DNA from: Streptococcus porcinus
Lineage (GTDB): Bacteria > Bacillota > Bacilli > Lactobacillales > Streptococcaceae
Assembly: GCF_900475415.1 (NCBI RefSeq)
Contig: NZ_LS483388.1
Location: forward strand, 730,001 to 794,000
Length of the DNA: 64,000 nt
Direction of reading: 5' to 3'
Every line of letters starts with the position of its first letter. Within the stretch, counting starts at the first letter, position 1. Below are positions 1-64,000 of this stretch, piece after piece. The translations under genes and the position numbers were made by a program. The notes below the pieces were generated by a model that was given only the letters and a program-made list of their open reading frames with translations, ran no database searches and was not told where the DNA came from.

Positions 1-1
1 A

Positions 2-1012
2 CTGGCGCAACCCACCTCACAAGCGCTAACGACGCAGCCAACAGTCATTGTCGATAACCAAAAAGAAGATGAAAAGAAAGGTGTCGCATCAGATATCTAC
101 ACCCAGACGTTCTGGACCAGTGTCCGTAAACGTAACTTCTATGATGTGAAGGATGTTCTTCGTGTCGGTGAAGATACAGAAGGCGGACACCTTGTCCCTG
201 ATGAATACGAAAAGAAATTGGTACAAGGGCTTCAGGAAGAAAACTTTTTCCGTAGTCTCGCAACTGTTATCAAAACCTCTAGTGGTGAGCGTAAGATTCC
301 AGTTGTTACTGGTCATGGTTCAGCCTCTTGGATGGATGAGAACGGACTTTATCCAGAAACGGATGAGACTTTTGGTCAAGTGACTCTTGATTCGCATAAG
401 ATTGGGACAGCAATCCGTATCTCAGAAGAATTGCTCAATGACTCTGTCTTTGACCTTGAGTCTTACATGACTTCTGAGTTTGCACGTCGTATCGGTACGG
501 AGGAAGAAAAATCATTCTTGGTGGGTGATGGTTCTAAAAAACCAACAGGTATCTTCACGCAAGCAGATGTAGAAGGACCAACGACCGCAACCAAAGACAT
601 CACCTTTGATGACATGATTGAGCTTTACCACTCGCTTCCTGCTCCTTATCGTAAGAATGCGGTCTGGATTCTCCATGATACTACGGTTAAGGCTATCCGC
701 AAGCTCAAGGACAATAATGGCAATTACATCTGGCAACCATCAACACAAGCTGGTCAACCTGATTTGATTCTCAACCGTCCTTACTACACGTCAACTTTTG
801 CGCCACTTCCAGAAGCAGGAAACAAAGCGATTGCCTTTGGTGATTTCTCTTACTACTGGATTGCGGACCGTCAAGGGCGTACCTTCAAGCGTCTCAATGA
901 GCTTTATGCAAACAATGGTCAGATTGGTTTTCTTGCCAGCCAACGTGTGGATGGGAAATTGGTTCTTCCCGAAGCAGTGAAAATACTCACCATTAAAGGG
1001 AAAGGTCTATGA
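2..1012 (+). CDS. Phage major capsid protein (HK97 fold), 5' end cut by window edge
   Basis: The frame is open from base 2 and runs 336 codons to the stop at 1010-1012, so the true start lies outside the window. An internal ATG at 146 is not the start, because coding-like sequence (VIVDNQKEDEKKGVASDI) continues upstream of it. The segment EDTEGGHLVPDEYE followed by the long alpha/beta body is typical of HK97-family phage capsid proteins. The charged N-terminal part may be the tail end of the delta/scaffold region. This protein would form the prophage head shell. The next gene overlaps its stop by four bases (ATGA), as expected in a late operon. The family call rests on sequence pattern and gene order. 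Confidence 0.88.
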   Translation: MAQPTSQALTTQPTVIVDNQKEDEKKGVASDIYTQTFWTSVRKRNFYDVKDVLRVGEDTEGGHLVPDEYEKKLVQGLQEENFFRSLATVIKTSSGERKIPVVTGHGSASWMDENGLYPETDETFGQVTLDSHKIGTAIRISEELLNDSVFDLESYMTSEFARRIGTEEEKSFLVGDGSKKPTGIFTQADVEGPTTATKDITFDDMIELYHSLPAPYRKNAVWILHDTTVKAIRKLKDNNGNYIWQPSTQAGQPDLILNRPYYTSTFAPLPEAGNKAIAFGDFSYYWIADRQGRTFKRLNELYANNGQIGFLASQRVDGKLVLPEAVKILTIKGKGL

Positions 1013-1266
1013 TAACGCTAGAAGAAGCCAAGCTCTATCTGAAAGTGGAGAATGATGAGGAGGACTTCCTTATCGAACAGTTGATGGCAACAAGTCGCCA
1101 GCTTTGTGAAGATATTCTTCGTGAGACCTCCACTTCAGAAGTTCTAAAGACGGCAGTCCTTTATGGGGTTGCCTATCTTTATGAACACCGTGAAGAAGCC
1201 AATCACAAGGAGTTGAAGGAAACTCTCTATCATTTGCTTTTGGCAGATAGAAAGGATGTGTTCTGA
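1009..1266 (+). CDS. Phage head-tail connector (gp6-like DNA packaging protein)
   Basis: This 85-residue protein follows the capsid gene with a four-base ATGA overlap. The opening MITLEEAKLYLKVENDEEDF and the all-helical composition match the small head-tail connector family (Phage_connect/gp6-like), which forms a ring between portal and tail. The conserved pattern is a short helix, DEEDFLIEQL, then a second helix with TAVLYGVAYLYEHREE. It overlaps the next gene by three bases, so the head-completion genes are translationally coupled. The function comes from family resemblance and synteny; no catalytic residues are expected. Confidence 0.78.
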   Translation: MITLEEAKLYLKVENDEEDFLIEQLMATSRQLCEDILRETSTSEVLKTAVLYGVAYLYEHREEANHKELKETLYHLLLADRKDVF

Positions 1267-1604
1267 TGAAGATTGCGCCTCTAAGAGAACAGTTAGTCTT
1301 TCAAGAAAAGCGACTCAAGCAGGACGACATCGGAAACGAGTTAGCCATTTGGGATGACCTCTTTATGCGTTGGTGTTCTTGTCGTCCACTAGCTTTAACT
1401 GAAAGTGATGGGAGTGCGACAAAACTGATTCATAACAAGGTGCAGTTTACCTTGCGCTACGATAAGGCTATTCTTGCTCTTAATTCTTTAACGACTCGAA
1501 TTTACTTTCGTGACCAGTATTATGCTATCGAGTCCATTGATGGCGATACTGTGGCTCAAAGCTTGATTTACATCGTTGCGACCAAGGAGGAGCTTTATGA
1601 CTAA
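1266..1604 (+). CDS. Phage head closure / head-tail adaptor protein
   Basis: A 112-residue protein whose ATG at 1266 overlaps the TGA of the connector gene. Size, position and the beta-rich C-terminal half (YYAIESIDGD near residue 80) fit the head-tail joining family that seals the filled capsid. No catalytic motif is visible. The alternative is a generic minor head protein, but the order capsid - connector - adaptor - gp10-like - terminator - tail tube is standard in Firmicute siphophages and supports this call. Confidence 0.72.
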   Translation: MKIAPLREQLVFQEKRLKQDDIGNELAIWDDLFMRWCSCRPLALTESDGSATKLIHNKVQFTLRYDKAILALNSLTTRIYFRDQYYAIESIDGDTVAQSLIYIVATKEELYD

Positions 1605-1965
1605 GATTGGACTTGATGATTTAGCTTCTGTCATCGAAAAGGAGCTGACGACTTATGCCAAAGAGACCACAGATGTCATGCGTGAGGTGGTTGAGGAAGT
1701 GACAGACGATGCCGTTGATACCTTAAAGGTGACTTCCCCAAAACGACGAGGGAAATATGCTAAAGGGTGGACGAGTAAGGCAACGACTGACAGCAATACG
1801 GCTCTGACCAAAACTATTCACAATCGAACACCAGGGCTGACGCATCTGCTTGAAGATGGGCATGCCAAACAAAACGGTGGTCGGGTGGAAGGGATTAAGC
1901 ACATCGCTCCTGTCGAGAAAAGGGCGATTCAGTCGTTTGAAGACAAATTGCGACAGAAACTGTGA
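1597..1965 (+). CDS. HK97 gp10-like phage tail-completion protein
   Basis: I place the start at ATG 1597 rather than at an in-frame ATG 21 bases upstream, because AAGGAGG lies just before 1597 and the product then opens MTKIGLDDLASVIEKEL. That gives 122 residues. The SPKRRGKYAKGW segment and the Tyr/His-rich centre (TPGLTHLLEDGHAKQNGG) are hallmarks of the HK97 gp10 family, a small tail-completion protein. The gene overlaps the end of the preceding one by eight bases. The job at the tail terminus is known for the family and inferred here. Confidence 0.82.
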   Translation: MTKIGLDDLASVIEKELTTYAKETTDVMREVVEEVTDDAVDTLKVTSPKRRGKYAKGWTSKATTDSNTALTKTIHNRTPGLTHLLEDGHAKQNGGRVEGIKHIAPVEKRAIQSFEDKLRQKL

Positions 1966-1973
1966 GGTGGCTT

Positions 1974-2300
1974 ATGCGATTTGAAGACCTCTTTCCTGTC
2001 TTAAAAGAGAGCAAACTCCCAGTAGCCTATCATCATTTTGAGGAAGGTCACAGTCCGAGACCTCCCTTTATGGTCTATCTAGTCACTGACTCAGATAACC
2101 TTGGGGCAGACAACTGGGCTTATCACAAAGGGCTTAATGTTCAGATTGAGCTGTACACAACAAAGAAGGATTTAGTGACAGAAGAAACGGTGGAATCAGT
2201 TCTTGATGCCCACCATCTTTATTTTGACAAGGTAGAGACTTACATCACTAGTGAGAAACTCTACCAAACCATTTATTCCATCACACTATTAGGAGGATAA
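1974..2300 (+). CDS. Phage tail terminator-like protein
   Basis: The frame opens with GTG at 1962, but ATG 1974 sits a few bases after GAGGTGG and gives MRFEDLFPVLKES, so I prefer it (108 residues). The pattern (N-terminal helix, then beta strands MVYLVTDSDN and LNVQIELYTT) matches small minor tail proteins found just before the major tail gene in streptococcal siphophages. These cap the tail tube. The assignment is from position and fold-like pattern only; no specific family signature is visible. Confidence 0.65.
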   Translation: MRFEDLFPVLKESKLPVAYHHFEEGHSPRPPFMVYLVTDSDNLGADNWAYHKGLNVQIELYTTKKDLVTEETVESVLDAHHLYFDKVETYITSEKLYQTIYSITLLGG

Positions 2301-2302
2301 CC

Positions 2303-2872
2303 ATGGCAGAAAAAAACAAGGTCACCTTTGGCCTACAAGATGTCCACTGGGCAGAAGTCACCAGTGAGGGAGCTGACGGTGCTTTGACTTATGGTACTGT
2401 CGAGCGCCTTCGTGGTGCCGCAGAATTAACCCTTGAACCGACTGGAGATAAGGGTTCTTACAAGGCAGACAACATCAACTTTTACACCTCTGAATCCAAT
2501 GACGGCTATGAGGGAACGCTGAAAGTCGCTCTCTTGTCACAGGAGTTTCTAACTCATGTTCTAGGTGAGAAATTGGATGCGACAACTAACACCATTTCAG
2601 AGATTGCAAATGCGGAGAAGAAAAACTTCGCCCTCATGTTCCGATTTGAAGGGGACAAGAAAGAGACACTTCATGTCCTTTATTACTGTTATGCGTCTCG
2701 CCCAACAGTTGGGTCAAAAACCAAGTCAGGCTCTGACATCAATGAGGTGGAGTTGACCTTTACGGCAAGTCCACGACCACTTGATAAGATTGTGCGACGC
2801 AGAACGACTGAAGAAACCAGTGATGAGATTCGTGAGAACTGGTTTAAGTCTGTCTTTGAACCAACTGCTTAA
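2303..2872 (+). CDS. Phage major tail protein (tail tube, phi13 family)
   Basis: A 189-residue protein with the ATG three bases after the previous stop and an AGGAGG ribosome site just upstream. The opening KVTFGLQDVHWA, the middle NINFYTSESNDGYEGTL and FRFEGDKKETLHVLYYC are characteristic of phi13-type major tail proteins, which stack as hexamers into the tail tube. Its place before the chaperone and tape-measure genes agrees. The C-terminus ends after a TASPRPLDKI strand without an added Ig-like domain, so this is the minimal tail-tube form. Confidence 0.88.
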   Translation: MAEKNKVTFGLQDVHWAEVTSEGADGALTYGTVERLRGAAELTLEPTGDKGSYKADNINFYTSESNDGYEGTLKVALLSQEFLTHVLGEKLDATTNTISEIANAEKKNFALMFRFEGDKKETLHVLYYCYASRPTVGSKTKSGSDINEVELTFTASPRPLDKIVRRRTTEETSDEIRENWFKSVFEPTA

Positions 2873-2883
2873 AGGAGGAGAAC

Positions 2884-3303
2884 ATGCGACAAAATATCAC
2901 GATTGCTGGAAAAACCTATCCCTTGGCTACGAATGCCTATACACCGATTGCTTATAAGGAGCAATTCGGAAAGGATTATTTCCAGGATCTCTTTAACATG
3001 TTAAGTGCGGAATCCATCATGACTCAACTTGAGCAATTGGAAGAGGGGGAAGAGTTAAAGGCTAGTCAGATTGACTTGTCTATTTTATCTGACTTCGACA
3101 TGACCTTTTTCCACCGTCTCTTTTGGGCCTTTGCCAAGTCAGCCAATCATCGAATCAAACCATTCGAGGATTTCTTTATGTCGATGGAGGAATTTCCCCT
3201 TCAGGAAGTTGGGCCAGTCTTGATGTCTATGCTTAACCAAGGGATGACAACCAGAAAAAAGCAGAAACTTCCGAAACAGCGAGCGAGGAAATCTTCACGG
3301 TAG
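2884..3303 (+). CDS. Phage tail assembly chaperone, gpG-like
   Basis: A 139-residue acidic, mostly helical protein between the major tail and tape-measure genes, with AAAGGAGG before the ATG. This is the standard slot of the tail chaperone pair G and GT, which coat the tape measure before tail tube polymerisation. Near its 3' end it carries a perfect A AAA AAG heptamer in the zero frame, so a fraction of ribosomes should shift to -1 and make the longer GT product. The zero-frame tail after the heptamer is short and basic (QKLPKQRARKSSR), as seen in other G proteins that end by default at this point. Confidence 0.8.
   Translation: MRQNITIAGKTYPLATNAYTPIAYKEQFGKDYFQDLFNMLSAESIMTQLEQLEEGEELKASQIDLSILSDFDMTFFHRLFWAFAKSANHRIKPFEDFFMSMEEFPLQEVGPVLMSMLNQGMTTRKKQKLPKQRARKSSR
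3255..3261 (+). promoter_or_regulatory. -1 programmed frameshift slippery site AAAAAAG
   Basis: In the gpG frame the codons read AGA AAA AAG CAG, giving the classic heptamer A_AAA_AAG. Slipping back one base enters a frame that is open for 68 more codons and stops at 3465-3467. Tail-chaperone genes of dsDNA tailed phages commonly use this device. Confidence 0.85.
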
Positions 3304-3467
3304 AGAGTTACCTCTCTTGTTGTAAGGAGACTGGCCTTTCCATTGATGACTTAAAGCACATCTCAATTGGCATGGCATTGGATTATCAGACGGATTATGT
3401 GGAGCTAAGAAGCCGAGATGAGACTTATGCTCGCAAAGCTACCCAAGCAGACTTTGACAATTTCTAG
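3261..3467 (+). CDS. T-domain of tail assembly chaperone, reached by -1 frameshift (GT fusion)
   Basis: This open segment has no start codon with a ribosome site of its own, but joins gpG when ribosomes slip at 3255-3261. The fusion would be 126 residues of G plus 68 of T, about 194 in all. The T part opens AETSETASEEIFTVESYL and ends ATQADFDNF, with helical LKHISIGMALDYQTDY between. It resembles the small acidic protein usually annotated as hypothetical upstream of the tape-measure gene. In known phages the T domain binds the tail tube subunit and G binds the tape measure. The fusion is inferred from frame, heptamer and gene order. Confidence 0.78.
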   Translation, partial: AETSETASEEIFTVESYLSCCKETGLSIDDLKHISIGMALDYQTDYVELRSRDETYARKATQADFDNF

Positions 3468-3485
3468 TAGGGAGGAGGAGTGACG

Positions 3486-6400
3486 ATGGCAGGAAACATT
3501 AAGGGGATCACCATTGAAATTGGTGGTGATACCCAACCCTTACAAAATGCCTTAAAGGGTGTGAATAAACAGGCTTCTGAAACCACTAAAGAATTGCGTC
3601 AGATTGACAAGGCACTCAAGTTTGACACTGGCAATGTCACTCTTTTGACCCAGAAGCAGGAAGTCTTAGCCAAACAAGTTGAAACAACTAAAGAAAAACT
3701 CGCCACACTTCGTCAAGCTCAAGCCCAAGTCGAGGCTCAGTTCAAGGCCGGTAACATCGGTGCAGACCAGTACCGTGCCTTCCAACGTGAGGTTGAGAGT
3801 ACTCAAACAGTCTTAAAGGGCTATGAATCAAAGCTAGAAAGTGTTAACAGAGTTCTCTCAGAAAACGGAGCGCAGGTTGAAACCAATCAGTCCCAGCTCA
3901 ATCGTCTCCAAAATGAGCAGGCACAGTTGGTGTCAGAAAGTGAGAAACTCAATAGCTCCTTTAAGCTACAAGAATCAGCATTAGCAACTACCGCAAGTGA
4001 GGCTGATAAGTTGGCACTTGCTCAACGAAAGGTCGCTTCTCATTCAGAAATCCTTGAGAAACAGATTCATAATCTGGAACAACAGCTCTCTCTTTCAAAG
4101 AGCGAATATGGTGAGAATTCGGTTGAAGCTAATAAGCTTGAGAAAACTCTTAATGAGACAAAGACAGCTTACAATAATCTCCAAAATGAGATGGAGGAGT
4201 TGGCCTCTAGTTCTGCGAGTTCCAAGGCTTCTTTGGAAGAGACAAACAGCCTCTTAAAGGCTGACCTTCTCATGGAGTTTGGCGACCAACTGGGAGAGTT
4301 GTCACAGAAATTGATTGACTTCGGTCAACAATCGCTTGACGCATTTCTTGAAGTTGATGAGGGTATGGATATCATTGTCACGAAAACTGGGGCAACTGGT
4401 TCTGCCCTTGAAGAGATGACAGACATCGCTAAAACCCTAGCCACTGAACTACCAACGGATTTTAATACGGCAGGAAGTGCCGTAGGGGAGTTGAATACGC
4501 AATTTGGGTTAACAGGAGATGCCCTTAAGTCTGCCTCTACCCAGTTGATTCAATTCTCTGAAATCAATGGGAGTGATGTGACGAGCTCTGCCATTTCAGC
4601 CAAACAAGCGATTGAGGCCTATGGACTTGAAGCGACTGATTTATCAAGTGTTTTAGACACGGTTACTTATACCAGCCAGGCGACAGGTGTTGGTGTCCAA
4701 GAGTTGATGGACAAGGCAGTAGCGGGAGCACCACAAATCAAAGCCCTTGGCCTTTCCTTTGATGAAGGCATCACCTTGATGGGGCAGTTTGAAAAAGCAG
4801 GGGTTGATTCTTCTGCAGCACTTTCGTCACTCTCAAAGGCAGCTGTTAAGTATGCGGGCGATGGGCTGACGCTTCAAGAAGGACTTGCTGGAACCATTGA
4901 GCAAATCAAAGCCTCAACCAGTGAAACAGAGGCTCTTTCTCTTGCCTCAGAAATCTTCGGAAGTAAAGCAGCTCCACGTATGGTTGATGCCATCAAGCGT
5001 GGGGCCTTATCTTTTGAAGATTTAGCAGGAACAGCTGATAAGGCAGCTGGGATTGTAACACAGACCTATGAGGGGACGCTTGATCCTATTGATAAGTTTA
5101 CAACCGCTCAAAACACGTCGAAGTTAGCAATGGCGGAGATGGGAGATGCTATTGCAGCAACCCTAGCACCTATCTTAGAGGTTCTCGCCAGTTTGCTTCA
5201 AGCTGTTGCCACATGGTTTTCTGGGCTATCAGAGCCAGTCAAGCAGTTTATTGTCATTGTTGGAAGTTTGGTCGCAGCCCTTGGCTTAGTCCTCCCGATT
5301 TTTATTGCCCTGCAAGCAGCTGCTATGGCTATGGGAACAACCATCATGGGGATGATAACTGCAGCAGCTCCAATCGTAGGGATTATTCTTGGTGTCATTG
5401 CCGTTGTTGCCTTACTGGTTGTTGGGATTCAGCAACTCTGGCAACATCACGAAGGCTTTCGGACAGCTGTGACAGAAATCTGGAATGCCATCTATGCCTT
5501 TTTATCTGTCATTATCCAACAGATATCAAGCTTTGTTATGTCGATATGGGGAACCTTGACTACTTGGTGGACAGAGAAGCAACAGCTAATCCTTAAAGCC
5601 GCAAATACCGTGTGGACAGCCATTTCAACAGTTATTCAAACCATCATGACCATTCTTGGCCCTTACCTTCAAGCCAGTTGGGAGAATATCAAACTGATTA
5701 TCACGACAGCTTGGGACATCATTAAAGTGGTCGTAGAAACAGCCATCAATGTTCTCTTAGGCATTATCAAGGCAGTCATGCAGATTATCACGGGTGATTG
5801 GTCAGGTGCCTGGGAAACCATCAAGCAGGTCGTCTCTACAGTTTGGGAAGCCATCAAGTCACTGATTTCGATTGTTCTAAATGCCATTGCTCAGTTCATT
5901 TCCAATTCCTGGAATGGCATCAAAGGCACTATGACAAACTTACTCAATAGTATCAAATCTGTCGTTAGTAATGTCTGGAATGGCATCAAGTCAACGATTA
6001 GTTCGATTATATCGAGCATAAGTTCAACGGTATCTTCTATCTGGAATGGGATGAAAGCAACCATCTCAGGTGTCCTAAGTGGTATTTCAAGCGCAGTGTC
6101 CTCTGTCTGGAATGGGGTCAAATCAACCATTACAAATGCCATCAATGGGGCAAAAAATGCGGTTTCTTCAGCTATCAATGCCATTAAGAACCTCTTTAAC
6201 TTCAAGATTAAGTGGCCGCATATTCCTCTTCCGCACTTTAGTGTGTCAGGTTCTGCGAATCCCCTTGATTGGTTAAAAGGTGGCTTACCTAAGATTTCCA
6301 TTCAATGGTACGCCAAGGGTGGGATTCTCACCAAGCCAACGGCATTTGGTATGACAGGAAATAGCTTGATGGTTGGAGGAGAAGCAGGACGTGAAGCAGT

Positions 6401-6605
6401 TCTACCTCTTAATAACCAAATTCTTGGCAGTATCGGTCGCAGCATCGCAGCTACCATGCCTAACAAGGGAACAACCATAACGGTCAATATCACAGATGTT
6501 GTGATTCGTGAAGAAGCTGATATGAAAAAACTAGCCGACTATGTAGCTGGTCAACTAGCTGATGAAATGACTCGACAAGCTTTACTGAGAGGAGGAACAG
6601 TGTGA
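3486..6605 (+). CDS. Phage tail tape measure protein
   Basis: A frame of about 1,039 residues; I use ATG 3486 instead of GTG 3480 because GGAGGAGGAG (3471-3480) is correctly spaced for it and the product then begins MAGNIKGITIEIGGDTQPL. Residues 15-270 are heptad-like coiled coil. The tape-measure core (SALEEMTDIAKTLATELP and the following Ala/Ser-rich helices) follows at about 280-500. Hydrophobic segments lie near 583-645. Then come Trp-spaced amphipathic helices, including four exact-length 22-residue repeats. A PLNNQIL stretch near the C-terminus may be a processing or attachment region. Its length sets tail length, and the hydrophobic part is thought to enter the host membrane during DNA injection. 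The stop overlaps the next start. Confidence 0.93.
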   Translation: MAGNIKGITIEIGGDTQPLQNALKGVNKQASETTKELRQIDKALKFDTGNVTLLTQKQEVLAKQVETTKEKLATLRQAQAQVEAQFKAGNIGADQYRAFQREVESTQTVLKGYESKLESVNRVLSENGAQVETNQSQLNRLQNEQAQLVSESEKLNSSFKLQESALATTASEADKLALAQRKVASHSEILEKQIHNLEQQLSLSKSEYGENSVEANKLEKTLNETKTAYNNLQNEMEELASSSASSKASLEETNSLLKADLLMEFGDQLGELSQKLIDFGQQSLDAFLEVDEGMDIIVTKTGATGSALEEMTDIAKTLATELPTDFNTAGSAVGELNTQFGLTGDALKSASTQLIQFSEINGSDVTSSAISAKQAIEAYGLEATDLSSVLDTVTYTSQATGVGVQELMDKAVAGAPQIKALGLSFDEGITLMGQFEKAGVDSSAALSSLSKAAVKYAGDGLTLQEGLAGTIEQIKASTSETEALSLASEIFGSKAAPRMVDAIKRGALSFEDLAGTADKAAGIVTQTYEGTLDPIDKFTTAQNTSKLAMAEMGDAIAATLAPILEVLASLLQAVATWFSGLSEPVKQFIVIVGSLVAALGLVLPIFIALQAAAMAMGTTIMGMITAAAPIVGIILGVIAVVALLVVGIQQLWQHHEGFRTAVTEIWNAIYAFLSVIIQQISSFVMSIWGTLTTWWTEKQQLILKAANTVWTAISTVIQTIMTILGPYLQASWENIKLIITTAWDIIKVVVETAINVLLGIIKAVMQIITGDWSGAWETIKQVVSTVWEAIKSLISIVLNAIAQFISNSWNGIKGTMTNLLNSIKSVVSNVWNGIKSTISSIISSISSTVSSIWNGMKATISGVLSGISSAVSSVWNGVKSTITNAINGAKNAVSSAINAIKNLFNFKIKWPHIPLPHFSVSGSANPLDWLKGGLPKISIQWYAKGGILTKPTAFGMTGNSLMVGGEAGREAVLPLNNQILGSIGRSIAATMPNKGTTITVNITDVVIREEADMKKLADYVAGQLADEMTRQALLRGGTV
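5910..6173 (+). repeat. Four tandem 66-bp / 22-residue repeats in the tape measure
   Basis: Four consecutive units each begin W-N-G-(I/M/V)-K and are 22 residues long (two hendecads), with Ser/Ile/Val-rich cores. Weaker 11-residue Trp-spaced copies lie upstream to about 5600. Tape-measure repeats set helix register and length; unit gain or loss would change tail length by a fixed step. Confidence 0.85.
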
Positions 6606-7327
6606 TTAAACATAATGAATTGGTACTGAATGGAAAAGGCACCTCGTCTTTTCCTTTTAAAGTGCTTGTGGAAGATAGACCGAGCGTTCAAGTGCCACGG
6701 TCTAAAACGCAACTCTTAGACCATCGTGGGTTGAGTGGGGCGATTGTTCAAACCAATAAACACCGTGATGTGATTGAAAAGCCTTACCGCTTGTACCTGA
6801 TTGGTGCGAGTGAGAAAGAGGTCAATGAGTTCTCGGCTTATCTCATGCAGGAAGGTTTTTGGCTAGAAAGTGAACGCCTTAAGCTCACCAGGCTTTGGTG
6901 TTACCGAACGGATAGCTTTGACATCAAGCAGGATGGCCACGATGTGTATGTGATTGATGTGACCTTTATCTGTCACCCCACTCGCTTTTTTAAGAGTGTG
7001 GATAGGCAAGTTTTGAGTGCCAATGGTGTGTTAAAAACACAAGGCTCTGCCCTTGCCTTTCCTACCATTACTATCACCGGTCAATCGGTGTCAGAAACCT
7101 CATTCACGGTAGGTGACCAGGTGATCCGCATTGAGAAATTTACAGAGCCTCTTGTTATGGTTAATCACCCTGATCGTCCTAGTTTTAAGACCCTATCAGG
7201 GAAAGCTGCCAAGTGGTCTGGGGATTTTATCACGATTGATGCCAGTCATCCAACTCAGTCTGTTGGTGTTGTTTTGGGTAGTGGGATATTATCGCTCACT
7301 TTTGAGACGAATTGGGGGTGGGTATGA
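6602..7327 (+). CDS. Distal tail protein (Dit)
   Basis: A 241-residue protein whose GTG start (6602) overlaps the tape-measure stop, with GAGAGGAGG upstream. The N-terminal half, including KVLVEDRPSVQVPRSKTQ, GLSGAIVQTNKHRDV and KPYRLYLIG, is the Dit/SPP1 gp19.1 pattern. It forms the hexameric hub joining tail tube to baseplate. The C-terminal half is a beta-rich galectin-like domain (SFTVGDQVIRIEKFTEPL), also usual. It sits between tape measure and tail endopeptidase, as in most Gram-positive siphophages. Confidence 0.88.
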   Translation: MIKHNELVLNGKGTSSFPFKVLVEDRPSVQVPRSKTQLLDHRGLSGAIVQTNKHRDVIEKPYRLYLIGASEKEVNEFSAYLMQEGFWLESERLKLTRLWCYRTDSFDIKQDGHDVYVIDVTFICHPTRFFKSVDRQVLSANGVLKTQGSALAFPTITITGQSVSETSFTVGDQVIRIEKFTEPLVMVNHPDRPSFKTLSGKAAKWSGDFITIDASHPTQSVGVVLGSGILSLTFETNWGWV

Positions 7328-10242
7328 TGCTTTACCTTCTTGACGGTCAAACAAAGACACCGAAATGGAATGGTCAGCCATTATTTGAAACGGTGAGTGC
7401 AACGGTAGAAGAGGAGCTGAATAGCACCTTTCAGCTCCATTTAACTTATCCGATTACGGATTCAGGTATTCATGAAACCCTTAGAGCAGATGAGTTGATT
7501 TTGTGTCCAACTCCTGATTTGGGAAAGCAGCTCTTTCGTGTTAAGCAGGTAAAGATTCAAGACGATACGATAGAGCTTGAGTGTTATCACATTTCTGATG
7601 ATGTGATGAAGCGTCAGGTTAAGCCTTTTTCAGCGACTAACACGACTTGTCAATCAGCCTTGATGAGGCTGGTTGAGGCTTGTCCATCTGATTTAGGACT
7701 TTTTAGCTTTGACAGTGATGTGACGGAGCGTCATACCTATGTGTCTGACGAAGACTTGACACTTTATCAAGCTCTAATGGATGGTAAACATTCCATCCTT
7801 GGAACCTGGGAAGGTGAGCTCGTTCGTGATAACTTTCAGCTGATAGTTAAGCAGCACCGTGGCAACGATAAGGGAGTTATTCTCACAAGCCATCACAATC
7901 TGAAAGCTTTTGAGGATAAGGGTGATTCTGAGAAGGTCATTACGCGCATCTATGCGACCTCAACCTTTCAGGCAGAAGGTAGTGATGAGGATACCGTTCT
8001 TTCTGTCGTTGTGGAAAGTCCCCTCATTAACCAATACCCTTATGTCCACGAAGCACGGTATGAGAATAACACGCTTCAGACAGAGGAAGAATTGCGCCAA
8101 TGGGCGATGGCTAAGTTCACACATGAGCACATCGATAGCATCTCTAGACAGATAACCGTTGAAGCTTATCAGCTTGATGGTCAAGAAGTCCATCTGGGAG
8201 ATACAGTCACTCTTAAAAGTCAAAAGCACAAGGTAGATGTTAAGAAAAAGGCAGTTAGTTATACCTTTGACGCTCTAGAAGAAGTGTATCTTTCGGTGAC
8301 CTTTGATGATGAGGTTAGCTTTACAAACTCTGGATCATCAGGAAACAATTCGCTAACCAGTGCGGCTAAGACCATTCTTGATGTCAATCAGTCGGTTACA
8401 GAACACCGTGCGTCTAAGGAGCGAGCTAATTTTAACAAGGTCTTTGATAGGCACTTTGAGCGTCTTCAAACAGAAGTTGAAGATGGTATCGCTAAGGCCA
8501 AAGCAGAAGGCGAGCGTTCTGGGAAGAAAGCTGCGCTTGATTATCTGGCAACTGATGCCTTAGAAGCACGAGTCGCAGCCCTTCAAAAAGCTAAGATTGA
8601 TGAGTTGACTGTCTCTAGTTCAGCATGGATGACAAGACTTGTTTCCCAACAGATTCTATCAGAGTATGTGAAGAGCCTAGAAATTGAAGCAGATAAGGTC
8701 GTTATTCCTGGCTGGCACACCCCGGTCTTTAGTTTGGATAGGGATGGGAATCTTTCCATTGATACGCCCCTCCTAAAGGTGAGGGGGGAAAGCCTAGCGA
8801 CAAAAGTTGATCTTAAAACTATCTCTTTAACCCCTGGACCAAAGGGGGACGCTGGAGCAGATGGGGTGGGCATTCAATTAAGGGAGCAGTACTACTTAGT
8901 CTCTGCACAAAAGACTGGTGTAACAGCAACAAACTCTGGTTGGAGCACAACCATTCCCTTTCTCACCTCAACGCTTAAATATCTGTGGAACTATGAAAAA
9001 ACCACTTTCACCAATGGCTCAACGACAGTCACAACACCTGTTGTCATCGGTGTATATGGGGACAAGGGTATGGATGGAAAGGCTGGTAAGGACGGAAAGA
9101 CCCTTTATACTTGGCGGATGTATGCAGATAGTGACAAGGGAGAAGGACTTTCTGCCATTCCAACAGGCAAACGTTACCTTGGTCTAGCAGTCAATAAGGA
9201 GAGCGCAACCCCTTCAACCAATCCTGGTGACTATATCTGGTCATCCTTTTTTGAGGGAACGGAACTGGGTGGTCGCAATTACATTGACGATTATGCCATG
9301 AAAGCGATGACTTTTTCATCTGTTACCTCTGAGTGGAAGAAGGAGGTAATTGAAGATACGAGTTCTGTTAGTGGGGTGACTATTAAGTTGACCTGTACCA
9401 AAGCAGGTACTGGCGGCTTTCATCGGAACTTCCATGATTTAAGGAGTCGAATTGGTGCGACGATGACTTTTTCAATTGATATTAAGTGTTCAAAATCTGT
9501 CACACTCAATATGGGTTGTGAACTCGGTGGAATGAAAGCTTACGAAGTAACAACAGATTGGCAAAGGTTTGTTTCTTCATGGAAAGTAAGTAGTTATCAG
9601 TACTATTCTTATATCTTTTACTTAATGTCAGGTTCGTGGTCAGTAGGAGATGTGGTTTATCTTAGAAATGTTCAATTGGAAGATGGCAACGTTGCTTCAG
9701 CGCCTGTGCCTTCTTTGAATGATCTTATCGCTCAGATTGATGCCAAAGCTGACAACGGGTTTATGAAGCAACAATTAGACCTTCTAACTGAAAAGACAGA
9801 ATCTCTCCGAGTGGACCTTGAAGCGAGAGCTTTGGCAAAAGAAGTAGCTGATTGGCTCAAGTCTTATAAAGAGTTTGAGAAGAATAATGAAGCTGTCCTT
9901 GCGCAATTTAATCAAGACTTTATTGATAATACGGCTCGTATCGCAGCTATTGAAGCAGATCTTAAAGCCAACAGTCTCTTGCTTAACTTTGTCAATACCT
10001 ATTTGAGAGCTGGTGATAATGGGGTAATTATTGGTAAGAAGGATAACTCTGAATATATCGAATTAACCCCACAAGGGATGATGATTAAGTCAGCTGGTAA
10101 TGCCGTTATGACGGTTACAGCTGGTGTCATAAAAATTCATCATGGGGTTTTTGTGGAGACCTTACAGGTTGGTTATTACCGACTAGAAGACGCAAGACAT
10201 AATGCTAAGCATCTAGTTTGTCGTTTTATTGATGCCAAGTAG
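7324..10242 (+). CDS. Tail-associated lysin/endopeptidase and receptor-binding tail protein (Tal)
   Basis: I choose ATG 7324, whose ATGA overlaps the Dit stop, over the TTG at 7312; this gives about 972 residues. The N-terminal ~330 residues (MLYLLDGQTKTPKWNGQ, then FRVKQVKIQDDTIELECYH) are the prophage endopeptidase tail domain that forms the baseplate hub. A helical region follows. Two short Gly-X-Y runs then occur near residues 504 (GPKGDAGADG) and 578 (GDKGMDGKAGKDGK), flanking a small beta domain. A carbohydrate-binding-like domain begins GGRNYIDDYAM near 655, and a C-terminal coiled coil and tip end the protein. This modular order is usual for streptococcal phage antireceptors. Enzyme activity is not proved by any motif I can see. 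Confidence 0.85.
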   Translation: MMLYLLDGQTKTPKWNGQPLFETVSATVEEELNSTFQLHLTYPITDSGIHETLRADELILCPTPDLGKQLFRVKQVKIQDDTIELECYHISDDVMKRQVKPFSATNTTCQSALMRLVEACPSDLGLFSFDSDVTERHTYVSDEDLTLYQALMDGKHSILGTWEGELVRDNFQLIVKQHRGNDKGVILTSHHNLKAFEDKGDSEKVITRIYATSTFQAEGSDEDTVLSVVVESPLINQYPYVHEARYENNTLQTEEELRQWAMAKFTHEHIDSISRQITVEAYQLDGQEVHLGDTVTLKSQKHKVDVKKKAVSYTFDALEEVYLSVTFDDEVSFTNSGSSGNNSLTSAAKTILDVNQSVTEHRASKERANFNKVFDRHFERLQTEVEDGIAKAKAEGERSGKKAALDYLATDALEARVAALQKAKIDELTVSSSAWMTRLVSQQILSEYVKSLEIEADKVVIPGWHTPVFSLDRDGNLSIDTPLLKVRGESLATKVDLKTISLTPGPKGDAGADGVGIQLREQYYLVSAQKTGVTATNSGWSTTIPFLTSTLKYLWNYEKTTFTNGSTTVTTPVVIGVYGDKGMDGKAGKDGKTLYTWRMYADSDKGEGLSAIPTGKRYLGLAVNKESATPSTNPGDYIWSSFFEGTELGGRNYIDDYAMKAMTFSSVTSEWKKEVIEDTSSVSGVTIKLTCTKAGTGGFHRNFHDLRSRIGATMTFSIDIKCSKSVTLNMGCELGGMKAYEVTTDWQRFVSSWKVSSYQYYSYIFYLMSGSWSVGDVVYLRNVQLEDGNVASAPVPSLNDLIAQIDAKADNGFMKQQLDLLTEKTESLRVDLEARALAKEVADWLKSYKEFEKNNEAVLAQFNQDFIDNTARIAAIEADLKANSLLLNFVNTYLRAGDNGVIIGKKDNSEYIELTPQGMMIKSAGNAVMTVTAGVIKIHHGVFVETLQVGYYRLEDARHNAKHLVCRFIDAK

Positions 10243-10254
10243 AAAGGAGATCCT

Positions 10255-12111
10255 ATGGCAGATTATGGTTCAAATAATGATAGGGGCTATACCCTACTTT
10301 TACGAGTGGAAGAAACAGGAACTTCAACGGCTAATAATACATCTACTGTCCGAGTCCAACTTTGGCTAAAGAATGGTTATACGACCTTTGGGATGTATGA
10401 CTGTAGGGCAAGTGTGTCTATCAATGGCCAGACGCTTTCTTGGTCAGGGCGACCAGATATGTATACTGCTCATAGTTCTCTTCACTTGATTGATAAGACC
10501 ATCACTGTGTCACATGATTCGAATGGGTCAAAAACCATCAGTTTTTCAGCAACGTTCTCTGGGTCTGGTGGCTGGTCGCCTGGCACCTTGAATACAGGGT
10601 CACAAACGCTACGTTTAAGTGATATTCCACGGTCATCGAGTGCTACAGTTTCTGGGAATATATTGGGGCAAGCCGTAACCATTACGATTAAGCGCGCTAG
10701 TAGTGATTTTACCCATAATATCACATGGCATTTTGGATCTCTCAGTGGCACCATTGGAACAGGCATTGCGACCTCTGTAACTTGGACGCCATCAATATCG
10801 CAATTAGCAACTCAAATTCCAAATAGTACCTCAGGTAATGGGCATTTAACGCTAGCCACTATCTATGGTGGTAAGACAATAGGTTCTATGACAATTCCCA
10901 TTACCCTCAACCTACCGACGTCAGTTGTTCCAACCTTGGGCAGTATTACTGTTTCAGAATCCCATACCACAGCTAAAACCATTTTAACTGGCACAAGTTT
11001 TGCCCAGTTGGTGTCTAATCCTAAAGTGACCTTCAATCAAGGAGCAGGTATTTACGGATCGACCATTCCTTCGACGGGTTATCGTGCAGAGGTCTTTAAA
11101 TTTGAGAATAATCAGTGGGTTCAACTGCCTAATGTGGTTACGAGTAATAACGGTCTTTTGGGAGGTATAAACTGGATTGGTCGCGCTAAGGTCTCTGCCT
11201 ATGTGACTGATTCGAGAGGGCGACAAAGTGCTCGAAAAGAAGTGGAGATAACCCTATTAGAGTATTTCAAACCTATCTTTTCATTCTCAGCGGTTCGTGC
11301 CGGTTCTAGTATGAATCAGGTGACGGTCACACGAAAGCTTAAGATTGCCCCTCTAACCATCAATAGTGTTCAAAAGAATAAGGCAACCTTGACATGGGAA
11401 GTGGTTGATTTGGCAAGTGGCCAGAAGGTCACAAACGCTGGTGGTGCGGCCAACTGGACGTCAACCACGGAACACACAAAGACAGATTTCCAAGCTATTT
11501 TAGGTGGCACCTACGATACGACAAAGTCCTACAACATTATTGGAAAGCTCGCAGACCTCTTTTATGCCACGACCTTTGAATTTACCGTTGGTCCAGAAAA
11601 GGTTGTCTACGGCTTAAGTCCATCTGGTATGGGGATAGGCAAAGCGTGGACAAGAGGGGTGCTTGATGTGGATGGGAGTTTGCCTGCTTATTTTGACGGT
11701 GAGATTTATATAAAGAATAAAAAACTTCTTGATATTTTTTACCCAGTGGGTGTCATTTATGAATCTACGTCAAACATCAGTCCAGCAACCATCATGGGTG
11801 GCAGTTGGGAGCGATTTGGCAACGGACGGGTCTTGGTTGGAGTGTCTGAGAATGAAAGTGAGTTTAATAGCGTCAATAAGTCAGGCGGTAGTAAGACACA
11901 TACCTTGACCATTGATGAGATGCCATCACACTCTCACGCTCAATATGTTTCAGCTAATAATGGTAATAAAGCTATTAGACGTGATTATGGATCAGATGGA
12001 AATTCTAATACTTATCCGCAAGGGAATAATACAGGAAATACTGGTGGCGGAAAGCCACACAATAACTTACAACCTTACGTTACGGTTTACCGTTGGCGTA
12101 GGACAGCCTAA
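10255..12111 (+). CDS. Phage minor structural/baseplate protein (DUF859-like) with tail-fibre head domain
   Basis: A 618-residue protein 12 bases after Tal, with AAAGGAG before the ATG. The first ~480 residues are Ser/Thr/Gly-rich beta sandwich repeats (VRVQLWLKNGYTTFGMYD, DIPRSSSATVSGNILGQ) typical of the DUF859 siphovirus family. The last ~130 residues change character: YPVGVIYES, GSWERFGNGRVLVGVSE, MPSHSHA with clustered His, and NNLQPYVTVYRWRR. This is the trimeric tail-fibre head domain seen at the C-terminus of baseplate and collar proteins. It probably forms the outer host-contact device with Tal. Domain identities are recognised by pattern. Confidence 0.82.
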   Translation: MADYGSNNDRGYTLLLRVEETGTSTANNTSTVRVQLWLKNGYTTFGMYDCRASVSINGQTLSWSGRPDMYTAHSSLHLIDKTITVSHDSNGSKTISFSATFSGSGGWSPGTLNTGSQTLRLSDIPRSSSATVSGNILGQAVTITIKRASSDFTHNITWHFGSLSGTIGTGIATSVTWTPSISQLATQIPNSTSGNGHLTLATIYGGKTIGSMTIPITLNLPTSVVPTLGSITVSESHTTAKTILTGTSFAQLVSNPKVTFNQGAGIYGSTIPSTGYRAEVFKFENNQWVQLPNVVTSNNGLLGGINWIGRAKVSAYVTDSRGRQSARKEVEITLLEYFKPIFSFSAVRAGSSMNQVTVTRKLKIAPLTINSVQKNKATLTWEVVDLASGQKVTNAGGAANWTSTTEHTKTDFQAILGGTYDTTKSYNIIGKLADLFYATTFEFTVGPEKVVYGLSPSGMGIGKAWTRGVLDVDGSLPAYFDGEIYIKNKKLLDIFYPVGVIYESTSNISPATIMGGSWERFGNGRVLVGVSENESEFNSVNKSGGSKTHTLTIDEMPSHSHAQYVSANNGNKAIRRDYGSDGNSNTYPQGNNTGNTGGGKPHNNLQPYVTVYRWRRTA

Positions 12112-12128
12112 GAAAGGAAAGTGTCATT

Positions 12129-12527
12129 ATGAAAGAATTACTGGCAACAAATAAAGTCTTCTTCTCAGCGATTGGAGGACTTATCGGTTCGATTTTTGGA
12201 GAAGTTGATGGATTTCTCTTTGCTTTGATGGTCTTTATTTCCATCGATTACATCACAGGTCTTATGGCAGCAGCAATTAAGAAAAGGCTTGCTAGCAATA
12301 TCGGATTCAAGGGCATCTTCAAAAAGATTGTCCTTTTGTGTTTAGTAGCAGTAGGGCAAATCATTGATGAGCATGTCCTAAAACAAGGGGGTATGGTTCG
12401 TACCGCTATCATCTTTTATTACCTCTCAAATGAAGGGTTGTCCATCATTGAGAATGCGGCACGGATTGGACTACCAGTTCCTGAAAAGTTGAAAGATGTG
12501 CTGAAGCAATTGAAACAAGGAGATTAG
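12129..12527 (+). CDS. Phage holin (phage_holin_4 / TcdE-like family)
   Basis: A 132-residue small membrane protein with AAGAAAGGAAAG before the ATG. It has hydrophobic spans near residues 8-45 (FFSAIGGLIGSIFG, then FLFALMVFISIDYITGLM) and 68-85 (IVLLCLVAVGQIID). The signature FISIDYITGLMAA followed by an amphipathic basic stretch is the phage_holin_4 pattern. The charged C-terminal tail (LKDVLKQLKQGD) faces the cytoplasm. It would permeabilise the membrane at the end of the lytic cycle and release the endolysin encoded next. Confidence 0.93.
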   Translation: MKELLATNKVFFSAIGGLIGSIFGEVDGFLFALMVFISIDYITGLMAAAIKKRLASNIGFKGIFKKIVLLCLVAVGQIIDEHVLKQGGMVRTAIIFYYLSNEGLSIIENAARIGLPVPEKLKDVLKQLKQGD

Positions 12528-12528
12528 G

Positions 12529-12852
12529 ATGACTTTTTTATCAAAGATTAAAGACGGCTGTTTAGCGTCTTGGGAGCACGGCATTCTTCCGTCCGTGTCA
12601 GCAGCACAAGCTATCTTAGAGAGTGGTTGGGGTAAGTCTTTGTTAGCTCAGTACCCTAACCATAATCTCTTTGGTATTAAAGCGAGTCCTGACTGGAAAG
12701 GAAAGCGTGTTGTCATTCCAACTCAAGAATATGTGGATGGTAAGTTTATCACGGTTGCCGCCACCTTTAGAAAGTATGACTCATGGGAGGAATCTATTAA
12801 AGACCATGCGTTATTCTTATCAGAGAATGACTGGCGACAGTCCCACTATTAG
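12529..12852 (+). CDS. Truncated N-acetylglucosaminidase fragment of the endolysin
   Basis: Translation from ATG 12529, one base after the holin stop with a GGAGATTAGG-type site, gives 107 residues ending WRQSHY before TAG. It contains the first two-thirds of a GH73 (FlgJ-like) domain including AQAILESGWGKS and FGIKASPDWKG. The domain normally runs about 40-50 residues further, and those residues are encoded just after the stop. The fragment is probably inactive unless the amber codon is suppressed. Confidence 0.7.
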   Translation: MTFLSKIKDGCLASWEHGILPSVSAAQAILESGWGKSLLAQYPNHNLFGIKASPDWKGKRVVIPTQEYVDGKFITVAATFRKYDSWEESIKDHALFLSENDWRQSHY

Positions 12853-13014
12853 AATGTGATTGGTGAAGAAGACTACAAAAAAGCCTGTCTGGCTCTTCAA
12901 GCAGCAGGCTATGCAACTGATCCTAATTATGGAGCTAAACTCATCAGTCTTATTGAAAGTAATCATCTCAACACTTGGGATGAAGGTATTTTAAGTCATA
13001 AAGGAGAAAAAACT

Positions 13015-13935
13015 ATGGGAAAACATCTTATTATTTGTGGGCATGGTCAGGGACAAACTGGATATGATCCTGGAGCGACGAATCCAGGACTAGGTATTAC
13101 TGAAGCGGGGAAGGTACGCGAGTTTGCATCGTTGATGAAACGCTACTCTGGTAATCAGATTGATTATATTACGGAGCAAAATGTCTATGACTACCGTAGC
13201 TTAGGTAGTATCGGAAAAGGGTACGAGACCATTACAGAACTTCATTTTAATGCCTTTAATGGACAAGCAAAAGGAGCCGAAGTTCTCATTTATGCGGGTT
13301 ATAATCCTGATGAGTTGGACCAGAAACTCCTTAGTATTCTTGCGCGTCGTTTTACGAATCGCGGGTTTAAGAAAGTGGACTGGCTCTATAATGCCAATGT
13401 TGCGGCGAACCGTGGGTATAACTATCGTCTCGTAGAAATTGCTTTTATCGATAACAATAGCGATATGGCAACTTATGAAGCTAATAAAGTAGGTATGGCT
13501 CGTGAGTTTGTTCAAGCGATTACTGGTCAAGCTCAATCAGTGTCTCCCAGCACCAATACTCCTCAGTCAGGGGCCATTTCCTATCACGTTGGTGATTCTG
13601 TGGTTGTTCAAAAGCATGCAACACATTACCAAACAGGACAAGGAATCTCATCCTGGGTGAAAGGTAAGACTTTCAAAATCATTCGTGTGAAAGATGTTAA
13701 CCAATCTAGCAGCAAAAAAGCGTACCTTCTTGAAGGTATTAATTCCTGGGTATTGGAGCAAGATGTAACTGGGTCAACAAACGGACATAGTGAACAAACC
13801 TATACGGTACAAAAGGGTGATACGCTTTATGGTATCTCTAAAAAGTTCAAGACAAACTTACAGGATTTGGTTCAATTGAATGACATCAAAAATCCAAGTC
13901 TGATTTCTGTAGGTCAGAAATTAAAACTAAAATAA
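13015..13935 (+). CDS. N-acetylmuramoyl-L-alanine amidase with SH3-like and LysM domains (internal start)
   Basis: ATG 13015 lies seven or so bases after AAAGGAG (13000-13006), a better ribosome site than any other internal in-frame start, including GTG 12856. The product, about 306 residues, starts [14 protein letters not shown], a clean amidase_3 opening with the metal-binding His. It continues through ELHFNAFNG and LVEIAFIDN (second His and catalytic Glu regions), an SH3-like domain ([17 protein letters not shown]), and a terminal LysM ([11 protein letters not shown] to VGQKLKLK). It could therefore be a self-standing lytic enzyme despite the upstream amber codon. Internal translation of wall-binding subunits is known for some endolysins; here it is inferred. 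Confidence 0.72.
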
Positions 13936-13955
13936 GCCGCATTTATAGCGGCTTA
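13933..13955 (+). other. Stem-loop at the endolysin stop codon
   Basis: TAAGCCGC and GCGGCTTA form an 8-bp stem with a 7-base loop; the stop codon is inside the stem. No T-run follows, so it is a poor intrinsic terminator and may mainly protect the 3' end of the lysis mRNA. Confidence 0.6.
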
Positions 13956-13957
13956 TA

Positions 13958-13966
13958 TGGTATAAT
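13958..13966 (+). promoter_or_regulatory. Extended -10 promoter for the toxin locus
   Basis: TGGTATAAT gives a TG-extended perfect -10. No good -35 is present, as is common for extended -10 promoters. A transcript starting near 13973 would cover the micro-ORF and toxin and end at the hairpin 14170-14204. Confidence 0.6.
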
Positions 13967-14019
13967 TTAATGGTAGAAAAGTGAAGACGGTGGCTCCTAA
14001 ATCCTGAAAGAAAGAGGTG

Positions 14020-14070
14020 ATGCCTATGGGCAATTCATCAAAATCTGACGGAAAGGAGGAGCACTTTTGA
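14020..14070 (+). CDS. 16-residue upstream micro-ORF overlapping the toxin start
   Basis: ATG 14020 lies behind AAAGAGGTG and encodes MPMGNSSKSDGKEEHF before TGA at 14068-14070. That stop overlaps the toxin TTG start (14067-14069), a layout suited to translational coupling. The toxin ribosome site AAGGAGG lies inside this ORF. I do not recognise the peptide. It may be only a translated leader. Confidence 0.5.
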   Translation: MPMGNSSKSDGKEEHF

Positions 14071-14171
14071 CTGAGTTTGAAGTTGTGCAAACCATCTTTG
14101 GTTTTGGTAGCTTTACCATTGCTTTGATTGGTTTGTGCTATAAAATATTCAGTGACAAAGGCAAAAAATAA
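14067..14171 (+). CDS. Putative holin-like toxin (Hol_Tox family, type I TA)
   Basis: TTG 14067, behind AAGGAGGAGCAC, gives 34 residues: a short acidic N-terminus (TEFEVV), one membrane segment (QTIFGFGSFTIALIGLCY) and a basic tail ending DKGKK. This is the plan of Hol_Tox/TxpA-like membrane toxins found at the end of phage lysis modules in streptococci and lactobacilli. The 3' end of the mRNA overlaps a convergent RNA with its own strong promoter (next entries), as in type I toxin-antitoxin pairs. It could instead act as a small accessory holin. The antisense layout favours the TA reading. Confidence 0.7.
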   Translation: MTEFEVVQTIFGFGSFTIALIGLCYKIFSDKGKK

Positions 14172-14279
14172 TCCGTCCCCACTTTTGCTCAGGTAGGACG
14201 GATTATTTTCGTTTAACAGAGCTACCGTCTTTTTAACGGTTCTATGTTGGAGTTGGTTTGCAGACCAGCTCCTTTTTCT
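14165..14279 (-). ncRNA. Convergent antisense RNA to the holin-like toxin (RatA-like antitoxin)
   Basis: A minus-strand promoter (14286-14313) would start an RNA near 14279. It would run about 115 nt through a 5' hairpin (GGAGCTGGT with ACCAACTCC, one wobble pair), a second small hairpin (ACCGT/ACGGT) and a terminal hairpin 14204-14170 followed by T-rich sequence on this strand. Its 3' end is complementary to the 3' end of the toxin mRNA, because both transcripts share the same bidirectional terminator. This matches the architecture of type I antitoxins such as RatA. The RNA itself is predicted, not observed. Confidence 0.65.
14170..14204. terminator. Bidirectional terminator between toxin mRNA and antisense RNA
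   Basis: AATCCGTCC pairs with GGACGGATT across a 17-base loop. ATTTTC follows on the plus strand and ATTTTTTGC on the minus strand, so it can end both transcripts. Confidence 0.8.
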
Positions 14280-14285
14280 ATATTC

Positions 14286-14313
14286 ATTATAACATACTGG
14301 CAATAATTTTCAA
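14286..14313 (-). promoter_or_regulatory. Promoter of the antisense RNA
   Basis: Reading the minus strand, TTGAAA (14313-14308), a 16-base spacer and a perfect TATAAT (14291-14286). The -10 is stronger than a chance match would suggest. No protein-coding gene lies downstream on this strand. Confidence 0.72.
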
Positions 14314-14358
14314 CTCAGAACTCATAGTGTAGTTAGGAGAATAGCATACTAGTATCTC

Positions 14359-14384
14359 AGCGTGGTGATATCACCACGCTTTTT
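14359..14384 (+). terminator. Palindromic terminator upstream of the recombinase operon
   Basis: An 11-bp perfect hairpin (AGCGTGGTGAT/ATCACCACGCT) followed by TTTTCTTTTT. It insulates the recombinase genes from the lysis and toxin transcripts. Confidence 0.8.
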
Positions 14385-14524
14385 CTTTTTGCTTTTTTTC
14401 AATAACTGCGGAAAATTTGTTTCCAAATTTACTTAGTAATATGGAGGGAGTAGTTTTGCTGAAAGCTTGACTTATCTTCCCTTTAGAGTGATATATAGTG
14501 TACCAAAAATAGAAAGGAAACTAA

Positions 14525-15766
14525 ATGGCAGTAAGGTTAATTAAAGCAAAACAAGATCATAAAAAACAACGCATATGTGCCTATGTCAGGGTATCAACGA
14601 CTAACAGCAGTCAGCTGGATTCCCTTGAAAATCAAAAGACTTATTTTGAAACGCTCTATGCCAATAGAGAGGACGTTGACTTTCTCGGTGTCTATTACGA
14701 TAAGGGAATTTCTGGGGCAAAGGAGAAGCGACCGAATTTTCAAGCCATGCTTGAAGTTTGTAGGCAAGGTCAGATCGATTTGATACACACCAAGTCCATT
14801 TCACGGTTTGCGAGGAATACCATGACGGTACTTGAAGTCAGTCGAGAGTTGAAAGTCTTGGGTGTGGGTATCTACTTTGAAGAACAGAATATCAATACCT
14901 TATCCAATGAAGGAGAGGTCATGCTTTCGGTTTTGGCAAGTTTAGCTGAAGAAGAACTGGAGAGTATGAGTACCAATCAACGTTGGGCGTTTCAGAAGAA
15001 GTTTCAACGTGGGGAGGTGGTCATCAACACCAAGCGTTTTATGGGTTATGATGTGGATGTCGATGGCGAGTTGGTTATCAATGAAGCAGAAGCACAAATT
15101 GTGAGACGGATTTTCCATCTTTACCTTGATGGCATGGGTTTGCACCGCATTGCAAAACTCTTAAATGAAGAAGGTGTAACTACAGTATCAAATGCGAAAT
15201 GGCATGATACGACAGTGGGGCATATGTTACGAAACGAGAAGTATAAAGGTGCAGCATTATTACAGAAGACCTATCTTGATGGGGTTAATGGTAAAAGACG
15301 GTTAAATCAAGGCGAAGTAGCCCAGTACTTGATTGAAGATAACCATGAGCCTATTGTTTCAAAAGAAGTGTGGCAGGCTGTTCAACATAAACTTGACAGC
15401 AACACTTGGAAGCAAGGACCGAATAAGCACTACCTTTTTACGAGCATGCTTAGGTGTCAGTATTGTGGGTCAACTCTCAAAAGACAGGTGTCCTATAAGA
15501 AACAGATTGTCTGGTGTTGCTCAAAGTACATCAAAGAAGGCAAGGCTTCCTGCCAAGGCATGCGTGTGCCAGAGAAAGCCATTGAAGAGTGGAAACTTAA
15601 GACCCCTGTAACAGTGATAGAAAGGACCGAATATGGGCAAAAACATTACAGTTATTCCAGCCAAGAAAATGCAGCTGATGGTCACCCATCAGCAAGTCAC
15701 CAAAATCAGAGTGGCCGCCTATTGTCGGGTGTCCACCGACCAAGACGAACAGCTATCAAGCTATGA
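14525..15766 (+). CDS. Serine recombinase, large-serine family (integrase 1)
   Basis: 413 residues, ATG behind AGAAAGGAAAC. The N-terminal resolvase domain carries the catalytic Ser in YVRVSTTNSSQ (near residue 24), GISGAKEKRP and the SISRFARNT helix. The recombinase domain follows (GMGLHRIAKLLNEEG, HDTTVGHMLRNEKYKG), then a zinc ribbon with Cys pairs in LRCQYCG and WCCSKYIKEGKASC. Such enzymes integrate and excise phages at short asymmetric sites without a host factor other than a directionality protein. The last ~45 codons overlap the next recombinase gene in a different frame and look non-conserved (HPSASHQNQSGRLLS). Two recombinases in tandem suggest a shared or heteromeric reaction, as in other streptococcal elements of this type. 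Confidence 0.9.
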   Translation: MAVRLIKAKQDHKKQRICAYVRVSTTNSSQLDSLENQKTYFETLYANREDVDFLGVYYDKGISGAKEKRPNFQAMLEVCRQGQIDLIHTKSISRFARNTMTVLEVSRELKVLGVGIYFEEQNINTLSNEGEVMLSVLASLAEEELESMSTNQRWAFQKKFQRGEVVINTKRFMGYDVDVDGELVINEAEAQIVRRIFHLYLDGMGLHRIAKLLNEEGVTTVSNAKWHDTTVGHMLRNEKYKGAALLQKTYLDGVNGKRRLNQGEVAQYLIEDNHEPIVSKEVWQAVQHKLDSNTWKQGPNKHYLFTSMLRCQYCGSTLKRQVSYKKQIVWCCSKYIKEGKASCQGMRVPEKAIEEWKLKTPVTVIERTEYGQKHYSYSSQENAADGHPSASHQNQSGRLLSGVHRPRRTAIKL

Positions 15767-17015
15767 GAACCAAGTCAATTACTACCGTGACTTTATCTCA
15801 AAGCACGAAGACTATGAGCTAGTGGACATCTATGCAGACGAGGGGATTTCCGCAACCAACACCAAAAAACGTGATGCCTTTAACCGACTGATACAAGATT
15901 GTAGAGATGGTAAGGTGGATAGGATTTTGGTTAAGTCCATCAGTCGATTTGCGAGGAATACCTTGGATTGTATCAAGTATGTTCGTGAGCTGAAAGACCT
16001 AGGCATTGGTGTTACTTTTGAGAAGGAGAACATTGATAGTCTTGATTCAAAAGGAGAAGTTCTCTTGACCATACTTTCATCCCTTGCTCAAGACGAATCA
16101 CGGTCAATTTCTGAGAATGCCACTTGGGGTATCCGAAAGCGATTCGAACGTGGTGAGGTCAGAGTCAACACCACCAAGTTTATGGGCTACGATAAGGATA
16201 AGGATGGCAACCTTATCATCAATCGAGAACAAGCTGAAGTGGTTAGATACATCTATGAGCGATTCTTAAAAGGATACACCCCAGAAAGCATCGCTAGAGA
16301 CCTCAACGACCGAGACGTTCCTGGTTGGTCAGGAAAGGCTAACTGGTACCCAAGTTCCATATTGAAAATGCTTCAGAATGAGAAGTACAAGGGCGATGCC
16401 CTTCTTCAGAAAACCTACACCGTGGATTTCCTCACCAAGAAACGAACGGAGAATGATGGTCAGGTTAACCAGTTTTATGTTGCCAACAACCATGAAGGTA
16501 TCATTGATCACGAGATGTGGGAGACGGTTCAGCTCGAGATAGCAAGACGAAAGGCTTTTAGAGAAGAACATGGTATTCCTTTTTACCACCTGCAAAATGA
16601 GGACAATCCTTTTATGACAAAGGTCTTCTGTGCCGAGTGCGGTGATGCCTTTGGACGAAAGAACTGGACGACTAGCCGAGGAAAAAGGAAGGTGTGGCAA
16701 TGTAACAACCGCTATCGGGTGACAGGTGTCATGGGCTGTAGCAACAACCATATTGATGAGGAGATGCTAGAGAAGGCTTTTATGGAAGCCGTCAGCATCC
16801 TAAAAGACTATAAAGCTGATGTCCTTGATAAACTAGAAAAACTGAGCAAGGGTGACAATCTACTGAATAAGCATTATGCCAAGTTCATGAAACAGCTTCT
16901 TGACCTAGACCATTATGATTGCACCATCATGTGCCAAGTGCTCGACAACATCACAATATCAGAAAGTGGGCAGATTACTGTAACATTTCTCGAAGGAACA
17001 GAAGTTGACTTATAA
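15633..17015 (+). CDS. Serine recombinase, large-serine family (integrase 2)
   Basis: 460 residues. ATG 15633 behind GAAAGGACCG begins 134 bases before the previous gene stops. The resolvase domain has AYCRVSTDQDEQ with the nucleophilic Ser, GISATNTKKR and SISRFARNTLD. The recombinase domain includes GYTPESIARDLND and MLQNEKYKGDALL, and the zinc ribbon includes VFCAECGDAFGRK and WQCNNRYRV...GC. A short helix near the C-terminus replaces the long coiled coil of larger integrases. It is clearly related to integrase 1 but not a recent duplicate. This is the last gene I assign to the prophage; the 17022-17045 hairpin ends its transcript. Confidence 0.9.
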   Translation: MGKNITVIPAKKMQLMVTHQQVTKIRVAAYCRVSTDQDEQLSSYENQVNYYRDFISKHEDYELVDIYADEGISATNTKKRDAFNRLIQDCRDGKVDRILVKSISRFARNTLDCIKYVRELKDLGIGVTFEKENIDSLDSKGEVLLTILSSLAQDESRSISENATWGIRKRFERGEVRVNTTKFMGYDKDKDGNLIINREQAEVVRYIYERFLKGYTPESIARDLNDRDVPGWSGKANWYPSSILKMLQNEKYKGDALLQKTYTVDFLTKKRTENDGQVNQFYVANNHEGIIDHEMWETVQLEIARRKAFREEHGIPFYHLQNEDNPFMTKVFCAECGDAFGRKNWTTSRGKRKVWQCNNRYRVTGVMGCSNNHIDEEMLEKAFMEAVSILKDYKADVLDKLEKLSKGDNLLNKHYAKFMKQLLDLDHYDCTIMCQVLDNITISESGQITVTFLEGTEVDL

Positions 17016-17021
17016 GAGACT

Positions 17022-17045
17022 GCGACCGAAAGGTTGCGTTTTTTT
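17022..17045 (+). terminator. Terminator after the recombinase genes
   Basis: GCGACC-GAAA-GGTTGC (one G-U pair, GNRA loop) followed by a run of seven T. It ends the prophage's rightmost transcript. Confidence 0.85.
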
Positions 17046-17071
17046 GTGTTGTTTCGTGGTATAATAGGGTT

Positions 17072-17242
17072 TATGCGGTGAAGACCCCTGAGATTGTTTC
17101 TGCTATTTTGGACGGGGATTTCTTTAAATTTACCTGCCATAACTGTAACCATATGGTGCTAATTAATTACCCAACAGTCGTAGTAGATGAGGAACAAAAA
17201 ACAATTATTCAGTATGACCTCTTTGACATCTACAAAGTTTAA
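17072..17242 (+). pseudogene. 3' remnant of a CpXC-like protein gene at the prophage junction
   Basis: In one frame the bases up to TAA 17240-17242 read TPEIVSAILDGDFF, FKFTCHNCNHMVLINYPT and IIQYDLFDIYKV. The pattern PE-I-ILDG-FFKFTCxxC...YPT matches the second half of CpXC-domain proteins, whose first Cys pair should lie just upstream and is missing. A GTG at 17078 could start a short protein but has no ribosome site. The break coincides with the end of the recombinase operon, so this may be the host gene split by integration or a leftover of an older event. An extended -10 (TGGTATAAT, 17057-17065) lies immediately upstream. Confidence 0.5.
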
Positions 17243-17251
17243 TGTTAGAAT
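17223..17251 (+). promoter_or_regulatory. cadD promoter
   Basis: TTGACA (17223-17228), a 17-base spacer and TAGAAT (17246-17251). The -35 lies inside the end of the CpXC-like remnant. Confidence 0.8.
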
Positions 17252-17252
17252 A

Positions 17253-17274
17253 CATTCAAAAATATATTTGAATG
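17253..17274 (+). promoter_or_regulatory. CadX/CadC-type operator
   Basis: A perfect inverted repeat CATTCAAA-aatata-TTTGAATG lies directly after the -10. Its ATTCAAA half-sites match the known CadC/SmtB-type operator pattern. A repressor bound here would cover the transcription start. Confidence 0.8.
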
Positions 17275-17283
17275 AGGTTTTTT

Positions 17284-17898
17284 ATGATTCAAAATGTTGT
17301 TACTTCAATAATCCTGTATTCTGGGACCGCCGTAGACTTACTTATTATCCTAATGTTATTTTTTGCTAAAAGAAAAAGCAAAAAAGACATCATTAACATC
17401 TATTTAGGACAATTTCTAGGCTCTGTTAGTCTAATATTGCTAAGTTTGTTTTTTGCATTTGTCTTAAATTATATTCCTAGTAAAGAGATTTTAGGCTTGC
17501 TCGGTTTGATTCCAATTTTCCTAGGCCTCAAAGTTTTGCTTTTAGGAGATTCTGATGGAGAAGCTATTGTCAAAGAAGGTTTGAGCAAAGATAATAAAAA
17601 CCTGATTTTTCTAGTCGCTATGATTACTTTTGCAAGTTGTGGTGCTGACAATATTGGTGTCTTTGTCCCATATTTTACTACCTTAAATTTAACAAATTTG
17701 ATAGTGGCTTTACTTACCTTTCTAGTCATGATTTATCTCTTGGTTTTTTCTGCCCAAAAATTGGCACAAGTCCCTTCTGTTGGAGAAACTTTGGAAAAAT
17801 ATAGCAGATGGTTTATTGCCGTTGTCTATTTAGGCTTGGGGATGTATATCCTGATTGAAAACAACAGCTTTGACATGCTATGGAATGTGTTAGGCTAG
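17284..17898 (+). CDS. cadD: CadD family cadmium resistance transporter
   Basis: I use ATG 17284, which follows GAGG at the right distance, giving 204 residues (an ATG 12 bases earlier is poorly placed). It is an all-membrane protein with about five spans: VTSIILYSGTAVDLLIILMLF, the YLGQFLGSVSLILLSLFF region, LLGLIPIFLGLKVLL, MITFASCGADNIGVFVPYF and a C-terminal pair. The Cys/Asp-rich ASCGADNIGV motif in the fourth span is a family hallmark and a plausible metal site. It exports or sequesters Cd2+ at the membrane. It is paired with its ArsR-type regulator downstream. The module is typical cargo of streptococcal and staphylococcal mobile DNA. Confidence 0.9.
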   Translation: MIQNVVTSIILYSGTAVDLLIILMLFFAKRKSKKDIINIYLGQFLGSVSLILLSLFFAFVLNYIPSKEILGLLGLIPIFLGLKVLLLGDSDGEAIVKEGLSKDNKNLIFLVAMITFASCGADNIGVFVPYFTTLNLTNLIVALLTFLVMIYLLVFSAQKLAQVPSVGETLEKYSRWFIAVVYLGLGMYILIENNSFDMLWNVLG

Positions 17899-17909
17899 GA
17901 GAAAGTATT

Positions 17910-18248
17910 TTGAAAAAAGATAGTATCTGCCAAGTAAATGTTATAAATCAACAAAATGTTATAACCGCAACGAACTACCTTGAAAAGGAAAAAGTCCAAA
18001 AATCACTTCGCATTTTATCAAAGTTTACCGATAATAAACAGATAAATATCATCTTTTACCTCCTTGCCGTCGAAGAACTCTGTGTCTGCGATATAGCCTG
18101 TTTACTAAATCTCAGTATGGCATCTGCCTCCCACCATCTTCGTAAACTAGCCAATCAAAACATCTTGGACACTAGAAGAGAGGGGAAAATTATATATTAT
18201 TTTATAAAAGATAAGGAAATCAGAGATTTTTTTAATCAACTAGGATAA
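17910..18248 (+). CDS. cadX: CadX/CadC-like ArsR-family metal-responsive repressor
   Basis: I choose TTG 17910, eight bases after AGGAG, giving 112 residues that open MKKDSICQVNVIN, as in other CadC/CadX proteins. The longer frame from 17880 overlaps cadD and has no ribosome site. A winged helix covers residues 45-105 (LSMASASHHLRKLANQNI is the recognition region). Cys occurs in the N-terminal SICQV and in ELCVCDIACLL; the C-V-C pair in the fourth helix is the usual thiolate metal site. Cd2+ binding should release it from the 17253-17274 operator. Confidence 0.88.
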   Translation: MKKDSICQVNVINQQNVITATNYLEKEKVQKSLRILSKFTDNKQINIIFYLLAVEELCVCDIACLLNLSMASASHHLRKLANQNILDTRREGKIIYYFIKDKEIRDFFNQLG

Positions 18249-18262
18249 CAAATTGGCTATAG

Positions 18263-18352
18263 ATTAGGATAGACCGTCGTCAACCTGGTGGCGAGCTATA
18301 TACTTATAGTTGGATTAAATCGGATAAGTTAGAACAATTAACAGGAGAATGA
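18263..18352 (+). pseudogene. C-terminal remnant of an unidentified gene
   Basis: Between TAG 18260 and TGA 18350-18352 one frame encodes IRIDRRQPGGELYTYSWI followed by KSDKLEQLTGE. It has no start codon or ribosome site, yet reads like a real protein end (balanced composition, terminal LEQLTGE). I do not recognise the family. It is probably the 3' end of a gene cut by arrival of the cad module or the prophage. The matching 5' part is not in the window. Confidence 0.4.
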
Positions 18353-18672
18353 CTATTTTCTTATCTAAAGAAAATAAAGAGTTTTTAATCAAGTTAGATG
18401 TTTTTTGAAAAGTGTTGCCTTTTCAAAATTCGTTCAATAATATAATAATAAAGCCTAATATATCCCTTTCGTTTTATAGTATAGGTGCTCACTATCGGCA
18501 CATGTGGAGTGTGTCAGCTTGTTAGAAAAACGCAACTAATCTTGTTAGGAGAGAATAAGCTAACAATGAAACAATTGTATCAATAGAGACGATGGTTTAG
18601 AGAACTATAACCAGAATAGAAATGATTTTTTCCGAATTATTACAAAAAAATATTTTATGATTGGAGAAAACT
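18353..18672 (+). promoter_or_regulatory. Long AT-rich leader of the methyltransferase gene with competing hairpins
   Basis: This 320-base gap includes an inverted repeat TTTTGAAAAG/CTTTTCAAAA (about 18402-18429). TTGTTAG occurs twice (18519-18525 and 18542-18548), and either copy can pair with CTAACAA (18560-18566). A micro-ORF ATG 18502 (MWSVSAC, stop 18523-18525) ends inside the first copy. The layout resembles a translational attenuator, but no strong ribosome site precedes the micro-ORF. Confidence 0.35.
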
Positions 18673-19416
18673 GTGTCTAAACAAAACATTTATGATAATG
18701 AAATATTTTTTAATGAATATAAACAGTTACGAAAAAAAGAATTTACTGCCAATAATTTAATAGAAATACCAGCTTTATTATCTCTACTACCAGATTTGAA
18801 AGATAGAGTAATTTTAGACCTGGGTTGTGGTTTTGGAGAACATTGCAAGTTATTTGTCGAAATGGGAGCAAAAAAAGTCGTTGGAATTGACATTTCTCAA
18901 AAGATGATTGAAACAGCAAATTTGAAAAATAATAGTCCTCAAATAGAGTATCTCCAACTTGCAATGGAAGACATAACTACCCTAACGCAAAAGTTTGATC
19001 TAGTTGTCAGTTCATTAGCACTGCACTATGTTGAGGATTTTAAGGGATTAGTCGAAAGTATAAATAAACTTTTAGACGAAAGTGGAATATTAGTTTTTTC
19101 TCAGGAGCATCCTTTTGTGACTTGCCACTCCAAAGGAGATAGGTGGACAAGAGATCTTTCAGGAGAGAAACTATTTGCCAATATTTCAAATTATGGAGTT
19201 GAAGGACAAAGAAAAACGGATTGGTTCATCGAGAATGTTGAAAAATACCATCGCACTTTTTCAACTATAATTAATACTCTGACTACTTCAGGATTTAGGA
19301 TAGAAAAAATATTAGAACCAATACCAGAAAACAATATTTTAACTTCTTTCCCTGAGTATAAGGATACCGTTCATAGACCGGATTTCTTAGTTTTACGAGT
19401 AAAGAAGATTGAATGA
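18673..19416 (+). CDS. Class I SAM-dependent methyltransferase
   Basis: GTG 18673 is preferred because GGAG (18663-18666) is seven bases upstream; a TTG 12 bases earlier overlaps that site. The product is 247 residues. Motif I is VILDLGCGFGEHC (near residue 50), the acidic end of strand beta2 is VVGIDIS, and motif IV region is FDLVVSSLALHYV. The fold is the methyltransferase_11 type, and the C-terminal region (SQEHPFVTCHSKGDRW) matches a group of uncharacterised methyltransferases in Firmicutes. The substrate cannot be told. The gene is very AT-rich and sits in the junction zone, which suggests acquisition. Confidence 0.82.
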   Translation: MSKQNIYDNEIFFNEYKQLRKKEFTANNLIEIPALLSLLPDLKDRVILDLGCGFGEHCKLFVEMGAKKVVGIDISQKMIETANLKNNSPQIEYLQLAMEDITTLTQKFDLVVSSLALHYVEDFKGLVESINKLLDESGILVFSQEHPFVTCHSKGDRWTRDLSGEKLFANISNYGVEGQRKTDWFIENVEKYHRTFSTIINTLTTSGFRIEKILEPIPENNILTSFPEYKDTVHRPDFLVLRVKKIE

Positions 19417-19469
19417 AAAGTCATTCTTTAAATTTAAAAAACCTAGCAACATTGAAAAATACTAAAAAA

Positions 19470-19505
19470 CTCCCTTAAGTCTGTGTAAGAATTAAGGGAG
19501 CTTTT
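19470..19505. terminator. Terminator between methyltransferase and DUF1761 genes
   Basis: CTCCCTTAA pairs with TTAAGGGAG over a 13-base loop, followed by CTTTTT on the plus strand and preceded by A-rich sequence (T-run on the minus strand). It serves the convergent genes on both sides. Confidence 0.85.
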
Positions 19506-19512
19506 TAACTGA

Positions 19513-19890
19513 TTAAACTAATAATAAAGCTAATCCAATAATAATAAAGGCCACCAGTTTATAGCTTTCATTAATGAGAATTAACTTAACTGGTCGTTGT
19601 TCAAAGAAATAGTTTTTGAGACCAGAAAGAATCGTAATGATACCAATAATTAGGGCATTGATTGGTGTGGCAGCGTTTATGGCTGATAAAAATAGTATGG
19701 TTACGATACTAATGATAACTTCGACAATAAGGGTCATTATCATTTCTTTTTTGCCATCTCCGTTTTTGCCAATGTCTTCTGGATTAATACCTTGTGCTTC
19801 TATCCAGGGTTTTTGGAAGAGAAGACCATACCAGAGGCCGCCAATCATAAAGTTGATAATTCCAGCAACGATTGCGATAATAAGTGTCAT
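19513..19890 (-). CDS. DUF1761 family membrane protein
   Basis: 125 residues with GGAG before the ATG on the minus strand. There are four hydrophobic spans: IIAIVAGIINFMIGGLWYGLLF, the LIVEVIISIVTILFL region, INALIIGIITIL, and the C-terminal LVAFIIIGLALLL. The first span with GGLWYGLLFQKPW is the DUF1761 hallmark. The function of the family is unknown. It is transcribed after the reductase gene with only 39 bases between them, so the two probably form an operon. Confidence 0.8.
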   Translation of the reverse strand: MTLIIAIVAGIINFMIGGLWYGLLFQKPWIEAQGINPEDIGKNGDGKKEMIMTLIVEVIISIVTILFLSAINAATPINALIIGIITILSGLKNYFFEQRPVKLILINESYKLVAFIIIGLALLLV

Positions 19891-19929
19891 TGTTTTTTCT
19901 CCTAAATGTGTGAATTCTTACAGTGTGAG

Positions 19930-20499
19930 TTAGTGTTTTACCTTGTATTCTAAACCCAGGGCACCTGATGTAAAAGTTTTTGAGCTGATTAGCTCTAAGT
20001 CGGAACTGATGTTTTCAAAGAGGCGTAAGCCATTCCCAACAATAGTGGGTGAGACTGTCAATGTAATTTTATCAATGAGATTTTCAGATAATAAAGAACG
20101 GCTTAGTCGAGGGCTTCCTAAAACCAAAATATCTTGACCAGCTGTATGTTTCAATTCTTTGAGATATTGGTTTAAGTTTTCTGACACAATGGTAGAATTG
20201 TTCCACTCAGCAGTCTTAAGACTTGTAGAAGCAATCACTTTTCTAACGTCAGTAATCCATTTGGCATGTCTGCGTTCATAATTGGTAGCTTCTTGGTGAC
20301 CAAGCATGTCTGGCCAGTAGGCATACATCATTTCATATGTCGTTCGTCCCCATAAAATAGTGTCAACACTTGATAAGGTTTTTTCTGCAAAAGCTTCTAA
20401 TTCTTTGTTGTAAGCTATGAAGTCAATATCCATAGCTCCTTTTGGTCCTTCAACAACGCCATCTAGTGACATGTGTAAAAAAATGTTAAGTTCTCTCAT
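19930..20499 (-). CDS. Dihydrofolate reductase-like / RibD C-terminal domain reductase
   Basis: 189 residues starting MRELNIFLHMSLDGVVEGP, the standard opening of the YyaP/YwjB group of RibD_C domain proteins. Further marks are ILWGRTTYEMM (cofactor-binding helix), DILVLGSPRLSRSLL and the C-terminal LELISSKTFTSGALGLEYK. These proteins resemble dihydrofolate reductase but their substrates are mostly unknown; an NAD(P)H-dependent reductase is the safe statement. The minus-strand region upstream has a TATACT -10 within a small palindrome, so it may be under a dedicated regulator. Confidence 0.85.
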   Translation of the reverse strand: MRELNIFLHMSLDGVVEGPKGAMDIDFIAYNKELEAFAEKTLSSVDTILWGRTTYEMMYAYWPDMLGHQEATNYERRHAKWITDVRKVIASTSLKTAEWNNSTIVSENLNQYLKELKHTAGQDILVLGSPRLSRSLLSENLIDKITLTVSPTIVGNGLRLFENISSDLELISSKTFTSGALGLEYKVKH

Positions 20500-20708
20500 T
20501 TGCTGACTTTCTAATCTATTGGTAACTGAGGTTAGTATACTGTTTTGAAGCTAGAAAGTAAATTTAAATGTCTTGAAAGAAACCAATTAGTTTCTGTTTA
20601 ATTGCTGAAGGGGTTGATAGGCTTGACAAATCAAGGGAAAAGTCAGATACTTGACTAGTAAGTATTGAGTCAATATCATAAAATCTTTAGAACTAAGGAG
20701 TAACTGAA

Positions 20709-21164
20709 ATGTCCCGAGAAATTGCCACTATCCTAACAAATATGTGTATGATTTATGATAATCAGGGACGGGTTTTGGTGCAAGATAAGGTCAACAATTC
20801 TTGGTGGGGTATAACCTTTCCTGGTGGTCACGTTCATCCGGGGGAGTCAATTGTAGATTCTACTATTAGAGAAATAAAAGAAGAAACAGGTTTAGACATA
20901 AGTGACTTAGAAATCTGTGGTATTAAGGACTGGACTAACTCTGATGGCTCTCGTTATATTGTGTTTCTATACAAGACCAACAATTTTTCTGGTCAGCTAC
21001 AATCTTCTGATGAAGGTGAAGTATATTGGGTAAATTTGGAAGAACTTAAGCATCTAAAACTTGCCCGTTCGATGGATATTATGCTAGAGGTCTTTTTGCG
21101 AGATGATGTTAGTGAACATTTCTTCTACCAAGAAAATGGGATATGGAAAGACAGTTTGAAATAA
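20709..21164 (+). CDS. Nudix hydrolase (8-oxo-dGTP diphosphatase-like, MutT family)
   Basis: 151 residues with AAGGAG before the ATG. The Nudix box is complete: G-x5-E-x7-REIKEETGL at about residues 38-60, with the metal-binding Glu pair intact. The first residues REIATILTNMCMIYD and the end (LARSMDIMLEVFL) match Gram-positive MutT-like proteins that clean oxidised nucleotides. The specific substrate is not determined by the box. A TTGACA...GATACT promoter (17-base spacer, from 20623) and an inverted repeat TTGACT/AGTCAA precede it. Confidence 0.88.
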   Translation: MSREIATILTNMCMIYDNQGRVLVQDKVNNSWWGITFPGGHVHPGESIVDSTIREIKEETGLDISDLEICGIKDWTNSDGSRYIVFLYKTNNFSGQLQSSDEGEVYWVNLEELKHLKLARSMDIMLEVFLRDDVSEHFFYQENGIWKDSLK

Positions 21165-21175
21165 AGGATGCAGAG

Positions 21176-21201
21176 GTCATCAGTCAAGTGATGACTTTTT
21201 T
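21176..21201 (+). terminator. Terminator after the Nudix gene
   Basis: GTCATCA-gtcaag-TGATGAC followed by TTTTTT. Confidence 0.85.
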
Positions 21202-21303
21202 AGATTTTTCTTTTCTAGATAAGAGCCTTGTTTAGTTTTTTTAACCAAAATTTTTAGTGTGGCATGTTATAATGAGGATATTATCATAATAGAGGAGTAC
21301 TTC

Positions 21304-21774
21304 ATGAAGATTTATTTTGCCAGTCCCTTATTTACTGAAATGGAATTGACCTTTAATCAAGTTCTTGTTGAAAAAATTAGACAGACTTATCCAGAGGTTG
21401 AAGTCTTTTTACCTCAGGAGCAGGGGGAAATTAATGATAAGCATGCCTATGCTGATTCTAAGATGATTGCGAAGCTAGATACGCAAGCGGTATTAGAAAG
21501 TGATCTACTAATTGCAATTTTAGATGGTCAAGTTATTGATCCAGGCGTTGCTTCAGAAATCGGAGTGGCTTATCAGGCAGGAATTCCCATCTTGGGACTC
21601 TATAGTGATTTGCGTCAATTAGGAGCAGATAATCAACAAAAAATAAAGGCTCTACAAGAGGTTGGGGAATCACAATTTGCTTATGTGAACCTTTATACTA
21701 TTGGTCTAATCAAGTTAAATGGAAAAGTAGTTAGCTCTAGTCAAGAAGTGCTTGAGGCAATTGGTAATATGTAA
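21304..21774 (+). CDS. Nucleoside 2-deoxyribosyltransferase
   Basis: ATG 21304 follows GAGGAG at good distance; the 45 upstream in-frame bases are leader. The 156-residue product opens MKIYFASPLFTEMELTFN. It contains the substrate pocket and catalytic Glu region DPGVASEIGVAYQAGIP and the LIAILDGQVI strand, which define this family. The enzyme swaps bases between deoxynucleosides for purine and pyrimidine salvage. A TATAAT box lies near 21266. It precedes the GNAT gene by 39 bases and may be cotranscribed with it. Confidence 0.9.
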   Translation: MKIYFASPLFTEMELTFNQVLVEKIRQTYPEVEVFLPQEQGEINDKHAYADSKMIAKLDTQAVLESDLLIAILDGQVIDPGVASEIGVAYQAGIPILGLYSDLRQLGADNQQKIKALQEVGESQFAYVNLYTIGLIKLNGKVVSSSQEVLEAIGNM

Positions 21775-21813
21775 AAAGGAAGTATAGCTACTACTATAGG
21801 GGAGGGAAACTGG

Positions 21814-22248
21814 ATGATTCGACATACCAAACTAGAAGATGCAAAAGCTTTACAAACTATTTGTAGAGAAGATTTGGGATATGACAGTTCCTTAAAATCT
21901 ATTGAGCGACAGATTGATAATTTAGATCAGAACGAGCATCATCATGCATTTGTTTTTGAAGATGATTGTACTAAAGAGGTGCTAGGATTCGTTGAAGTGC
22001 AGGTCTATGAGTCTATTTATAGTAAACGTGGTCTTAATATCTTGGGATTAGCAGTCGCTCATTCATACCAAAGACAAGGTATTGGTAAGCAGTTGATGAC
22101 TTATATTGAAGCATGGGCTTCTCAGAATAAGTTTACTTTTATTCGCTTAAATTCAGGATCTTACCGTAGAGAAGCGCACGCTTTTTATAGAAGTCTTGGT
22201 TATGATGATACTAAGAAGCAAGTTCGCTTTATTAAGTTTCTACAATAA
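21814..22248 (+). CDS. GNAT family N-acetyltransferase
   Basis: 144 residues with GGGGAGGG before the ATG. It has the GNAT plan: N-terminal strand IRHTKLEDAKAL, central strand LGFVEVQVYES, the acetyl-CoA pyrophosphate loop LGLAVAHSYQRQGIGKQL (near residues 75-92), and the C-terminal NSGSYRREAHAFYRSLGY. The substrate is not known; close relatives are small-molecule or protein N-acetyltransferases. It shows no membrane or signal segment, so it is cytosolic. Confidence 0.88.
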   Translation: MIRHTKLEDAKALQTICREDLGYDSSLKSIERQIDNLDQNEHHHAFVFEDDCTKEVLGFVEVQVYESIYSKRGLNILGLAVAHSYQRQGIGKQLMTYIEAWASQNKFTFIRLNSGSYRREAHAFYRSLGYDDTKKQVRFIKFLQ

Positions 22249-22330
22249 TGTTCTATGAGAATGCAGGTAAATATTGAACGCTGCGACTTCTAACACTGAA
22301 ATAAAAATGACGCGATTAGGAAAATACTAT

Positions 22331-22717
22331 ATGAAAGAATTTAAAACAAAAGAACTAAAAATATTTGAAAATTATGAAACACTATTAGTTGATTATGGTC
22401 ATGTCATTGTGTCCACAAAAGTTGTTGAATCATCATTAAATTATCACCAGACAGCTCATGGTGGATACCTTTTTGCTTTAAGTGATCAGATTTCTGGGGC
22501 TGTAAGTGTCTCTACCGGTTATGATACAGTTACTCAACAGTCGAGTATAAATTATTTTAAACCTGGAAAGTTAGGAGATATTTTAACAATTGAAGGAACT
22601 TGTATCCATGATGGAAAAAAGACCAAAGTTAATGAAGTTGTTATTAAAAATCAAAAAAATAACATATTAACACGTGCTATTTTTACAATGTATGTGACAG
22701 GAAAACGTGAAGAGTGA
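22331..22717 (+). CDS. PaaI-like hotdog thioesterase
   Basis: The frame is open from a TTG at 22274, but ATG 22331 behind AGGAAAATAC starts MKEFKTKELKIFENYET and gives the family-like length of 128 residues. HQTAHGGYLFALSDQISGAV is the hotdog helix with the HGG-(x)n-D catalytic pattern, and the end TRAIFTMYVTGKR is the terminal strand. Such enzymes hydrolyse acyl-CoA thioesters. The natural acyl group cannot be told. Confidence 0.85.
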   Translation: MKEFKTKELKIFENYETLLVDYGHVIVSTKVVESSLNYHQTAHGGYLFALSDQISGAVSVSTGYDTVTQQSSINYFKPGKLGDILTIEGTCIHDGKKTKVNEVVIKNQKNNILTRAIFTMYVTGKREE

Positions 22718-22861
22718 TAAATTTGGTCATTTAATTTACATTGGATACTTTAAACACATAAAAATAAAGGTTTTTGCAAGTTCATTTTTAACTTTCAAAG
22801 GCTTTTTTTATGCACAATTTGAGGGGCAAATGATATTGGCATCAATTTAGAAATCATTTTT

Positions 22862-22890
22862 CTGACTTTTTTATTTAAAAGTGCTATAGT
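22862..22890 (+). promoter_or_regulatory. Promoter of the fetAB-like operon
   Basis: CTGACT (22862-22867), a 17-base spacer and TATAGT (22885-22890). Confidence 0.7.
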
Positions 22891-22895
22891 ATTAA

Positions 22896-22910
22896 TAAGA
22901 ATGATTATAA
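22896..22910 (+). promoter_or_regulatory. Per/Fur-like box at the fetAB-like operon
   Basis: TAAGAATGATTATAA matches the streptococcal Per box pattern TTATAATNATTATAA at 12 of 14 defined positions. It begins five bases after the -10, where a bound PerR or other Fur-family protein would block initiation. Confidence 0.55.
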
Positions 22911-22932
22911 TTAAGAAAGAGAGGAGAAAAAA

Positions 22933-23589
22933 TTGCCAATACTTGAATTTAAAGACGTCTCATTTTCATCTGATGGGAAGGACATCTTAAAAAATCTTAG
23001 TTTTGCTATTGATGAGGGAGACTATGTATCGATTATAGGTCCTTCTGGTAGTGGGAAAAGCACTCTTTTGAAGCTAGCTAGTTATTTACAAAGTCCGACT
23101 AGCGGGGATATTATGTTTGAGGGTAAATCATTGGGGGCTTACAATCCAATAGAATTACGTCAGGCCCTTTCTTATTGTTTTCAAACTCCACATCTATTTG
23201 GTGAAAAAGTGAAAGATAATATTCAATTTCCCTACGAAATTAGACATTTACCTTTGGATCAGGCCCGTGTCAATAAACTTTTTGAACTATTTAAAATGGA
23301 TCTTTCGTATTTAGAACAGGATGTTAAAAAATTATCTGGAGGGGAAAAGCAGCGAATAGCTCTGATTCGACAATTGTTATTTGAACCAAAGGTTCTTTTA
23401 TTGGATGAAGTGACCTCAGCTTTGGATTCTGTTAATAAAGAAATAGTCGAAGAAGTTATTGAAAGGCTAAATAACAAGGGGGTTACTATTCTCTGGATTA
23501 CCCATGATACTAGTCAAAGTAAAAAATATGCTAATAAAATGATGACTATTGTAGATGGGAAACTAGAATCTATGGAGGTGATTAAATGA
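22933..23589 (+). CDS. ABC transporter ATP-binding protein, FetA/YbbL-like
   Basis: A TTG start 22933 behind AGAGAGGAG gives 218 residues. It has Walker [10 protein letters not shown] (near residue 37), Q-loop YCFQTP, signature LSGGEKQRIAL, Walker B VLLLDEVTSALD and H-loop ITHDTS. The size and the TPHLFGEKV segment fit the YbbL/FetA subgroup, and the partner permease is UPF0014/FetB. In Escherichia coli FetAB exports iron and protects against peroxide stress. The Per-like box upstream agrees with an oxidative-stress or metal role here, but the substrate is inferred. Confidence 0.85.
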   Translation: MPILEFKDVSFSSDGKDILKNLSFAIDEGDYVSIIGPSGSGKSTLLKLASYLQSPTSGDIMFEGKSLGAYNPIELRQALSYCFQTPHLFGEKVKDNIQFPYEIRHLPLDQARVNKLFELFKMDLSYLEQDVKKLSGGEKQRIALIRQLLFEPKVLLLDEVTSALDSVNKEIVEEVIERLNNKGVTILWITHDTSQSKKYANKMMTIVDGKLESMEVIK

Positions 23590-24359
23590 GTGGAGCAGAT
23601 AATATTTCCGTAACGTCTTTATTACTAGCATCATCTTTGGTTTTGATAACATTATTTTTTTCTTATTGGCAAAAATTGAAGTTAGAAAAAGAGATTATTG
23701 TAGGAGCAATTCGAGCAGTTATCCAGTTACTTATAGTTGGCTTTGTTCTTGATTATATCTTTGGGTACAAAAATCCTATTTTTACAGCTCTTTTGTTATT
23801 ATTTATGATTGTGAATGCTTCTTATAATGCAGCTAAGCGTGGAAAAGGAGTTGGTAATGCTTTTAAAATATCTTTTGTCGCTATTACTTTAGGTGCGAGT
23901 ATTACGCTATCAGTTTTAATTTTTTCAGGAATTTTAGAGTTTGTGCCTAATCAAATGATCCCTGTTGGGGGAATGATTATCAGTAATTCAATGGTTGCTA
24001 TTGGGTTATGTTATAAACAACTTTTAGATTCTTTTCGAGATAAACAAGAAGAAGTAGAAACCAAATTAGCACTTGGTGCTGATATCTTACCTGCTTCTAT
24101 TGATATTATCCGTGATGTTATTCGGACTGGCATGGTGCCAACAATTGATTCGGCTAAGACACTAGGTATCGTTTCTTTACCGGGAATGATGACAGGGTTA
24201 ATTCTAGCAGGAACTTCTCCTATACAAGCTGTGAAATATCAAATGATGGTTACTTTTATGTTACTAGCTACAACATCAATTGCTTCTTTTATTGCTTCTT
24301 ATCTGGCTTATAAAGGATTCTTTAATGACAAAAAACAATTAGTAGTTAAACAGTCATAG
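23586..24359 (+). CDS. ABC transporter permease, FetB/YbbM (UPF0014) family
   Basis: 257 residues with a four-base overlap (ATGA) to the ATPase gene, so translation is coupled. It has six or seven membrane spans; characteristic segments are AIRAVIQLLIVGFVLDYIF, VPVGG-like (PVGGMIISNSMVAIGL) and the cytoplasmic coupling region KLALGADILPASIDI followed by RTGMVPTIDSAKTLGIV with the LPGMMTG motif. This is the complete UPF0014 pattern. It forms the membrane half of the exporter. Confidence 0.88.
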   Translation: MSGADNISVTSLLLASSLVLITLFFSYWQKLKLEKEIIVGAIRAVIQLLIVGFVLDYIFGYKNPIFTALLLLFMIVNASYNAAKRGKGVGNAFKISFVAITLGASITLSVLIFSGILEFVPNQMIPVGGMIISNSMVAIGLCYKQLLDSFRDKQEEVETKLALGADILPASIDIIRDVIRTGMVPTIDSAKTLGIVSLPGMMTGLILAGTSPIQAVKYQMMVTFMLLATTSIASFIASYLAYKGFFNDKKQLVVKQS

Positions 24360-24425
24360 ATAGAAAAAAGCCAACAATAATGAGTTTTCAAGTTGTTTTT
24401 ATGCTAAATTCCATATCAAATGTGC

Positions 24426-24454
24426 TTGACAATTCTTCTTATCTTAGCTATACT
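24426..24454 (+). promoter_or_regulatory. Strong promoter of the MFS transporter leader
   Basis: Consensus TTGACA (24426-24431), a 17-base spacer and TATACT (24449-24454). The start would be near 24461, giving a leader of about 180 nt. Confidence 0.85.
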
Positions 24455-24460
24455 GTTAAC

Positions 24461-24643
24461 AATTAAATACTGCTTTAACTATGTACCGTGAGACATAAAA
24501 GCACAAAGAAGAGATGGCAAATGCTACCCTCTTATTTTCTAGAGATTTTTTGACTCACGGCTACTGGCGGGGGTCTTTTTTGGCTTTTATCAGTATTCAA
24601 TTAATTAAGGTAGTCAGTGAGCTACTATTAAAGGGAGAAAGAA
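24461..24643 (+). promoter_or_regulatory. Structured 5' leader RNA, candidate switch (unassigned class)
   Basis: Helix A: CCGTGAG (24486-24492) with CTCACGG (24554-24560). Helix C: TACTG (24562-24566) with CAGTA (24591-24595). Helix B links their loops: ATAAAAGC (24495-24502) with GCTTTTAT (24583-24590), a kissing-loop or pseudoknot of 8 bp. A small hairpin AAGAG/CTCTT (24509-24533) lies inside A. The same CTCAC segment can instead join a terminator-like stem (GACTC 24552-24556 with GGGTC 24571-24575, one wobble, then six T) or pair with GTGAG (24617-24621) near the ribosome site. I see no match to known riboswitch consensus sequences that I remember. Confidence 0.6.
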
Positions 24644-25867
24644 ATGTCACAGATGTCACTAGACAGAAATAACAAAAGAGCCCTTGCGGCAGCTATTATA
24701 GCTTCAGGAACAGATGATTTAAACGTTATGTTTCTTGCGTTTTCAATGTCTTCAATTATTACCGAACTTGGCATAACAGGAGCACAAGGTGGTTGGATTG
24801 CAACAGTAACAAACTTAGGGATGCTACTTGGAGGCCTTATTTTTGGATTATTGGCTGATAAGTACCATAAGTTTAAAGTCTTTAAATGGACAGTATTGGT
24901 ATTCTCGATTGCGACAGGTCTCGTTTACTTTACCAAAAGTATTAACTATCTCTATCTGATGCGTTTTCTTGCTGGGATTGGTGTAGGTGGAGAATATGGT
25001 GTAGCTATAGCTATTATGGCAGGTATTGTCCCAGCAGAAAAAATGGGACGAATATCTTCTCTTAATGGAATTGCTGGGCAATTAGGCTCAATTTCCTCCG
25101 CACTATTAGCGGGTTGGTTAGCACCAAGTTTAGGGTGGAGAGGACTTTTCTTGTTTGGTTTAGCACCAATCTTGCTAGTCCTATGGATGATGTTCAGTAT
25201 TGATGATGACAAGATTTGGGATAAGGGTAGTAATGGAACAGAAGAAGCTAGTCAACCTGTTAAAATTAGTCAACTTTTTAAAAGTCCACATTTAGCAGGG
25301 CAAACCTTAGCATTAATGGTCATGACTACAGTTCAAATTGCTGGTTACTTTGGAATGATGAATTGGCTACCAACTATCATTCAGACTAATCTTGGGCTCT
25401 CTGTCAAAGACTCATCTTTATGGATGGTAGCGACAATCTTAGGAATGTGTCTGGGGATGGTAACCTTTGGTCATATTTTAGATAAGTTTGGCCCAAGACC
25501 AGTTTATTCGGCATTTCTAATAGCTTCATCGGTCTGCGTTTATCTCTTTCAATTTGCAAATTCAATGCCAGCCATGATAATTGGTGGGGCAGTAGTTGGT
25601 TTTTTCGTTAATGGTATGTTTGCAGGGTACGGTGCTATGATTACAAGACTTTACCCACACCACATTCGGTCAACTGCAAATAATGTCATACTTAATGTAG
25701 GTCGTGCTATTGGTGGTTTCTCGTCTGTCATCATTGGTAAAATTCTTGATATTTCAGGTATGGCCATGGTCATGATTTTCTTAGCCACCCTCTATATGAT
25801 TAGCTTTGGAGCGATGTTATCTATTAAAAATCTCCAGCCAAGTCTTTATAAGCAGTTATCAAAATAA
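24644..25867 (+). CDS. MFS transporter (aromatic acid:H+ symporter-like)
   Basis: 407 residues, ATG behind AAGGGAGAAAG. Twelve membrane segments form two six-helix halves joined by a loop near residue 195 (DDKIWDKGSNGTEE). The loop 2-3 motif GLLADKYHKFKVF, the GVGGEYGVAIAIMAG stretch in helix 4/5 and the second-half copy GHILDKFGPRPVYSAF are typical of the sugar/aromatic-acid branch of MFS. The substrate is unknown. The gene is single, with its own promoter, a long leader and a terminator, so expression is probably controlled through the leader. Confidence 0.85.
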   Translation: MSQMSLDRNNKRALAAAIIASGTDDLNVMFLAFSMSSIITELGITGAQGGWIATVTNLGMLLGGLIFGLLADKYHKFKVFKWTVLVFSIATGLVYFTKSINYLYLMRFLAGIGVGGEYGVAIAIMAGIVPAEKMGRISSLNGIAGQLGSISSALLAGWLAPSLGWRGLFLFGLAPILLVLWMMFSIDDDKIWDKGSNGTEEASQPVKISQLFKSPHLAGQTLALMVMTTVQIAGYFGMMNWLPTIIQTNLGLSVKDSSLWMVATILGMCLGMVTFGHILDKFGPRPVYSAFLIASSVCVYLFQFANSMPAMIIGGAVVGFFVNGMFAGYGAMITRLYPHHIRSTANNVILNVGRAIGGFSSVIIGKILDISGMAMVMIFLATLYMISFGAMLSIKNLQPSLYKQLSK

Positions 25868-25877
25868 GGATAAATTA

Positions 25878-25910
25878 AAAGGTATTAGCGAGCACTAATA
25901 CCTTTATAAT
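25878..25910. terminator. Terminator between MFS gene and the convergent thioesterase gene
   Basis: AAAGGTATTAG-cgagca-CTAATACCTTT, then TATAATTTTT. The minus strand has matching T-rich sequence after the stem, so it can act both ways. Confidence 0.8.
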
Positions 25911-26266
25911 TTTTGAAGAAATGTTTCTTTATTAAGCCGAACTCTGGTATGACAAGCCTTTGCAATTAATTGTTTATCAACAAAGGCTTCTAACTGAAAA
26001 TCGTATCTGCGTCCTTGATTAGTAACCTCGGTTATCAGGACAGTGACAGAATTGCCAATTTTGCTTGCTTTTAAATGGTCAATAGTCATTTTTGTTCCGA
26101 CAGTCGTTAATAGGTTATCCTGAATCTCTTCTTTAATGAAGAGATAAGCAGTATTTTCTAAAAAACTAACGAGACTGGGTGTCGAAAGGACTTCAAGCTC
26201 TCCAGAACCAACATATTTAGCTGAATGTTCAATCCTTGTTTCATACACTTTTGAATAGATAGCCAT
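25904..26266 (-). CDS. Hotdog-fold thioesterase (FlK-like)
   Basis: 120 residues with AGGAGG before the ATG on the minus strand. The pattern TPSLVSFLENTAYLFIKE, VGTKMTIDHLKASKIGNSV and YDFQLEAFVDKQLIAKACHTR is the FlK/YbgC-like thioesterase fold with conserved Glu and His (the latter in IDHLKA). It would hydrolyse a short acyl-CoA. Its 3' end lies inside the shared terminator. It is monocistronic and separated from rsuA by a 250-base gap. Confidence 0.8.
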   Translation of the reverse strand: MAIYSKVYETRIEHSAKYVGSGELEVLSTPSLVSFLENTAYLFIKEEIQDNLLTTVGTKMTIDHLKASKIGNSVTVLITEVTNQGRRYDFQLEAFVDKQLIAKACHTRVRLNKETFLQKL

Positions 26267-26521
26267 TGTAACCTCCTTGTTATTTTATTATAGTACTTTA
26301 AACCATTTAAGTCTGCTGAAAACTGGTTATATGGTATACTAATAAAAAAGATTAGGAACTTAGAATGGGGTCTATGATTGAAACTAAATAAGTAAAAGCT
26401 GATTATCTCGAAATCCGTTCCAAGAATTAGAAAAGATGACATAGAAATGTAAGGTATTTAATTAGTCAATTTATCAAATTGCCTTTTTGAAGATCTTACT
26501 TATGTAAGTGAGGAGATGATA

Positions 26522-27241
26522 ATGAGATTAGATAAATTTTTAGCCGAAACTGGCTTTGGAAGCCGTACTCAGGTAAAAAGTTTGCTCAAAACAAAAAAAG
26601 TATGCGTTAATGGTAAAAAAGAGTCTCAAGCCAAAAAGCAGATTAATCCAAATCTTGACCGAGTGGAGGTTGAGGGTCAAGAAGTTTTATACGAAGAGTT
26701 TGTCTATTACATGCTTAATAAACCTAAAGGTGTCGTTTCAGCTACCCAAGATAAAGTTCACCAGACTGTTTTAGACTTACTAGATGCGACAGCAAAGCAA
26801 AAAGAAGTTTTTCCAGTGGGACGTTTAGATAAAGATACACACGGATTATTATTATTGACAAATAATGGCAACTTGGCACACCGTCTTCTTTCTCCTAAGA
26901 AGCATGTCAATAAAGTTTATGTGGCCGATGTTGATGGTTTAATGACTAATCAAGATATTGAGGCTTTCAAAAAAGGCATTCACTTATCAGACCATCAGTG
27001 TCAGCCAGCACTTTTGGAGATTTTAGCACTTGATTATGAAAAGTCGCAGTCACGTGTCAAAATAGTTATTAAAGAAGGAAAATTTCATCAAGTTAAACGT
27101 ATGGTATTAGCGTGTGGGAAGGAAGTGAGAGATCTTCAGCGCCTTGAAATGGGACCTTTACAACTTGATTCTAAGCTTGCACTCGGCGCATTTAGAAAGC
27201 TAGAAAATACTGAAATTGAGGCCTTACTAAGCTTACCTTGA
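26522..27241 (+). CDS. rsuA: 16S rRNA pseudouridine(516) synthase RsuA
   Basis: Of two in-frame ATGs six bases apart I choose 26522, which is six bases after AGGAG. The product has 239 residues. An S4 RNA-binding domain (MRLDKFLAETGFGSRTQVK) is followed by the catalytic domain with VGRLDKDTHGLLLLTNNG, whose Asp is the nucleophile. LLSPKKHVNKVYVADVDG and KIVIKEGKFHQVKRM match the RsuA subgroup rather than RluB. The enzyme modifies U516 in helix 18 of 16S rRNA. Confidence 0.9.
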   Translation: MRLDKFLAETGFGSRTQVKSLLKTKKVCVNGKKESQAKKQINPNLDRVEVEGQEVLYEEFVYYMLNKPKGVVSATQDKVHQTVLDLLDATAKQKEVFPVGRLDKDTHGLLLLTNNGNLAHRLLSPKKHVNKVYVADVDGLMTNQDIEAFKKGIHLSDHQCQPALLEILALDYEKSQSRVKIVIKEGKFHQVKRMVLACGKEVRDLQRLEMGPLQLDSKLALGAFRKLENTEIEALLSLP

Positions 27242-27252
27242 ATCTTATCATT

Positions 27253-27284
27253 AAAAACCTATGTGCATCGACACATAGGTTTTT
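27253..27284. terminator. Bidirectional terminator, rsuA / corA-like
   Basis: AAAAACCTATGTG-catcga-CACATAGGTTTTT, a 13-bp perfect stem with A/T arms on both sides, between convergent genes. Confidence 0.9.
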
Positions 27285-28206
27285 ACAGCCATTTTTTAAA
27301 TTTTGAGTAGAGAATTGCTGCGATAAAAATGGTTACAGCAAAAATAATAACTAACGGGTAACCTAAGGGACTTGCTAATTCAGGCATGTATTTGAAATTC
27401 ATCCCATACCAGCCAACTAGGATGGTTAAGGGCATGCAACAGGTTGTAACAGTAGTTAGAATAGCCATATTTTTATTTTGGCGCATTTCTAATTGAGATT
27501 TGGCCATTTCTCTTATCTGGATGATGGTTTCTCTTAACATTAAAACTGTTGATTGCAATCGTGCAACGCGGGCAGAAAAAAGATGGAAAAAGCGTAGGTT
27601 TTCTTCTTGGAAAAAATTGTTTTCATTTTCTGCTAATTCTTGACTTAAATCAAGGAGTTGACTATAATGCAGATTCAATTTAGTCAGTTTACGTCTTAAA
27701 CTATTTAGATCTGATTCATGGTATTGGTTTTTTCCATCAAGAATGGTTTCCTCTAAATTATCGAGATATTTATCGTAAGCTTCCAGTAGCTCACTATCTC
27801 CTTTGATAATAGTTTCTAAAAAATCATAGAGAAAGCGCTCTAAACTGGGATTTTTCCACTTTTTACTTTTTTGAATCTTTTTAACCAGATGTTCTACATG
27901 ATGATGTTGATCAATGAAGACAATCCCCCGCTCATCAAGGGCAAAGGAAAAATCAATGGATTCGTTCAGCAAGTCATCACGATTGGGGATTTTGAAGGTT
28001 CCTGTAAGCGAGTCAAGGTTAACTTCGGCCTTAGTAGATTTAGCGCTAGCAAAGTCAAAATCCATGTCAATGCCCATTTGTAAAGCATCCTGTAAGCTTT
28101 GCCACTCGGCAGGTTTGATAACTGCTACAAAGGGATTTCTGCTTTGTTGACAGTTTTCAAAGGTTGTTACTTTTAATTTATCTGAAACATTATAATACAT
28201 AAGCAT
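27283..28206 (-). CDS. CorA family magnesium transporter
   Basis: 307 residues. A long cytoplasmic N-terminal domain, rich in charged helices (ELLEAYDKYLDNLEETILD), is followed by two C-terminal membrane segments with YGMNFKYMPE between them, the GMN signature at the pore mouth. The first span is AILTTVTTCCMPLTILVGW and the second is PLVIIFAVTIFIAAILY. It forms a pentameric Mg2+ (or Co2+/Ni2+) channel. The start is uncertain: a second ATG lies six bases downstream and neither has a strong ribosome site. Confidence 0.9.
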   Translation of the reverse strand: MLMYYNVSDKLKVTTFENCQQSRNPFVAVIKPAEWQSLQDALQMGIDMDFDFASAKSTKAEVNLDSLTGTFKIPNRDDLLNESIDFSFALDERGIVFIDQHHHVEHLVKKIQKSKKWKNPSLERFLYDFLETIIKGDSELLEAYDKYLDNLEETILDGKNQYHESDLNSLRRKLTKLNLHYSQLLDLSQELAENENNFFQEENLRFFHLFSARVARLQSTVLMLRETIIQIREMAKSQLEMRQNKNMAILTTVTTCCMPLTILVGWYGMNFKYMPELASPLGYPLVIIFAVTIFIAAILYSKFKKWL

Positions 28207-28225
28207 ATTATAAGTCTATTAAGTA

Positions 28226-28253
28226 AAAAAAGCTAGTTCCAACTAGCTTTTTT
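28226..28253. terminator. Terminator after pepS (minus strand)
   Basis: AAAAAGCTAGTT-cc-AACTAGCTTTTTT. It lies after the pepS stop on the minus strand and before the corA-like start region. Confidence 0.85.
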
Positions 28254-28259
28254 GTTTGT

Positions 28260-29501
28260 TTAGATGGCCCATTCTCCACTACGGAAAATTGGCACAACTT
28301 TGCCATCTTTTGTGATACCATCAATATCCATTTTATCTGACCCAATCATGAAGTCAACATGTGCTGTTGAACGGTTCAAGCCGGCAGCTTTTAATTCTTC
28401 TTGAGACATCTCTGTTCCCCCTTTTAAACTAAAAGCATAAGCAGCGCCGATAGCTAAATGATTTGAAGCATTTTCATCAAAGAGAGTGTTGAAGAAAGTT
28501 AAGCCAGATAGCGAAATTGGTGTTTTGTGTGGTACAAGTGCGACTTCACCCAATGAGCGAGCACCGTCGTTTTCTTCAACCAATCGTTTAATAGTTTCTT
28601 CCCCTTTTTTGGCTGTTACTTCTGTGATCTGACCATCTTTAAAGGTAAATCTCATTCCTTCAATAACAACTCCAGCATAGCTAAGTGGTTTCGTTGAAGA
28701 AACATAACCATCAGCTCGGCGATAATCAGGAGCCGTAAAGACTTCTTCAGTTGGCATATTGGCGATGAATTCTTCTCCTTGAGCATTCTTACTACCAGCA
28801 GCTTCCCATAAATGGTTTTCAGGCATGCCTAGGGTTAGATCAGTTCCAGGAGCCACGTAATGGAGAGCATCAAATTGGTAATCGTTCAAGATTTTTGCTT
28901 TTGCTTCCAGTTTAGCTTGATGATCATCCCAAGCTTTTATTGGATCTTCTTCATAGATACGATTCATCTTGAAAATAGCGTCCCATAAGGCATCAACTTG
29001 CTCTTCTTCTGTAGCAAGGTCTGGGAATACCATAGCAGCCCATTCTGGGCTTGGAGCTGCAACAAGATTCCAAGAAAATTTATTTGCTTGCGAAGCGGCC
29101 CGCTGTTTTTCAAGAGCAATGGCAGTAGCTTTCGTAGCTTCAGATAGCCTTTCGGAATCAACACCTGCAAAGGCATTAGGGTCAGATGAACGAACGAAGA
29201 GACGACTAGCATTTTTTTCTAAAAAGTAGTTTGATTTTTCGACTAAGTAATTTGGCACGTTAATCAAACGCTCATAATCAGCATGCAAGAGACGTTGACG
29301 AGCAATCTTATCATCAATGTAGTCAATAACAACTTCAGCAGCACCAGCTTTATAGGCTTTTTCGGTCAATAGTGAAGCCAATTGATAGTGCTCAACAGAA
29401 ATAGCGATGATTAGTGTATGACCCTTTTGAATATTAACCCCTTTTGTGATTAAAAGATTAGCGTACTTTTCTAGATTTTCTTTGAAATTTGGTAAAACCA
29501 T
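28260..29501 (-). CDS. pepS: Aminopeptidase PepS (M29 family)
   Basis: 413 residues, full length for M29. The metal-binding and substrate residues lie in the C-terminal half: VVIEGMRFTFKDGQITE, VALVPHKTPISLSGLTFFN with the Glu/His set, and STAHVDFMIGSDKMDIDGI with His and Asp ligands. There is no signal peptide, so it is cytosolic. It trims N-terminal residues from peptides and supports amino-acid supply and peptidoglycan-peptide turnover in streptococci. It is monocistronic with its own terminator. Confidence 0.93.
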   Translation of the reverse strand: MVLPNFKENLEKYANLLITKGVNIQKGHTLIIAISVEHYQLASLLTEKAYKAGAAEVVIDYIDDKIARQRLLHADYERLINVPNYLVEKSNYFLEKNASRLFVRSSDPNAFAGVDSERLSEATKATAIALEKQRAASQANKFSWNLVAAPSPEWAAMVFPDLATEEEQVDALWDAIFKMNRIYEEDPIKAWDDHQAKLEAKAKILNDYQFDALHYVAPGTDLTLGMPENHLWEAAGSKNAQGEEFIANMPTEEVFTAPDYRRADGYVSSTKPLSYAGVVIEGMRFTFKDGQITEVTAKKGEETIKRLVEENDGARSLGEVALVPHKTPISLSGLTFFNTLFDENASNHLAIGAAYAFSLKGGTEMSQEELKAAGLNRSTAHVDFMIGSDKMDIDGITKDGKVVPIFRSGEWAI

Positions 29502-29668
29502 GTATGACCCCTTTTTTAGTTATCGTAAGTCTAATGTAGCATAAAAGAGGTAAAAGCTCAAGATGAAGGAGCTTCTTAAAAGGAAATAAGCTAATAACTT
29601 GCTATTTGCTAATTGGTCATTTTCGTGTTAAGATAATAGAAAGAAAAATCTATAGTTGAGGTAGTAAA

Positions 29669-29797
29669 GTGGCATTTGGAGAAAATGGACCTAGAAAAAA
29701 AACAACATTTGAAAAAATTACAATGTTTGTTGTTATATTAATGGTTCTTGTAACTGTCGGCGGCCTTGTTGCAGGTGCGTTATCAGTATTGATGTAA
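29669..29797 (+). CDS. DUF4044 family small membrane protein
   Basis: A 42-residue gene too short for ordinary ORF calling. GTG 29669 follows GAGG (29657-29660). It has a basic start MAFGENGPRKKTTFEK and one membrane span ITMFVVILMVLVTVGGLVAG, ending ALSVLM. DUF4044 proteins of this size occur throughout streptococci, usually upstream of obg, as here. The function is unknown. Its stop touches the terminator that separates it from obg. Confidence 0.75.
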   Translation: MAFGENGPRKKTTFEKITMFVVILMVLVTVGGLVAGALSVLM

Positions 29798-29821
29798 AAA
29801 AACGCCATCAGGCGTTTTTTT
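29797..29821 (+). terminator. Terminator after the DUF4044 gene
   Basis: AAAAACGCC-atca-GGCGTTTTTTT. A compact strong hairpin 27 bases before the obg start; obg must rely on readthrough or on a promoter of its own. Confidence 0.85.
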
Positions 29822-29847
29822 AAAATAAGAGAAAGTAAGAGAAGGAT

Positions 29848-31161
29848 ATGAGTATGTTTTTAGATACTGCCAAGATTAGTGTTCATGCTGGTCGTGGTGG
29901 GGATGGAATGGTTGCATTTAGACGAGAAAAATATGTTCCAAATGGCGGTCCTTGGGGCGGTGACGGCGGCAAAGGCGGCTCTGTCATCTTTAAAGTTGAT
30001 GAGGGCTTAAGGACTTTGATGGATTTCCGTTATAATCGGAAATTTAAAGCTAAAGCTGGTGAAAAGGGCATGACTAAAGGCATGCATGGGCGAGGGTCAG
30101 AGGACCTTATCGTACCAGTACCTCAAGGAACAACCGTTAAAGATGCTGAAACGGGAAAAGTTATCACAGATTTAGTGGAAAATGGCCAAGAATATATAGT
30201 GGCTCATGGTGGACGTGGCGGACGTGGTAATATTCGTTTTGCTACTCCTCGAAACCCTGCCCCAGAAATTGCTGAAAATGGGGAACCAGGTGAAGAGCGC
30301 GACTTAGAATTAGAATTGAAGATTTTAGCTGATGTTGGTTTAGTTGGATTCCCTTCTGTTGGTAAATCCACATTATTAAGTGTAGTATCAGCCGCTAAAC
30401 CTAAAATTGGTGCTTATCATTTTACTACGATAGTTCCGAATCTAGGAATGGTGCGAACCAAGTCCGGAGACAGTTTTGCTATGGCAGACCTTCCAGGTCT
30501 TATTGAAGGAGCTAGTCAGGGAATAGGGCTAGGCACTCAGTTTCTTCGTCATATTGAACGGACACGAGTTATTTTACATGTTATTGATATGTCAGCTTCA
30601 GAAGGTCGAGATCCTTATGAAGATTACGTTTCTATCAATAATGAGCTTGAAACCTATAATTTGAGATTATTGGAGCGTCCACAAATTATTGTTGCAAATA
30701 AAATGGATATGCCAGAAGCTGAAGAAAATTTAAAGGCATTTAAAGAAAAACTAGCTGCAGATTATGACGAGTTTGACGAACTTCCTAAAGTATTTCCAGT
30801 CTCCACTCTTGCAAAACAGGGTTTAGACAATTTAATGGATGCCACAGCAGAGCTCTTAGCCAAAACAGATGAATTCTTACTTTATGATGAAGGTGATTTT
30901 CAAGATGAAGAGGTTTATTATGGTTTTGATGGCGAAGAAAAAGACTTTGAAATTAACCGTGATGATGATGCTTCATGGGTGCTTTCAGGCGAAAAATTAG
31001 AACGTCTCTTTGTGATGACAAATATGGAGCGAGATGAATCAATCATGAAATTTGCACGCCAGCTACGGGGAATGGGCGTTGACGAAGCTTTACGTGAGCG
31101 GGGTGCAAAAGATGGAGATATCGTGCGTATTGGTAATTTTGAGTTTGAATTTGTGGATTAA
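29848..31161 (+). CDS. obg: Obg family GTPase (ribosome assembly / stress)
   Basis: 437 residues. The N-terminal Obg domain is Gly-rich ([33 protein letters not shown]). The GTPase domain has G1 [12 protein letters not shown]2 near [11 protein letters not shown]3 [12 protein letters not shown] and G4 NKMD. The C-terminal OCT domain (about 360-437) ends [11 protein letters not shown]. It binds the 50S subunit during assembly and responds to ppGpp. All nucleotide motifs are intact. ATG 29848 is preceded by AGAGAAGGA; a second ATG lies six bases on. Confidence 0.95.
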
Positions 31162-31287
31162 AGTTGCACAGAAATAGTGAACCTTACGATTGATGCTCTG
31201 ACAACTTTTGCTAGGTTATGAGTTTATTTTTGTTGACAATAACTCAACAGTAACAGTGCTACAAGTAATGATACGAGGGGGTATCTA

Positions 31288-31446
31288 ATGGGAGACAAAC
31301 CGATATCTTTTAAAGATAAAGATGGTAATTTTGTTTCAGCTGCGGACGTTTGGAATGCAGAAAAATTAGAGGAGCTCTTTAATACTTTAAATCCAAATAG
31401 ACGTTTCAGACTAGAACGCGAAAAATTAAAAAAAGAAAAAGGATAA
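31288..31446 (+). CDS. Small conserved hypothetical protein (52 aa)
   Basis: ATG 31288 follows CGAGGGGG. The product reads MGDKPISFKDKDGNFVSA, then ADVWNAEKLEELFNTLNPNR and a basic end (LKKEKG). It has no signal or membrane span, an acidic/Asn-rich middle and a strongly basic C-terminus. It is a recognisable streptococcal small protein of unknown function and too short for routine prediction. The stop codon lies inside the terminator stem shared with pnuC. Confidence 0.65.
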   Translation: MGDKPISFKDKDGNFVSAADVWNAEKLEELFNTLNPNRRFRLEREKLKKEKG

Positions 31447-31467
31447 GGTTTAAACCTTATCCTTTTT
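31436..31467. terminator. Bidirectional terminator between the 52-aa gene and pnuC
   Basis: AAAAAGGATAAGGTTT and its exact complement AAACCTTATCCTTTTT form one perfect palindrome. The stop codons of both convergent genes lie within it. Confidence 0.88.
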
Positions 31468-32151
31468 CAGCGCCAGTTCTTGGCCTTTTTGAAGCTTAAT
31501 CCAGTTAAAAAAGGTATACATATCATTAATTAAAAAAATGATAAAACAGATAGCGATAGAATAATGGCTAGGATCAGAGTTTACTTCTAGAAGCCAAAGG
31601 AAAATCAAGACAACATCATTTAAAGCAAAAAATAAAGCATAGAAAGGATTTCTTTTATAGGATAGAAAAGTTGCTATAAAAGAGGTTGTGATGGAAAGTG
31701 TAGATACCAATAAAAAAGCAGTATGGAAAATATCTAAAATAAAGTAGAAGACAATTGTTATAAGAAAAGTGAAGAAAGCTAAAACATAGATATCTTTAAC
31801 GTTTAGACGACTAATTAGTACTTGTGATTTTTTGCCTTCAAAAGGGTGACTTAGCCACGAGAACAAGGCAAAAATTGCCATAGGGAGGGTTAAAATAAAG
31901 TAGGTTAGAACCTCGCCATAGTAGTGATTTCTCAATGATAGGTAGGCATAAATAACGGAAAAGATAATAATCAGACCTTGACCTAAAGGATTTGCCTTAG
32001 CTGAAAATATTAGCGAGGTTGCCCCTATTAATGAAGCAGCTAAAGCCAAAGGATTAGCTTGATTAAAGAAAATGTAGGAAGATATAATAGTTGTCATGGA
32101 AAATAACCAAATCAACCATTCCAATTTGCTAAAGTATTTTAATAATGCCAT
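31450..32151 (-). CDS. pnuC: Nicotinamide mononucleotide/riboside transporter PnuC
   Basis: I place the start at ATG 32151 (233 residues); a TTG 12 bases upstream is also possible, and no clear ribosome site decides. Seven membrane spans are visible. Family marks are LKYFSKLEWLIWLFS at the start, ANPLGQGLIIIFSVIYAYLSL (the N-terminal W-G-Y repeat region) and ALNDVVLIFLWLLEVNSD followed by INDMYTFFNWIKLQ. PnuC facilitates uptake of NAD precursors. The gene stands next to an ABC-F gene on the same strand with a 41-base gap. Confidence 0.85.
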   Translation of the reverse strand: MALLKYFSKLEWLIWLFSMTTIISSYIFFNQANPLALAASLIGATSLIFSAKANPLGQGLIIIFSVIYAYLSLRNHYYGEVLTYFILTLPMAIFALFSWLSHPFEGKKSQVLISRLNVKDIYVLAFFTFLITIVFYFILDIFHTAFLLVSTLSITTSFIATFLSYKRNPFYALFFALNDVVLIFLWLLEVNSDPSHYSIAICFIIFLINDMYTFFNWIKLQKGQELALKKDKV

Positions 32152-32192
32152 AGTATTATTCAATCACAGCTTATAGATCCTGTCAATGGCCT

Positions 32193-33686
32193 TTAAAGGA
32201 GGGTTTTCTGATCTAATTGGTATTGTTTTAAGTATGGTTCAGCAATCAAATGACGGTCATGCGAAACGCTAATGATTGCTCCTTTAAAACCAGCTAAGAA
32301 TTCTCTGACTAAGGGTTGACTTGTAGGAGAAAAATGTCTGGTCGGCTCATCTAGAACTAAAATATTACACTTATCTAAAACCATCTTGGCTAAAAATAGT
32401 TTAGCTTTTTGTCCCCCTGAAAGATGGCAGATGTCATGTTCTATCTCCTGTCGTGTTAGTTGTAAGCTAGCCAGTAGATTTCTAGCTTGTTCTGGATTTT
32501 CCGGTGCAAGGAAGTCAAGAACTTTTTCATTTTCTATCAAAAGATCATCATAATGTTGAGGCATATAGCCAACTCGGAAAGAGGAGTTCTCTTCTAATTC
32601 AGTAACGATTGTTTTTAACAGACGACTTTTACCAACACCATTTTGGCCAGTAATGACGAGTTTGTCTTGACCTCGGATGAGGAGGTTAACTTTTTGCCCA
32701 GTCTCTAAAATGTAATCTTGCCAATGGAGGATAATCTTTTTTTTCGGTAGTGGAATACTATCAGAAAAGAAAATGGCAATGCTCTCTAACTCATCAGGAA
32801 GCTCTTTCAACTGGTTTTGAGTAATGTCTAATTTTCGTTCCTGAGATTTAATAACTTTCATCTTTTTAGCTAGTAGCCGACCAGCTGTTGAATCCTTTGT
32901 GTGGTTTAGCTGATGATGGAGGCTAGCTTGGAGTTTCTCTTGTTTGGCTTTTTTCTTTTGGAAATCGGTGCGCTCTTTAGAGGCAATTTGTAACTGTTTC
33001 TGGTATTGATTCTGTCTATAGGACTTATATTCTGGGTAAGAACCTTTAAAGAAAGTCCATTTTGATTTCCGGCGTTTTTGGGTTAATTCAAGATGTAAAA
33101 TAGCAGTAGCACAAGTTGTCAAAAAACCTTCATCATGGGAAATAAAGAGAATTGTTTGCTGATTATCCTGAATTATTTTTTCTAGCCAGATTATGGACTC
33201 TAAATCCAAGTCGCTAGAAGGTTCATCTAATAAGAGTAAATCAGGATTGAGAGCTAAAGCTTTGCTGACTTGTAGCTTAAGGCGTTCGCCACCTGATAAA
33301 TCTTTTAGTCGAATGTCTTTTCTATCTAATAAATCCAAGTTGAATCGACAAGATTGGGCCAATTGGAAGAAAAGATTAAAGTCTAGAAAAGGGATGTCAT
33401 TTTCATCATACAAAAATGCATCTAAAGTTTTAGCCAAGGTCAATTGATCTAATTCTTGTGGCAGGTGGATAACTTTTGTGAAATCATATTTGATGAGTCC
33501 ACTCATATTAATATAATCAGGCAATTTTTCAGGATGAAAGATGGCTTTTAGAAGGGTAGATTTTCCTGTCCCCTCTTCGCCAATAATAGCCACTTTTTCA
33601 CCATTATTGATAGTAAGTGTTAACTCTTTAAGGAGCTGGGAAAGGTCTTTGGTATGAATGAGGTTCAGTTTGTTTAATTGTAGCAT
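32193..33686 (-). CDS. ABC-F family ATPase, ribosome-protection-like
   Basis: 497 residues, two ABC cassettes and no membrane span. The first cassette has Walker A GEEGTGKSTLLKA, signature LSGGERLKLQ and Walker B LLLLDEPSSDLD. A long basic linker (ERTDFQKKKAKQEKLQ, residues ~225-310) is the P-site-reaching element of ABC-F proteins. The second has GQNGVGKSRLLK, LSGGQKAKLF and the unusual VLDEPTRHFSPTS in place of DEPTNHLD. That variant also appears in several antibiotic-resistance ABC-F groups, such as the Lsa/Vga type, as far as I recall. The leader upstream looks like an attenuator. Whether it gives drug resistance cannot be told from sequence. Confidence 0.82.
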   Translation of the reverse strand: MLQLNKLNLIHTKDLSQLLKELTLTINNGEKVAIIGEEGTGKSTLLKAIFHPEKLPDYINMSGLIKYDFTKVIHLPQELDQLTLAKTLDAFLYDENDIPFLDFNLFFQLAQSCRFNLDLLDRKDIRLKDLSGGERLKLQVSKALALNPDLLLLDEPSSDLDLESIIWLEKIIQDNQQTILFISHDEGFLTTCATAILHLELTQKRRKSKWTFFKGSYPEYKSYRQNQYQKQLQIASKERTDFQKKKAKQEKLQASLHHQLNHTKDSTAGRLLAKKMKVIKSQERKLDITQNQLKELPDELESIAIFFSDSIPLPKKKIILHWQDYILETGQKVNLLIRGQDKLVITGQNGVGKSRLLKTIVTELEENSSFRVGYMPQHYDDLLIENEKVLDFLAPENPEQARNLLASLQLTRQEIEHDICHLSGGQKAKLFLAKMVLDKCNILVLDEPTRHFSPTSQPLVREFLAGFKGAIISVSHDRHLIAEPYLKQYQLDQKTLL

Positions 33687-33755
33687 AGATGCCTCCTGTC
33701 TATTAGTTATATCTTAATTAGTACTAAATAAGAAGTGACAAATAATTGAGAGACA

Positions 33756-33793
33756 GAAAAAAACTTCCTACCTTAACAAGAAAAGTAGAAAGT
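33756..33793 (-). terminator. Leader terminator upstream of the ABC-F gene
   Basis: On the minus strand ACTTTCTAC pairs with GTAGGAAGT (one G-U pair), followed by TTTTTTT. It lies about 70 bases before the start codon, so full-length transcription needs antitermination. Confidence 0.75.
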
Positions 33794-33892
33794 TTGCATC
33801 AAAAAATTAGCAGTATCTTAGAGATACATACTTAGATAAGAGCAGACTAAAAAACCTAGCTTGATAAGATATGAATCTCTCAAAAAAGTTTT

Positions 33893-33937
33893 TTAGTTGT
33901 TCATTGCTCCTATACCTCCGCCTATTATTGATTCCAT
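33893..33937 (-). CDS. Candidate leader peptide of the ABC-F gene (3 or 14 residues)
   Basis: Two in-frame starts share the stop TAA (33895-33893): ATG 33937 (14 residues, no ribosome site and at the very 5' end of the predicted RNA) and ATG 33904 (Met-Asn-Asn, good GGAGG at about ten bases). The short form is favoured. Its size makes coding evidence impossible from one genome. Confidence 0.4.
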   Translation of the reverse strand: MESIIGGGIGAMNN

Positions 33938-33980
33938 TGTAACATCATTATAATACTAATGCAATTATAAATGGTAGCAA

Positions 33981-34008
33981 AAAAGGAACTCTATTGAAAG
34001 TTCCTTTT
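33981..34008 (-). terminator. Terminator of the glnPQ-like operon
   Basis: AAAAGGAACT...AGTTCCTTTT, 10-bp stem, just after the ATPase gene stop on the minus strand. Confidence 0.85.
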
Positions 34009-34012
34009 GTGA

Positions 34013-34753
34013 CTAGACATTTAAGACTTTGTCTAAAAATTCGATAAGTCGCGGATGTTTAGGGTTATCAAAAATTTCTTCAGGAGTTCCATCTTCAAGG
34101 AACTGGCCGCCATCTGTAAAGATAACACGGTTAGCAACCTGTCTTGCAAAGCCCATTTCATGAGTGACGATTAACATGGTCATTCCTTGTTTGGCAAGGT
34201 CACGCATAACATTTAAAACATCACCAACCATTTCTGGATCGAGCGCAGAAGTTGGTTCATCAAATAGCATGATATCAGGGTTCATGGCTAAACTTCTCGC
34301 GATAGCCACCCTTTGTTTTTGACCACCAGAAAGGCTGGCTGGGTAAGCATCAGCTTTCTCAGCCAATCCCACTTTTTCAAGAAGTTCCAGTGCATGTTGT
34401 TTGGCAGAGGCTTTAGATTCTTTTCCGAGCTCTACTGGAGCGAACATGATATTTTCAATGACGGTCATGTGTGGAAAAAGGTTAAAGTGCTGGAATACCA
34501 TGCCAATATTTTCACGTGCTTTATCAATATTAGTTTTTGAATCTGATAATTCAAAGCCGTCAACAACGACCTTTCCCATTGTAATTGTTTCTAAGAGATT
34601 TAGGGTTCTTAGAAAAGTTGATTTACCAGAACCAGAAGGGCCAATAATACAAACAACATCGCCTTCATAAAATTGGGCACTAATTCCCTTTAAGACCTCA
34701 TTTTGACCAAAATATTTATGTAGGTCTTGGACATCAATTTTCAATTCTGCCAT
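34013..34753 (-). CDS. glnQ: Amino-acid (glutamine-type) ABC transporter ATP-binding protein
   Basis: 246 residues. Walker [13 protein letters not shown]-loop [13 protein letters not shown] (typical polar amino-acid type), signature [12 protein letters not shown], Walker [13 protein letters not shown] and H-loop VTHEMGFA are all present. The start overlaps the permease stop by one base. With the upstream two-sensor permease it forms a complete GlnPQ-type importer for glutamine/glutamate-like amino acids; the exact substrate is inferred. Confidence 0.92.
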
Positions 34754-36927
34754 TAATTAAGCCTCTTTTCTAAGCGTTTAGCTAAACGTGTTAATAGCGT
34801 AATCATTATCAAGTAGATAATAGCTAGGATTGCATACATTCGGAATGATTGGTAGTTTCTAGCAATAATGATTTTCCCTGTTTGGAAGAGTTCTACTAAA
34901 CCAATTGCCGAAACAATAGTGGTATCTTTTAAGGAAATAACAAATTGGTTGATAAAGTTTGGAAGCATAACTTTAACAGATTGCGGTAAAATAACCTTAC
35001 GCATGGTAATCTTATAAGGAATTCCTAAACTACGACTGGCTTCCATTTGCCCAGCTGGGATTGCTTCAATCCCACCTCGGACGATTTCGGCGATATAAGC
35101 ACCACCATTTAAGGAAAGTGCAATTGTAGCAGCCAAGAAGTCGTTAATTGGTGATTGGTGGCCAGTCATGCTTTCAATGAGATTAGGAATACCCCAGAAA
35201 ATAAAGGCAGCAACAATCATTAAGGGAATACCACGTACAACATCTACAAAGACAGAAGATATGACGCGGATTTTTTTACTTGGTGCAACTGCCATCATTC
35301 CAAAGATAATCCCGATAACCATGGCGATAGCAAAGGAAATAAGGGTTAAGCTTAAGGTTGTCCCTAAACCGGCAAGCAATTGTTTATAGTTGTTTGACAA
35401 TAACCCAAAAATATTAGTTTCATCAATAGAAGATTCATTTCCCTTAGAGTCTTGATCTGAAGCTAAATAATTATTAATAATGGATTTATATTTCCCAGAT
35501 TCTTTTAAAGAAGCAAGTCCATTATTAAACATTTCGATCAATTCAGGATTAGTGCCTTTTTTAACGGCAAAGCCATACTCACCAGAAGGTTCCCCTTCAA
35601 TTGGTGTATCAAATTTACGACCTTGTTGGATAGAGTATTTAAGGATAGCTTCATCGTCCATTAAACCAACAATTGATCCAGCGTTTAAACTATCATACAT
35701 AGATGAAGCTTCATCAAATGCTTTTATTTTGTAACCATATTTCTCCTTGTTTTTATCTAAGAAGTCATATGATGCAGTTCCTTTTTTAGCACCGACTGTC
35801 TTTCCTTTGAGGTCTTCATATGATTTAATAGAAGAACCTGATTTGACACCTAATAAAATATTAGAAGTGTAGTAAGAGTCAGAAAAGTCAAAGATTTGCT
35901 TGCGCTCGTTGGTAATAGACATACCGGCGATAACTGCATCAGCTTGACCTGATTGAACAGCATTTAAAGCAGCATCAAAACCAGGGTTAGCAATTTCTAT
36001 GGTAAAGCCTTGTTCTTTAGCAATAGCTTTAATGAGTTCCATATCGATACCGACATATTGACCTTTGTCATTTTGGAATTCAAAAGGGGCAAAAGAGGAG
36101 TCAGCTACAATTTTGTAAGATTTTTTCTCAGGTTTTGCTTTTTTGCTGGCAATTCCTAAAGCTTGATTTGATGTACTTGTTGTATCGCCTAACCATTTTG
36201 TCATGATTTTTTGGTAGCTTCCATCAGCTTTCATAGCTTTAAGGGCTTTATTAAAATCTTTTACTAGATGATTGTGACCAGTTCCCTTTTTGACTGCAAA
36301 GCCAAAAGAACCGATAGCTTCACCAGACATATTAATAGCAAGATCTTGACTTTGTTTAATAGCAAATTGGATAACAGGCTCATCATCCATTACAGCATCA
36401 ATGGAGCCAGAAGCCAGACTGTTATACATTAAATCACCAGTGTCAAAGGTTTTAACAGAAAAACCATAGGTGTCTTTATTCTTATCTAGGAAACTTTGAG
36501 CAGCTGTGCCATTTTTAACACCTACTGTTTTCCCATTTAATTCACTGTACTTTCTAACGGGTTTTGCTTTTTGAGTGGCAATGACAATTTTTGTATCATA
36601 GTAGGGATCTGAAAAATTAAAAACTTTTTGACGTTCTTTAGTAATGGTAGTTCCAGCCATCAAAGCTTTTGCTTGACCTGATTGAACAGCATTAACAGCC
36701 GCGTCAAAACCAGGATAAGTCATTTTGTAATCCCATTTTTGCCGTTTAGCGACCTCTTTGATGATATCAACATCGATTCCTTTATAAATCTGATCAGAAT
36801 CTTTATATTCAAAAGGCGCATAAGCTGTATCTGACACGATTGTTACGGTTTCAGCACTTGCGATACCACTAAATATAAAACTGAGAGCTAAAATAGCAAG
36901 GATAACACCTTTTATTTTGTTCTTCAT
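34753..36927 (-). CDS. glnP: Amino-acid ABC transporter: two fused substrate-binding domains plus permease (GlnP-type)
   Basis: ATG 36927 follows GAAGGAGATAT; the 63 upstream in-frame bases are not used. The 724-residue protein has a signal peptide ([20 protein letters not shown], residues 6-25). Two tandem SBP_bac_3 domains follow (starts [17 protein letters not shown] near 28 and [17 protein letters not shown] near 270; both have [20 protein letters not shown] segments). A HisM-type permease from about 515 ([17 protein letters not shown]) has the EAA-like loop [17 protein letters not shown]. Lactococcal GlnP has the same SBD1-SBD2-TMD fusion and imports glutamine and related residues. The two domains usually differ in affinity. 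Confidence 0.92.
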
Positions 36928-37098
36928 GTATATCTCCTTCGAAAAAATATGCTTTATTATATCAGAAACAGCTAACAATAGCAAACTCATTCGCTTTTCA
37001 TGTAATAAAATCTAACATGACATGTCTGTGTTGATTTCATATGATTTTACTTTGACTATGGTAAAATAATAATATAAAGTCTGTGATGAGGATATAAA

Positions 37099-39090
37099 AT
37101 GATAGATAAACGAGAAAACAATACTTTTCACTTAGTTTCTAAGTACCAGCCTTCTGGCGATCAACCTCAGGCTATAGCAGAGCTGGTTGACAATATAGAA
37201 GGAGGGGAAAAGGCGCAAATTTTACTTGGAGCAACAGGGACAGGAAAAACCTTTACTATGAGTCAGGTTATTAACCAGGTTAACAAGCCTACTTTGGTTA
37301 TCGCTCATAATAAGACCTTAGCTGGCCAACTTTACAGTGAATTTAAGGAATTTTTTCCTGATAACGCTGTAGAGTATTTTGTTTCCTACTATGATTATTA
37401 TCAACCAGAAGCCTATGTACCCTCTAGTGATACATATATTGAAAAGGATTCTTCTGTCAATGATGAAATTGATAAATTACGGCATTCAGCAACCTCTTCT
37501 TTATTAGAACGTAATGATGTTATTGTTGTCGCTTCAGTTTCTTGTATTTATGGATTGGGATCTCCTAAAGAATATGCCGATTCAGCAGTTAGTTTACGTC
37601 CTGGCCAAGAAATTTCCAGAGACCAATTGTTAAATCAACTTGTAGATATCCAGTTTGAACGGAATGATATTGATTTTCAACGAGGCCGTTTTCGTGTGCG
37701 TGGTGACGTGGTAGAGGTTTTTCCAGCGTCACGTGATGAACACGCTTTTCGGATTGAATTCTTTGGTGATGAAATTGATAGGATTCGTGAAATCGAATCC
37801 TTAACGGGTAAGGTACTAGGCGAAGCAGAACACCTAGTCCTCTTTCCAGCTACTCACTTTGTGACTAATGATGAGCACATGGAAGCCTCTATTGCCAAAA
37901 TTCAAGCAGAACTGGAAGAGCAGTTGCAGCTGTTTGAATCTGAAGGAAAACTTTTAGAGGCACAGCGATTAAAACAAAGAACAGAATATGATATCGAAAT
38001 GTTGCGGGAAATGGGCTACACAAATGGTGTTGAGAACTACTCAAGACACATGGATGGTCGTTCAGCGGGAGAGCCTCCGTATACTCTTCTTGATTTTTTC
38101 CCTGAAGATTTCCTTATTATGATAGATGAAAGCCATATGACTATGGGCCAAATTAAAGGGATGTATAATGGCGATCAGGCTCGTAAGAAAATGCTTGTTG
38201 ATTACGGATTTAGGTTACCCTCAGCATTAGATAATCGTCCTTTACGTCGTGAAGAATTTGAAAGTCATGTCCACCAGATTGTCTATGTATCAGCGACACC
38301 AGGTGATTATGAGATGGCACAAACTGACACTGTGATTGAACAAATCATTCGACCGACTGGCCTGCTCGATCCGATTATTGAGGTGCGACCTTCAATGGGA
38401 CAAATGGATGATCTACTTGGTGAAATTAATACCCGATCTGCAAAAGGAGAACGCTGTTTCATTACAACTTTGACCAAAAAGATGGCCGAAGATTTAACAG
38501 ACTATCTCAAAGAAATGGGCGTTAAGGTCAAATATATGCATAGTGATATTAAGACATTGGAACGGACTGAGATTATTCGTGATCTGCGACTAGGTGTTTT
38601 TGATGTTTTGATTGGGATCAACTTGCTGCGTGAAGGGATAGATGTGCCTGAAGTAAGCTTAGTTGCTATTCTGGATGCTGATAAAGAAGGATTCCTCCGA
38701 AATGAGCGTGGATTAATTCAAACTATTGGACGGGCGGCCAGAAACTCTGAAGGGCGTGTGATTATGTATGCCGATAAAATGACAGATTCAATGCAAAAAG
38801 CAATTGACGAAACGGCACGTCGGAGACATATCCAGATGGCTTATAATGAAAAACATGGTATTGTGCCTCAGACCATCAAGAAGGATATCCGCGATTTAAT
38901 TGCTATCACTAAAGGGACTGGTTCAGAGAGTGTCGAGGAAAGCACTGACTATGCAAGTATGAATAGAACAGAACGAAAAGAAGCGATTAAGAAGCTGCAA
39001 AAACAAATGCAAGAAGCAGCCGAATTACTTGACTTTGAGTTAGCAGCTGAAATCCGTGATCTTATCTTAGAATTAAAACTTGAAAACTGA
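37099..39090 (+). CDS. uvrB: UvrABC excinuclease subunit B
   Basis: 663 residues, full length. Walker A is [13 protein letters not shown] (near residue 42), the beta-hairpin that clamps DNA is [17 protein letters not shown], the DEAD-like box is LIMIDESH, and the helicase motif VI region is QTIGRAARN. The C-terminal UVR motif ([18 protein letters not shown]) binds UvrC. It verifies damage and positions UvrC for incision. It is divergent from the glnP-like gene and separated by 171 bases that hold both promoters. Confidence 0.96.
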
Positions 39091-39136
39091 GGACTTGTTA
39101 TTAGTGAACAGGGACTTGTAACAAAACAGTAACACA

Positions 39137-39153
39137 TTTAAGTTTCCTTTAAG
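39137..39153 (+). promoter_or_regulatory. CiaR-type direct repeat upstream of the dlt operon
   Basis: TTTAAG-tttcc-TTTAAG matches the streptococcal CiaR pattern NTTAAG-N5-WTTAAG exactly. A -10-like TATTTT begins about ten bases after the second half, the spacing reported for CiaR-activated promoters. The dlt operon belongs to the CiaRH regulon in pneumococcus. Confidence 0.65.
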
Positions 39154-39351
39154 ATACATTCAGTATTTTAATAGCAATAATTATTAAAAATTTTTATGAT
39201 TTTAAAAAAATGAAGGATTAGTTGTATAGAAACTAACATAATTGCGAAATTTTTTTAATAATTTTATCTTTTTCTTGCCGATTGGCTAGAAATAAGGTAA
39301 AATTCTTTAGTGTGTATTGATATGAAAGCAATAAGGTGAAAAGGAATTGAC

Positions 39352-39486
39352 ATGAATAAAAAATGGAAAAAAATTAGTATATTTATTGGAAAAACCATTT
39401 TGTTTTATCTTATTTTTATGCTTTTAATTTATATCTTTGATTTTTTAGGGCATGGTCAAAGTGCATTTATTTACAATGAATTTTAA
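39352..39486 (+). CDS. dltX: DltX, small membrane protein of teichoic acid D-alanylation
   Basis: A 44-residue gene below usual size cutoffs. ATG 39352 begins MNKKWKKISIFIGKTILFYL; one membrane span (IFIGKTILFYLIFMLLIYIF) is followed by the C-terminal motif DFLGHGQSAFIYNEF, which is conserved in DltX. It ends 12 bases before dltA. DltX interacts with DltB/DltD and is required for D-Ala transfer to lipoteichoic acid; that role comes from other Firmicutes. Confidence 0.88.
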   Translation: MNKKWKKISIFIGKTILFYLIFMLLIYIFDFLGHGQSAFIYNEF

Positions 39487-39498
39487 GGAGAGTTGGTC

Positions 39499-41043
39499 AT
39501 GATTAAAGATATGATTGAGAGAATTGAAGAACTTGCAGTCCTTCAAGAAGATTATCCCGTTTATAATTGTATGGGGGAATGCCACACTTATGGGGACCTC
39601 AAACGAGACTCTGATAGTATCGCAAACTATATTAGTCAAATGCAATTAGAAGCTGGTTCCCCTGTTTTGGTATTTGGAGCACAGACCTATGATATGATTG
39701 CAACATTTGTTGCTTTAACAAAAGCAGGACATGCTTATATACCAGTAGATGTTCATTCTGCTCCAGAACGTGTGAGTGACATTATCGAAATCGGACAACC
39801 AAGTCTCATTATTGCTGTTGAACCGCTAAATGTTGAACTTAAAGGTCAAGAGCCTCCTGTTATTGATTTGGAGGCTATTAATCAAGCCAAAGCTCAACAA
39901 TCATCTTTTATATTAACCAATTCTGTCAAAGGAGATGATAATTACTATATTATCTTCACTTCTGGAACGACAGGTAAGCCTAAAGGTGTTCAAATCTCGC
40001 ATGATAATTTATTAAGCTTCACCAATTGGATGATTGAAGATCAGGAGTTTTCTACCCCTGAACGCCCACAAATGTTGGCTCAGCCACCCTACTCATTTGA
40101 CTTATCAGTGATGTACTGGGCACCAACTTTAGCTTTAGGAGGAACCTTATATGCCTTACCTAAGGAATTGGTTTCTGATTTTAAACAACTCTTTACAACC
40201 ATTACGAATTTACCGGTAGGGATTTGGACATCAACACCGTCTTTTGTTGATATGGCTATGCTAAGTGATGATTTCTGTCATGATAAAATGCCACAGTTAA
40301 CCCATTTTTACTTTGATGGTGAAGAGTTGACGGTATCAACAGCTAGAAAGCTGATGGAACGTTTCCCTGATGCTATCATTGTTAATGCCTATGGTCCAAC
40401 CGAAGCAACGGTAGCCCTATCTGCTATCCGCATTACTAAGGAAATGGTAGAGGCAGGTGCACGTTTACCAATTGGCTATACTAAGCTAGATTCACCTACC
40501 TATATCTTAGATGAAGATTTAAATGAAGTAGCAAATGGTGAGAGTGGTGAAATCATTGTTACGGGACCTGCAGTGTCAAAAGGTTATCTTAACAATCCTG
40601 AAAAAACCAAAGAGGCCTTCTTCACCTACAATGGTCAACCAGCTTATCATACTGGCGACCTAGGCTATTTTACTAAGGATAATATCCTCTGTTATGGTGG
40701 CAGATTAGATTTCCAAATTAAATATGGGGGCTACCGAATTGAGCTAGAGGATGTTTCACAACAACTAAAACAGTCGCCGTATGTAGATACAGCAGTTGCT
40801 GTTCCTCGTTACAATGCAGAGCATAAGGTACAGAATCTCTTAGCTTTTGTTGTCCTCAAAGATGGGGTTCGCCAACAGTTTGAACGTGATATTGATGTCA
40901 CAAAAGCTATCAAGGAATCTCTAAAAGATAGTATGATGTCTTATATGATGCCCTCTAAGTTTATTTACCGTCAAGCCTTGCCGATGACTCAAAATGGTAA
41001 GACGGATATCAAAACTTTGATAAACGAGGTGAATAATAGATGA
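39499..41043 (+). CDS. dltA: D-alanine--D-alanyl carrier protein ligase
   Basis: I choose ATG 39499, a few bases after AAGGAG; a TTG six bases earlier is less likely. The product has 514 residues with the ANL adenylation motifs: A3 [14 protein letters not shown]5 [13 protein letters not shown]7 YHTGDLG and A8 [18 protein letters not shown], with the A10 Lys in QNGKTDIK. It activates D-Ala with ATP and loads it on DltC. It is the first large gene of the dltXABCD operon and overlaps dltB by four bases. Confidence 0.96.
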
Positions 41044-42299
41044 TGGGAGTACTCGAAAAGATTCCTTATTTAGACCCCTACTCAAATCCTATCTATTTTG
41101 TTTATTTAATTTTTGCCTTACTGCCTATCATCATTGGGCTCTTTTATCGTAGACGACTCCCTTTATATGAATTCCTAGTAACGGGGGCCTTCATTTTGAT
41201 GATGTTTGGTCAGGATCACACGAGTCAACTAATAGCTTTTCTTATCTATGTTGTTTGGCAGACAGTTTGTGTTTTTAGTTATAAATGGTATAGAAAAAGA
41301 AATGACCACTTCATTGTTTTTGCATTAGCATTACTATTAATTATACTTCCTTTATTTTTTGTTAAATTGAGTCCATTTAACCAGGCTCATCCTAATCAAT
41401 CACTTTTTAGTTTTTTAGGGATATCCTATCTTACCTTTAAAAGTGTTGGTATGATAATGGAGATGCGAGACGGTATTTTAAAGGAATTTACTTTTCCTGA
41501 ATTTTTACGTTTCCTGATCTTTTTACCAACTTTTTCAAGTGGACCGATTGATCGTTTTAGACGTTTTCAAGAGGATTACCAGAATCTTCCTGATAAAGAG
41601 CAATATTTGCAAATGATAAATAAGTCTGTTATGTATATCATGCTTGGCTTTCTTTATAAATTTATCATTTCTTATTATTTGGGAAGTGTTTCGTTACCCA
41701 TCGTAGAAGCAAAAACGATTGCTACGGGTGGTCCGTTCAATATATATCTTGTTTTGGTTATGTACGTCTATGGCTTAAACCTCTTCTTTGATTTTGCGGG
41801 CTACTCTATGTTTGCAATTGCAATCTCAAATTTAATGGGGATTAAGACACCAGAAAACTTCCATTTGCCTTTCCTAGCTCCAAATTTAAAAGAATTTTGG
41901 AATAGGTGGCACATGACGTTATCATTCTGGTTTAGGGACTTTGTTTTTATGAGATTAGTACATTTTCTCATTAAGCATAAGGTCTTTAAAAACCGTAATG
42001 TCACCTCAGGCTTCGCCTATTTAGTTAACATGACAATTATGGGATTCTGGCACGGATTTACTTGGTACTATGTAGCCTACGGTGTTTTTCATGGAACTGG
42101 TCTTATTATAACTGATGCCTGGATTCGTAAGAAGAAAACCATTAATCGTAACCGTAAGCAAAAAGGCTTAGCTCCGTTATTTACAAGTAAAGCCTACCAT
42201 TATCTATCTATTGCAGTAACTTTTCATATAGTAATGATTTCGTTACTATTATTCTCAGGATTTTTGGATCGTTTCTGGATCCACCCTATGCGTTATTAA
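41040..42299 (+). CDS. dltB: DltB, membrane-bound O-acyltransferase (MBOAT) for D-Ala transfer
   Basis: 419 residues with about eleven membrane spans. The MBOAT catalytic His lies in [16 protein letters not shown], a family signature, and the conserved Asn/Trp region is [19 protein letters not shown]. It moves D-alanyl groups from carrier DltC across the membrane toward lipoteichoic acid. The ATGATG start overlaps the dltA TGA; which of the two ATGs is used is unclear. Confidence 0.95.
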
Positions 42300-42314
42300 A
42301 AAAGGAAAATTATT

Positions 42315-42554
42315 ATGACTATTGAAGAAACTATTATTGATGCTTTTGACCGTCTCTTTATGGAAGATGTTTCAGATATGAAAGATGAAGATTTGTTTGA
42401 TGCTGGGGTATTAGACAGCTTGGGAACAGTTGAACTCATTGTTGAGCTAGAGTCACTCTTTAATATCAAGGTGCCCATATCAGAATTTGGACGGGAGGAT
42501 TGGAACACCGTTTCAAAAATTGTTGAAGGTGTAAAGGAACTTCAAAATGCTTAA
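42315..42554 (+). CDS. dltC: D-alanyl carrier protein
   Basis: 79 residues. The phosphopantetheine attachment Ser is in [13 protein letters not shown] (near residue 36), the normal acyl-carrier pattern. It is acidic and helical. It is loaded by DltA and used by DltB. It overlaps dltD by eight bases, so translation is coupled. Confidence 0.96.
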
Positions 42555-43839
42555 AAAATTAGCTTATATATTAGGGCCCTTGGTTGTGGCTTTAATGCTA
42601 GTTTTAGTTACAATATTTGCTTTTCCCAGTCGCTTACCACATTCACTGATAGCTGAAAAAAGAAGTGCCGTTGCTATTACAAATAATAGTTTTAAAAATA
42701 GCTTAGTAAAGCGTCAAGCTTTAGATGACCCTAAACATCGTTTTGTTCCTTTTTTTGGTTCTAGTGAATGGAGTCGAATGGATAGTATGCATCCATCGAT
42801 TATTGCTGAAAAGTACCAGCGAAGCTATCGTCCATATCTGCTAGGTAATCGTGGATCACAATCGTTGGTGCATTACTATGGTATGCAACAGATGACCAAT
42901 AACCTTAAAAATAAAAAAGCAGTCTTTGTCATATCGCCCCAGTGGTTTACACCTCAGGGAACTGACTCAGGTGCTGTTCAAACTTACCTTTCAAAAACTC
43001 AGATATATGAGTTTTTGCTACATGCGAACCAAGAAGATACCACTTCCCGCTTTGCTGCTAAACGCATGTTGGAAATGAATCCTGATGTTGCAAAGGCTAA
43101 GTTATTAAAGAAAATTAGTTTAGGACAACAATTGAGTTTCTGGGATAAATATACACTAAGGCTACAGTATAATATCTCTTTGAGAGAAGAGTCGCTCTTT
43201 TCATTCTTAGCTAAATCGAAAACTTTTGATACTCGTATTATGCCACGTGTTGAAGGACTTCCAAAGAAATTTTCTTATAGTCGCTTAACAGAATTGGCTA
43301 TTAAACGTGGGGAAGCAGCTACCACTAACAATCCCTTCGGAATTAAAAATAGTTTTTATAGCAAACGGATTGCACCGGACCTTGCGAAATATCGGTCCTT
43401 CCAGAGAAATTACGTCTATATTAATTCTCCAGAGTACAATGATTTCCAACTAGTATTAACTGAGTTGGCTAAGCAAAATACAGATGTTCTCTTTATTATA
43501 CCGCCAGTCAATCAACTCTGGGCTAAGTATACTGGGCTTAGTCAGGATAAATACTTAGATGCAGTTCATAAAATAAAATATCAGTTAAACTCACAAGGTT
43601 TTAACCAAATTGCCGACTTTTCAAATAAAGGTGGCGAGCCTTATTTTATGGAAGATACTATTCATATGGGTTGGAATGGTTGGTTAGCAGTTGATAAAGT
43701 AGTACAACCCTTTTTAGAGGTGGAAAAAAATACTAACCACTACAAAATGAATCCTTACTTTTATTCAAGAGAATGGGCGAAAAAACCCTTTGTAGCCAAT
43801 AAAGAAGATAAGAATACAAAGCTAACAAATACTCCCTAG
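42547..43839 (+). CDS. dltD: DltD, D-alanine transfer protein
   Basis: 430 residues: one N-terminal membrane anchor ([18 protein letters not shown]) and an extracellular SGNH-like domain. Conserved stretches are [15 protein letters not shown] (the block with the catalytic Ser) and [11 protein letters not shown] (the Asp/His block near the C-terminus). It passes D-Ala to teichoic acid on the outer face. It is the last gene of dltXABCD, with a terminator after it. Confidence 0.95.
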
Positions 43840-43927
43840 CAAGTTAAAATGGGTAAATGTCTAACTAAAGAAGAAGCTAATCACTTTAAATAGCTCCTTT
43901 TAATGGCTATATCAAAAACAAAACCTC

Positions 43928-43954
43928 AAGAGGACGCCTGCTCCTCTTTTTTTT
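43928..43954 (+). terminator. Terminator of the dlt operon
   Basis: AAGAGGA-cgcctgc-TCCTCTT followed by TTTTTT; the stem can extend inward by G-C pairs. Confidence 0.85.
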
Positions 43955-43990
43955 GTATATAGAACTTAAATTACCTAATTAGAGAAATCA

Positions 43991-44034
43991 AAAAGACCTA
44001 GAAAACCTGTTTATTCAGGTTTTCTAGGTCTTTT
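43991..44034. terminator. Long bidirectional terminator between dlt and mal operons
   Basis: A perfect 19-bp stem (AAAAGACCTAGAAAACCTG with CAGGTTTTCTAGGTCTTTT) and a 6-base loop between convergent operons. The 292-base gap 43840-44131 holds these two hairpins and nothing else I can support. Confidence 0.9.
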
Positions 44035-44131
44035 ATTGCTTGAGTTGTTAGTTATAAGTAAGATTCTTTGTCTATTTTGATAAACTCGTCGGACTCAGAA
44101 ATAGCATCTTAAGCTTAACATCTTTTGAAAT

Positions 44132-44968
44132 CTATTTAACAGATCCACCTGTAATACCTTCAACGTAATATTTTTGCATGAAGATGAAGAGGAGAGTGAT
44201 GGGAACTGCAATTAATACGGAGCCAGCAGCAAAAGCACGGAACCAAGTATTAATTGTATCAACTTGTAGCATTGAGAAAAGTCCGATAGCAACGGTATAT
44301 TTGCTTGTAGCATCACCTAAGATAACTTGGGCAAAGATAAAGTCAATCCAAGGTCCCATGAAAGATAGTAGTGCTGTATAAACAATGATAGGTTTTGATA
44401 ATGGTAAAGTTATTTTAAAGAAGATATCCATTCTCGTAGCCCCATCAATCATTGCTGATTCATCTAAAGAGTACGGAATGGTATCAAAGAACCCTTTAGC
44501 AATATAGAATCCTAATGCTGCACCAGCTGAATAGACAAGTACAAGTGCTGTTAAGGTTTGAGTTAAACCTAGCGCCTTTAAGATGTAGTAGACAGCAATC
44601 ATGCTCATAAAGCCAGGAAACATATTAAGGACAAGCGCTAATTTAAGGAAGCCGTTGCGATGTTTGAATTTAATCCGGCTAAGAGAGTAGGCCATAGCTA
44701 CTGTAATGAAGGTAGAAATGATACAAGTAGCTGATGCGACCATAAAGGTATTAGCAAACCAACGACCAAAAGGAAATGACTCATTGGTAAATAGCATGAT
44801 GTAATTATTTAAGGTAAAAGTTTTGGGAAGGAAGTAGTTAACGTAGGCAGTTCCTTCGCCACGAAAACTTGTTAAGACAACCCAAACAATTGGGAACAGC
44901 CATACAATAGCAAGTATTGTTAAGGTAGTATAAACTAAACCAAGTTGGAATCGACGTTTATTTTTCAT
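44132..44968 (-). CDS. malD: Maltodextrin ABC transporter permease MalD/MalG
   Basis: 278 residues, six membrane spans. The EAA loop is DESAMIDGATRMDIFFKITLP, the contact site for the ATPase. The start RRFQLGLVYTTLTILAIVWLFPI and the end QKYYVEGITGGSVK are the MalG type. It overlaps the MalC-like gene by one base. No dedicated ATPase is in the cluster; streptococcal maltodextrin systems use a shared MsmK-type ATPase elsewhere. Confidence 0.93.
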   Translation of the reverse strand: MKNKRRFQLGLVYTTLTILAIVWLFPIVWVVLTSFRGEGTAYVNYFLPKTFTLNNYIMLFTNESFPFGRWFANTFMVASATCIISTFITVAMAYSLSRIKFKHRNGFLKLALVLNMFPGFMSMIAVYYILKALGLTQTLTALVLVYSAGAALGFYIAKGFFDTIPYSLDESAMIDGATRMDIFFKITLPLSKPIIVYTALLSFMGPWIDFIFAQVILGDATSKYTVAIGLFSMLQVDTINTWFRAFAAGSVLIAVPITLLFIFMQKYYVEGITGGSVK

Positions 44969-46329
44969 TATTTAACAGTTCCTTCCTTGTATGATGCAGT
45001 ACGAGTATAAGCTAATAAACTGAAAATCGCAGACACAGCAAAGATTAAGATACCGATAACTGAGGCTAGATTGTAGTCAGCAGCAGTAACGGTGAGTTTG
45101 TAGAGCCATGTAACGAGAAGATCAGTTGTTCCAGCTTGATAATAATGTGAATTTGTTGGTCCACCACCCGTTAATAGATAGATAACGTTAAAGTTATTAA
45201 TATTACCAATAAATTGTTGGATTAGATTTGGTGTCATAATCAAGAGAATTTGTGGAAAAGTAATAGATTTAAACACTTGGAATTTACTTGCTCCATCAAT
45301 TTCAGCAGCTTCAATTTGTTCGCTTGGCAGGTTCATAATAATACCAGTGGCGATTAACATGGTGAAGGGGATACCAATCCACATGTTAACAAAAATGATT
45401 GAGAATTTTGCCCATAATGGATCAGATAAAAATGGCAAGGCGTGTTTGATAAGTCCAAGTTTATAGAGTAAAGCATTTATTGGCCCTTCATCATTTAACA
45501 AATTACGCATAATCAATAATGAAATAAATTGTGGAACGGCGATAGTAATAACAAAAATTGTCCGCCACATTTTTTTCAATTTTAAGCCCTTGGTATTAAT
45601 CAGCAGAGCTAAAATAATACCGAAGAAGAAATTAGTAACAGTAGCAAAAACGGCCCAAATCAGTGTCCATGAGAAGACAGGGAAAAAAGTACCTGCCATA
45701 CGACCACTTAAAATATTACCGAAATTTTTAAATCCAACCCAGTCGAAGAGCGATTTAGGTGGTAGATGGTTATGATCAAAGTTTGTGAATGCTAAGCAGA
45801 TCATATAGACCAGTGGTAAAATGGTGAAGAGGAGAATACCAATCAACGGCACTGCCATCAGGGTCATGTGGAAACGACCGTTAGCTAATGTGAGAAAATC
45901 TTCTTTGAAGGTTGGAATCTTCTCGTCTTGACTCTTAAGCAGATAGAGGTTTCTAGCACTTTTAAGATTACACCAATAGATGTAGGCAAAAACTAAGCAA
46001 AAAATGATTGCAGCTAAACCAAAGATGAGCATTAGCATGGAGTTATCACCATCAACGGCAACTTTCAATTTAATACCATCAATAGTTTTAGTAACTATTC
46101 CTTGGGTTTGAGTACCTAAGGTGATAATACCTTTAAAGGCCGGAATAATTTGGCTGACAAAAGCAATCAGAAAAACGATTTCACTTACTAAAAATAGTAA
46201 CCCTTTAATAAATTGTTTATTGGCAAGATTGGCAAATCCCATAATTAATGTAGATAGCTTAATATCCCAACTACCTTTTTTTAATGCGTCAGTTACACTG
46301 ACCTCTGGCACCAAGCTTTTTTGTATCAT
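44968..46329 (-). CDS. malC: Maltodextrin ABC transporter permease MalC/MalF
   Basis: 453 residues. The extra N-terminal region (SLVPEVSVTDALKKGSWDI, then two spans and a large loop near residues 75-110) is usual for Gram-positive MalC. The permease core follows with EAA loop EAAEIDGASKFQVFKSITF and end FAVSAIFSLLAYTRTASYKEG. It pairs with MalD as the membrane channel for maltodextrins. It lies 231 bases downstream of malX with hairpins between, so binding protein and permeases are probably made in unequal amounts. Confidence 0.93.
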   Translation of the reverse strand: MIQKSLVPEVSVTDALKKGSWDIKLSTLIMGFANLANKQFIKGLLFLVSEIVFLIAFVSQIIPAFKGIITLGTQTQGIVTKTIDGIKLKVAVDGDNSMLMLIFGLAAIIFCLVFAYIYWCNLKSARNLYLLKSQDEKIPTFKEDFLTLANGRFHMTLMAVPLIGILLFTILPLVYMICLAFTNFDHNHLPPKSLFDWVGFKNFGNILSGRMAGTFFPVFSWTLIWAVFATVTNFFFGIILALLINTKGLKLKKMWRTIFVITIAVPQFISLLIMRNLLNDEGPINALLYKLGLIKHALPFLSDPLWAKFSIIFVNMWIGIPFTMLIATGIIMNLPSEQIEAAEIDGASKFQVFKSITFPQILLIMTPNLIQQFIGNINNFNVIYLLTGGGPTNSHYYQAGTTDLLVTWLYKLTVTAADYNLASVIGILIFAVSAIFSLLAYTRTASYKEGTVK

Positions 46330-46376
46330 AAATTTTCTCCTTTGTATAGGATAGTTTTGGTAACATAGCTAAATGT

Positions 46377-46411
46377 TACGTAAACCTTTAAGAATCTTAA
46401 AAGTTTACGTA
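46377..46411 (-). other. Intergenic hairpin near the malC start
   Basis: TACGTAAAC and GTTTACGTA form a 9-bp stem, extendable with ATG/CAT at its base. No T-run follows on either strand, so it is more likely a processing or stability element than a terminator. Confidence 0.55.
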
Positions 46412-46444
46412 GCATACAGCTAAGTTTTTAAATAAAAACAAGTA

Positions 46445-46489
46445 GGAGTGGTCTAAATCCCTATAAGTACTGAGACCTAGATCCACTCC
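46445..46489 (-). other. Hairpin after malX (differential expression element)
   Basis: GGAGTGG and CCACTCC with an inner CTA/TAG pair bracket a large loop in the malX-malC gap. Together with the second hairpin it could stabilise the malX mRNA 3' end, allowing more binding protein than permease. Confidence 0.5.
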
Positions 46490-46560
46490 CTATTGGAGAA
46501 GACAATCACGTAATCTAATTAGTAACAACTCCCGAACTTGTTTATAGTGTTCAACAATGA

Positions 46561-47811
46561 TTATTTTGTTGTAGCAATGTCTTTATCAAATTGTTGTAAT
46601 TTGGCTAGGAAGTCACCTTCTTTGATTTTGCCACTATAGGCATCGCTAAGAATAGCTGCACTTTCTGTCCAAAAAGTACCCATTTGGCTAACTTTTGGCA
46701 TGACTACTGTGTAATCAGAAGATGAGCCCATTGTAATAACTGTTTTTGCAAGTTCATTAGATTGGACGTCTTGAGAAGATTGAACATCTTTGTTTGAAGG
46801 AACGATATTACGTGTTTTAAATTGATTTTTTTGGCTTTCAGCACTTGTTAAGTATGAAGCAAGTTTGTAGCTTGCTGCGATACGTTTTGTATCACCCTTA
46901 GCTGGAGCTTGGTTAACGGCATAAAGTTTAACGCCAAGGAAAGCTTTTTGTTGAACTTCTTGGCCACCAATAGTTACTTTAGGATAGACAGCTACAGCGA
47001 GTTTGTCTTTGCCGATAGCTTCTTGAGCAGCAGCGTAGTCCCAAGGTCCTGATTCAAATGATGCAACTGAACCATCGCCAAACTTAGACATTGTATTATT
47101 AGCATCTAAGTTGACAAAACCTTTATTATTTTTTTGGTCAGCAATCCATTTAAGAACTGCAACACCTTTGTCGTTGCCCCAGTTTGTCCCTTTAACATCT
47201 TCACCGTTTTGACCAAATAGTGTGTCACCTACGGACATGAATAAAGGTCCAGTAATATAGGCGTTAGCTTGTTTGAAGTTTCCACCAAAAGTAGCTTTTG
47301 AAGTGATTGATTCGTATGATTTAACATCTTCAGCACTTAATTTTTCTTTATTGTAGAAAAGAACTTGTGATTCAATACCAAATGGGAAACCGTAAGTTTT
47401 GCCCTTATATTGAGCACCAGCAATGGCTTGTTCTGTGTCATTCTTAGTAATATCTTTTGTATATTTGGCAGGAACTTCTTGAATAGTACCAGATTCAACA
47501 AGTTGTCCTAATTGATCATGAGGAAGAGAAAATACATCAGCAGCAGTACTAGCATCTTTTTTGATTTTTTCTTGTGCTTTTGGATCTTCAGATTCTACAA
47601 CTTTTACTTTATAGCCAGAATCTTTTTCAAATTTCGCAACAGTTTCAGCATAAGATTTCTTAGCTCCAGTTGGAACCCATAATTTAATTGTTTTAGAGTC
47701 TGATGAAGCAGATTCTTTCTTATCGTTTGAAGCTGATGAGCAACCTACCAAAAGAGTACTTGCAAGTGTTAAGCTTGCTCCGCTGACGATAATTTTTTGC
47801 CATGATTTCAT
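46561..47811 (-). CDS. malX: Maltodextrin-binding lipoprotein MalX
   Basis: The third codon ATG 47811 is eight bases after AGGAGG, so I prefer it to ATG 47817. The 416-residue product has a lipoprotein signal ending in lipobox LLVGC (Cys near residue 24) and a SBP_bac_1 fold (TIKLWVPTGAKKSYAETV, TYGFPFGIESQVLFYNKEK, GSVASFESGPWDY). It binds maltodextrins outside the cell for MalCD. It is transcribed from a promoter with a LacI-family operator in its spacer. Confidence 0.94.
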   Translation of the reverse strand: MKSWQKIIVSGASLTLASTLLVGCSSASNDKKESASSDSKTIKLWVPTGAKKSYAETVAKFEKDSGYKVKVVESEDPKAQEKIKKDASTAADVFSLPHDQLGQLVESGTIQEVPAKYTKDITKNDTEQAIAGAQYKGKTYGFPFGIESQVLFYNKEKLSAEDVKSYESITSKATFGGNFKQANAYITGPLFMSVGDTLFGQNGEDVKGTNWGNDKGVAVLKWIADQKNNKGFVNLDANNTMSKFGDGSVASFESGPWDYAAAQEAIGKDKLAVAVYPKVTIGGQEVQQKAFLGVKLYAVNQAPAKGDTKRIAASYKLASYLTSAESQKNQFKTRNIVPSNKDVQSSQDVQSNELAKTVITMGSSSDYTVVMPKVSQMGTFWTESAAILSDAYSGKIKEGDFLAKLQQFDKDIATTK

Positions 47812-47845
47812 AGCCATTTCCTCCTAAGAAATATTTTATAAGTCT

Positions 47846-47874
47846 ATTATGCAACCGTTTGCAGTTTATGTCAA
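47846..47874 (-). promoter_or_regulatory. malX promoter with MalR-type operator
   Basis: On the minus strand: TTGACA (47874-47869), a 17-base spacer, CATAAT (47851-47846). TGCAAACGGTTGCA (47850-47863), a near-perfect LacI-family palindrome, fills the spacer. It also resembles a CcpA (cre) site. Confidence 0.8.
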
Positions 47875-47940
47875 TAGTTTTTTTGATTTTTTTCAAAAAA
47901 ATGTCAAAAAATTAGATTTGCTAAAACTTTTAGAGAGGCT

Positions 47941-47968
47941 TTGATTTTTCCAAGGATAATTGTATAAT
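47941..47968 (+). promoter_or_regulatory. malR promoter
   Basis: TTGATT (47941-47946), a 16-base spacer and TATAAT (47963-47968). No operator is seen within it. Confidence 0.7.
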
Positions 47969-48024
47969 GGAAAAAAACACATGCGTAGAAATAAGAACAA
48001 CTGTTCTTAATATGAGAGGTATGA

Positions 48025-49062
48025 ATGGTAACAATAAAAGATGTTGCTAACAAGGCAGGAGTAAATCCATCAACTGTTAGTCGGGTATTAAAAGATAATA
48101 AATCTATATCTGAGAAAACAAAGGAAAAAGTCCGAAAAGCTATGCAGGAATTGGGTTATGTGCCAAACCTTGCAGCGCAAATACTGGCTAGTGGTCTAAC
48201 ACATAATATCGGTCTGGTCTTTCCTCCAATAACCTTCACTGATCGTTTGTCAGAGCCTTTTTTTATGCAAATATTATCCACTATTACCAATGAAGCAAAG
48301 AAACATCACTTTACGATTTCTATCGCAACTGGTAATTCAGTTGAAGCTCTTGAAGAGCAAGTTAAATTGATGCATCTTCAAAAGAGAGTTGATGGTTTTA
48401 TTATTTTATATTCCGAATTAAATGATCCCGTTCGCCACTATTTAATGGCAAATAAGATTCCTTTTGTAATTGTCGGAGCACCTGAAGGCGATGAAAATAA
48501 TATCACGTATATAGATAATGATAATCAATTAATGGCTAAAACAGCAATTAATTATTTATATAATAATGGTCATAAACGTATTTTATTTATCACAGATGAT
48601 CTCCAATCAGAAGTGGCATCTGAGCGCTATATTGGTTACCTCAAGGGGTGTATGAAATTACATTTGGAGTCAAAACCAATGTTGCTGTTTGACCGTAGTG
48701 ATCCCATGAGTGTGGAAGAGCTGACCGAAACTATTTTTGATTTTCGGGCAACAGCCTTGATTGTTATTGGTGATATTCTAAGTGTCCGAATGATTCAATT
48801 ACTTTCATACTACGGTCTGAAAGTTCCAGATGATATCTCTATTATTACCTTTAATAATTCAACATATTGCAAATTGGTTCACCCCTACCTAACGACATTT
48901 GACATTAATGTTGACAATTTGGGGGTCACAAGTTTTAAGCAATTAATGGACATTATCAGTTCAAAAGAACAGTCTCTTAGTCAAAAAATCTTTGTGCCCT
49001 TTACGCTTAAGATTAGAGAGAGTGTTCGCAATTTAAAAAATAGTAAGAAAAGCAGTATTTGA
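48025..49062 (+). CDS. malR: LacI-family maltose/maltodextrin repressor MalR
   Basis: 345 residues, ATG behind AGAGGT. The LacI HTH is VTIKDVANKAGVNPSTVSRV with hinge AMQELGYVPNLAAQ. A periplasmic-binding-like sensor domain follows (THNIGLVFPP, VDGFIILYSE, DDISIITFNNSTYC). It sits between the divergent malX and malQ-malP units, and palindromes fitting its family lie in both promoters. It should repress both until maltose or maltodextrin binds. Confidence 0.93.
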   Translation: MVTIKDVANKAGVNPSTVSRVLKDNKSISEKTKEKVRKAMQELGYVPNLAAQILASGLTHNIGLVFPPITFTDRLSEPFFMQILSTITNEAKKHHFTISIATGNSVEALEEQVKLMHLQKRVDGFIILYSELNDPVRHYLMANKIPFVIVGAPEGDENNITYIDNDNQLMAKTAINYLYNNGHKRILFITDDLQSEVASERYIGYLKGCMKLHLESKPMLLFDRSDPMSVEELTETIFDFRATALIVIGDILSVRMIQLLSYYGLKVPDDISIITFNNSTYCKLVHPYLTTFDINVDNLGVTSFKQLMDIISSKEQSLSQKIFVPFTLKIRESVRNLKNSKKSSI

Positions 49063-49081
49063 AAAAATATTGTTTTTTTTA

Positions 49082-49110
49082 TTGACTTACGCAAACGCTT
49101 GCGTTATAAT
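49082..49110 (+). promoter_or_regulatory. malQ promoter with MalR-type operator
   Basis: TTGACT (49082-49087), a 17-base spacer and perfect TATAAT (49105-49110). ACGCAAACGCTTGCGT (49089-49104), a LacI-family palindrome, occupies almost the whole spacer. Confidence 0.88.
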
Positions 49111-49143
49111 CTCATCATAGTCACTATTATGAGAGGTATTAGA

Positions 49144-50643
49144 ATGAATAAACGTGCAAGTGGAGTCCTCATGCATATCAGCTCCTTACCAGGTCCATTT
49201 GGGATTGGTACATTTGGAAAATCTGCTTATGACTTCGTCGATTTCTTAAAAGAAACCAAGCAAACCTATTGGCAAATATTGCCTTTAACAACAACCAGTT
49301 TTGGAGATTCCCCTTACCAGTCTTTTTCAGCGGTTGCTGGGAATACCCATTTTATTGATTTCGATCTCTTGGTTGACGCTGGTTATTTAGAACAATCAGA
49401 TTTTACAGGAGTTTTCTTTGGTTCTGATCCTGAGTCAGTTGATTATGCTACTATTTTCTCGGCAAGGCGCCCTATTTTAGAAAAAGCAGTTGCAAATTTT
49501 TTAGCGTCAGCCAATGGTAAAAAAGAGTTAGAGACTTTTATACAAAATGCGAGCTGGCTATCAGACTATTCAGATTTTATGGCTATTAAGGAATATTTTA
49601 GTAATAAAGCTCTGCAAGACTGGCCTGATATGGCTATCGTCAAACGTGATCACAAAGCGTTAGCTTCTTACCAAGAGAAGTTGGCAAACCTTATAAATTA
49701 TCATAAAGTTTGTCAATATTTCTTTTTCCAACAATGGTTTGCACTGAAAGAATATGCTAATCAAAAGGGGATTCAAATTATTGGTGATATGCCCATTTAC
49801 ATATCCGCTGATAGTGTTGAAGTTTGGACAATGCCTGAATTATTTAAGGTGGATCAAGATAAAAAACCACTCTATATAGCAGGAGTTCCGGCAGATGGCT
49901 TTAGTGAAGATGGCCAGCTTTGGGGTAATCCTATTTATGACTGGAATAACCATCTCAAAACGGATTTTGCTTGGTGGATTTTCCGCATTCAAGAAAGTTG
50001 TCGAATGTATGATCTTGTTCGGATTGATCATTTTAAAGGCTTCTCTGATTTTTGGGAAATTCCTGGGGGAGACAAGACTGCTAAAAATGGCCACTGGGCT
50101 TCAGCACCAGGCTTTGAGCTATTTGAGACCGTAAAAAATGCCTTAGGAGATCTTCCAATTATTGCGGAGAACTTGGGTTACATTGACGATCGAGCGGAGA
50201 AACTGCTAGCAGCTACAGGCTTCCCAGGCATGAAAATATTAGAATTTGGGCTTTATGATGAAACAAGTCAAAGCTTTGATTTGCCTCATCATTATGATAG
50301 GAATAATATTGCCTATACTGGAACCCATGATAATGAAGTTATCAACGGCTGGTATGAAAATTTAACTGTTAAGCAAGCACGATTTGTTAATGCTTATCTT
50401 GGAAAACCTCACCAGGAGCCTATTACGAAGGCTATGTTACGTACCATTTTCGCATCGGTCTGTGATTATGCTATTCTTTGTATGCAAGATCTGTTAGATA
50501 AACCTGCTGAGAGTCGAATGAATATGCCAAATACTGTTGGTGGCAATTGGCAGTGGCGTATGCTGGCAGATGACTTAACCGATGAACATAAGGTTTACTT
50601 AACACGACTTACTGAACGTTATGGTCGAGCGAATACACACTAA
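49144..50643 (+). CDS. malQ: 4-alpha-glucanotransferase (GH77)
   Basis: ATG 49144 is preferred; 45 upstream in-frame bases overlap the promoter region. The 499-residue enzyme starts MNKRASGVLMHISSLPGPFG and contains the GH77 blocks GDMPIYISADSVEVW, RIDHFKGFSDFWEIP (nucleophile Asp) and PIIAENLGYIDD (acid/base Glu), plus YTGTHDNEVINGWY. It rearranges maltodextrin chains so that MalP can use them. It is followed 21 bases later by the phosphorylase gene. Confidence 0.95.
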   Translation: MNKRASGVLMHISSLPGPFGIGTFGKSAYDFVDFLKETKQTYWQILPLTTTSFGDSPYQSFSAVAGNTHFIDFDLLVDAGYLEQSDFTGVFFGSDPESVDYATIFSARRPILEKAVANFLASANGKKELETFIQNASWLSDYSDFMAIKEYFSNKALQDWPDMAIVKRDHKALASYQEKLANLINYHKVCQYFFFQQWFALKEYANQKGIQIIGDMPIYISADSVEVWTMPELFKVDQDKKPLYIAGVPADGFSEDGQLWGNPIYDWNNHLKTDFAWWIFRIQESCRMYDLVRIDHFKGFSDFWEIPGGDKTAKNGHWASAPGFELFETVKNALGDLPIIAENLGYIDDRAEKLLAATGFPGMKILEFGLYDETSQSFDLPHHYDRNNIAYTGTHDNEVINGWYENLTVKQARFVNAYLGKPHQEPITKAMLRTIFASVCDYAILCMQDLLDKPAESRMNMPNTVGGNWQWRMLADDLTDEHKVYLTRLTERYGRANTH

Positions 50644-50664
50644 AATTTTTGAAAAGAGGGAAAA

Positions 50665-52929
50665 ATGTCAACTTTCACAACTTATACTGAGAATCGTCTT
50701 GGAAAACCATTATCCGAAGCACAAAATGAAGAAATTTATCTGTCGTTATTAAATTATGTTAAAGAGGCTGCTGCTCATAAAGCTAAAAATGATGCAAAGC
50801 GTAAGGTCTATTATATCTCAGCAGAATTTCTTATTGGTAAATTATTATCAAACAATCTTATCAACTTGGGGATTTATAAAGAAATCAAAGAAGAATTAGC
50901 TAAGGCTGGCAAATCCATTGCTGAAGTAGAAGACGTGGAATTAGAACCATCTTTAGGAAATGGTGGTTTGGGACGTTTAGCCTCATGTTTTATTGATTCT
51001 ATCTCAAGTTTAGGAATCAATGGTGAAGGGGTTGGTCTCAATTATCATTGTGGACTCTTTAAGCAAGTTTTTAAACATAATGAACAAGAAGCAGAACCAA
51101 ACTATTGGATTGAAGACCAGTCATGGTTGGTTCCAACAACTATTTCTTATGATATTCCGTTCAAAAACTTTACATTGAAATCTCGTTTAGATCGTATTGA
51201 TGTTCTGGGATATCAGCGTGAAACGAAAAATTATCTGAACTTGTTTGATATCGAAGGTGTTGATTATGGCTTAATTAAAGATGGCATTTCATTTGATAAA
51301 ACTGAAATTGAAAAAAACTTAACTTTATTCTTGTACCCAGATGATTCTGACCGTAATGGTGAGTTACTTCGTATCTACCAACAATATTTCATGGTGTCAA
51401 ACGCAGCTCAACTCCTAATCGATGAAGCCATTGAACGTGGGTCAAACTTACATGACTTGGCAGACTATGCTTATGTTCAAATTAATGACACTCATCCGTC
51501 AATGGTTATTCCAGAATTGATTCGTTTATTGACTGAAAAACATGGGTTTGATTTCGAAGAAGCAGTATCAATTGTTAAGCAAATGGTTGGGTATACAAAC
51601 CATACTATTTTAGCAGAAGCTCTTGAAAAATGGCCATTAGACTATTTGAATGAAGTTGTTCCTCATCTAGTTGTAATTATTGAAAAATTAAATGAGTTGA
51701 TTGCGTCACAAGTTGCTGATAAATCAGTTCAAATCATTGATGATTCTGGTCGCGTTCACATGGCACATATGGATATTCATTTTGCAACGAGTGTCAATGG
51801 AGTGGCAGCACTGCATACTGAAATCTTAAAGACTAGTGAATTAAAGGCTTTCTATGACCTTTATCCTGAAAAATTCAATAATAAGACTAATGGGATAACA
51901 TTCCGTCGTTGGTTAGAATTTGCTAATCAAGATTTGGCTGATTATATTAAAGAACTCATTGGCGATGACTATCTTACAGATAGTTCAAAATTGGAAAAAC
52001 TGTTAGCCTTTGCTGATGACAAAACAGTTCATGCTAAATTAGCAGAAATCAAACATCAGAACAAATTATCGTTGAAACGTTATCTAAAAGATAATAAAGG
52101 TATCGACTTGGATGAAAATTCAATTATAGATACTCAAATTAAACGTTTCCACGAATATAAACGTCAACAAATGAATGCCCTGTATGTTATTCATAAATAT
52201 TTAGACATTAAAAAGGGTAATCTTCCAAAACGTAAGATTACAGTTATTTTTGGTGGTAAAGCAGCACCTGCCTACATCATTGCCCAAGATATCATTCATC
52301 TGATTCTTTGCCTGTCAGAATTAATTAACAATGATCCAGAGGTTAGTCCTTATCTCAATGTGCATTTGGTTGAAAATTACAATGTGACTGTAGCAGAGCA
52401 TTTAATTCCGGCAAGTGATATTTCTGAGCAAATTTCTTTAGCTTCAAAAGAAGCATCTGGAACCGGTAATATGAAATTTATGCTTAACGGTGCTTTAACT
52501 TTGGGAACGATGGATGGAGCCAATGTCGAAATTGCAGAATTAGCAGGAATGGATAATATCTATACTTTTGGTAAAGATTCCGATACGATTATTAATTTGT
52601 ACGCTGACGGCGGCTATGTTTCAAAACACTATTATGATATTCACCCAGAAATCAAGGCTGCTGTTAACTTTATTATTAGTCCACAAATGCTTGAACTAGG
52701 AAATGAGTCAAGACTTGATCGTCTCTACAAAGAACTTATTAACAAAGATTGGTTTATGACCCTGATTGACTTAGCAGAATACATTGATGTCAAAGAAAAA
52801 ATGTTGAATGATTATGAGAATCAGAACTTGTGGATGACTAAAGTTGTGAATAATATTGCTAAAGCAGGTTTCTTCTCTTCAGATAGAACAATCGAGCAAT
52901 ATAACCAAGAAATCTGGCATTCAAATTAG
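50665..52929 (+). CDS. malP: Glycogen/maltodextrin phosphorylase
   Basis: 754 residues, ATG behind AAAGAGGG. It is a GT35 phosphorylase. The active-site loops are [19 protein letters not shown] and [15 protein letters not shown], and the PLP-binding Lys lies in [16 protein letters not shown]. It releases glucose-1-phosphate from maltodextrin ends. It belongs to the malQ-malP operon under MalR. Streptococcal names include malP and glgP; the catabolic context favours malP. The AMP-site N-terminal extension is short, as in bacterial enzymes. Confidence 0.95.
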
Positions 52930-52939
52930 TTTTAACCTA

Positions 52940-52969
52940 AAAACCTCAGTTGCTTACAACTGAGGTTTT
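52940..52969 (+). terminator. Terminator of the malQ-malP operon
   Basis: AAAACCTCAGTTG-ctta-CAACTGAGGTTTT; 13-bp stem. Confidence 0.9.
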
Positions 52970-53009
52970 GCTTATTCTTCTTAAAAATGAGATGGTTACT
53001 AATCACCAT

Positions 53010-53315
53010 TTAAGAGATTAGAAGGCGATGAATCTTAATTTTTTGATCAGCATAATTTTCTTGTAACTCTTGAACAATCTCGCTGTATAGTTGTGTAATG
53101 GTTTGCCTTTTTTCAGGAAACTCATGGCCAATATAGTGAAATTGGCACTCAATCGTTAAGAAAAGTTCATGAAAAAGTGTGTTTACGCGATCTAATTTAT
53201 CTAACAATGGTTGGTTGCCTTTGATAAATGTTGGAATAACATTATCTTCGTCAAGCTGTGCATTAAGAACAGTGAGAGGATAGGTGCCATATTCAAGACA
53301 AAGTTCGTAGGACAT
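53010..53315 (-). CDS. Conserved streptococcal hypothetical protein
   Basis: The true start is ATG 53315, directly after GGAGGCCTT on the minus strand; the frame extends 54 bases further upstream without a ribosome site. It is a 101-residue cytosolic protein opening MSYELCLEYGTYPLTVLN, with acidic QLDEDNVIPTFIKGNQ and the helical HELFLTIECQFHYIGHEF; no membrane span or signal. I do not recognise the family. It is monocistronic and lies between the mal operon and trhO. The proline/histidine pattern does not suggest an enzyme. Confidence 0.7.
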   Translation of the reverse strand: MSYELCLEYGTYPLTVLNAQLDEDNVIPTFIKGNQPLLDKLDRVNTLFHELFLTIECQFHYIGHEFPEKRQTITQLYSEIVQELQENYADQKIKIHRLLIS

Positions 53316-53484
53316 TAAGGCCTCCTTTTTACTAGCTATTAATAATATTCCCATTCTGTCATATTTCAATTAAGGAGTCAATTATTTCGATTTTTGTGAA
53401 CTATTGAACAAGCTTATTTTTTGCGTCTCATCCTTTAGTGACGGTATAATAATGTGTAAAACTTTTGATAACATAGGAGATATC

Positions 53485-54471
53485 ATGTCAGAAAAAATTA
53501 GAGTCTTACTCTACTACAAATATGTTGCTATTGAAAATGCACAAGAATATGCCGCTGAACACTTAGCTTTTTGTAAATCGATTGGCTTAAAAGGTCGGAT
53601 CTTAATTGCTGATGAGGGAATTAACGGTACGGTTTCTGGGGACTATGAAACAACTCAGAAATATATGGATTGGGTTCATAGTGATGAACGCTTTGCCGAC
53701 TTATGGTTTAAGATGGATGAAGAAGATGAGCAAGCCTTTAAGAAAATGTTTGTTCGTTATAAAAAAGAAATTGTTCATCTTGGCTTAGAAGATAATGAGT
53801 TTGATGAAGATGTCAATCCGTTAGAATTGACTGGTGAATATTTGAATCCTAAGCAATTTAAAGAAGCCCTATTAGATGAAAACACAGTTGTGTTAGATAC
53901 ACGTAACGACTACGAATATGATTTAGGACATTTTCGTGGAGCCATTCGTCCAGATATCCGTAATTTCAGGGATTTACCGCAGTGGGTCCGAGACAATAAA
54001 GAGAAGTTTATGGAAAAACGGGTTGTTGTCTACTGTACAGGTGGTGTTCGTTGTGAAAAATTCTCTGGATGGATGGTTCGTGAAGGCTTCAAAGATGTTG
54101 GCCAATTACATGGTGGTATTGCAACCTACGGTAAAGATCCAGAAGTTCAAGGTGAGCTTTGGGATGGGGCGATGTATGTTTTTGATGAGCGTATCGCAGT
54201 GCCAATTAATCATGTAGACCCAACGGTAATTGCAAGAGATTATTTCGATGATACACCTTGTGAACGTTATGTTAATTGTGCTAATCCGTTCTGTAATAAG
54301 CAAATTTTTGCTTCAGAGGCAAATGAAGCAAAATATGTCCGTGGTTGTTCGCCAGAATGTCGAGCTCATGAACGGAATCGCTATGTAGCTGAAAATGGGC
54401 TAAGCCGTCAAGAGTGGGCTAGTCGTTTAGAAGCAATTGGTGAACATTTACCAGAGCTAGAAACAGTCTAA
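53485..54471 (+). CDS. trhO: tRNA uridine(34) hydroxylase TrhO (rhodanese-like)
   Basis: ATG 53485 follows ATAGGAGATATC; the 81 in-frame bases upstream are leader. It has 328 residues. An N-terminal domain ([18 protein letters not shown]) is followed by a rhodanese domain with the active Cys in [15 protein letters not shown] (near residue 180). A Cys-rich C-terminal region ([26 protein letters not shown]) follows. TrhO makes the 5-hydroxyuridine in tRNA position 34 by an oxygen-dependent route. The gene is monocistronic with a strong terminator. Confidence 0.93.
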
Positions 54472-54472
54472 T

Positions 54473-54510
54473 AATAAAGAAGAGATTCAAATTGAATCTC
54501 TTCTTTATTT
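54473..54510 (+). terminator. Terminator of trhO
   Basis: AATAAAGAAGAGATTCAA and its complement TTGAATCTCTTCTTTATT, nearly contiguous, then TT. Confidence 0.85.
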
Positions 54511-54577
54511 ACCAAGCAATCAAAATCTATAAAATTAGTGAATGAGCTCTAAAACTGCTACTTATAATCTATGTAAG

Positions 54578-54608
54578 AAAAAATCTAAGCATTAGCTTAG
54601 ATTTTTTT
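54578..54608 (-). terminator. Terminator of the DUF3042 gene (minus strand)
   Basis: AAAAAATCTAAGC-atta-GCTTAGATTTTTTT; the A-run on the plus strand is a T-run on the minus strand, just after the DUF3042 stop. It can work both ways. Confidence 0.85.
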
Positions 54609-54611
54609 CTT

Positions 54612-54788
54612 TTAGCGAGCAACACGTCTACGTGCCGCTTTTTTACGATTTTCTTCTACGAATGCTTCTTTTTCTTCTTCAGGTTCAATAATCGTTTTTT
54701 TGACTGCAAAAACCGCACCTGCAACAGTTGCGGCAGTAGCCAAGACACCAGTTGCTAAACCTTTAACGAATTGATAATTCTTAGACAT
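54612..54788 (-). CDS. DUF3042 family small protein
   Basis: A 58-residue gene too short for ordinary prediction, with GGAG before the ATG on the minus strand. The N-terminus MSKNYQFVKGLATGVLATAA contains one hydrophobic span (LATGVLATAATVAGAVFAV), then an acidic stretch (EPEEEKEAFVEEN) and a strongly basic tail (KKAARRRVAR). This is the DUF3042 plan, common just upstream of miaA in streptococci. The function is unknown; probably a membrane-anchored small protein. Confidence 0.78.
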   Translation of the reverse strand: MSKNYQFVKGLATGVLATAATVAGAVFAVKKTIIEPEEEKEAFVEENRKKAARRRVAR

Positions 54789-54838
54789 AACTTTTCTCCG
54801 TTTCTATAAGGCGTTAATTCTGTTGAACTTAAGACTTA

Positions 54839-54847
54839 TGTTATAAT
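54839..54847 (+). promoter_or_regulatory. Extended -10 promoter of miaA
   Basis: TGTTATAAT: a TG motif one base before a perfect TATAAT. No convincing -35 at normal spacing. Confidence 0.55.
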
Positions 54848-54920
54848 ATATGTTAACGAATTTTCCTCTAAATATCAAGAAAAAGATGTTTTATGAGAGA
54901 ATAAAACTAGAAAGAAGATC

Positions 54921-55811
54921 ATGTCAAATAAAGAAAAAATTCTCGTCATTGTTGGACCAACAGCGGTCGGAAAAACAGAACTAGGCATAAGGTTAGCACA
55001 AGTGTTTAATGGTGAGATTATTTCAGGTGATAGTCAACAAGTTTATTGTCATTTGGATATTGGAACAGCAAAAGCGACTCAAGCTGAACAAGAAGCAGTT
55101 CCCCACCATCTTATTAATATTCGAGAAGTCACTGATACTTATTCTGCCTTTGACTTTGTAAATGATGCAAGAAAGGCTATTAATACGATTTTAGCAAAGG
55201 GGAAACTTCCCATTATTGTAGGAGGGACTGGGCTTTACTTACAAAGCTTACTAGAAGGATATCATCTGGGTGGAAACCTTGATCAAGAAGCTCTTTTAGA
55301 CTACCGTAAAGAGTTAGAATCTTTGGGAACAAAGGAAATCTTTGCTATGGTAGAACATAAAGGCCTAGTTATTCCTGAATTAAACCGTCGACGCGCTATC
55401 AGAGCCCTAGAATTACAGCGTTTTGGTCAGGATTTAAGCAATCAGGTTTTCCCCTACAAAACTATGATTATTGGCTTAAATGATGAGCGAGAGCTTATCT
55501 ATGATAGAATTAATCAAAGAGTTGATAGAATGTTGGCTTCAGGCCTATTAAGTGAAGCCAAATGGCTCTTTGATAATTTTCCGACTGCACAAGCAAGTAG
55601 AGCCATTGGTTATAAAGAATTATTTCCCTATTTTAGAGGTGATGAGACTTTAGAAGAAGCAAGTGCCCACTTAAAGCAGAATACTCGACGCTTTGCTAAA
55701 AGGCAGTTAACGTGGTTTCGAAATAGAATGTCTGTAGACTTTTATCCCATTTCTGCTAATGACTACCCTTTGCCTATTGAGCAGAAAGTAGCAGCTTTTT
55801 TAAAAGGTTAA
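54921..55811 (+). CDS. miaA: tRNA dimethylallyltransferase MiaA
   Basis: 296 residues. The P-loop [12 protein letters not shown] is near residue 12, followed by [17 protein letters not shown] (catalytic Asp/Thr region), [15 protein letters not shown] and [14 protein letters not shown]. It adds the dimethylallyl group to A37 of tRNAs that read UNN codons. It is followed by hflX after 85 bases with a separate extended -10. The miaA-hflX pairing is common in bacteria. Confidence 0.95.
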
Positions 55812-55858
55812 TACTCAAAAGCACTGCATTTAATTTTATAAGTAGTGAGATACTTTTA

Positions 55859-55867
55859 TGGTATAAT
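55859..55867 (+). promoter_or_regulatory. Extended -10 promoter of hflX
   Basis: TGGTATAAT 30 bases before the hflX start. It could start the hflX-rnz-recJ transcript separately from miaA. Confidence 0.6.
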
Positions 55868-55896
55868 AAAGGTTACGAAATTTGGAGGATTAGCCT

Positions 55897-57141
55897 ATGG
55901 TGATGACAGAGACGAAAGTTGAGCAAGAGAGGGTAATATTAATCGGTGTTGCCTTACAGACCACAGAAAATATTGATATGTCTATGAAAGAACTAGCTAG
56001 TCTAGCTCAAACAGCAGGTGCTAAGGTTGTTTGCTCTTATCTCCAAAAAAGAGAAAAATATGATAGTAAAACCTTTATTGGCTCTGGTAAACTTGATGAG
56101 ATTAAGCTAATGATCGATGCTGACGCCATCGACACCGTCATCGTTAACAATCGACTAACTCCCAGACAAAATGCAAATTTAGAAGCAATATTAGAGGTTA
56201 AAGTTATTGATCGTATGCAGTTAATTTTAGATATATTTGCTATGCGTGCTCGAAGTCATGAAGGCAAATTACAAGTTCACTTAGCTCAACTGAAGTACAT
56301 GTTACCTCGATTAGTAGGACAAGGGATTATGCTCAGTCGCCAAGCAGGTGGTATTGGAAGCCGTGGTCCGGGTGAAAGTCAACTAGAGTTGAATCGTCGT
56401 TCGATTAGGCATCAGATTTCTGATATTGAGAGGCAACTTGCAATTGTTGAAAAAAATCGTCAAACAATTCGTGACCGAAGGGTACAGTCTGACACTTTTA
56501 AAATAGGTTTAATTGGTTATACTAACGCTGGTAAGTCAACAATCATGAATGTCTTGACAGATGATGGTCAATATGAAGCAAATGAGCTTTTTGCGACCTT
56601 AGATGCTACGACAAAGCAAATTTACTTACAAAATCAATTCAGAGCAACTTTAACAGATACCGTTGGTTTTATTCAAGACTTACCGACAGAATTAGTAGCG
56701 GCTTTTAAATCAACCTTAGAAGAGAGTCGCTATGTTGATTTACTTTTGCACGTTGTTGATGCCAGTGACCCAAATCATTCTGAACAAGAAAAAGTGGTTT
56801 TAGATATTTTGAAAGATTTAGAGATGCTTGATATTCCTCGTCTTGTTATCTACAATAAAATGGATCAGGCAGATCATCTAACGGCAACAGCTTTTCCAAA
56901 TGTAAGACTATCAGCTAAGGATCCTGAAAGTAGATCTTTGTTAAGACGGATTATTAGTCAGCAGATTCGAGAGTTATATCAACCTTTTTCAGTTAAAGTG
57001 CATCAGGAAAAAGCTTATAAATTGTACGATTTAAATAAAGTTGCCTTGTTGGACTCTTATCATTTTGAAGAGGAAGTTGAAGAAATTTCAGGTTATATTA
57101 ACCCTAAACATAAATGGAGATTAGAAGAATTTTATGATTGA
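55897..57141 (+). CDS. hflX: HflX GTPase, ribosome-splitting factor
   Basis: 414 residues, ATG 55897 after TTGGAGG (a second ATG lies six bases on). The N-terminal HflX domain includes KTFIGSGKLDEI and VNNRLTPRQNANLE, then a coiled segment with GGIGSRGPGESQLE. The GTPase domain has G1 GYTNAGKSTIMN, G3 DTVGFIQDLP and G4 YNKMD. It rescues stalled or heat-inactivated 70S ribosomes. It overlaps the next gene by eight bases. Confidence 0.93.
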   Translation: MVMTETKVEQERVILIGVALQTTENIDMSMKELASLAQTAGAKVVCSYLQKREKYDSKTFIGSGKLDEIKLMIDADAIDTVIVNNRLTPRQNANLEAILEVKVIDRMQLILDIFAMRARSHEGKLQVHLAQLKYMLPRLVGQGIMLSRQAGGIGSRGPGESQLELNRRSIRHQISDIERQLAIVEKNRQTIRDRRVQSDTFKIGLIGYTNAGKSTIMNVLTDDGQYEANELFATLDATTKQIYLQNQFRATLTDTVGFIQDLPTELVAAFKSTLEESRYVDLLLHVVDASDPNHSEQEKVVLDILKDLEMLDIPRLVIYNKMDQADHLTATAFPNVRLSAKDPESRSLLRRIISQQIRELYQPFSVKVHQEKAYKLYDLNKVALLDSYHFEEEVEEISGYINPKHKWRLEEFYD

Positions 57142-57775
57142 TTATGTTGCACTTGCGATAAAAATGGGTGGTTTTACACAGCTTGATAAAGGTTACTTAG
57201 AGATAATTTTGAAGCATTTAAGCCATGATCAAAAATTAAAAGTTATTACGCCACCACCAAGTGTCATTAATGCCTATTTTGCAGAAATTTATCAAAAACA
57301 GTCCCCAAAAGCAGCAACTGATTACTTTTTTGAACTCAGTAAGGCTTTTGAGCTTTTTCAAAAGCAACCAAGCTTTCTGGAAAAAAAACCATTTATACGC
57401 TTAAATCTCTCAGGACGTTCCTTTGGTTTGGCTTTTGAAAATGCTAAAGAAGTGGCACTCGTTTTTTCAGAAGGTGTCCAAGTGGTATCTGATGACCTCT
57501 TATTTGAGCTTGCTCAGATTTTCCCTCATTATGTGGTTTTTCTTGAAGATGGTTTGATTAAAATGCAAACAAGGCCATTTTCATTTGAAAATGCAAAGGA
57601 GATTGTTTTAGAAGATGCCCTCCTAACTAAGGGAGTTCAATCTGGTCAGATTATTCTTTTATCAGGCTATAATGCTCAAGAAGTCGTCGCTCTTAGCCAA
57701 CAATATCAGGGAAACAAATATTATGCATTCCAACAAAAAGAATGCCAAATTTATATCAATCAAGAGAAAGAATAG
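57134..57775 (+). CDS. Conserved streptococcal protein of unknown function between hflX and rnz
   Basis: 213 residues, start overlapping hflX. The sequence opens [20 protein letters not shown] and contains [37 protein letters not shown] and [15 protein letters not shown]. There is no membrane span or enzyme motif I recognise. Homologues sit at this spot in many streptococcal genomes and have sometimes been labelled cystathionine beta-lyase, but no PLP-lyase motif is visible and I would not use that name. It is probably cotranscribed with hflX, rnz, the SDR and recJ. Confidence 0.75.
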
Positions 57776-57780
57776 GATGT

Positions 57781-58713
57781 ATGGAATTACAATTTTTAGG
57801 AACTGGTGCTGGTCAGCCAGCCAAACAGCGGAATGTTTCGAGCCTTGTCTTGAAGCTTCTTGATGAAATTAACGAAATTTGGATGTTTGATTGTGGTGAA
57901 GGAACACAAAGACAGATCCTTGAAACAACAATCAAACCCAGAAAAATTGAAAAAATATTTATCACTCACTTGCATGGAGACCATATCTTTGGTTTACCAG
58001 GTTTTCTTTCTAGTCGAGCTTTTCAAGCTAGTGAAGAACAAACAGATGTTGATATTTTTGGTCCGCTAGGGATTAAATCCTTTGTTCAAAACAGCCTATC
58101 AGTATCAGGCTCCCGTCTTCCTTATAAGATTCATTACCATGAAATGACTGAGGATAATTTAGGGAAAATTCTTGAAACAGACAAATTTACAGTTTACGCA
58201 GAACGTTTGGCTCATACTATTTTTTGCCTAGGTTATCGTGTTGTTCAAAAAGACTTAGAAGGCACACTTGATGCTGAGGCCTTAAAAGAAGCAGGAGTTC
58301 CTTTTGGTCCTCTATTTGGGAAAATCAAAAACGGCCAAGACGTGGTCTTAGAAGATGGTCGCCTGATTCAGGCACAAGACTTCATTTCTGCCCCTAAAAA
58401 AGGGAAGATTATTACTATACTTGGAGACACGCGTAAATCGTTAGCTAGCCAGAGATTAGCAAAAGATGCAGACGTTCTAGTTCATGAAGCGACTTACGGA
58501 AAAGGAGATGACAAGATTGCGCGCAATCATGGTCATTCAACGAACCTACAAGCGGCCCAAATTGCAAAAGATGCAGGTGTGAAGCGCTTGCTCTTGAATC
58601 ATGTTTCAGCTCGGTTTTTGGGGCGCGATTGTCGTCAAATGGAGAAAGATGCAGCAGCCATTTTTGCTAATGTCAAAATAGTTAAAGATTTAGAGGAAAT
58701 TAGGATTCAATGA
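57781..58713 (+). CDS. rnz: Ribonuclease Z
   Basis: ATG 57781, not the ATG 39 bases upstream that lies within the preceding gene, gives 310 residues opening [18 protein letters not shown]. The metallo-beta-lactamase motif is [14 protein letters not shown] (near residue 60). The third and fourth metal blocks are near ILGDTRKS and HEATYG, and [22 protein letters not shown] follow. It cuts the 3' trailer from tRNA precursors. It overlaps the next gene by four bases. Confidence 0.94.
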
Positions 58714-59474
58714 CAAAAAGAGTGATTCTTATAACGGGGGCTTCAGGAGGTTTGGCCCAGGCTATCATAAAGGAGCTACCAAAGACAGATTTGTTACTCC
58801 TACTGGGTCGCAATAAAGATAAATTAGAAAGCCTATACAAAGAGTACCCCAACAAAAAGTGTTTTCAAATTGATATTAGTGATGCGCAAGCTATCAACAA
58901 CTTGCTCTTGGATATCTACCAAGAATTTCCAACTATTGATGTAGTGATTAATAATGCTGGTTTTGGTTCTTTTAAGTCCTTTGACCAATACACACATCAA
59001 GAAATTGAAGAGATGTTTAGAATTAATACCCTAGCTTCCATTGATTTCGCACGTTTAATAGGTGTTAAAATGGCAGAGCAGAATTATGGTCATATTGTTA
59101 ATATTGTCTCTATGGCTGGCTTAGTGGCAACCAGTAAATCAAGTGTTTATGCAGCAACAAAGTTTGCGATGATTGGCTACTCAAATGCCCTGCGATTAGA
59201 ATTAGCTGAAAAAAATGTGTATGTCACAACGATTAACCCAGGACCGATTAAAACAGGTTTCTTTGACCAAGCGGACCCCTCAGGCCAATATTTGAAGAGT
59301 ATCAATAACTTTGCATTGGAGCCAGATAGTGTGGCTAAGAAAACGGTAGCCATACTTGGTAAAAACAAGCGAGAGCTTAACTTACCTTGGACACTGGCAG
59401 TCACACGTCTGTTTTATAGCTTATTCCCAAGGTTGTCAGATTATCTTGCAAGAAAGGTTTTTAACTATAAATGA
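58710..59474 (+). CDS. Short-chain dehydrogenase/reductase (SDR)
   Basis: 254 residues. Cofactor loop [10 protein letters not shown] (near residue 9), NNAGFGS, catalytic Ser in [10 protein letters not shown] and Tyr-Lys in [10 protein letters not shown] are all in place. It is a classical SDR of the DltE/YqjQ-like group; the substrate is unknown. The start and stop overlap rnz and recJ by four bases each, so it is translated from a polycistronic message. Confidence 0.9.
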
Positions 59475-61675
59475 TAAAAGCGAAGTATCAATGGGAAATA
59501 CAAGAAGAGAAGCCAGATTCTGGCTTCTTTCAACTTGCTAAAAAAGAAGGACTATCCCAAGAAAGTGCGCAAATTCTTTATGAACGTGGGATTCAGACAC
59601 CTGAGCAAGTAGACACTTTTTTACGTGCGGACCTCTCCCATCTACATGACCCCTATTTGCTTAATGATATGGAGAAAGCAGTGTCTAGGATTCGGCAGGC
59701 TATTGAAAATGCCGAAAGGATTTTAGTCTATGGTGATTATGATGCAGATGGTATGACTTCAGCTTCTATCATGAAAGAAACCCTTGAAATGATGGGAGCT
59801 GAGGTAAGAGTTTACCTGCCAAATCGTTTTACTGATGGCTATGGGCCAAACCTCAGCGTTTACAAGTATTTTATCCAGCAGGAAGCTATCTCTCTAATTA
59901 TAACGGTTGATAATGGTGTTTCTGGTCATGAAGCAATAGCTTTTGCGCAAGCACAGGGAGTTGATGTTATCGTGACGGATCATCATGGTCTTCCTGATAC
60001 TTTGCCTGAAGCTTTCGCGATTATCCATCCAGAGCATCCAGATGCTGAATACCCTTTTAAATACCTAGCTGGCTGTGGCGTTGCTTTCAAATTGGCAACA
60101 GCACTACTGGAAGAAGTTCCGACAGAATTCCTAGATTTGGTCGCTATTGGGACAGTAGCTGATATGGTTAGTCTCCAGGGCGAGAATCGCATTTTGGTTA
60201 AAAATGGCCTCTCTATTTTACGTCATACTGAGCGGGTAGGTCTTCAGGAATTAATGGCTCTAGCTGGTGTGGATTTTGAACAATTTAATGAAGAAGTCAT
60301 TGGCTTTAAAATTGCCCCCCAGTTAAATGCTCTAGGTCGCCTCGATGACCCCAACCCAGCCATTGAATTGTTGACTGGTTTTGATGAAGAGGAAGCCTTA
60401 GCTATTGCTGAAATGATTAACCTTAAAAATGAGGAACGAAAGGCTCTTGTTCAGACTATCTATGATGAGGCTTTACAAATGGTTGATCTTAGTAAGCCTG
60501 TTCAGGTTCTCGCAAAAGAGGGATGGCATCCAGGTGTTTTGGGCATAGTTGCTGGTCGCATCATGGAAGAAATCAGCCAGACTGTTATTGTTTTAAATTG
60601 TGATAATGGCTATGCGAAAGGCTCAGCCCGTAGCATTGACGCAATCAACATTTTTGAAGCATTAAATGCAAAACGGGAATTAATGACAGCGTTTGGTGGC
60701 CATGCTGGAGCAGCGGGTATGACTCTGCCCGTCGATAATTTAGAGGCTTTGGCTCAAGCACTTAGTGATTTTATTGTAGAGAATCACATTGATTGTAAGC
60801 AAAAAAATAGCTTAATGATCGATTCAATATTAGATTTGGAGCATTTGTCTATAGAACTTTTGAAAAGCTTACAGAGTATTGCTCCATTTGGTATGGGAAA
60901 TCCTAAGCCTGTTTTTTTAGTGCAAGATTTTCAATTACTTCAAGCTAGAACTCTAGGAGCAAATAGTGCCCATCTCAAGCTTCGTCTTCAAAAAGGCTCT
61001 GTAACAACCGATCTTTTAGCCTTCAACCAAGGGCATTTGTTACAAGATTTCCAACAAGCAAGAGGTTTAGAACTTGCAGTAACCTTATCTGTTAACTCCT
61101 GGAATGGTAAGACTACTTTGCAATTAATGCTAGTAGATGCGCGTGTTACAGGCCTCCAATTAATTGATATCCGTGCTAAAAGTGCAGGTATACCAGAGAA
61201 TGTGCCACTATATTCTGAAAATCCCTTCAATGAGGAAATTGTTCTTGACAAGGTTCCTGATGATCAGCTTGCTTTGAAAGAGGATTTTCAACAACAAGAT
61301 TATAAGCAAATTTATTTTAAAAATACCATTGAGAAACCTTATTATTTAACAGGTTACGGCAGTAAGGAACAATTTGCTCGTCTCTATAAAACCATCTACC
61401 AATTTCCTGAGTTTGATGTCCGTTTTAAATTGCAAGAACTGAGTGATTATTTAAAAATTGACAAAATTTTGTTGGTGAAAATGATTCAAATTTTCGAAGA
61501 GTTAAACTTTGTAACCATTAGTGATGGCTTAATGTCAGTTAATAAAGAGGCAGCGAAGAGAGAAATTGCTGAAAGTCATATTTATCAAGACTTAAAAAGC
61601 TTGGTTAAATTTCAAGAATTAATGGCCCTAGCAAGACCTGAAGACATTTACGCATTTTTGATGGGATTGGATTAG
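59471..61675 (+). CDS. recJ: Single-stranded-DNA-specific exonuclease RecJ
   Basis: 734 residues. DHH motifs are YGDYDADGMTSASIM (motif I), TVDNGVSGHE (II), VIVTDHHGLPDTLPEA (III) and NALGRLDDP (IV). DHHA1 is at AFGGHAGAAGMTLP. OB-fold and the Gram-positive C-terminal extension follow (RFKLQELSDYLKIDKILL). It degrades 5' ends of ssDNA in recombination and repair. All catalytic residues are present and the length is full for streptococci. Confidence 0.95.
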   Translation: MIKAKYQWEIQEEKPDSGFFQLAKKEGLSQESAQILYERGIQTPEQVDTFLRADLSHLHDPYLLNDMEKAVSRIRQAIENAERILVYGDYDADGMTSASIMKETLEMMGAEVRVYLPNRFTDGYGPNLSVYKYFIQQEAISLIITVDNGVSGHEAIAFAQAQGVDVIVTDHHGLPDTLPEAFAIIHPEHPDAEYPFKYLAGCGVAFKLATALLEEVPTEFLDLVAIGTVADMVSLQGENRILVKNGLSILRHTERVGLQELMALAGVDFEQFNEEVIGFKIAPQLNALGRLDDPNPAIELLTGFDEEEALAIAEMINLKNEERKALVQTIYDEALQMVDLSKPVQVLAKEGWHPGVLGIVAGRIMEEISQTVIVLNCDNGYAKGSARSIDAINIFEALNAKRELMTAFGGHAGAAGMTLPVDNLEALAQALSDFIVENHIDCKQKNSLMIDSILDLEHLSIELLKSLQSIAPFGMGNPKPVFLVQDFQLLQARTLGANSAHLKLRLQKGSVTTDLLAFNQGHLLQDFQQARGLELAVTLSVNSWNGKTTLQLMLVDARVTGLQLIDIRAKSAGIPENVPLYSENPFNEEIVLDKVPDDQLALKEDFQQQDYKQIYFKNTIEKPYYLTGYGSKEQFARLYKTIYQFPEFDVRFKLQELSDYLKIDKILLVKMIQIFEELNFVTISDGLMSVNKEAAKREIAESHIYQDLKSLVKFQELMALARPEDIYAFLMGLD

Positions 61676-61725
61676 ATTAGGTAAATCCTAAAGGTTAGAA
61701 ATTATCTGTTTATAGGGGTGCTTCA

Positions 61726-61754
61726 TTTACGAAAAATCCATTTCGTGCTATAAT
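61726..61754 (+). promoter_or_regulatory. apt promoter
   Basis: TTTACG (61726-61731), a 17-base spacer and TATAAT (61749-61754). Confidence 0.75.
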
Positions 61755-61805
61755 TAAGAGTATTTGATTTTATGCTTTAAGCTAAGGAGAAAGAAAACAC
61801 TAATT

Positions 61806-62324
61806 ATGAATTTAACACCTTATATCGCCTCAATTGAAAACTATCCTAAAGAGGGCATTACTTTTCGCGACATCTCTCCTTTAATGGCTGATGGCAAAGC
61901 TTATAGTTACGCGATTAGAGAAATTTGCCAATACGCAGCTGACAAAGAAATAGATATGATTGTAGGACCTGAAGCGCGTGGCTTTATTATTGGATGCCCT
62001 GTCGCGGTAGAATTGGGCATTGGTTTTGCACCTGTCCGTAAGCCGGGAAAACTACCTCGTGAAGTTGTTTCAGCAGATTATGAAAAAGAGTATGGTATAG
62101 ATACTTTAACGATGCATGCAGATGCAATTAAGCCAGGACAAAGAGTTATGATTGTTGATGATTTACTGGCAACGGGTGGTACTGTTAAAGCAACGATTGA
62201 GATGGTTGAAAAACTTGGCGGTATTGTTGCAGGTTGTGCTTTTATTATTGAACTAGACGGATTAAATGGTCGCAATGCTTTGAAAGATATTGACTATAAA
62301 GTTCTGATGAACTTCCCTGGTTAA
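61806..62324 (+). CDS. apt: Adenine phosphoribosyltransferase
   Basis: ATG 61806 gives the standard 172-residue Apt beginning [17 protein letters not shown]. The PRPP-binding motif is [13 protein letters not shown] (near residue 120) and the flexible-loop region is [11 protein letters not shown]. It salvages adenine to AMP. The only good ribosome site (AGGAG, 61785-61789) is 16 bases upstream, longer than normal. The in-frame region between has no start codon, so initiation may be weak or depend on structure. Confidence 0.94.
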
Positions 62325-62387
62325 TAAATCTAGCAGGCGATACACTGATAGAATAGGTTTACTTGTTTAAACCTTGATAGAGGTATT

Positions 62388-63071
62388 ATGAGTTATTACG
62401 ATAGTTATAAGTCAGGCAATTTGGTCTACCCAAGTGCCTTACTTTTTCATTTTAAAGATATTTTTTCCAATGCCGATGACTTTTTAGTATGGCAATTCTT
62501 TTACTTACAAAATACAACTCGAACGCAAGAACTAGCACCTAGTCAGATTGCTAATGCCCTTGGTAAATCAGTCGCTGAAGTCAATAAATCGATTGCTAAT
62601 TTGAGCAATCAAGATTTGTTGAATATGAAAACCATAAGGATTGCTGATGAAATCGAAACATTAATTGATGCTAGTCCCGTTTTTATTAAACTTGATCAGT
62701 TATTGGCTAAAGAACAAACGCAAGCAGAGCCTCTTCAAGATGACACCAACCAGTTTAAGAGAATAGTTGAAGAGTTTGAACGTGAGCTGGGACGATTTCT
62801 AAGTCCTTTTGAACTAGAAGATTTAGAAAAAACTATTTCAGAAGATAAGACAGACATTGAGTTGGTGCGTGAAGCCTTGAAAGAGGCAGTTTTTAATGGT
62901 AAAACCAATTGGAAATATATCCAAGCAATTCTTAGAAATTGGCGGAAGGAAGGAATTACTAATCTTTACCAAGTGGAAGAACGAAAAAGAGAACGTGAAG
63001 CATCCAGTCCTTCTAACGTCTCTGTGTCAGATGACTTCTTATCAGCAATGAACTTATGGAGTGAGCAATGA
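62388..63071 (+). CDS. dnaD: DnaD-family primosome protein
   Basis: 227 residues, ATG behind AGAGGT. The N-terminal winged helix (SALLFHFKDIFSNADDFL, ELAPSQIANALGKSVAEVN) is followed by the DnaB_2/DnaD C-terminal domain with YIQAILRNWRKEGI, the conserved YxxxIxxxW motif. It acts with DnaB/DnaI in loading the replicative helicase. It overlaps nth by four bases, the usual streptococcal pairing. Confidence 0.92.
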   Translation: MSYYDSYKSGNLVYPSALLFHFKDIFSNADDFLVWQFFYLQNTTRTQELAPSQIANALGKSVAEVNKSIANLSNQDLLNMKTIRIADEIETLIDASPVFIKLDQLLAKEQTQAEPLQDDTNQFKRIVEEFERELGRFLSPFELEDLEKTISEDKTDIELVREALKEAVFNGKTNWKYIQAILRNWRKEGITNLYQVEERKREREASSPSNVSVSDDFLSAMNLWSEQ

Positions 63072-63718
63072 AAATTGGACGTGACAAATTACGCCAAGTC
63101 TTAACCATTATTGGCCAGATGTTTCCAGAAGCCAAGGGTGAATTAGACTGGGATACTCCTTTTCATTTGTTGATTGCTGTCATTTTATCTGCTCAAACTA
63201 CTGATAAGGCTGTTAATAAAATTACTCCTGCTCTCTGGGCTAAATACCCTGAGATTGAAGATCTAGCTAATGCTGATTTGACTGATGTGGAGAACAGTTT
63301 GCGTACGATAGGCCTTTATAAGAATAAGGCTAAAAATATTATCAAAACAGCCCAGTTAATTTTAGCAGAGTTCAATGGTCAAATACCTAAGACGCATAAA
63401 GAACTAGAAGCATTACCGGGAGTCGGCCGGAAGACCGCTAATGTTGTCTTAGGTGAAGTTTATGGTATTCCATCAATTGCGGTTGATACGCACGTTGCTC
63501 GAGTAGCAAAAAGACTGAACATATCTGACCAAGATGCGAGTGTTGCCGAAATAGAAACTGACTTGATGAAGAAGGTGCCCAAAAAGGATTGGGTTATTAC
63601 TCATCATCGTTTGATTTTCTTTGGTCGTTACCATTGCTTAGCCAAAAAACCGAAGTGTGAGGTTTGTCCCTTGCAAAGTTATTGCCTCTACTATAAAGAA
63701 CATTCAAAGAAGGCCTAA
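63068..63718 (+). CDS. nth: Endonuclease III
   Basis: 216 residues. Helix-hairpin-helix LEALPGVGRKTANVV contains the catalytic Lys; the catalytic Asp is in AVDTHVARV. The 4Fe-4S ligands follow the C-x6-C-x2-C-x5-C pattern in the C-terminal CLAKKPKCEVCPLQSYC. It removes oxidised pyrimidines and nicks the abasic site. All key residues are intact. Confidence 0.95.
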   Translation: MKIGRDKLRQVLTIIGQMFPEAKGELDWDTPFHLLIAVILSAQTTDKAVNKITPALWAKYPEIEDLANADLTDVENSLRTIGLYKNKAKNIIKTAQLILAEFNGQIPKTHKELEALPGVGRKTANVVLGEVYGIPSIAVDTHVARVAKRLNISDQDASVAEIETDLMKKVPKKDWVITHHRLIFFGRYHCLAKKPKCEVCPLQSYCLYYKEHSKKA

Positions 63719-63731
63719 CAAGGCTTTCTTT
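63706..63731 (+). terminator. Terminator of dnaD-nth
   Basis: AAAGAAGGCCT-aaca-AGGCTTTCTTT with one G-U pair, then a short T stretch. The nth stop codon lies inside the stem. Confidence 0.65.
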
Positions 63732-63787
63732 TAGTTTTGCTACTATTTTGATATAATATAGCGAGTAATAGTTAGAAAGATGAGATA

Positions 63788-64000
63788 ATGGAGACAATTT
63801 TATCAAAGCGTCTGCAGATGGTAGCAGACTATATCCCTTATAACCGTAAGTTACTGGATGTTGGAAGTGATCATGCTTATTTACCCATCGCCTTAGTTGA
63901 ACGTGGAGACATTGAAGCTGCTATCGCAGGTGAAGTTGTTCAAGGGCCTTTTTTATCTGCTCAAAAGAATATTAAGACTTCAGGCCTAGATAAGCAAATA
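63788..64000 (+). CDS. trmK: tRNA (adenine(22)-N1)-methyltransferase, 3' end beyond window
   Basis: ATG 63788 after AAAGATGAGA begins METILSKRLQMVADYIP and is open to the window edge (71 codons). The SAM-binding motif I is LLDVGSDHAYLPIALVE, and AIAGEVVQGPFLSAQKN follows, both characteristic of TrmK. It methylates A22 in the D-loop of tRNA. Only about a third of the protein is visible. Confidence 0.88.
   Translation, partial: METILSKRLQMVADYIPYNRKLLDVGSDHAYLPIALVERGDIEAAIAGEVVQGPFLSAQKNIKTSGLDKQI

Follow-up and report, generated by a model that had tools for sequence, protein, structure and literature searches.

PyrR attenuation has been described in Streptococcus pneumoniae (accessible parts of PMC6212727 and PMC6296669), and the leaders of pyrFE, pyrKDb, pyrRB-carAB and uraA in that species (PMC6212727) are examples of the pyr attenuator, Rfam family RF00515. 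This is the system closest to the leader analysed here, which precedes the gene for a transporter of the major facilitator superfamily (MFS) in a window of 64,000 nucleotides of Streptococcus porcinus DNA. The window is the whole stretch that was analysed; coordinates are positions in it, and the promoter, leader elements and MFS gene are all on its forward strand. Judged against the accessible part of the published description, the two systems share the CNGNGA architecture of the binding loop, an alternative antiterminator and terminator, and a gene tied to pyrimidine supply. They differ in that the lower stem of the loop is GCUUU here and CCUU there, that the antiterminator here uses the hexaloop and 3' side of the first binding loop (BL1), and that the leader here falls below the Rfam gathering score and carries a second loop (BL2) at the ribosome-binding site.

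A binding loop at a ribosome-binding site has a reported precedent: Fields and Switzer (2007, cited in PMC13328217) reportedly described that PyrR represses translation in Mycobacterium smegmatis from such a loop, the level of control being translation. BL2 resembles it in position. The difference is that the loop here follows a transcription attenuator or sits behind pyrF-pyrE, and is found in Lactobacillales.

The MFS is class 2.A.1 of the transporter classification (TC). Two described orotate transporters are relevant to the cargo that we propose below. OroP of Lactococcus lactis (TC 2.A.7.21.4; PMC12802215, accessible part) has the same substrate as that proposed here and also comes from lactic acid bacteria, but belongs to class 2.A.7, which is not that of the MFS. 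DctA takes up orotate in E. coli and Salmonella (PMC13328217, accessible part), and there too orotate bypasses the early steps of the pathway via PyrE; it is, however, a C4-dicarboxylate transporter of Gram-negative hosts. Neither regulation of this MFS family by PyrR nor orotate transport by an MFS protein came up in a literature search that lay largely outside subscription journals and included the accessible text of PMC3766115, PMC6212727, PMC6296669, PMC12802215, PMC6440147, PMC13328217, PMC11625349, PMC2700258, PMC12707516 and PMC10986495.

The leader and its first PyrR-type loop

The leader is a non-coding stretch of about 180 nt (24461-24643) in front of an open reading frame for 407 amino acids (24644-25867), as the original prediction had said. 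Its promoter, also correctly predicted, is of the sigma-70 type and near consensus (TTGACA-17-TATACT, 24426-24454, 11 of 12 matches in a consensus scan), and similar hexamers are present in the leader alignment. A DNA search of 197 genomes from the genus found the leader in 20, its own included, 5' of orthologues of the MFS gene. The stability of the whole leader is ordinary (z -0.93, folding against shuffles).

BL1 (24472-24502) was delineated with a model of canonical loops (R1, described below) and pair counts. It has a lower stem GCUUU/AAAGC, an internal loop AAC, an upper stem UAUGU/ACAUA and a hexaloop CCGUGA, with an A.G mismatch at the closing pair. In the window and in the orthologues, the loci being chosen by loop motif, it consists of a CNGNGA hexaloop on an upper stem, an internal loop containing UAA and a lower stem, in the same register as 14 canonical pyr loops. 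By motif it is found in 40 of the 91 MFS loci. In 28 distinct sequences (30 distinct picks minus L005 and L060) 94.2% of cells are paired and 3 of 11 pairs are compensatory, a number equalled in 237 of 500 shuffles; the covariation score of 0.294, against 0.207 when shuffled, is modest on its own. Taken alone, BL1 is barely more stable than its shuffles (z -1.53).

Ranked by E-value, RF00515 comes first among Rfam families for the leader of the window (26.2 bits, E 0.1), and misses its gathering score of 54 bits. Twenty of the 21 orthologous loci were searched, L018 and L021 being one and the same site. In 14 of them no Rfam family other than RF00515 matches the leader at E 1 or better, and its matches have 34.4-46.0 bits and cover positions 1-115 of 115. 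None of the 20 reaches the gathering score, and six of them, including the window's own leader (L001), show no match at E 1. The threshold of 54 bits is a curation cut-off and not a biological feature; the pyrF leader of this same genome is also below it (52.6 bits). RF00515 was found at E 0.01 or better in all 118 genomes searched, 104 being above the cut-off.

A strict motif identified one canonical loop in each of 31 fetched RF00515 loci, 18 of these loops being distinct, and R1 was made from the 14 canonical pyr loops of 31 nt, with L023, L033, L053 and L055 left out for length. Across the 2.03-Mb genome, where 150 of 1336 first-look candidates were scored, R1 reports three sites at E 10 or better: the pyrR leader (52.1 bits, a match by construction, as this loop is among the 14 training loops), the pyrF leader (33.8 bits) and BL1 (20.2 bits, E 2.7). 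In the window alone BL1 is the top of nine matches (E 0.086), the next having 15.9 bits and E 0.54. When 82 of the 91 MFS loci were searched at E 1, the 50 matches comprised 32 copies of BL1 in MFS leaders and 18 leaders of pyr genes; the window's own BL1 lay outside E 1 in this search. Another locus in this genome, L024, outscores the window's leader with RF00515 (28.4 bits) and was rejected as a probable chance match, R1 being silent there and a reading of its sequence giving no hexaloop stem. The genome encodes PyrR itself (NF003548, 300.8 bits against a cut-off of 218), and it is highly likely that PyrR binds BL1, which would then serve as an anti-antiterminator.

Downstream of BL1 lies an intrinsic terminator (24552-24581), GACUC...GGGUC followed by six U, which is the terminator-like stem of the original prediction. 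The stretch 24550-24582 folds with -10.1 kcal/mol (z -3.25 against shuffles), and in all 22 leaders folding gives a hairpin with a T-run behind it. A stricter scan for contiguous-stem terminators gave none at this site and none elsewhere in the window, and the aligned terminator columns carry no pairing signal, for which alignment gaps there are probably responsible. The predicted antiterminator joins the loop and 3' side of BL1 (5' arm, 24486-24492) to a 3' arm at 24554-24560, which is supported by pair counts and the fold and overlaps the 5' arm of the terminator; the stretch 24484-24560 is unusually stable (z -3.69, folding against shuffles). When the transcript was folded without the terminator 3' arm, the BL1 loop and 3' side paired with the terminator 5' arm in 21 of 22 leaders, the single miss being L127, where the rule picked another hairpin. 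This truncated-transcript folding replaced a first, strict rule that required one unbroken helix and found only 9 of 40. In controls that shuffled the sequence lying between BL1 and the final 45 nt, the terminator was obtained in 77 of 330 and both structures in 14 of 330. Folding predicts an alternation of antiterminator and terminator, as in PyrR attenuators.

The second loop at the ribosome-binding site

BL2 (24601-24631) has a lower stem UUAAU/AUUAA, a UAA bulge, an upper stem GGUAGU/GCUACU and a hexaloop CAGUGA, and the Shine-Dalgarno sequence AGGGAG (24632-24637) follows directly on its 3' arm. It was recognised by a rule, by covariation, and by a match in loop type with the leader upstream. 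The rule finds it in 73 of the 91 loci, with a hexaloop in 59 and a pentaloop CGNGA in 14, and finds none in 18; the 91 include near duplicates, that is, strains of one species. As background, 187 of 8683 windows taken at random satisfy the rule, as do 9 of 780 starts of other genes; one of the nine (L136) is the MFS gene's own hairpin.

The stems of BL2 covary clearly. The sequences were chosen by loop motif and distance to the start, not by their stems, and in the 42 distinct ones (47 distinct picks minus L078, L079, L081, L100 and L120) 95.7% of cells are paired and 9 of 11 pairs are compensatory, with a covariation score of 0.667 against 0.178 when shuffled and at most 0.173 when slid. T5, A7, C15, G17, G19 and A20 are invariant in these 42, of which only T5 and A7 are independent of selection by the hexaloop motif, and these two correspond to the U and A in the internal loop of canonical pyr loops. 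By itself BL2 is barely more stable than its shuffles (z -1.41), and its lower stem is missing from the minimum-energy fold. A model built on BL2 (R2) reports two sites in the whole genome, BL2 itself with 45.4 bits, by construction, and a site at genome position 1959125 with 28.8 bits; the latter was read as a plain hairpin without CNGNGA and rejected as a further BL2.

The loop type of BL2 follows that of the leader upstream. Among the 55 loci that have BL2 and a PyrR-type leader of either pyrF or the MFS gene, BL2 has a pentaloop in all 10 with a pentaloop leader (always that of pyrF), and a hexaloop in 41 of the 45 with a hexaloop leader (Fisher p 3e-8, not corrected for phylogeny). The exceptions are L081, L084, L087 and L098; L094, with a hexaloop leader and a pentaloop BL2 just outside the range of the rule, would be a fifth. 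The simplest cause of this concordance would be one reader for both sites, namely PyrR. It is likely, on this and the shared features of the loops, that PyrR binds BL2. That BL2 acts on translation is also rather probable: because it abuts the Shine-Dalgarno sequence and recurs in 73 of 91 loci, an added translational repression is suggested.

The ten pentaloop pyrF leaders have CGAGA or CGGGA, in loci mostly of Aerococcaceae (L078, L082, L088, L090, L093, L100, L101, L103, L106 and L108). The distance from these loops to the MFS gene downstream is about 1.5-1.6 kb, or 2.8 kb in L090. Nine of the ten were searched with R1, and none was reported at E 1.

The transporter and its proposed cargo

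The MFS protein has only remote MFS matches among solved structures. Of the curated subfamilies, aromatic acid:H+ symport (TIGR00895) comes nearest, with a score below the cut-off; orotate is an aromatic acid. The S. pseudoporcinus protein is 92% identical, and S. pyogenes, S. agalactiae and S. suis have homologues as well. Among the 2391 listed relatives, the best 120 carry no more specific name than 'MFS transporter', 'MFS family permease', 'major facilitator', 'sugar (and other) transporter' or 'hypothetical protein'.

In tblastn searches (E 1e-15), 40 of 79 named loci have pyrF and pyrE no more than 1.1 kb from the start of the MFS gene, 33 of them with the two genes upstream in the same orientation and 7 with them divergent, and in S. 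anginosus pyrB-carA-carB is directly upstream of the MFS gene, with carB adjacent. In the window itself, the genes just upstream (22933-24359) encode an ABC ATPase and a UPF0014/FetB-like permease (iron efflux family TIGR00245, below the cut-off); among the 21 leader loci with about 1.5 kb of flank, these neighbours occur in L001-L003 only. Homologues about 50% identical in Staphylococcus simulans (L128-L130) have neither BL1 nor BL2 by rule and no pyr neighbours in the flanking DNA examined, and possibly have a different substrate or control.

The genome to which the window belongs (G000) encodes, besides PyrR, PyrP, PyrF and PyrE; CarB, PyrC and PyrD were not found in it, nor was a PyrB over the cut-off, a weaker PyrB match being probably a related carbamoyltransferase. 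By these searches the bacterium seems to have no route of its own to orotate. CarB, PyrC and PyrE were searched for in six genomes. One of these (G050) is the same as G000 for PyrB, PyrD, CarB, PyrC and PyrE; another (G070) is without PyrB over the cut-off, CarB and PyrC and has PyrE and a PyrD homologue; and a third (G011) is without all five and has no MFS gene. Orotate import makes sense where PyrE and PyrF are kept without the steps that make orotate, and from the gene neighbours and this gap in the pathway the substrate is probably orotate. The MFS gene is present in 15 of 118 genomes of the genus, in 3 of the 4 without PyrB over the cut-off and in 12 of the 114 with PyrB. The gene also occurs outside genomes with the pathway gap, and most carriers may be able to make orotate themselves. 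In S. pneumoniae D39, a strain that may or may not carry the MFS gene, pyrR expression showed no observable response to orotic acid, according to the accessible part of PMC6212727.

Proposed mechanism and alternative explanations

From sequence comparison, we consider it very probable that the leader is a PyrR-dependent attenuator, that BL2 is a second PyrR site that would block translation, and that the gene encodes an orotate importer. When UMP is plentiful, PyrR with UMP would bind BL1 (24472-24502) in the nascent RNA and keep its loop and 3' side from 24554-24560, so that the terminator at 24552-24581 would form and transcription would stop. When UMP is low, the antiterminator would form first and transcription would continue. 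In transcripts that read through, PyrR with UMP would bind BL2 (24601-24631) and so block translation, the 3' arm of this loop lying right against the Shine-Dalgarno sequence. The MFS protein would import orotate, or less likely dihydroorotate or another pyrimidine precursor, and so feed PyrE and PyrF. As modelled, this three-state logic is that of the pyr attenuators.

The original prediction had instead proposed a kissing-loop RNA acting as a new kind of metabolite riboswitch, and this we consider very improbable. The three complementary pairs on which it was built do exist in this sequence, and the second of them (24562-24566/24591-24595) is also in the minimum-energy fold. Nothing in Rfam matches the leader at gathering scores, in keeping with the statement that it belonged to no known class, but with the thresholds relaxed the PyrR family comes out first by E-value, and searches at both levels led us to reject a known Rfam riboswitch as its identity. 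The covariation test that had been suggested for the three helices was made on an alignment of 22 leaders, in which the second helix is paired in 51.0% of cells and the 8-bp kissing helix (24495-24502/24583-24590) in 58.9%; both are at shuffle level, and no conserved ligand-pocket fold comes from them. The first hairpin (24486-24492/24554-24560) fares better, with 79.9% of cells paired against at most 46.2% when slid, though with no compensatory change, and its role would be that of the antiterminator described above. What had been overlooked is the pair of loops, BL1 and BL2, which in the same 22 leaders have 97.7% of cells paired and 7 of 22 pairs compensatory, the shuffle mean being 1.8. 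The CTCAC strand was said to have two alternative partners, one of them in a terminator-like stem; the partner near the ribosome site is, on reading the sequence, the GTGAG in the BL2 loop, and the same GTGAG is also in the BL1 loop. What survives of the original prediction is that the leader is structured, can pair in alternative ways, has a terminator and an element at the ribosome site, and controls the MFS gene according to a metabolite related to its cargo; the kissing-loop riboswitch does not survive. The leader is real and conserved, yet most likely no new metabolite riboswitch. A PyrR-type loop forms its conserved core, and RF00515 matches the leaders (as the only Rfam family at E 1 in 14 of 20 loci); the sensor is then most likely the PyrR protein with UMP and not the RNA itself.

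Two further alternatives accept PyrR attenuation through BL1. In one, BL2 is a hairpin at the ribosome-binding site read by another RNA-binding protein or an RNase, or acting by simple folding control, and it is true that R1 reports no BL2 position at E 1 in the 82 loci, that R2 finds none of the 31 canonical pyr loci at E 1, and that the lower stem is mostly UUAAU/AUUAA where canonical loops have CCUU/AAGG. This reading is nevertheless unlikely, given that BL2 shares with canonical loops the CNGNGA hexaloop, the internal-loop U and A and the 31-nt frame, that it mirrors the pentaloop change of the pyrF leaders, and that its gene neighbours are pyr genes. In the other, the PyrR switch is right and the transporter carries something else, such as dihydroorotate, uridine or an exported product. 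This is possible but doubtful. A protein without a close relative of solved structure leaves room for it, as do the 12 of 15 carriers in the genus that have PyrB over the cut-off, and the PyrD homologue in G070 fits import of dihydroorotate equally well. The frequent neighbour pyrE, however, acts on orotate, the nearest curated subfamily, though below cut-off, transports aromatic acids, and imported dihydroorotate would be useless in G000 and G050, in which no PyrD homologue was found.

If orotate import under PyrR control is correct, it would tell what a widespread transporter does (take up orotate) and what regulates it (PyrR with UMP), it would have PyrR acting on transcription and translation within one leader, and it would account for the retention of pyrF and pyrE in some streptococci that lack the orotate-forming steps. 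The pyr regulons may also be under-counted, because the Rfam cut-off excludes leaders of this kind. More broadly, we lean towards a picture in which one leader holds two PyrR loops, one to stop transcription and the other translation, and in which the pyrF leader and the loop at the ribosome site have co-evolved in their pentaloop form among Aerococcaceae and related groups. The arrangement would then be an old feature of Lactobacillales, guarding an unrecognised MFS family of orotate importers that lets species without carB, pyrB, pyrC and pyrD live on environmental orotate.

It is worth adding that the window contains a second RNA locus, at 13951-14289. Here a match to Rfam rli28 (84.2 bits, forward strand, 13951-14137) faces a match to the RatA antitoxin RNA (48.8 bits, just under the cut-off of 49, reverse strand, 14200-14289), and the two are probably a type I toxin-antitoxin pair.
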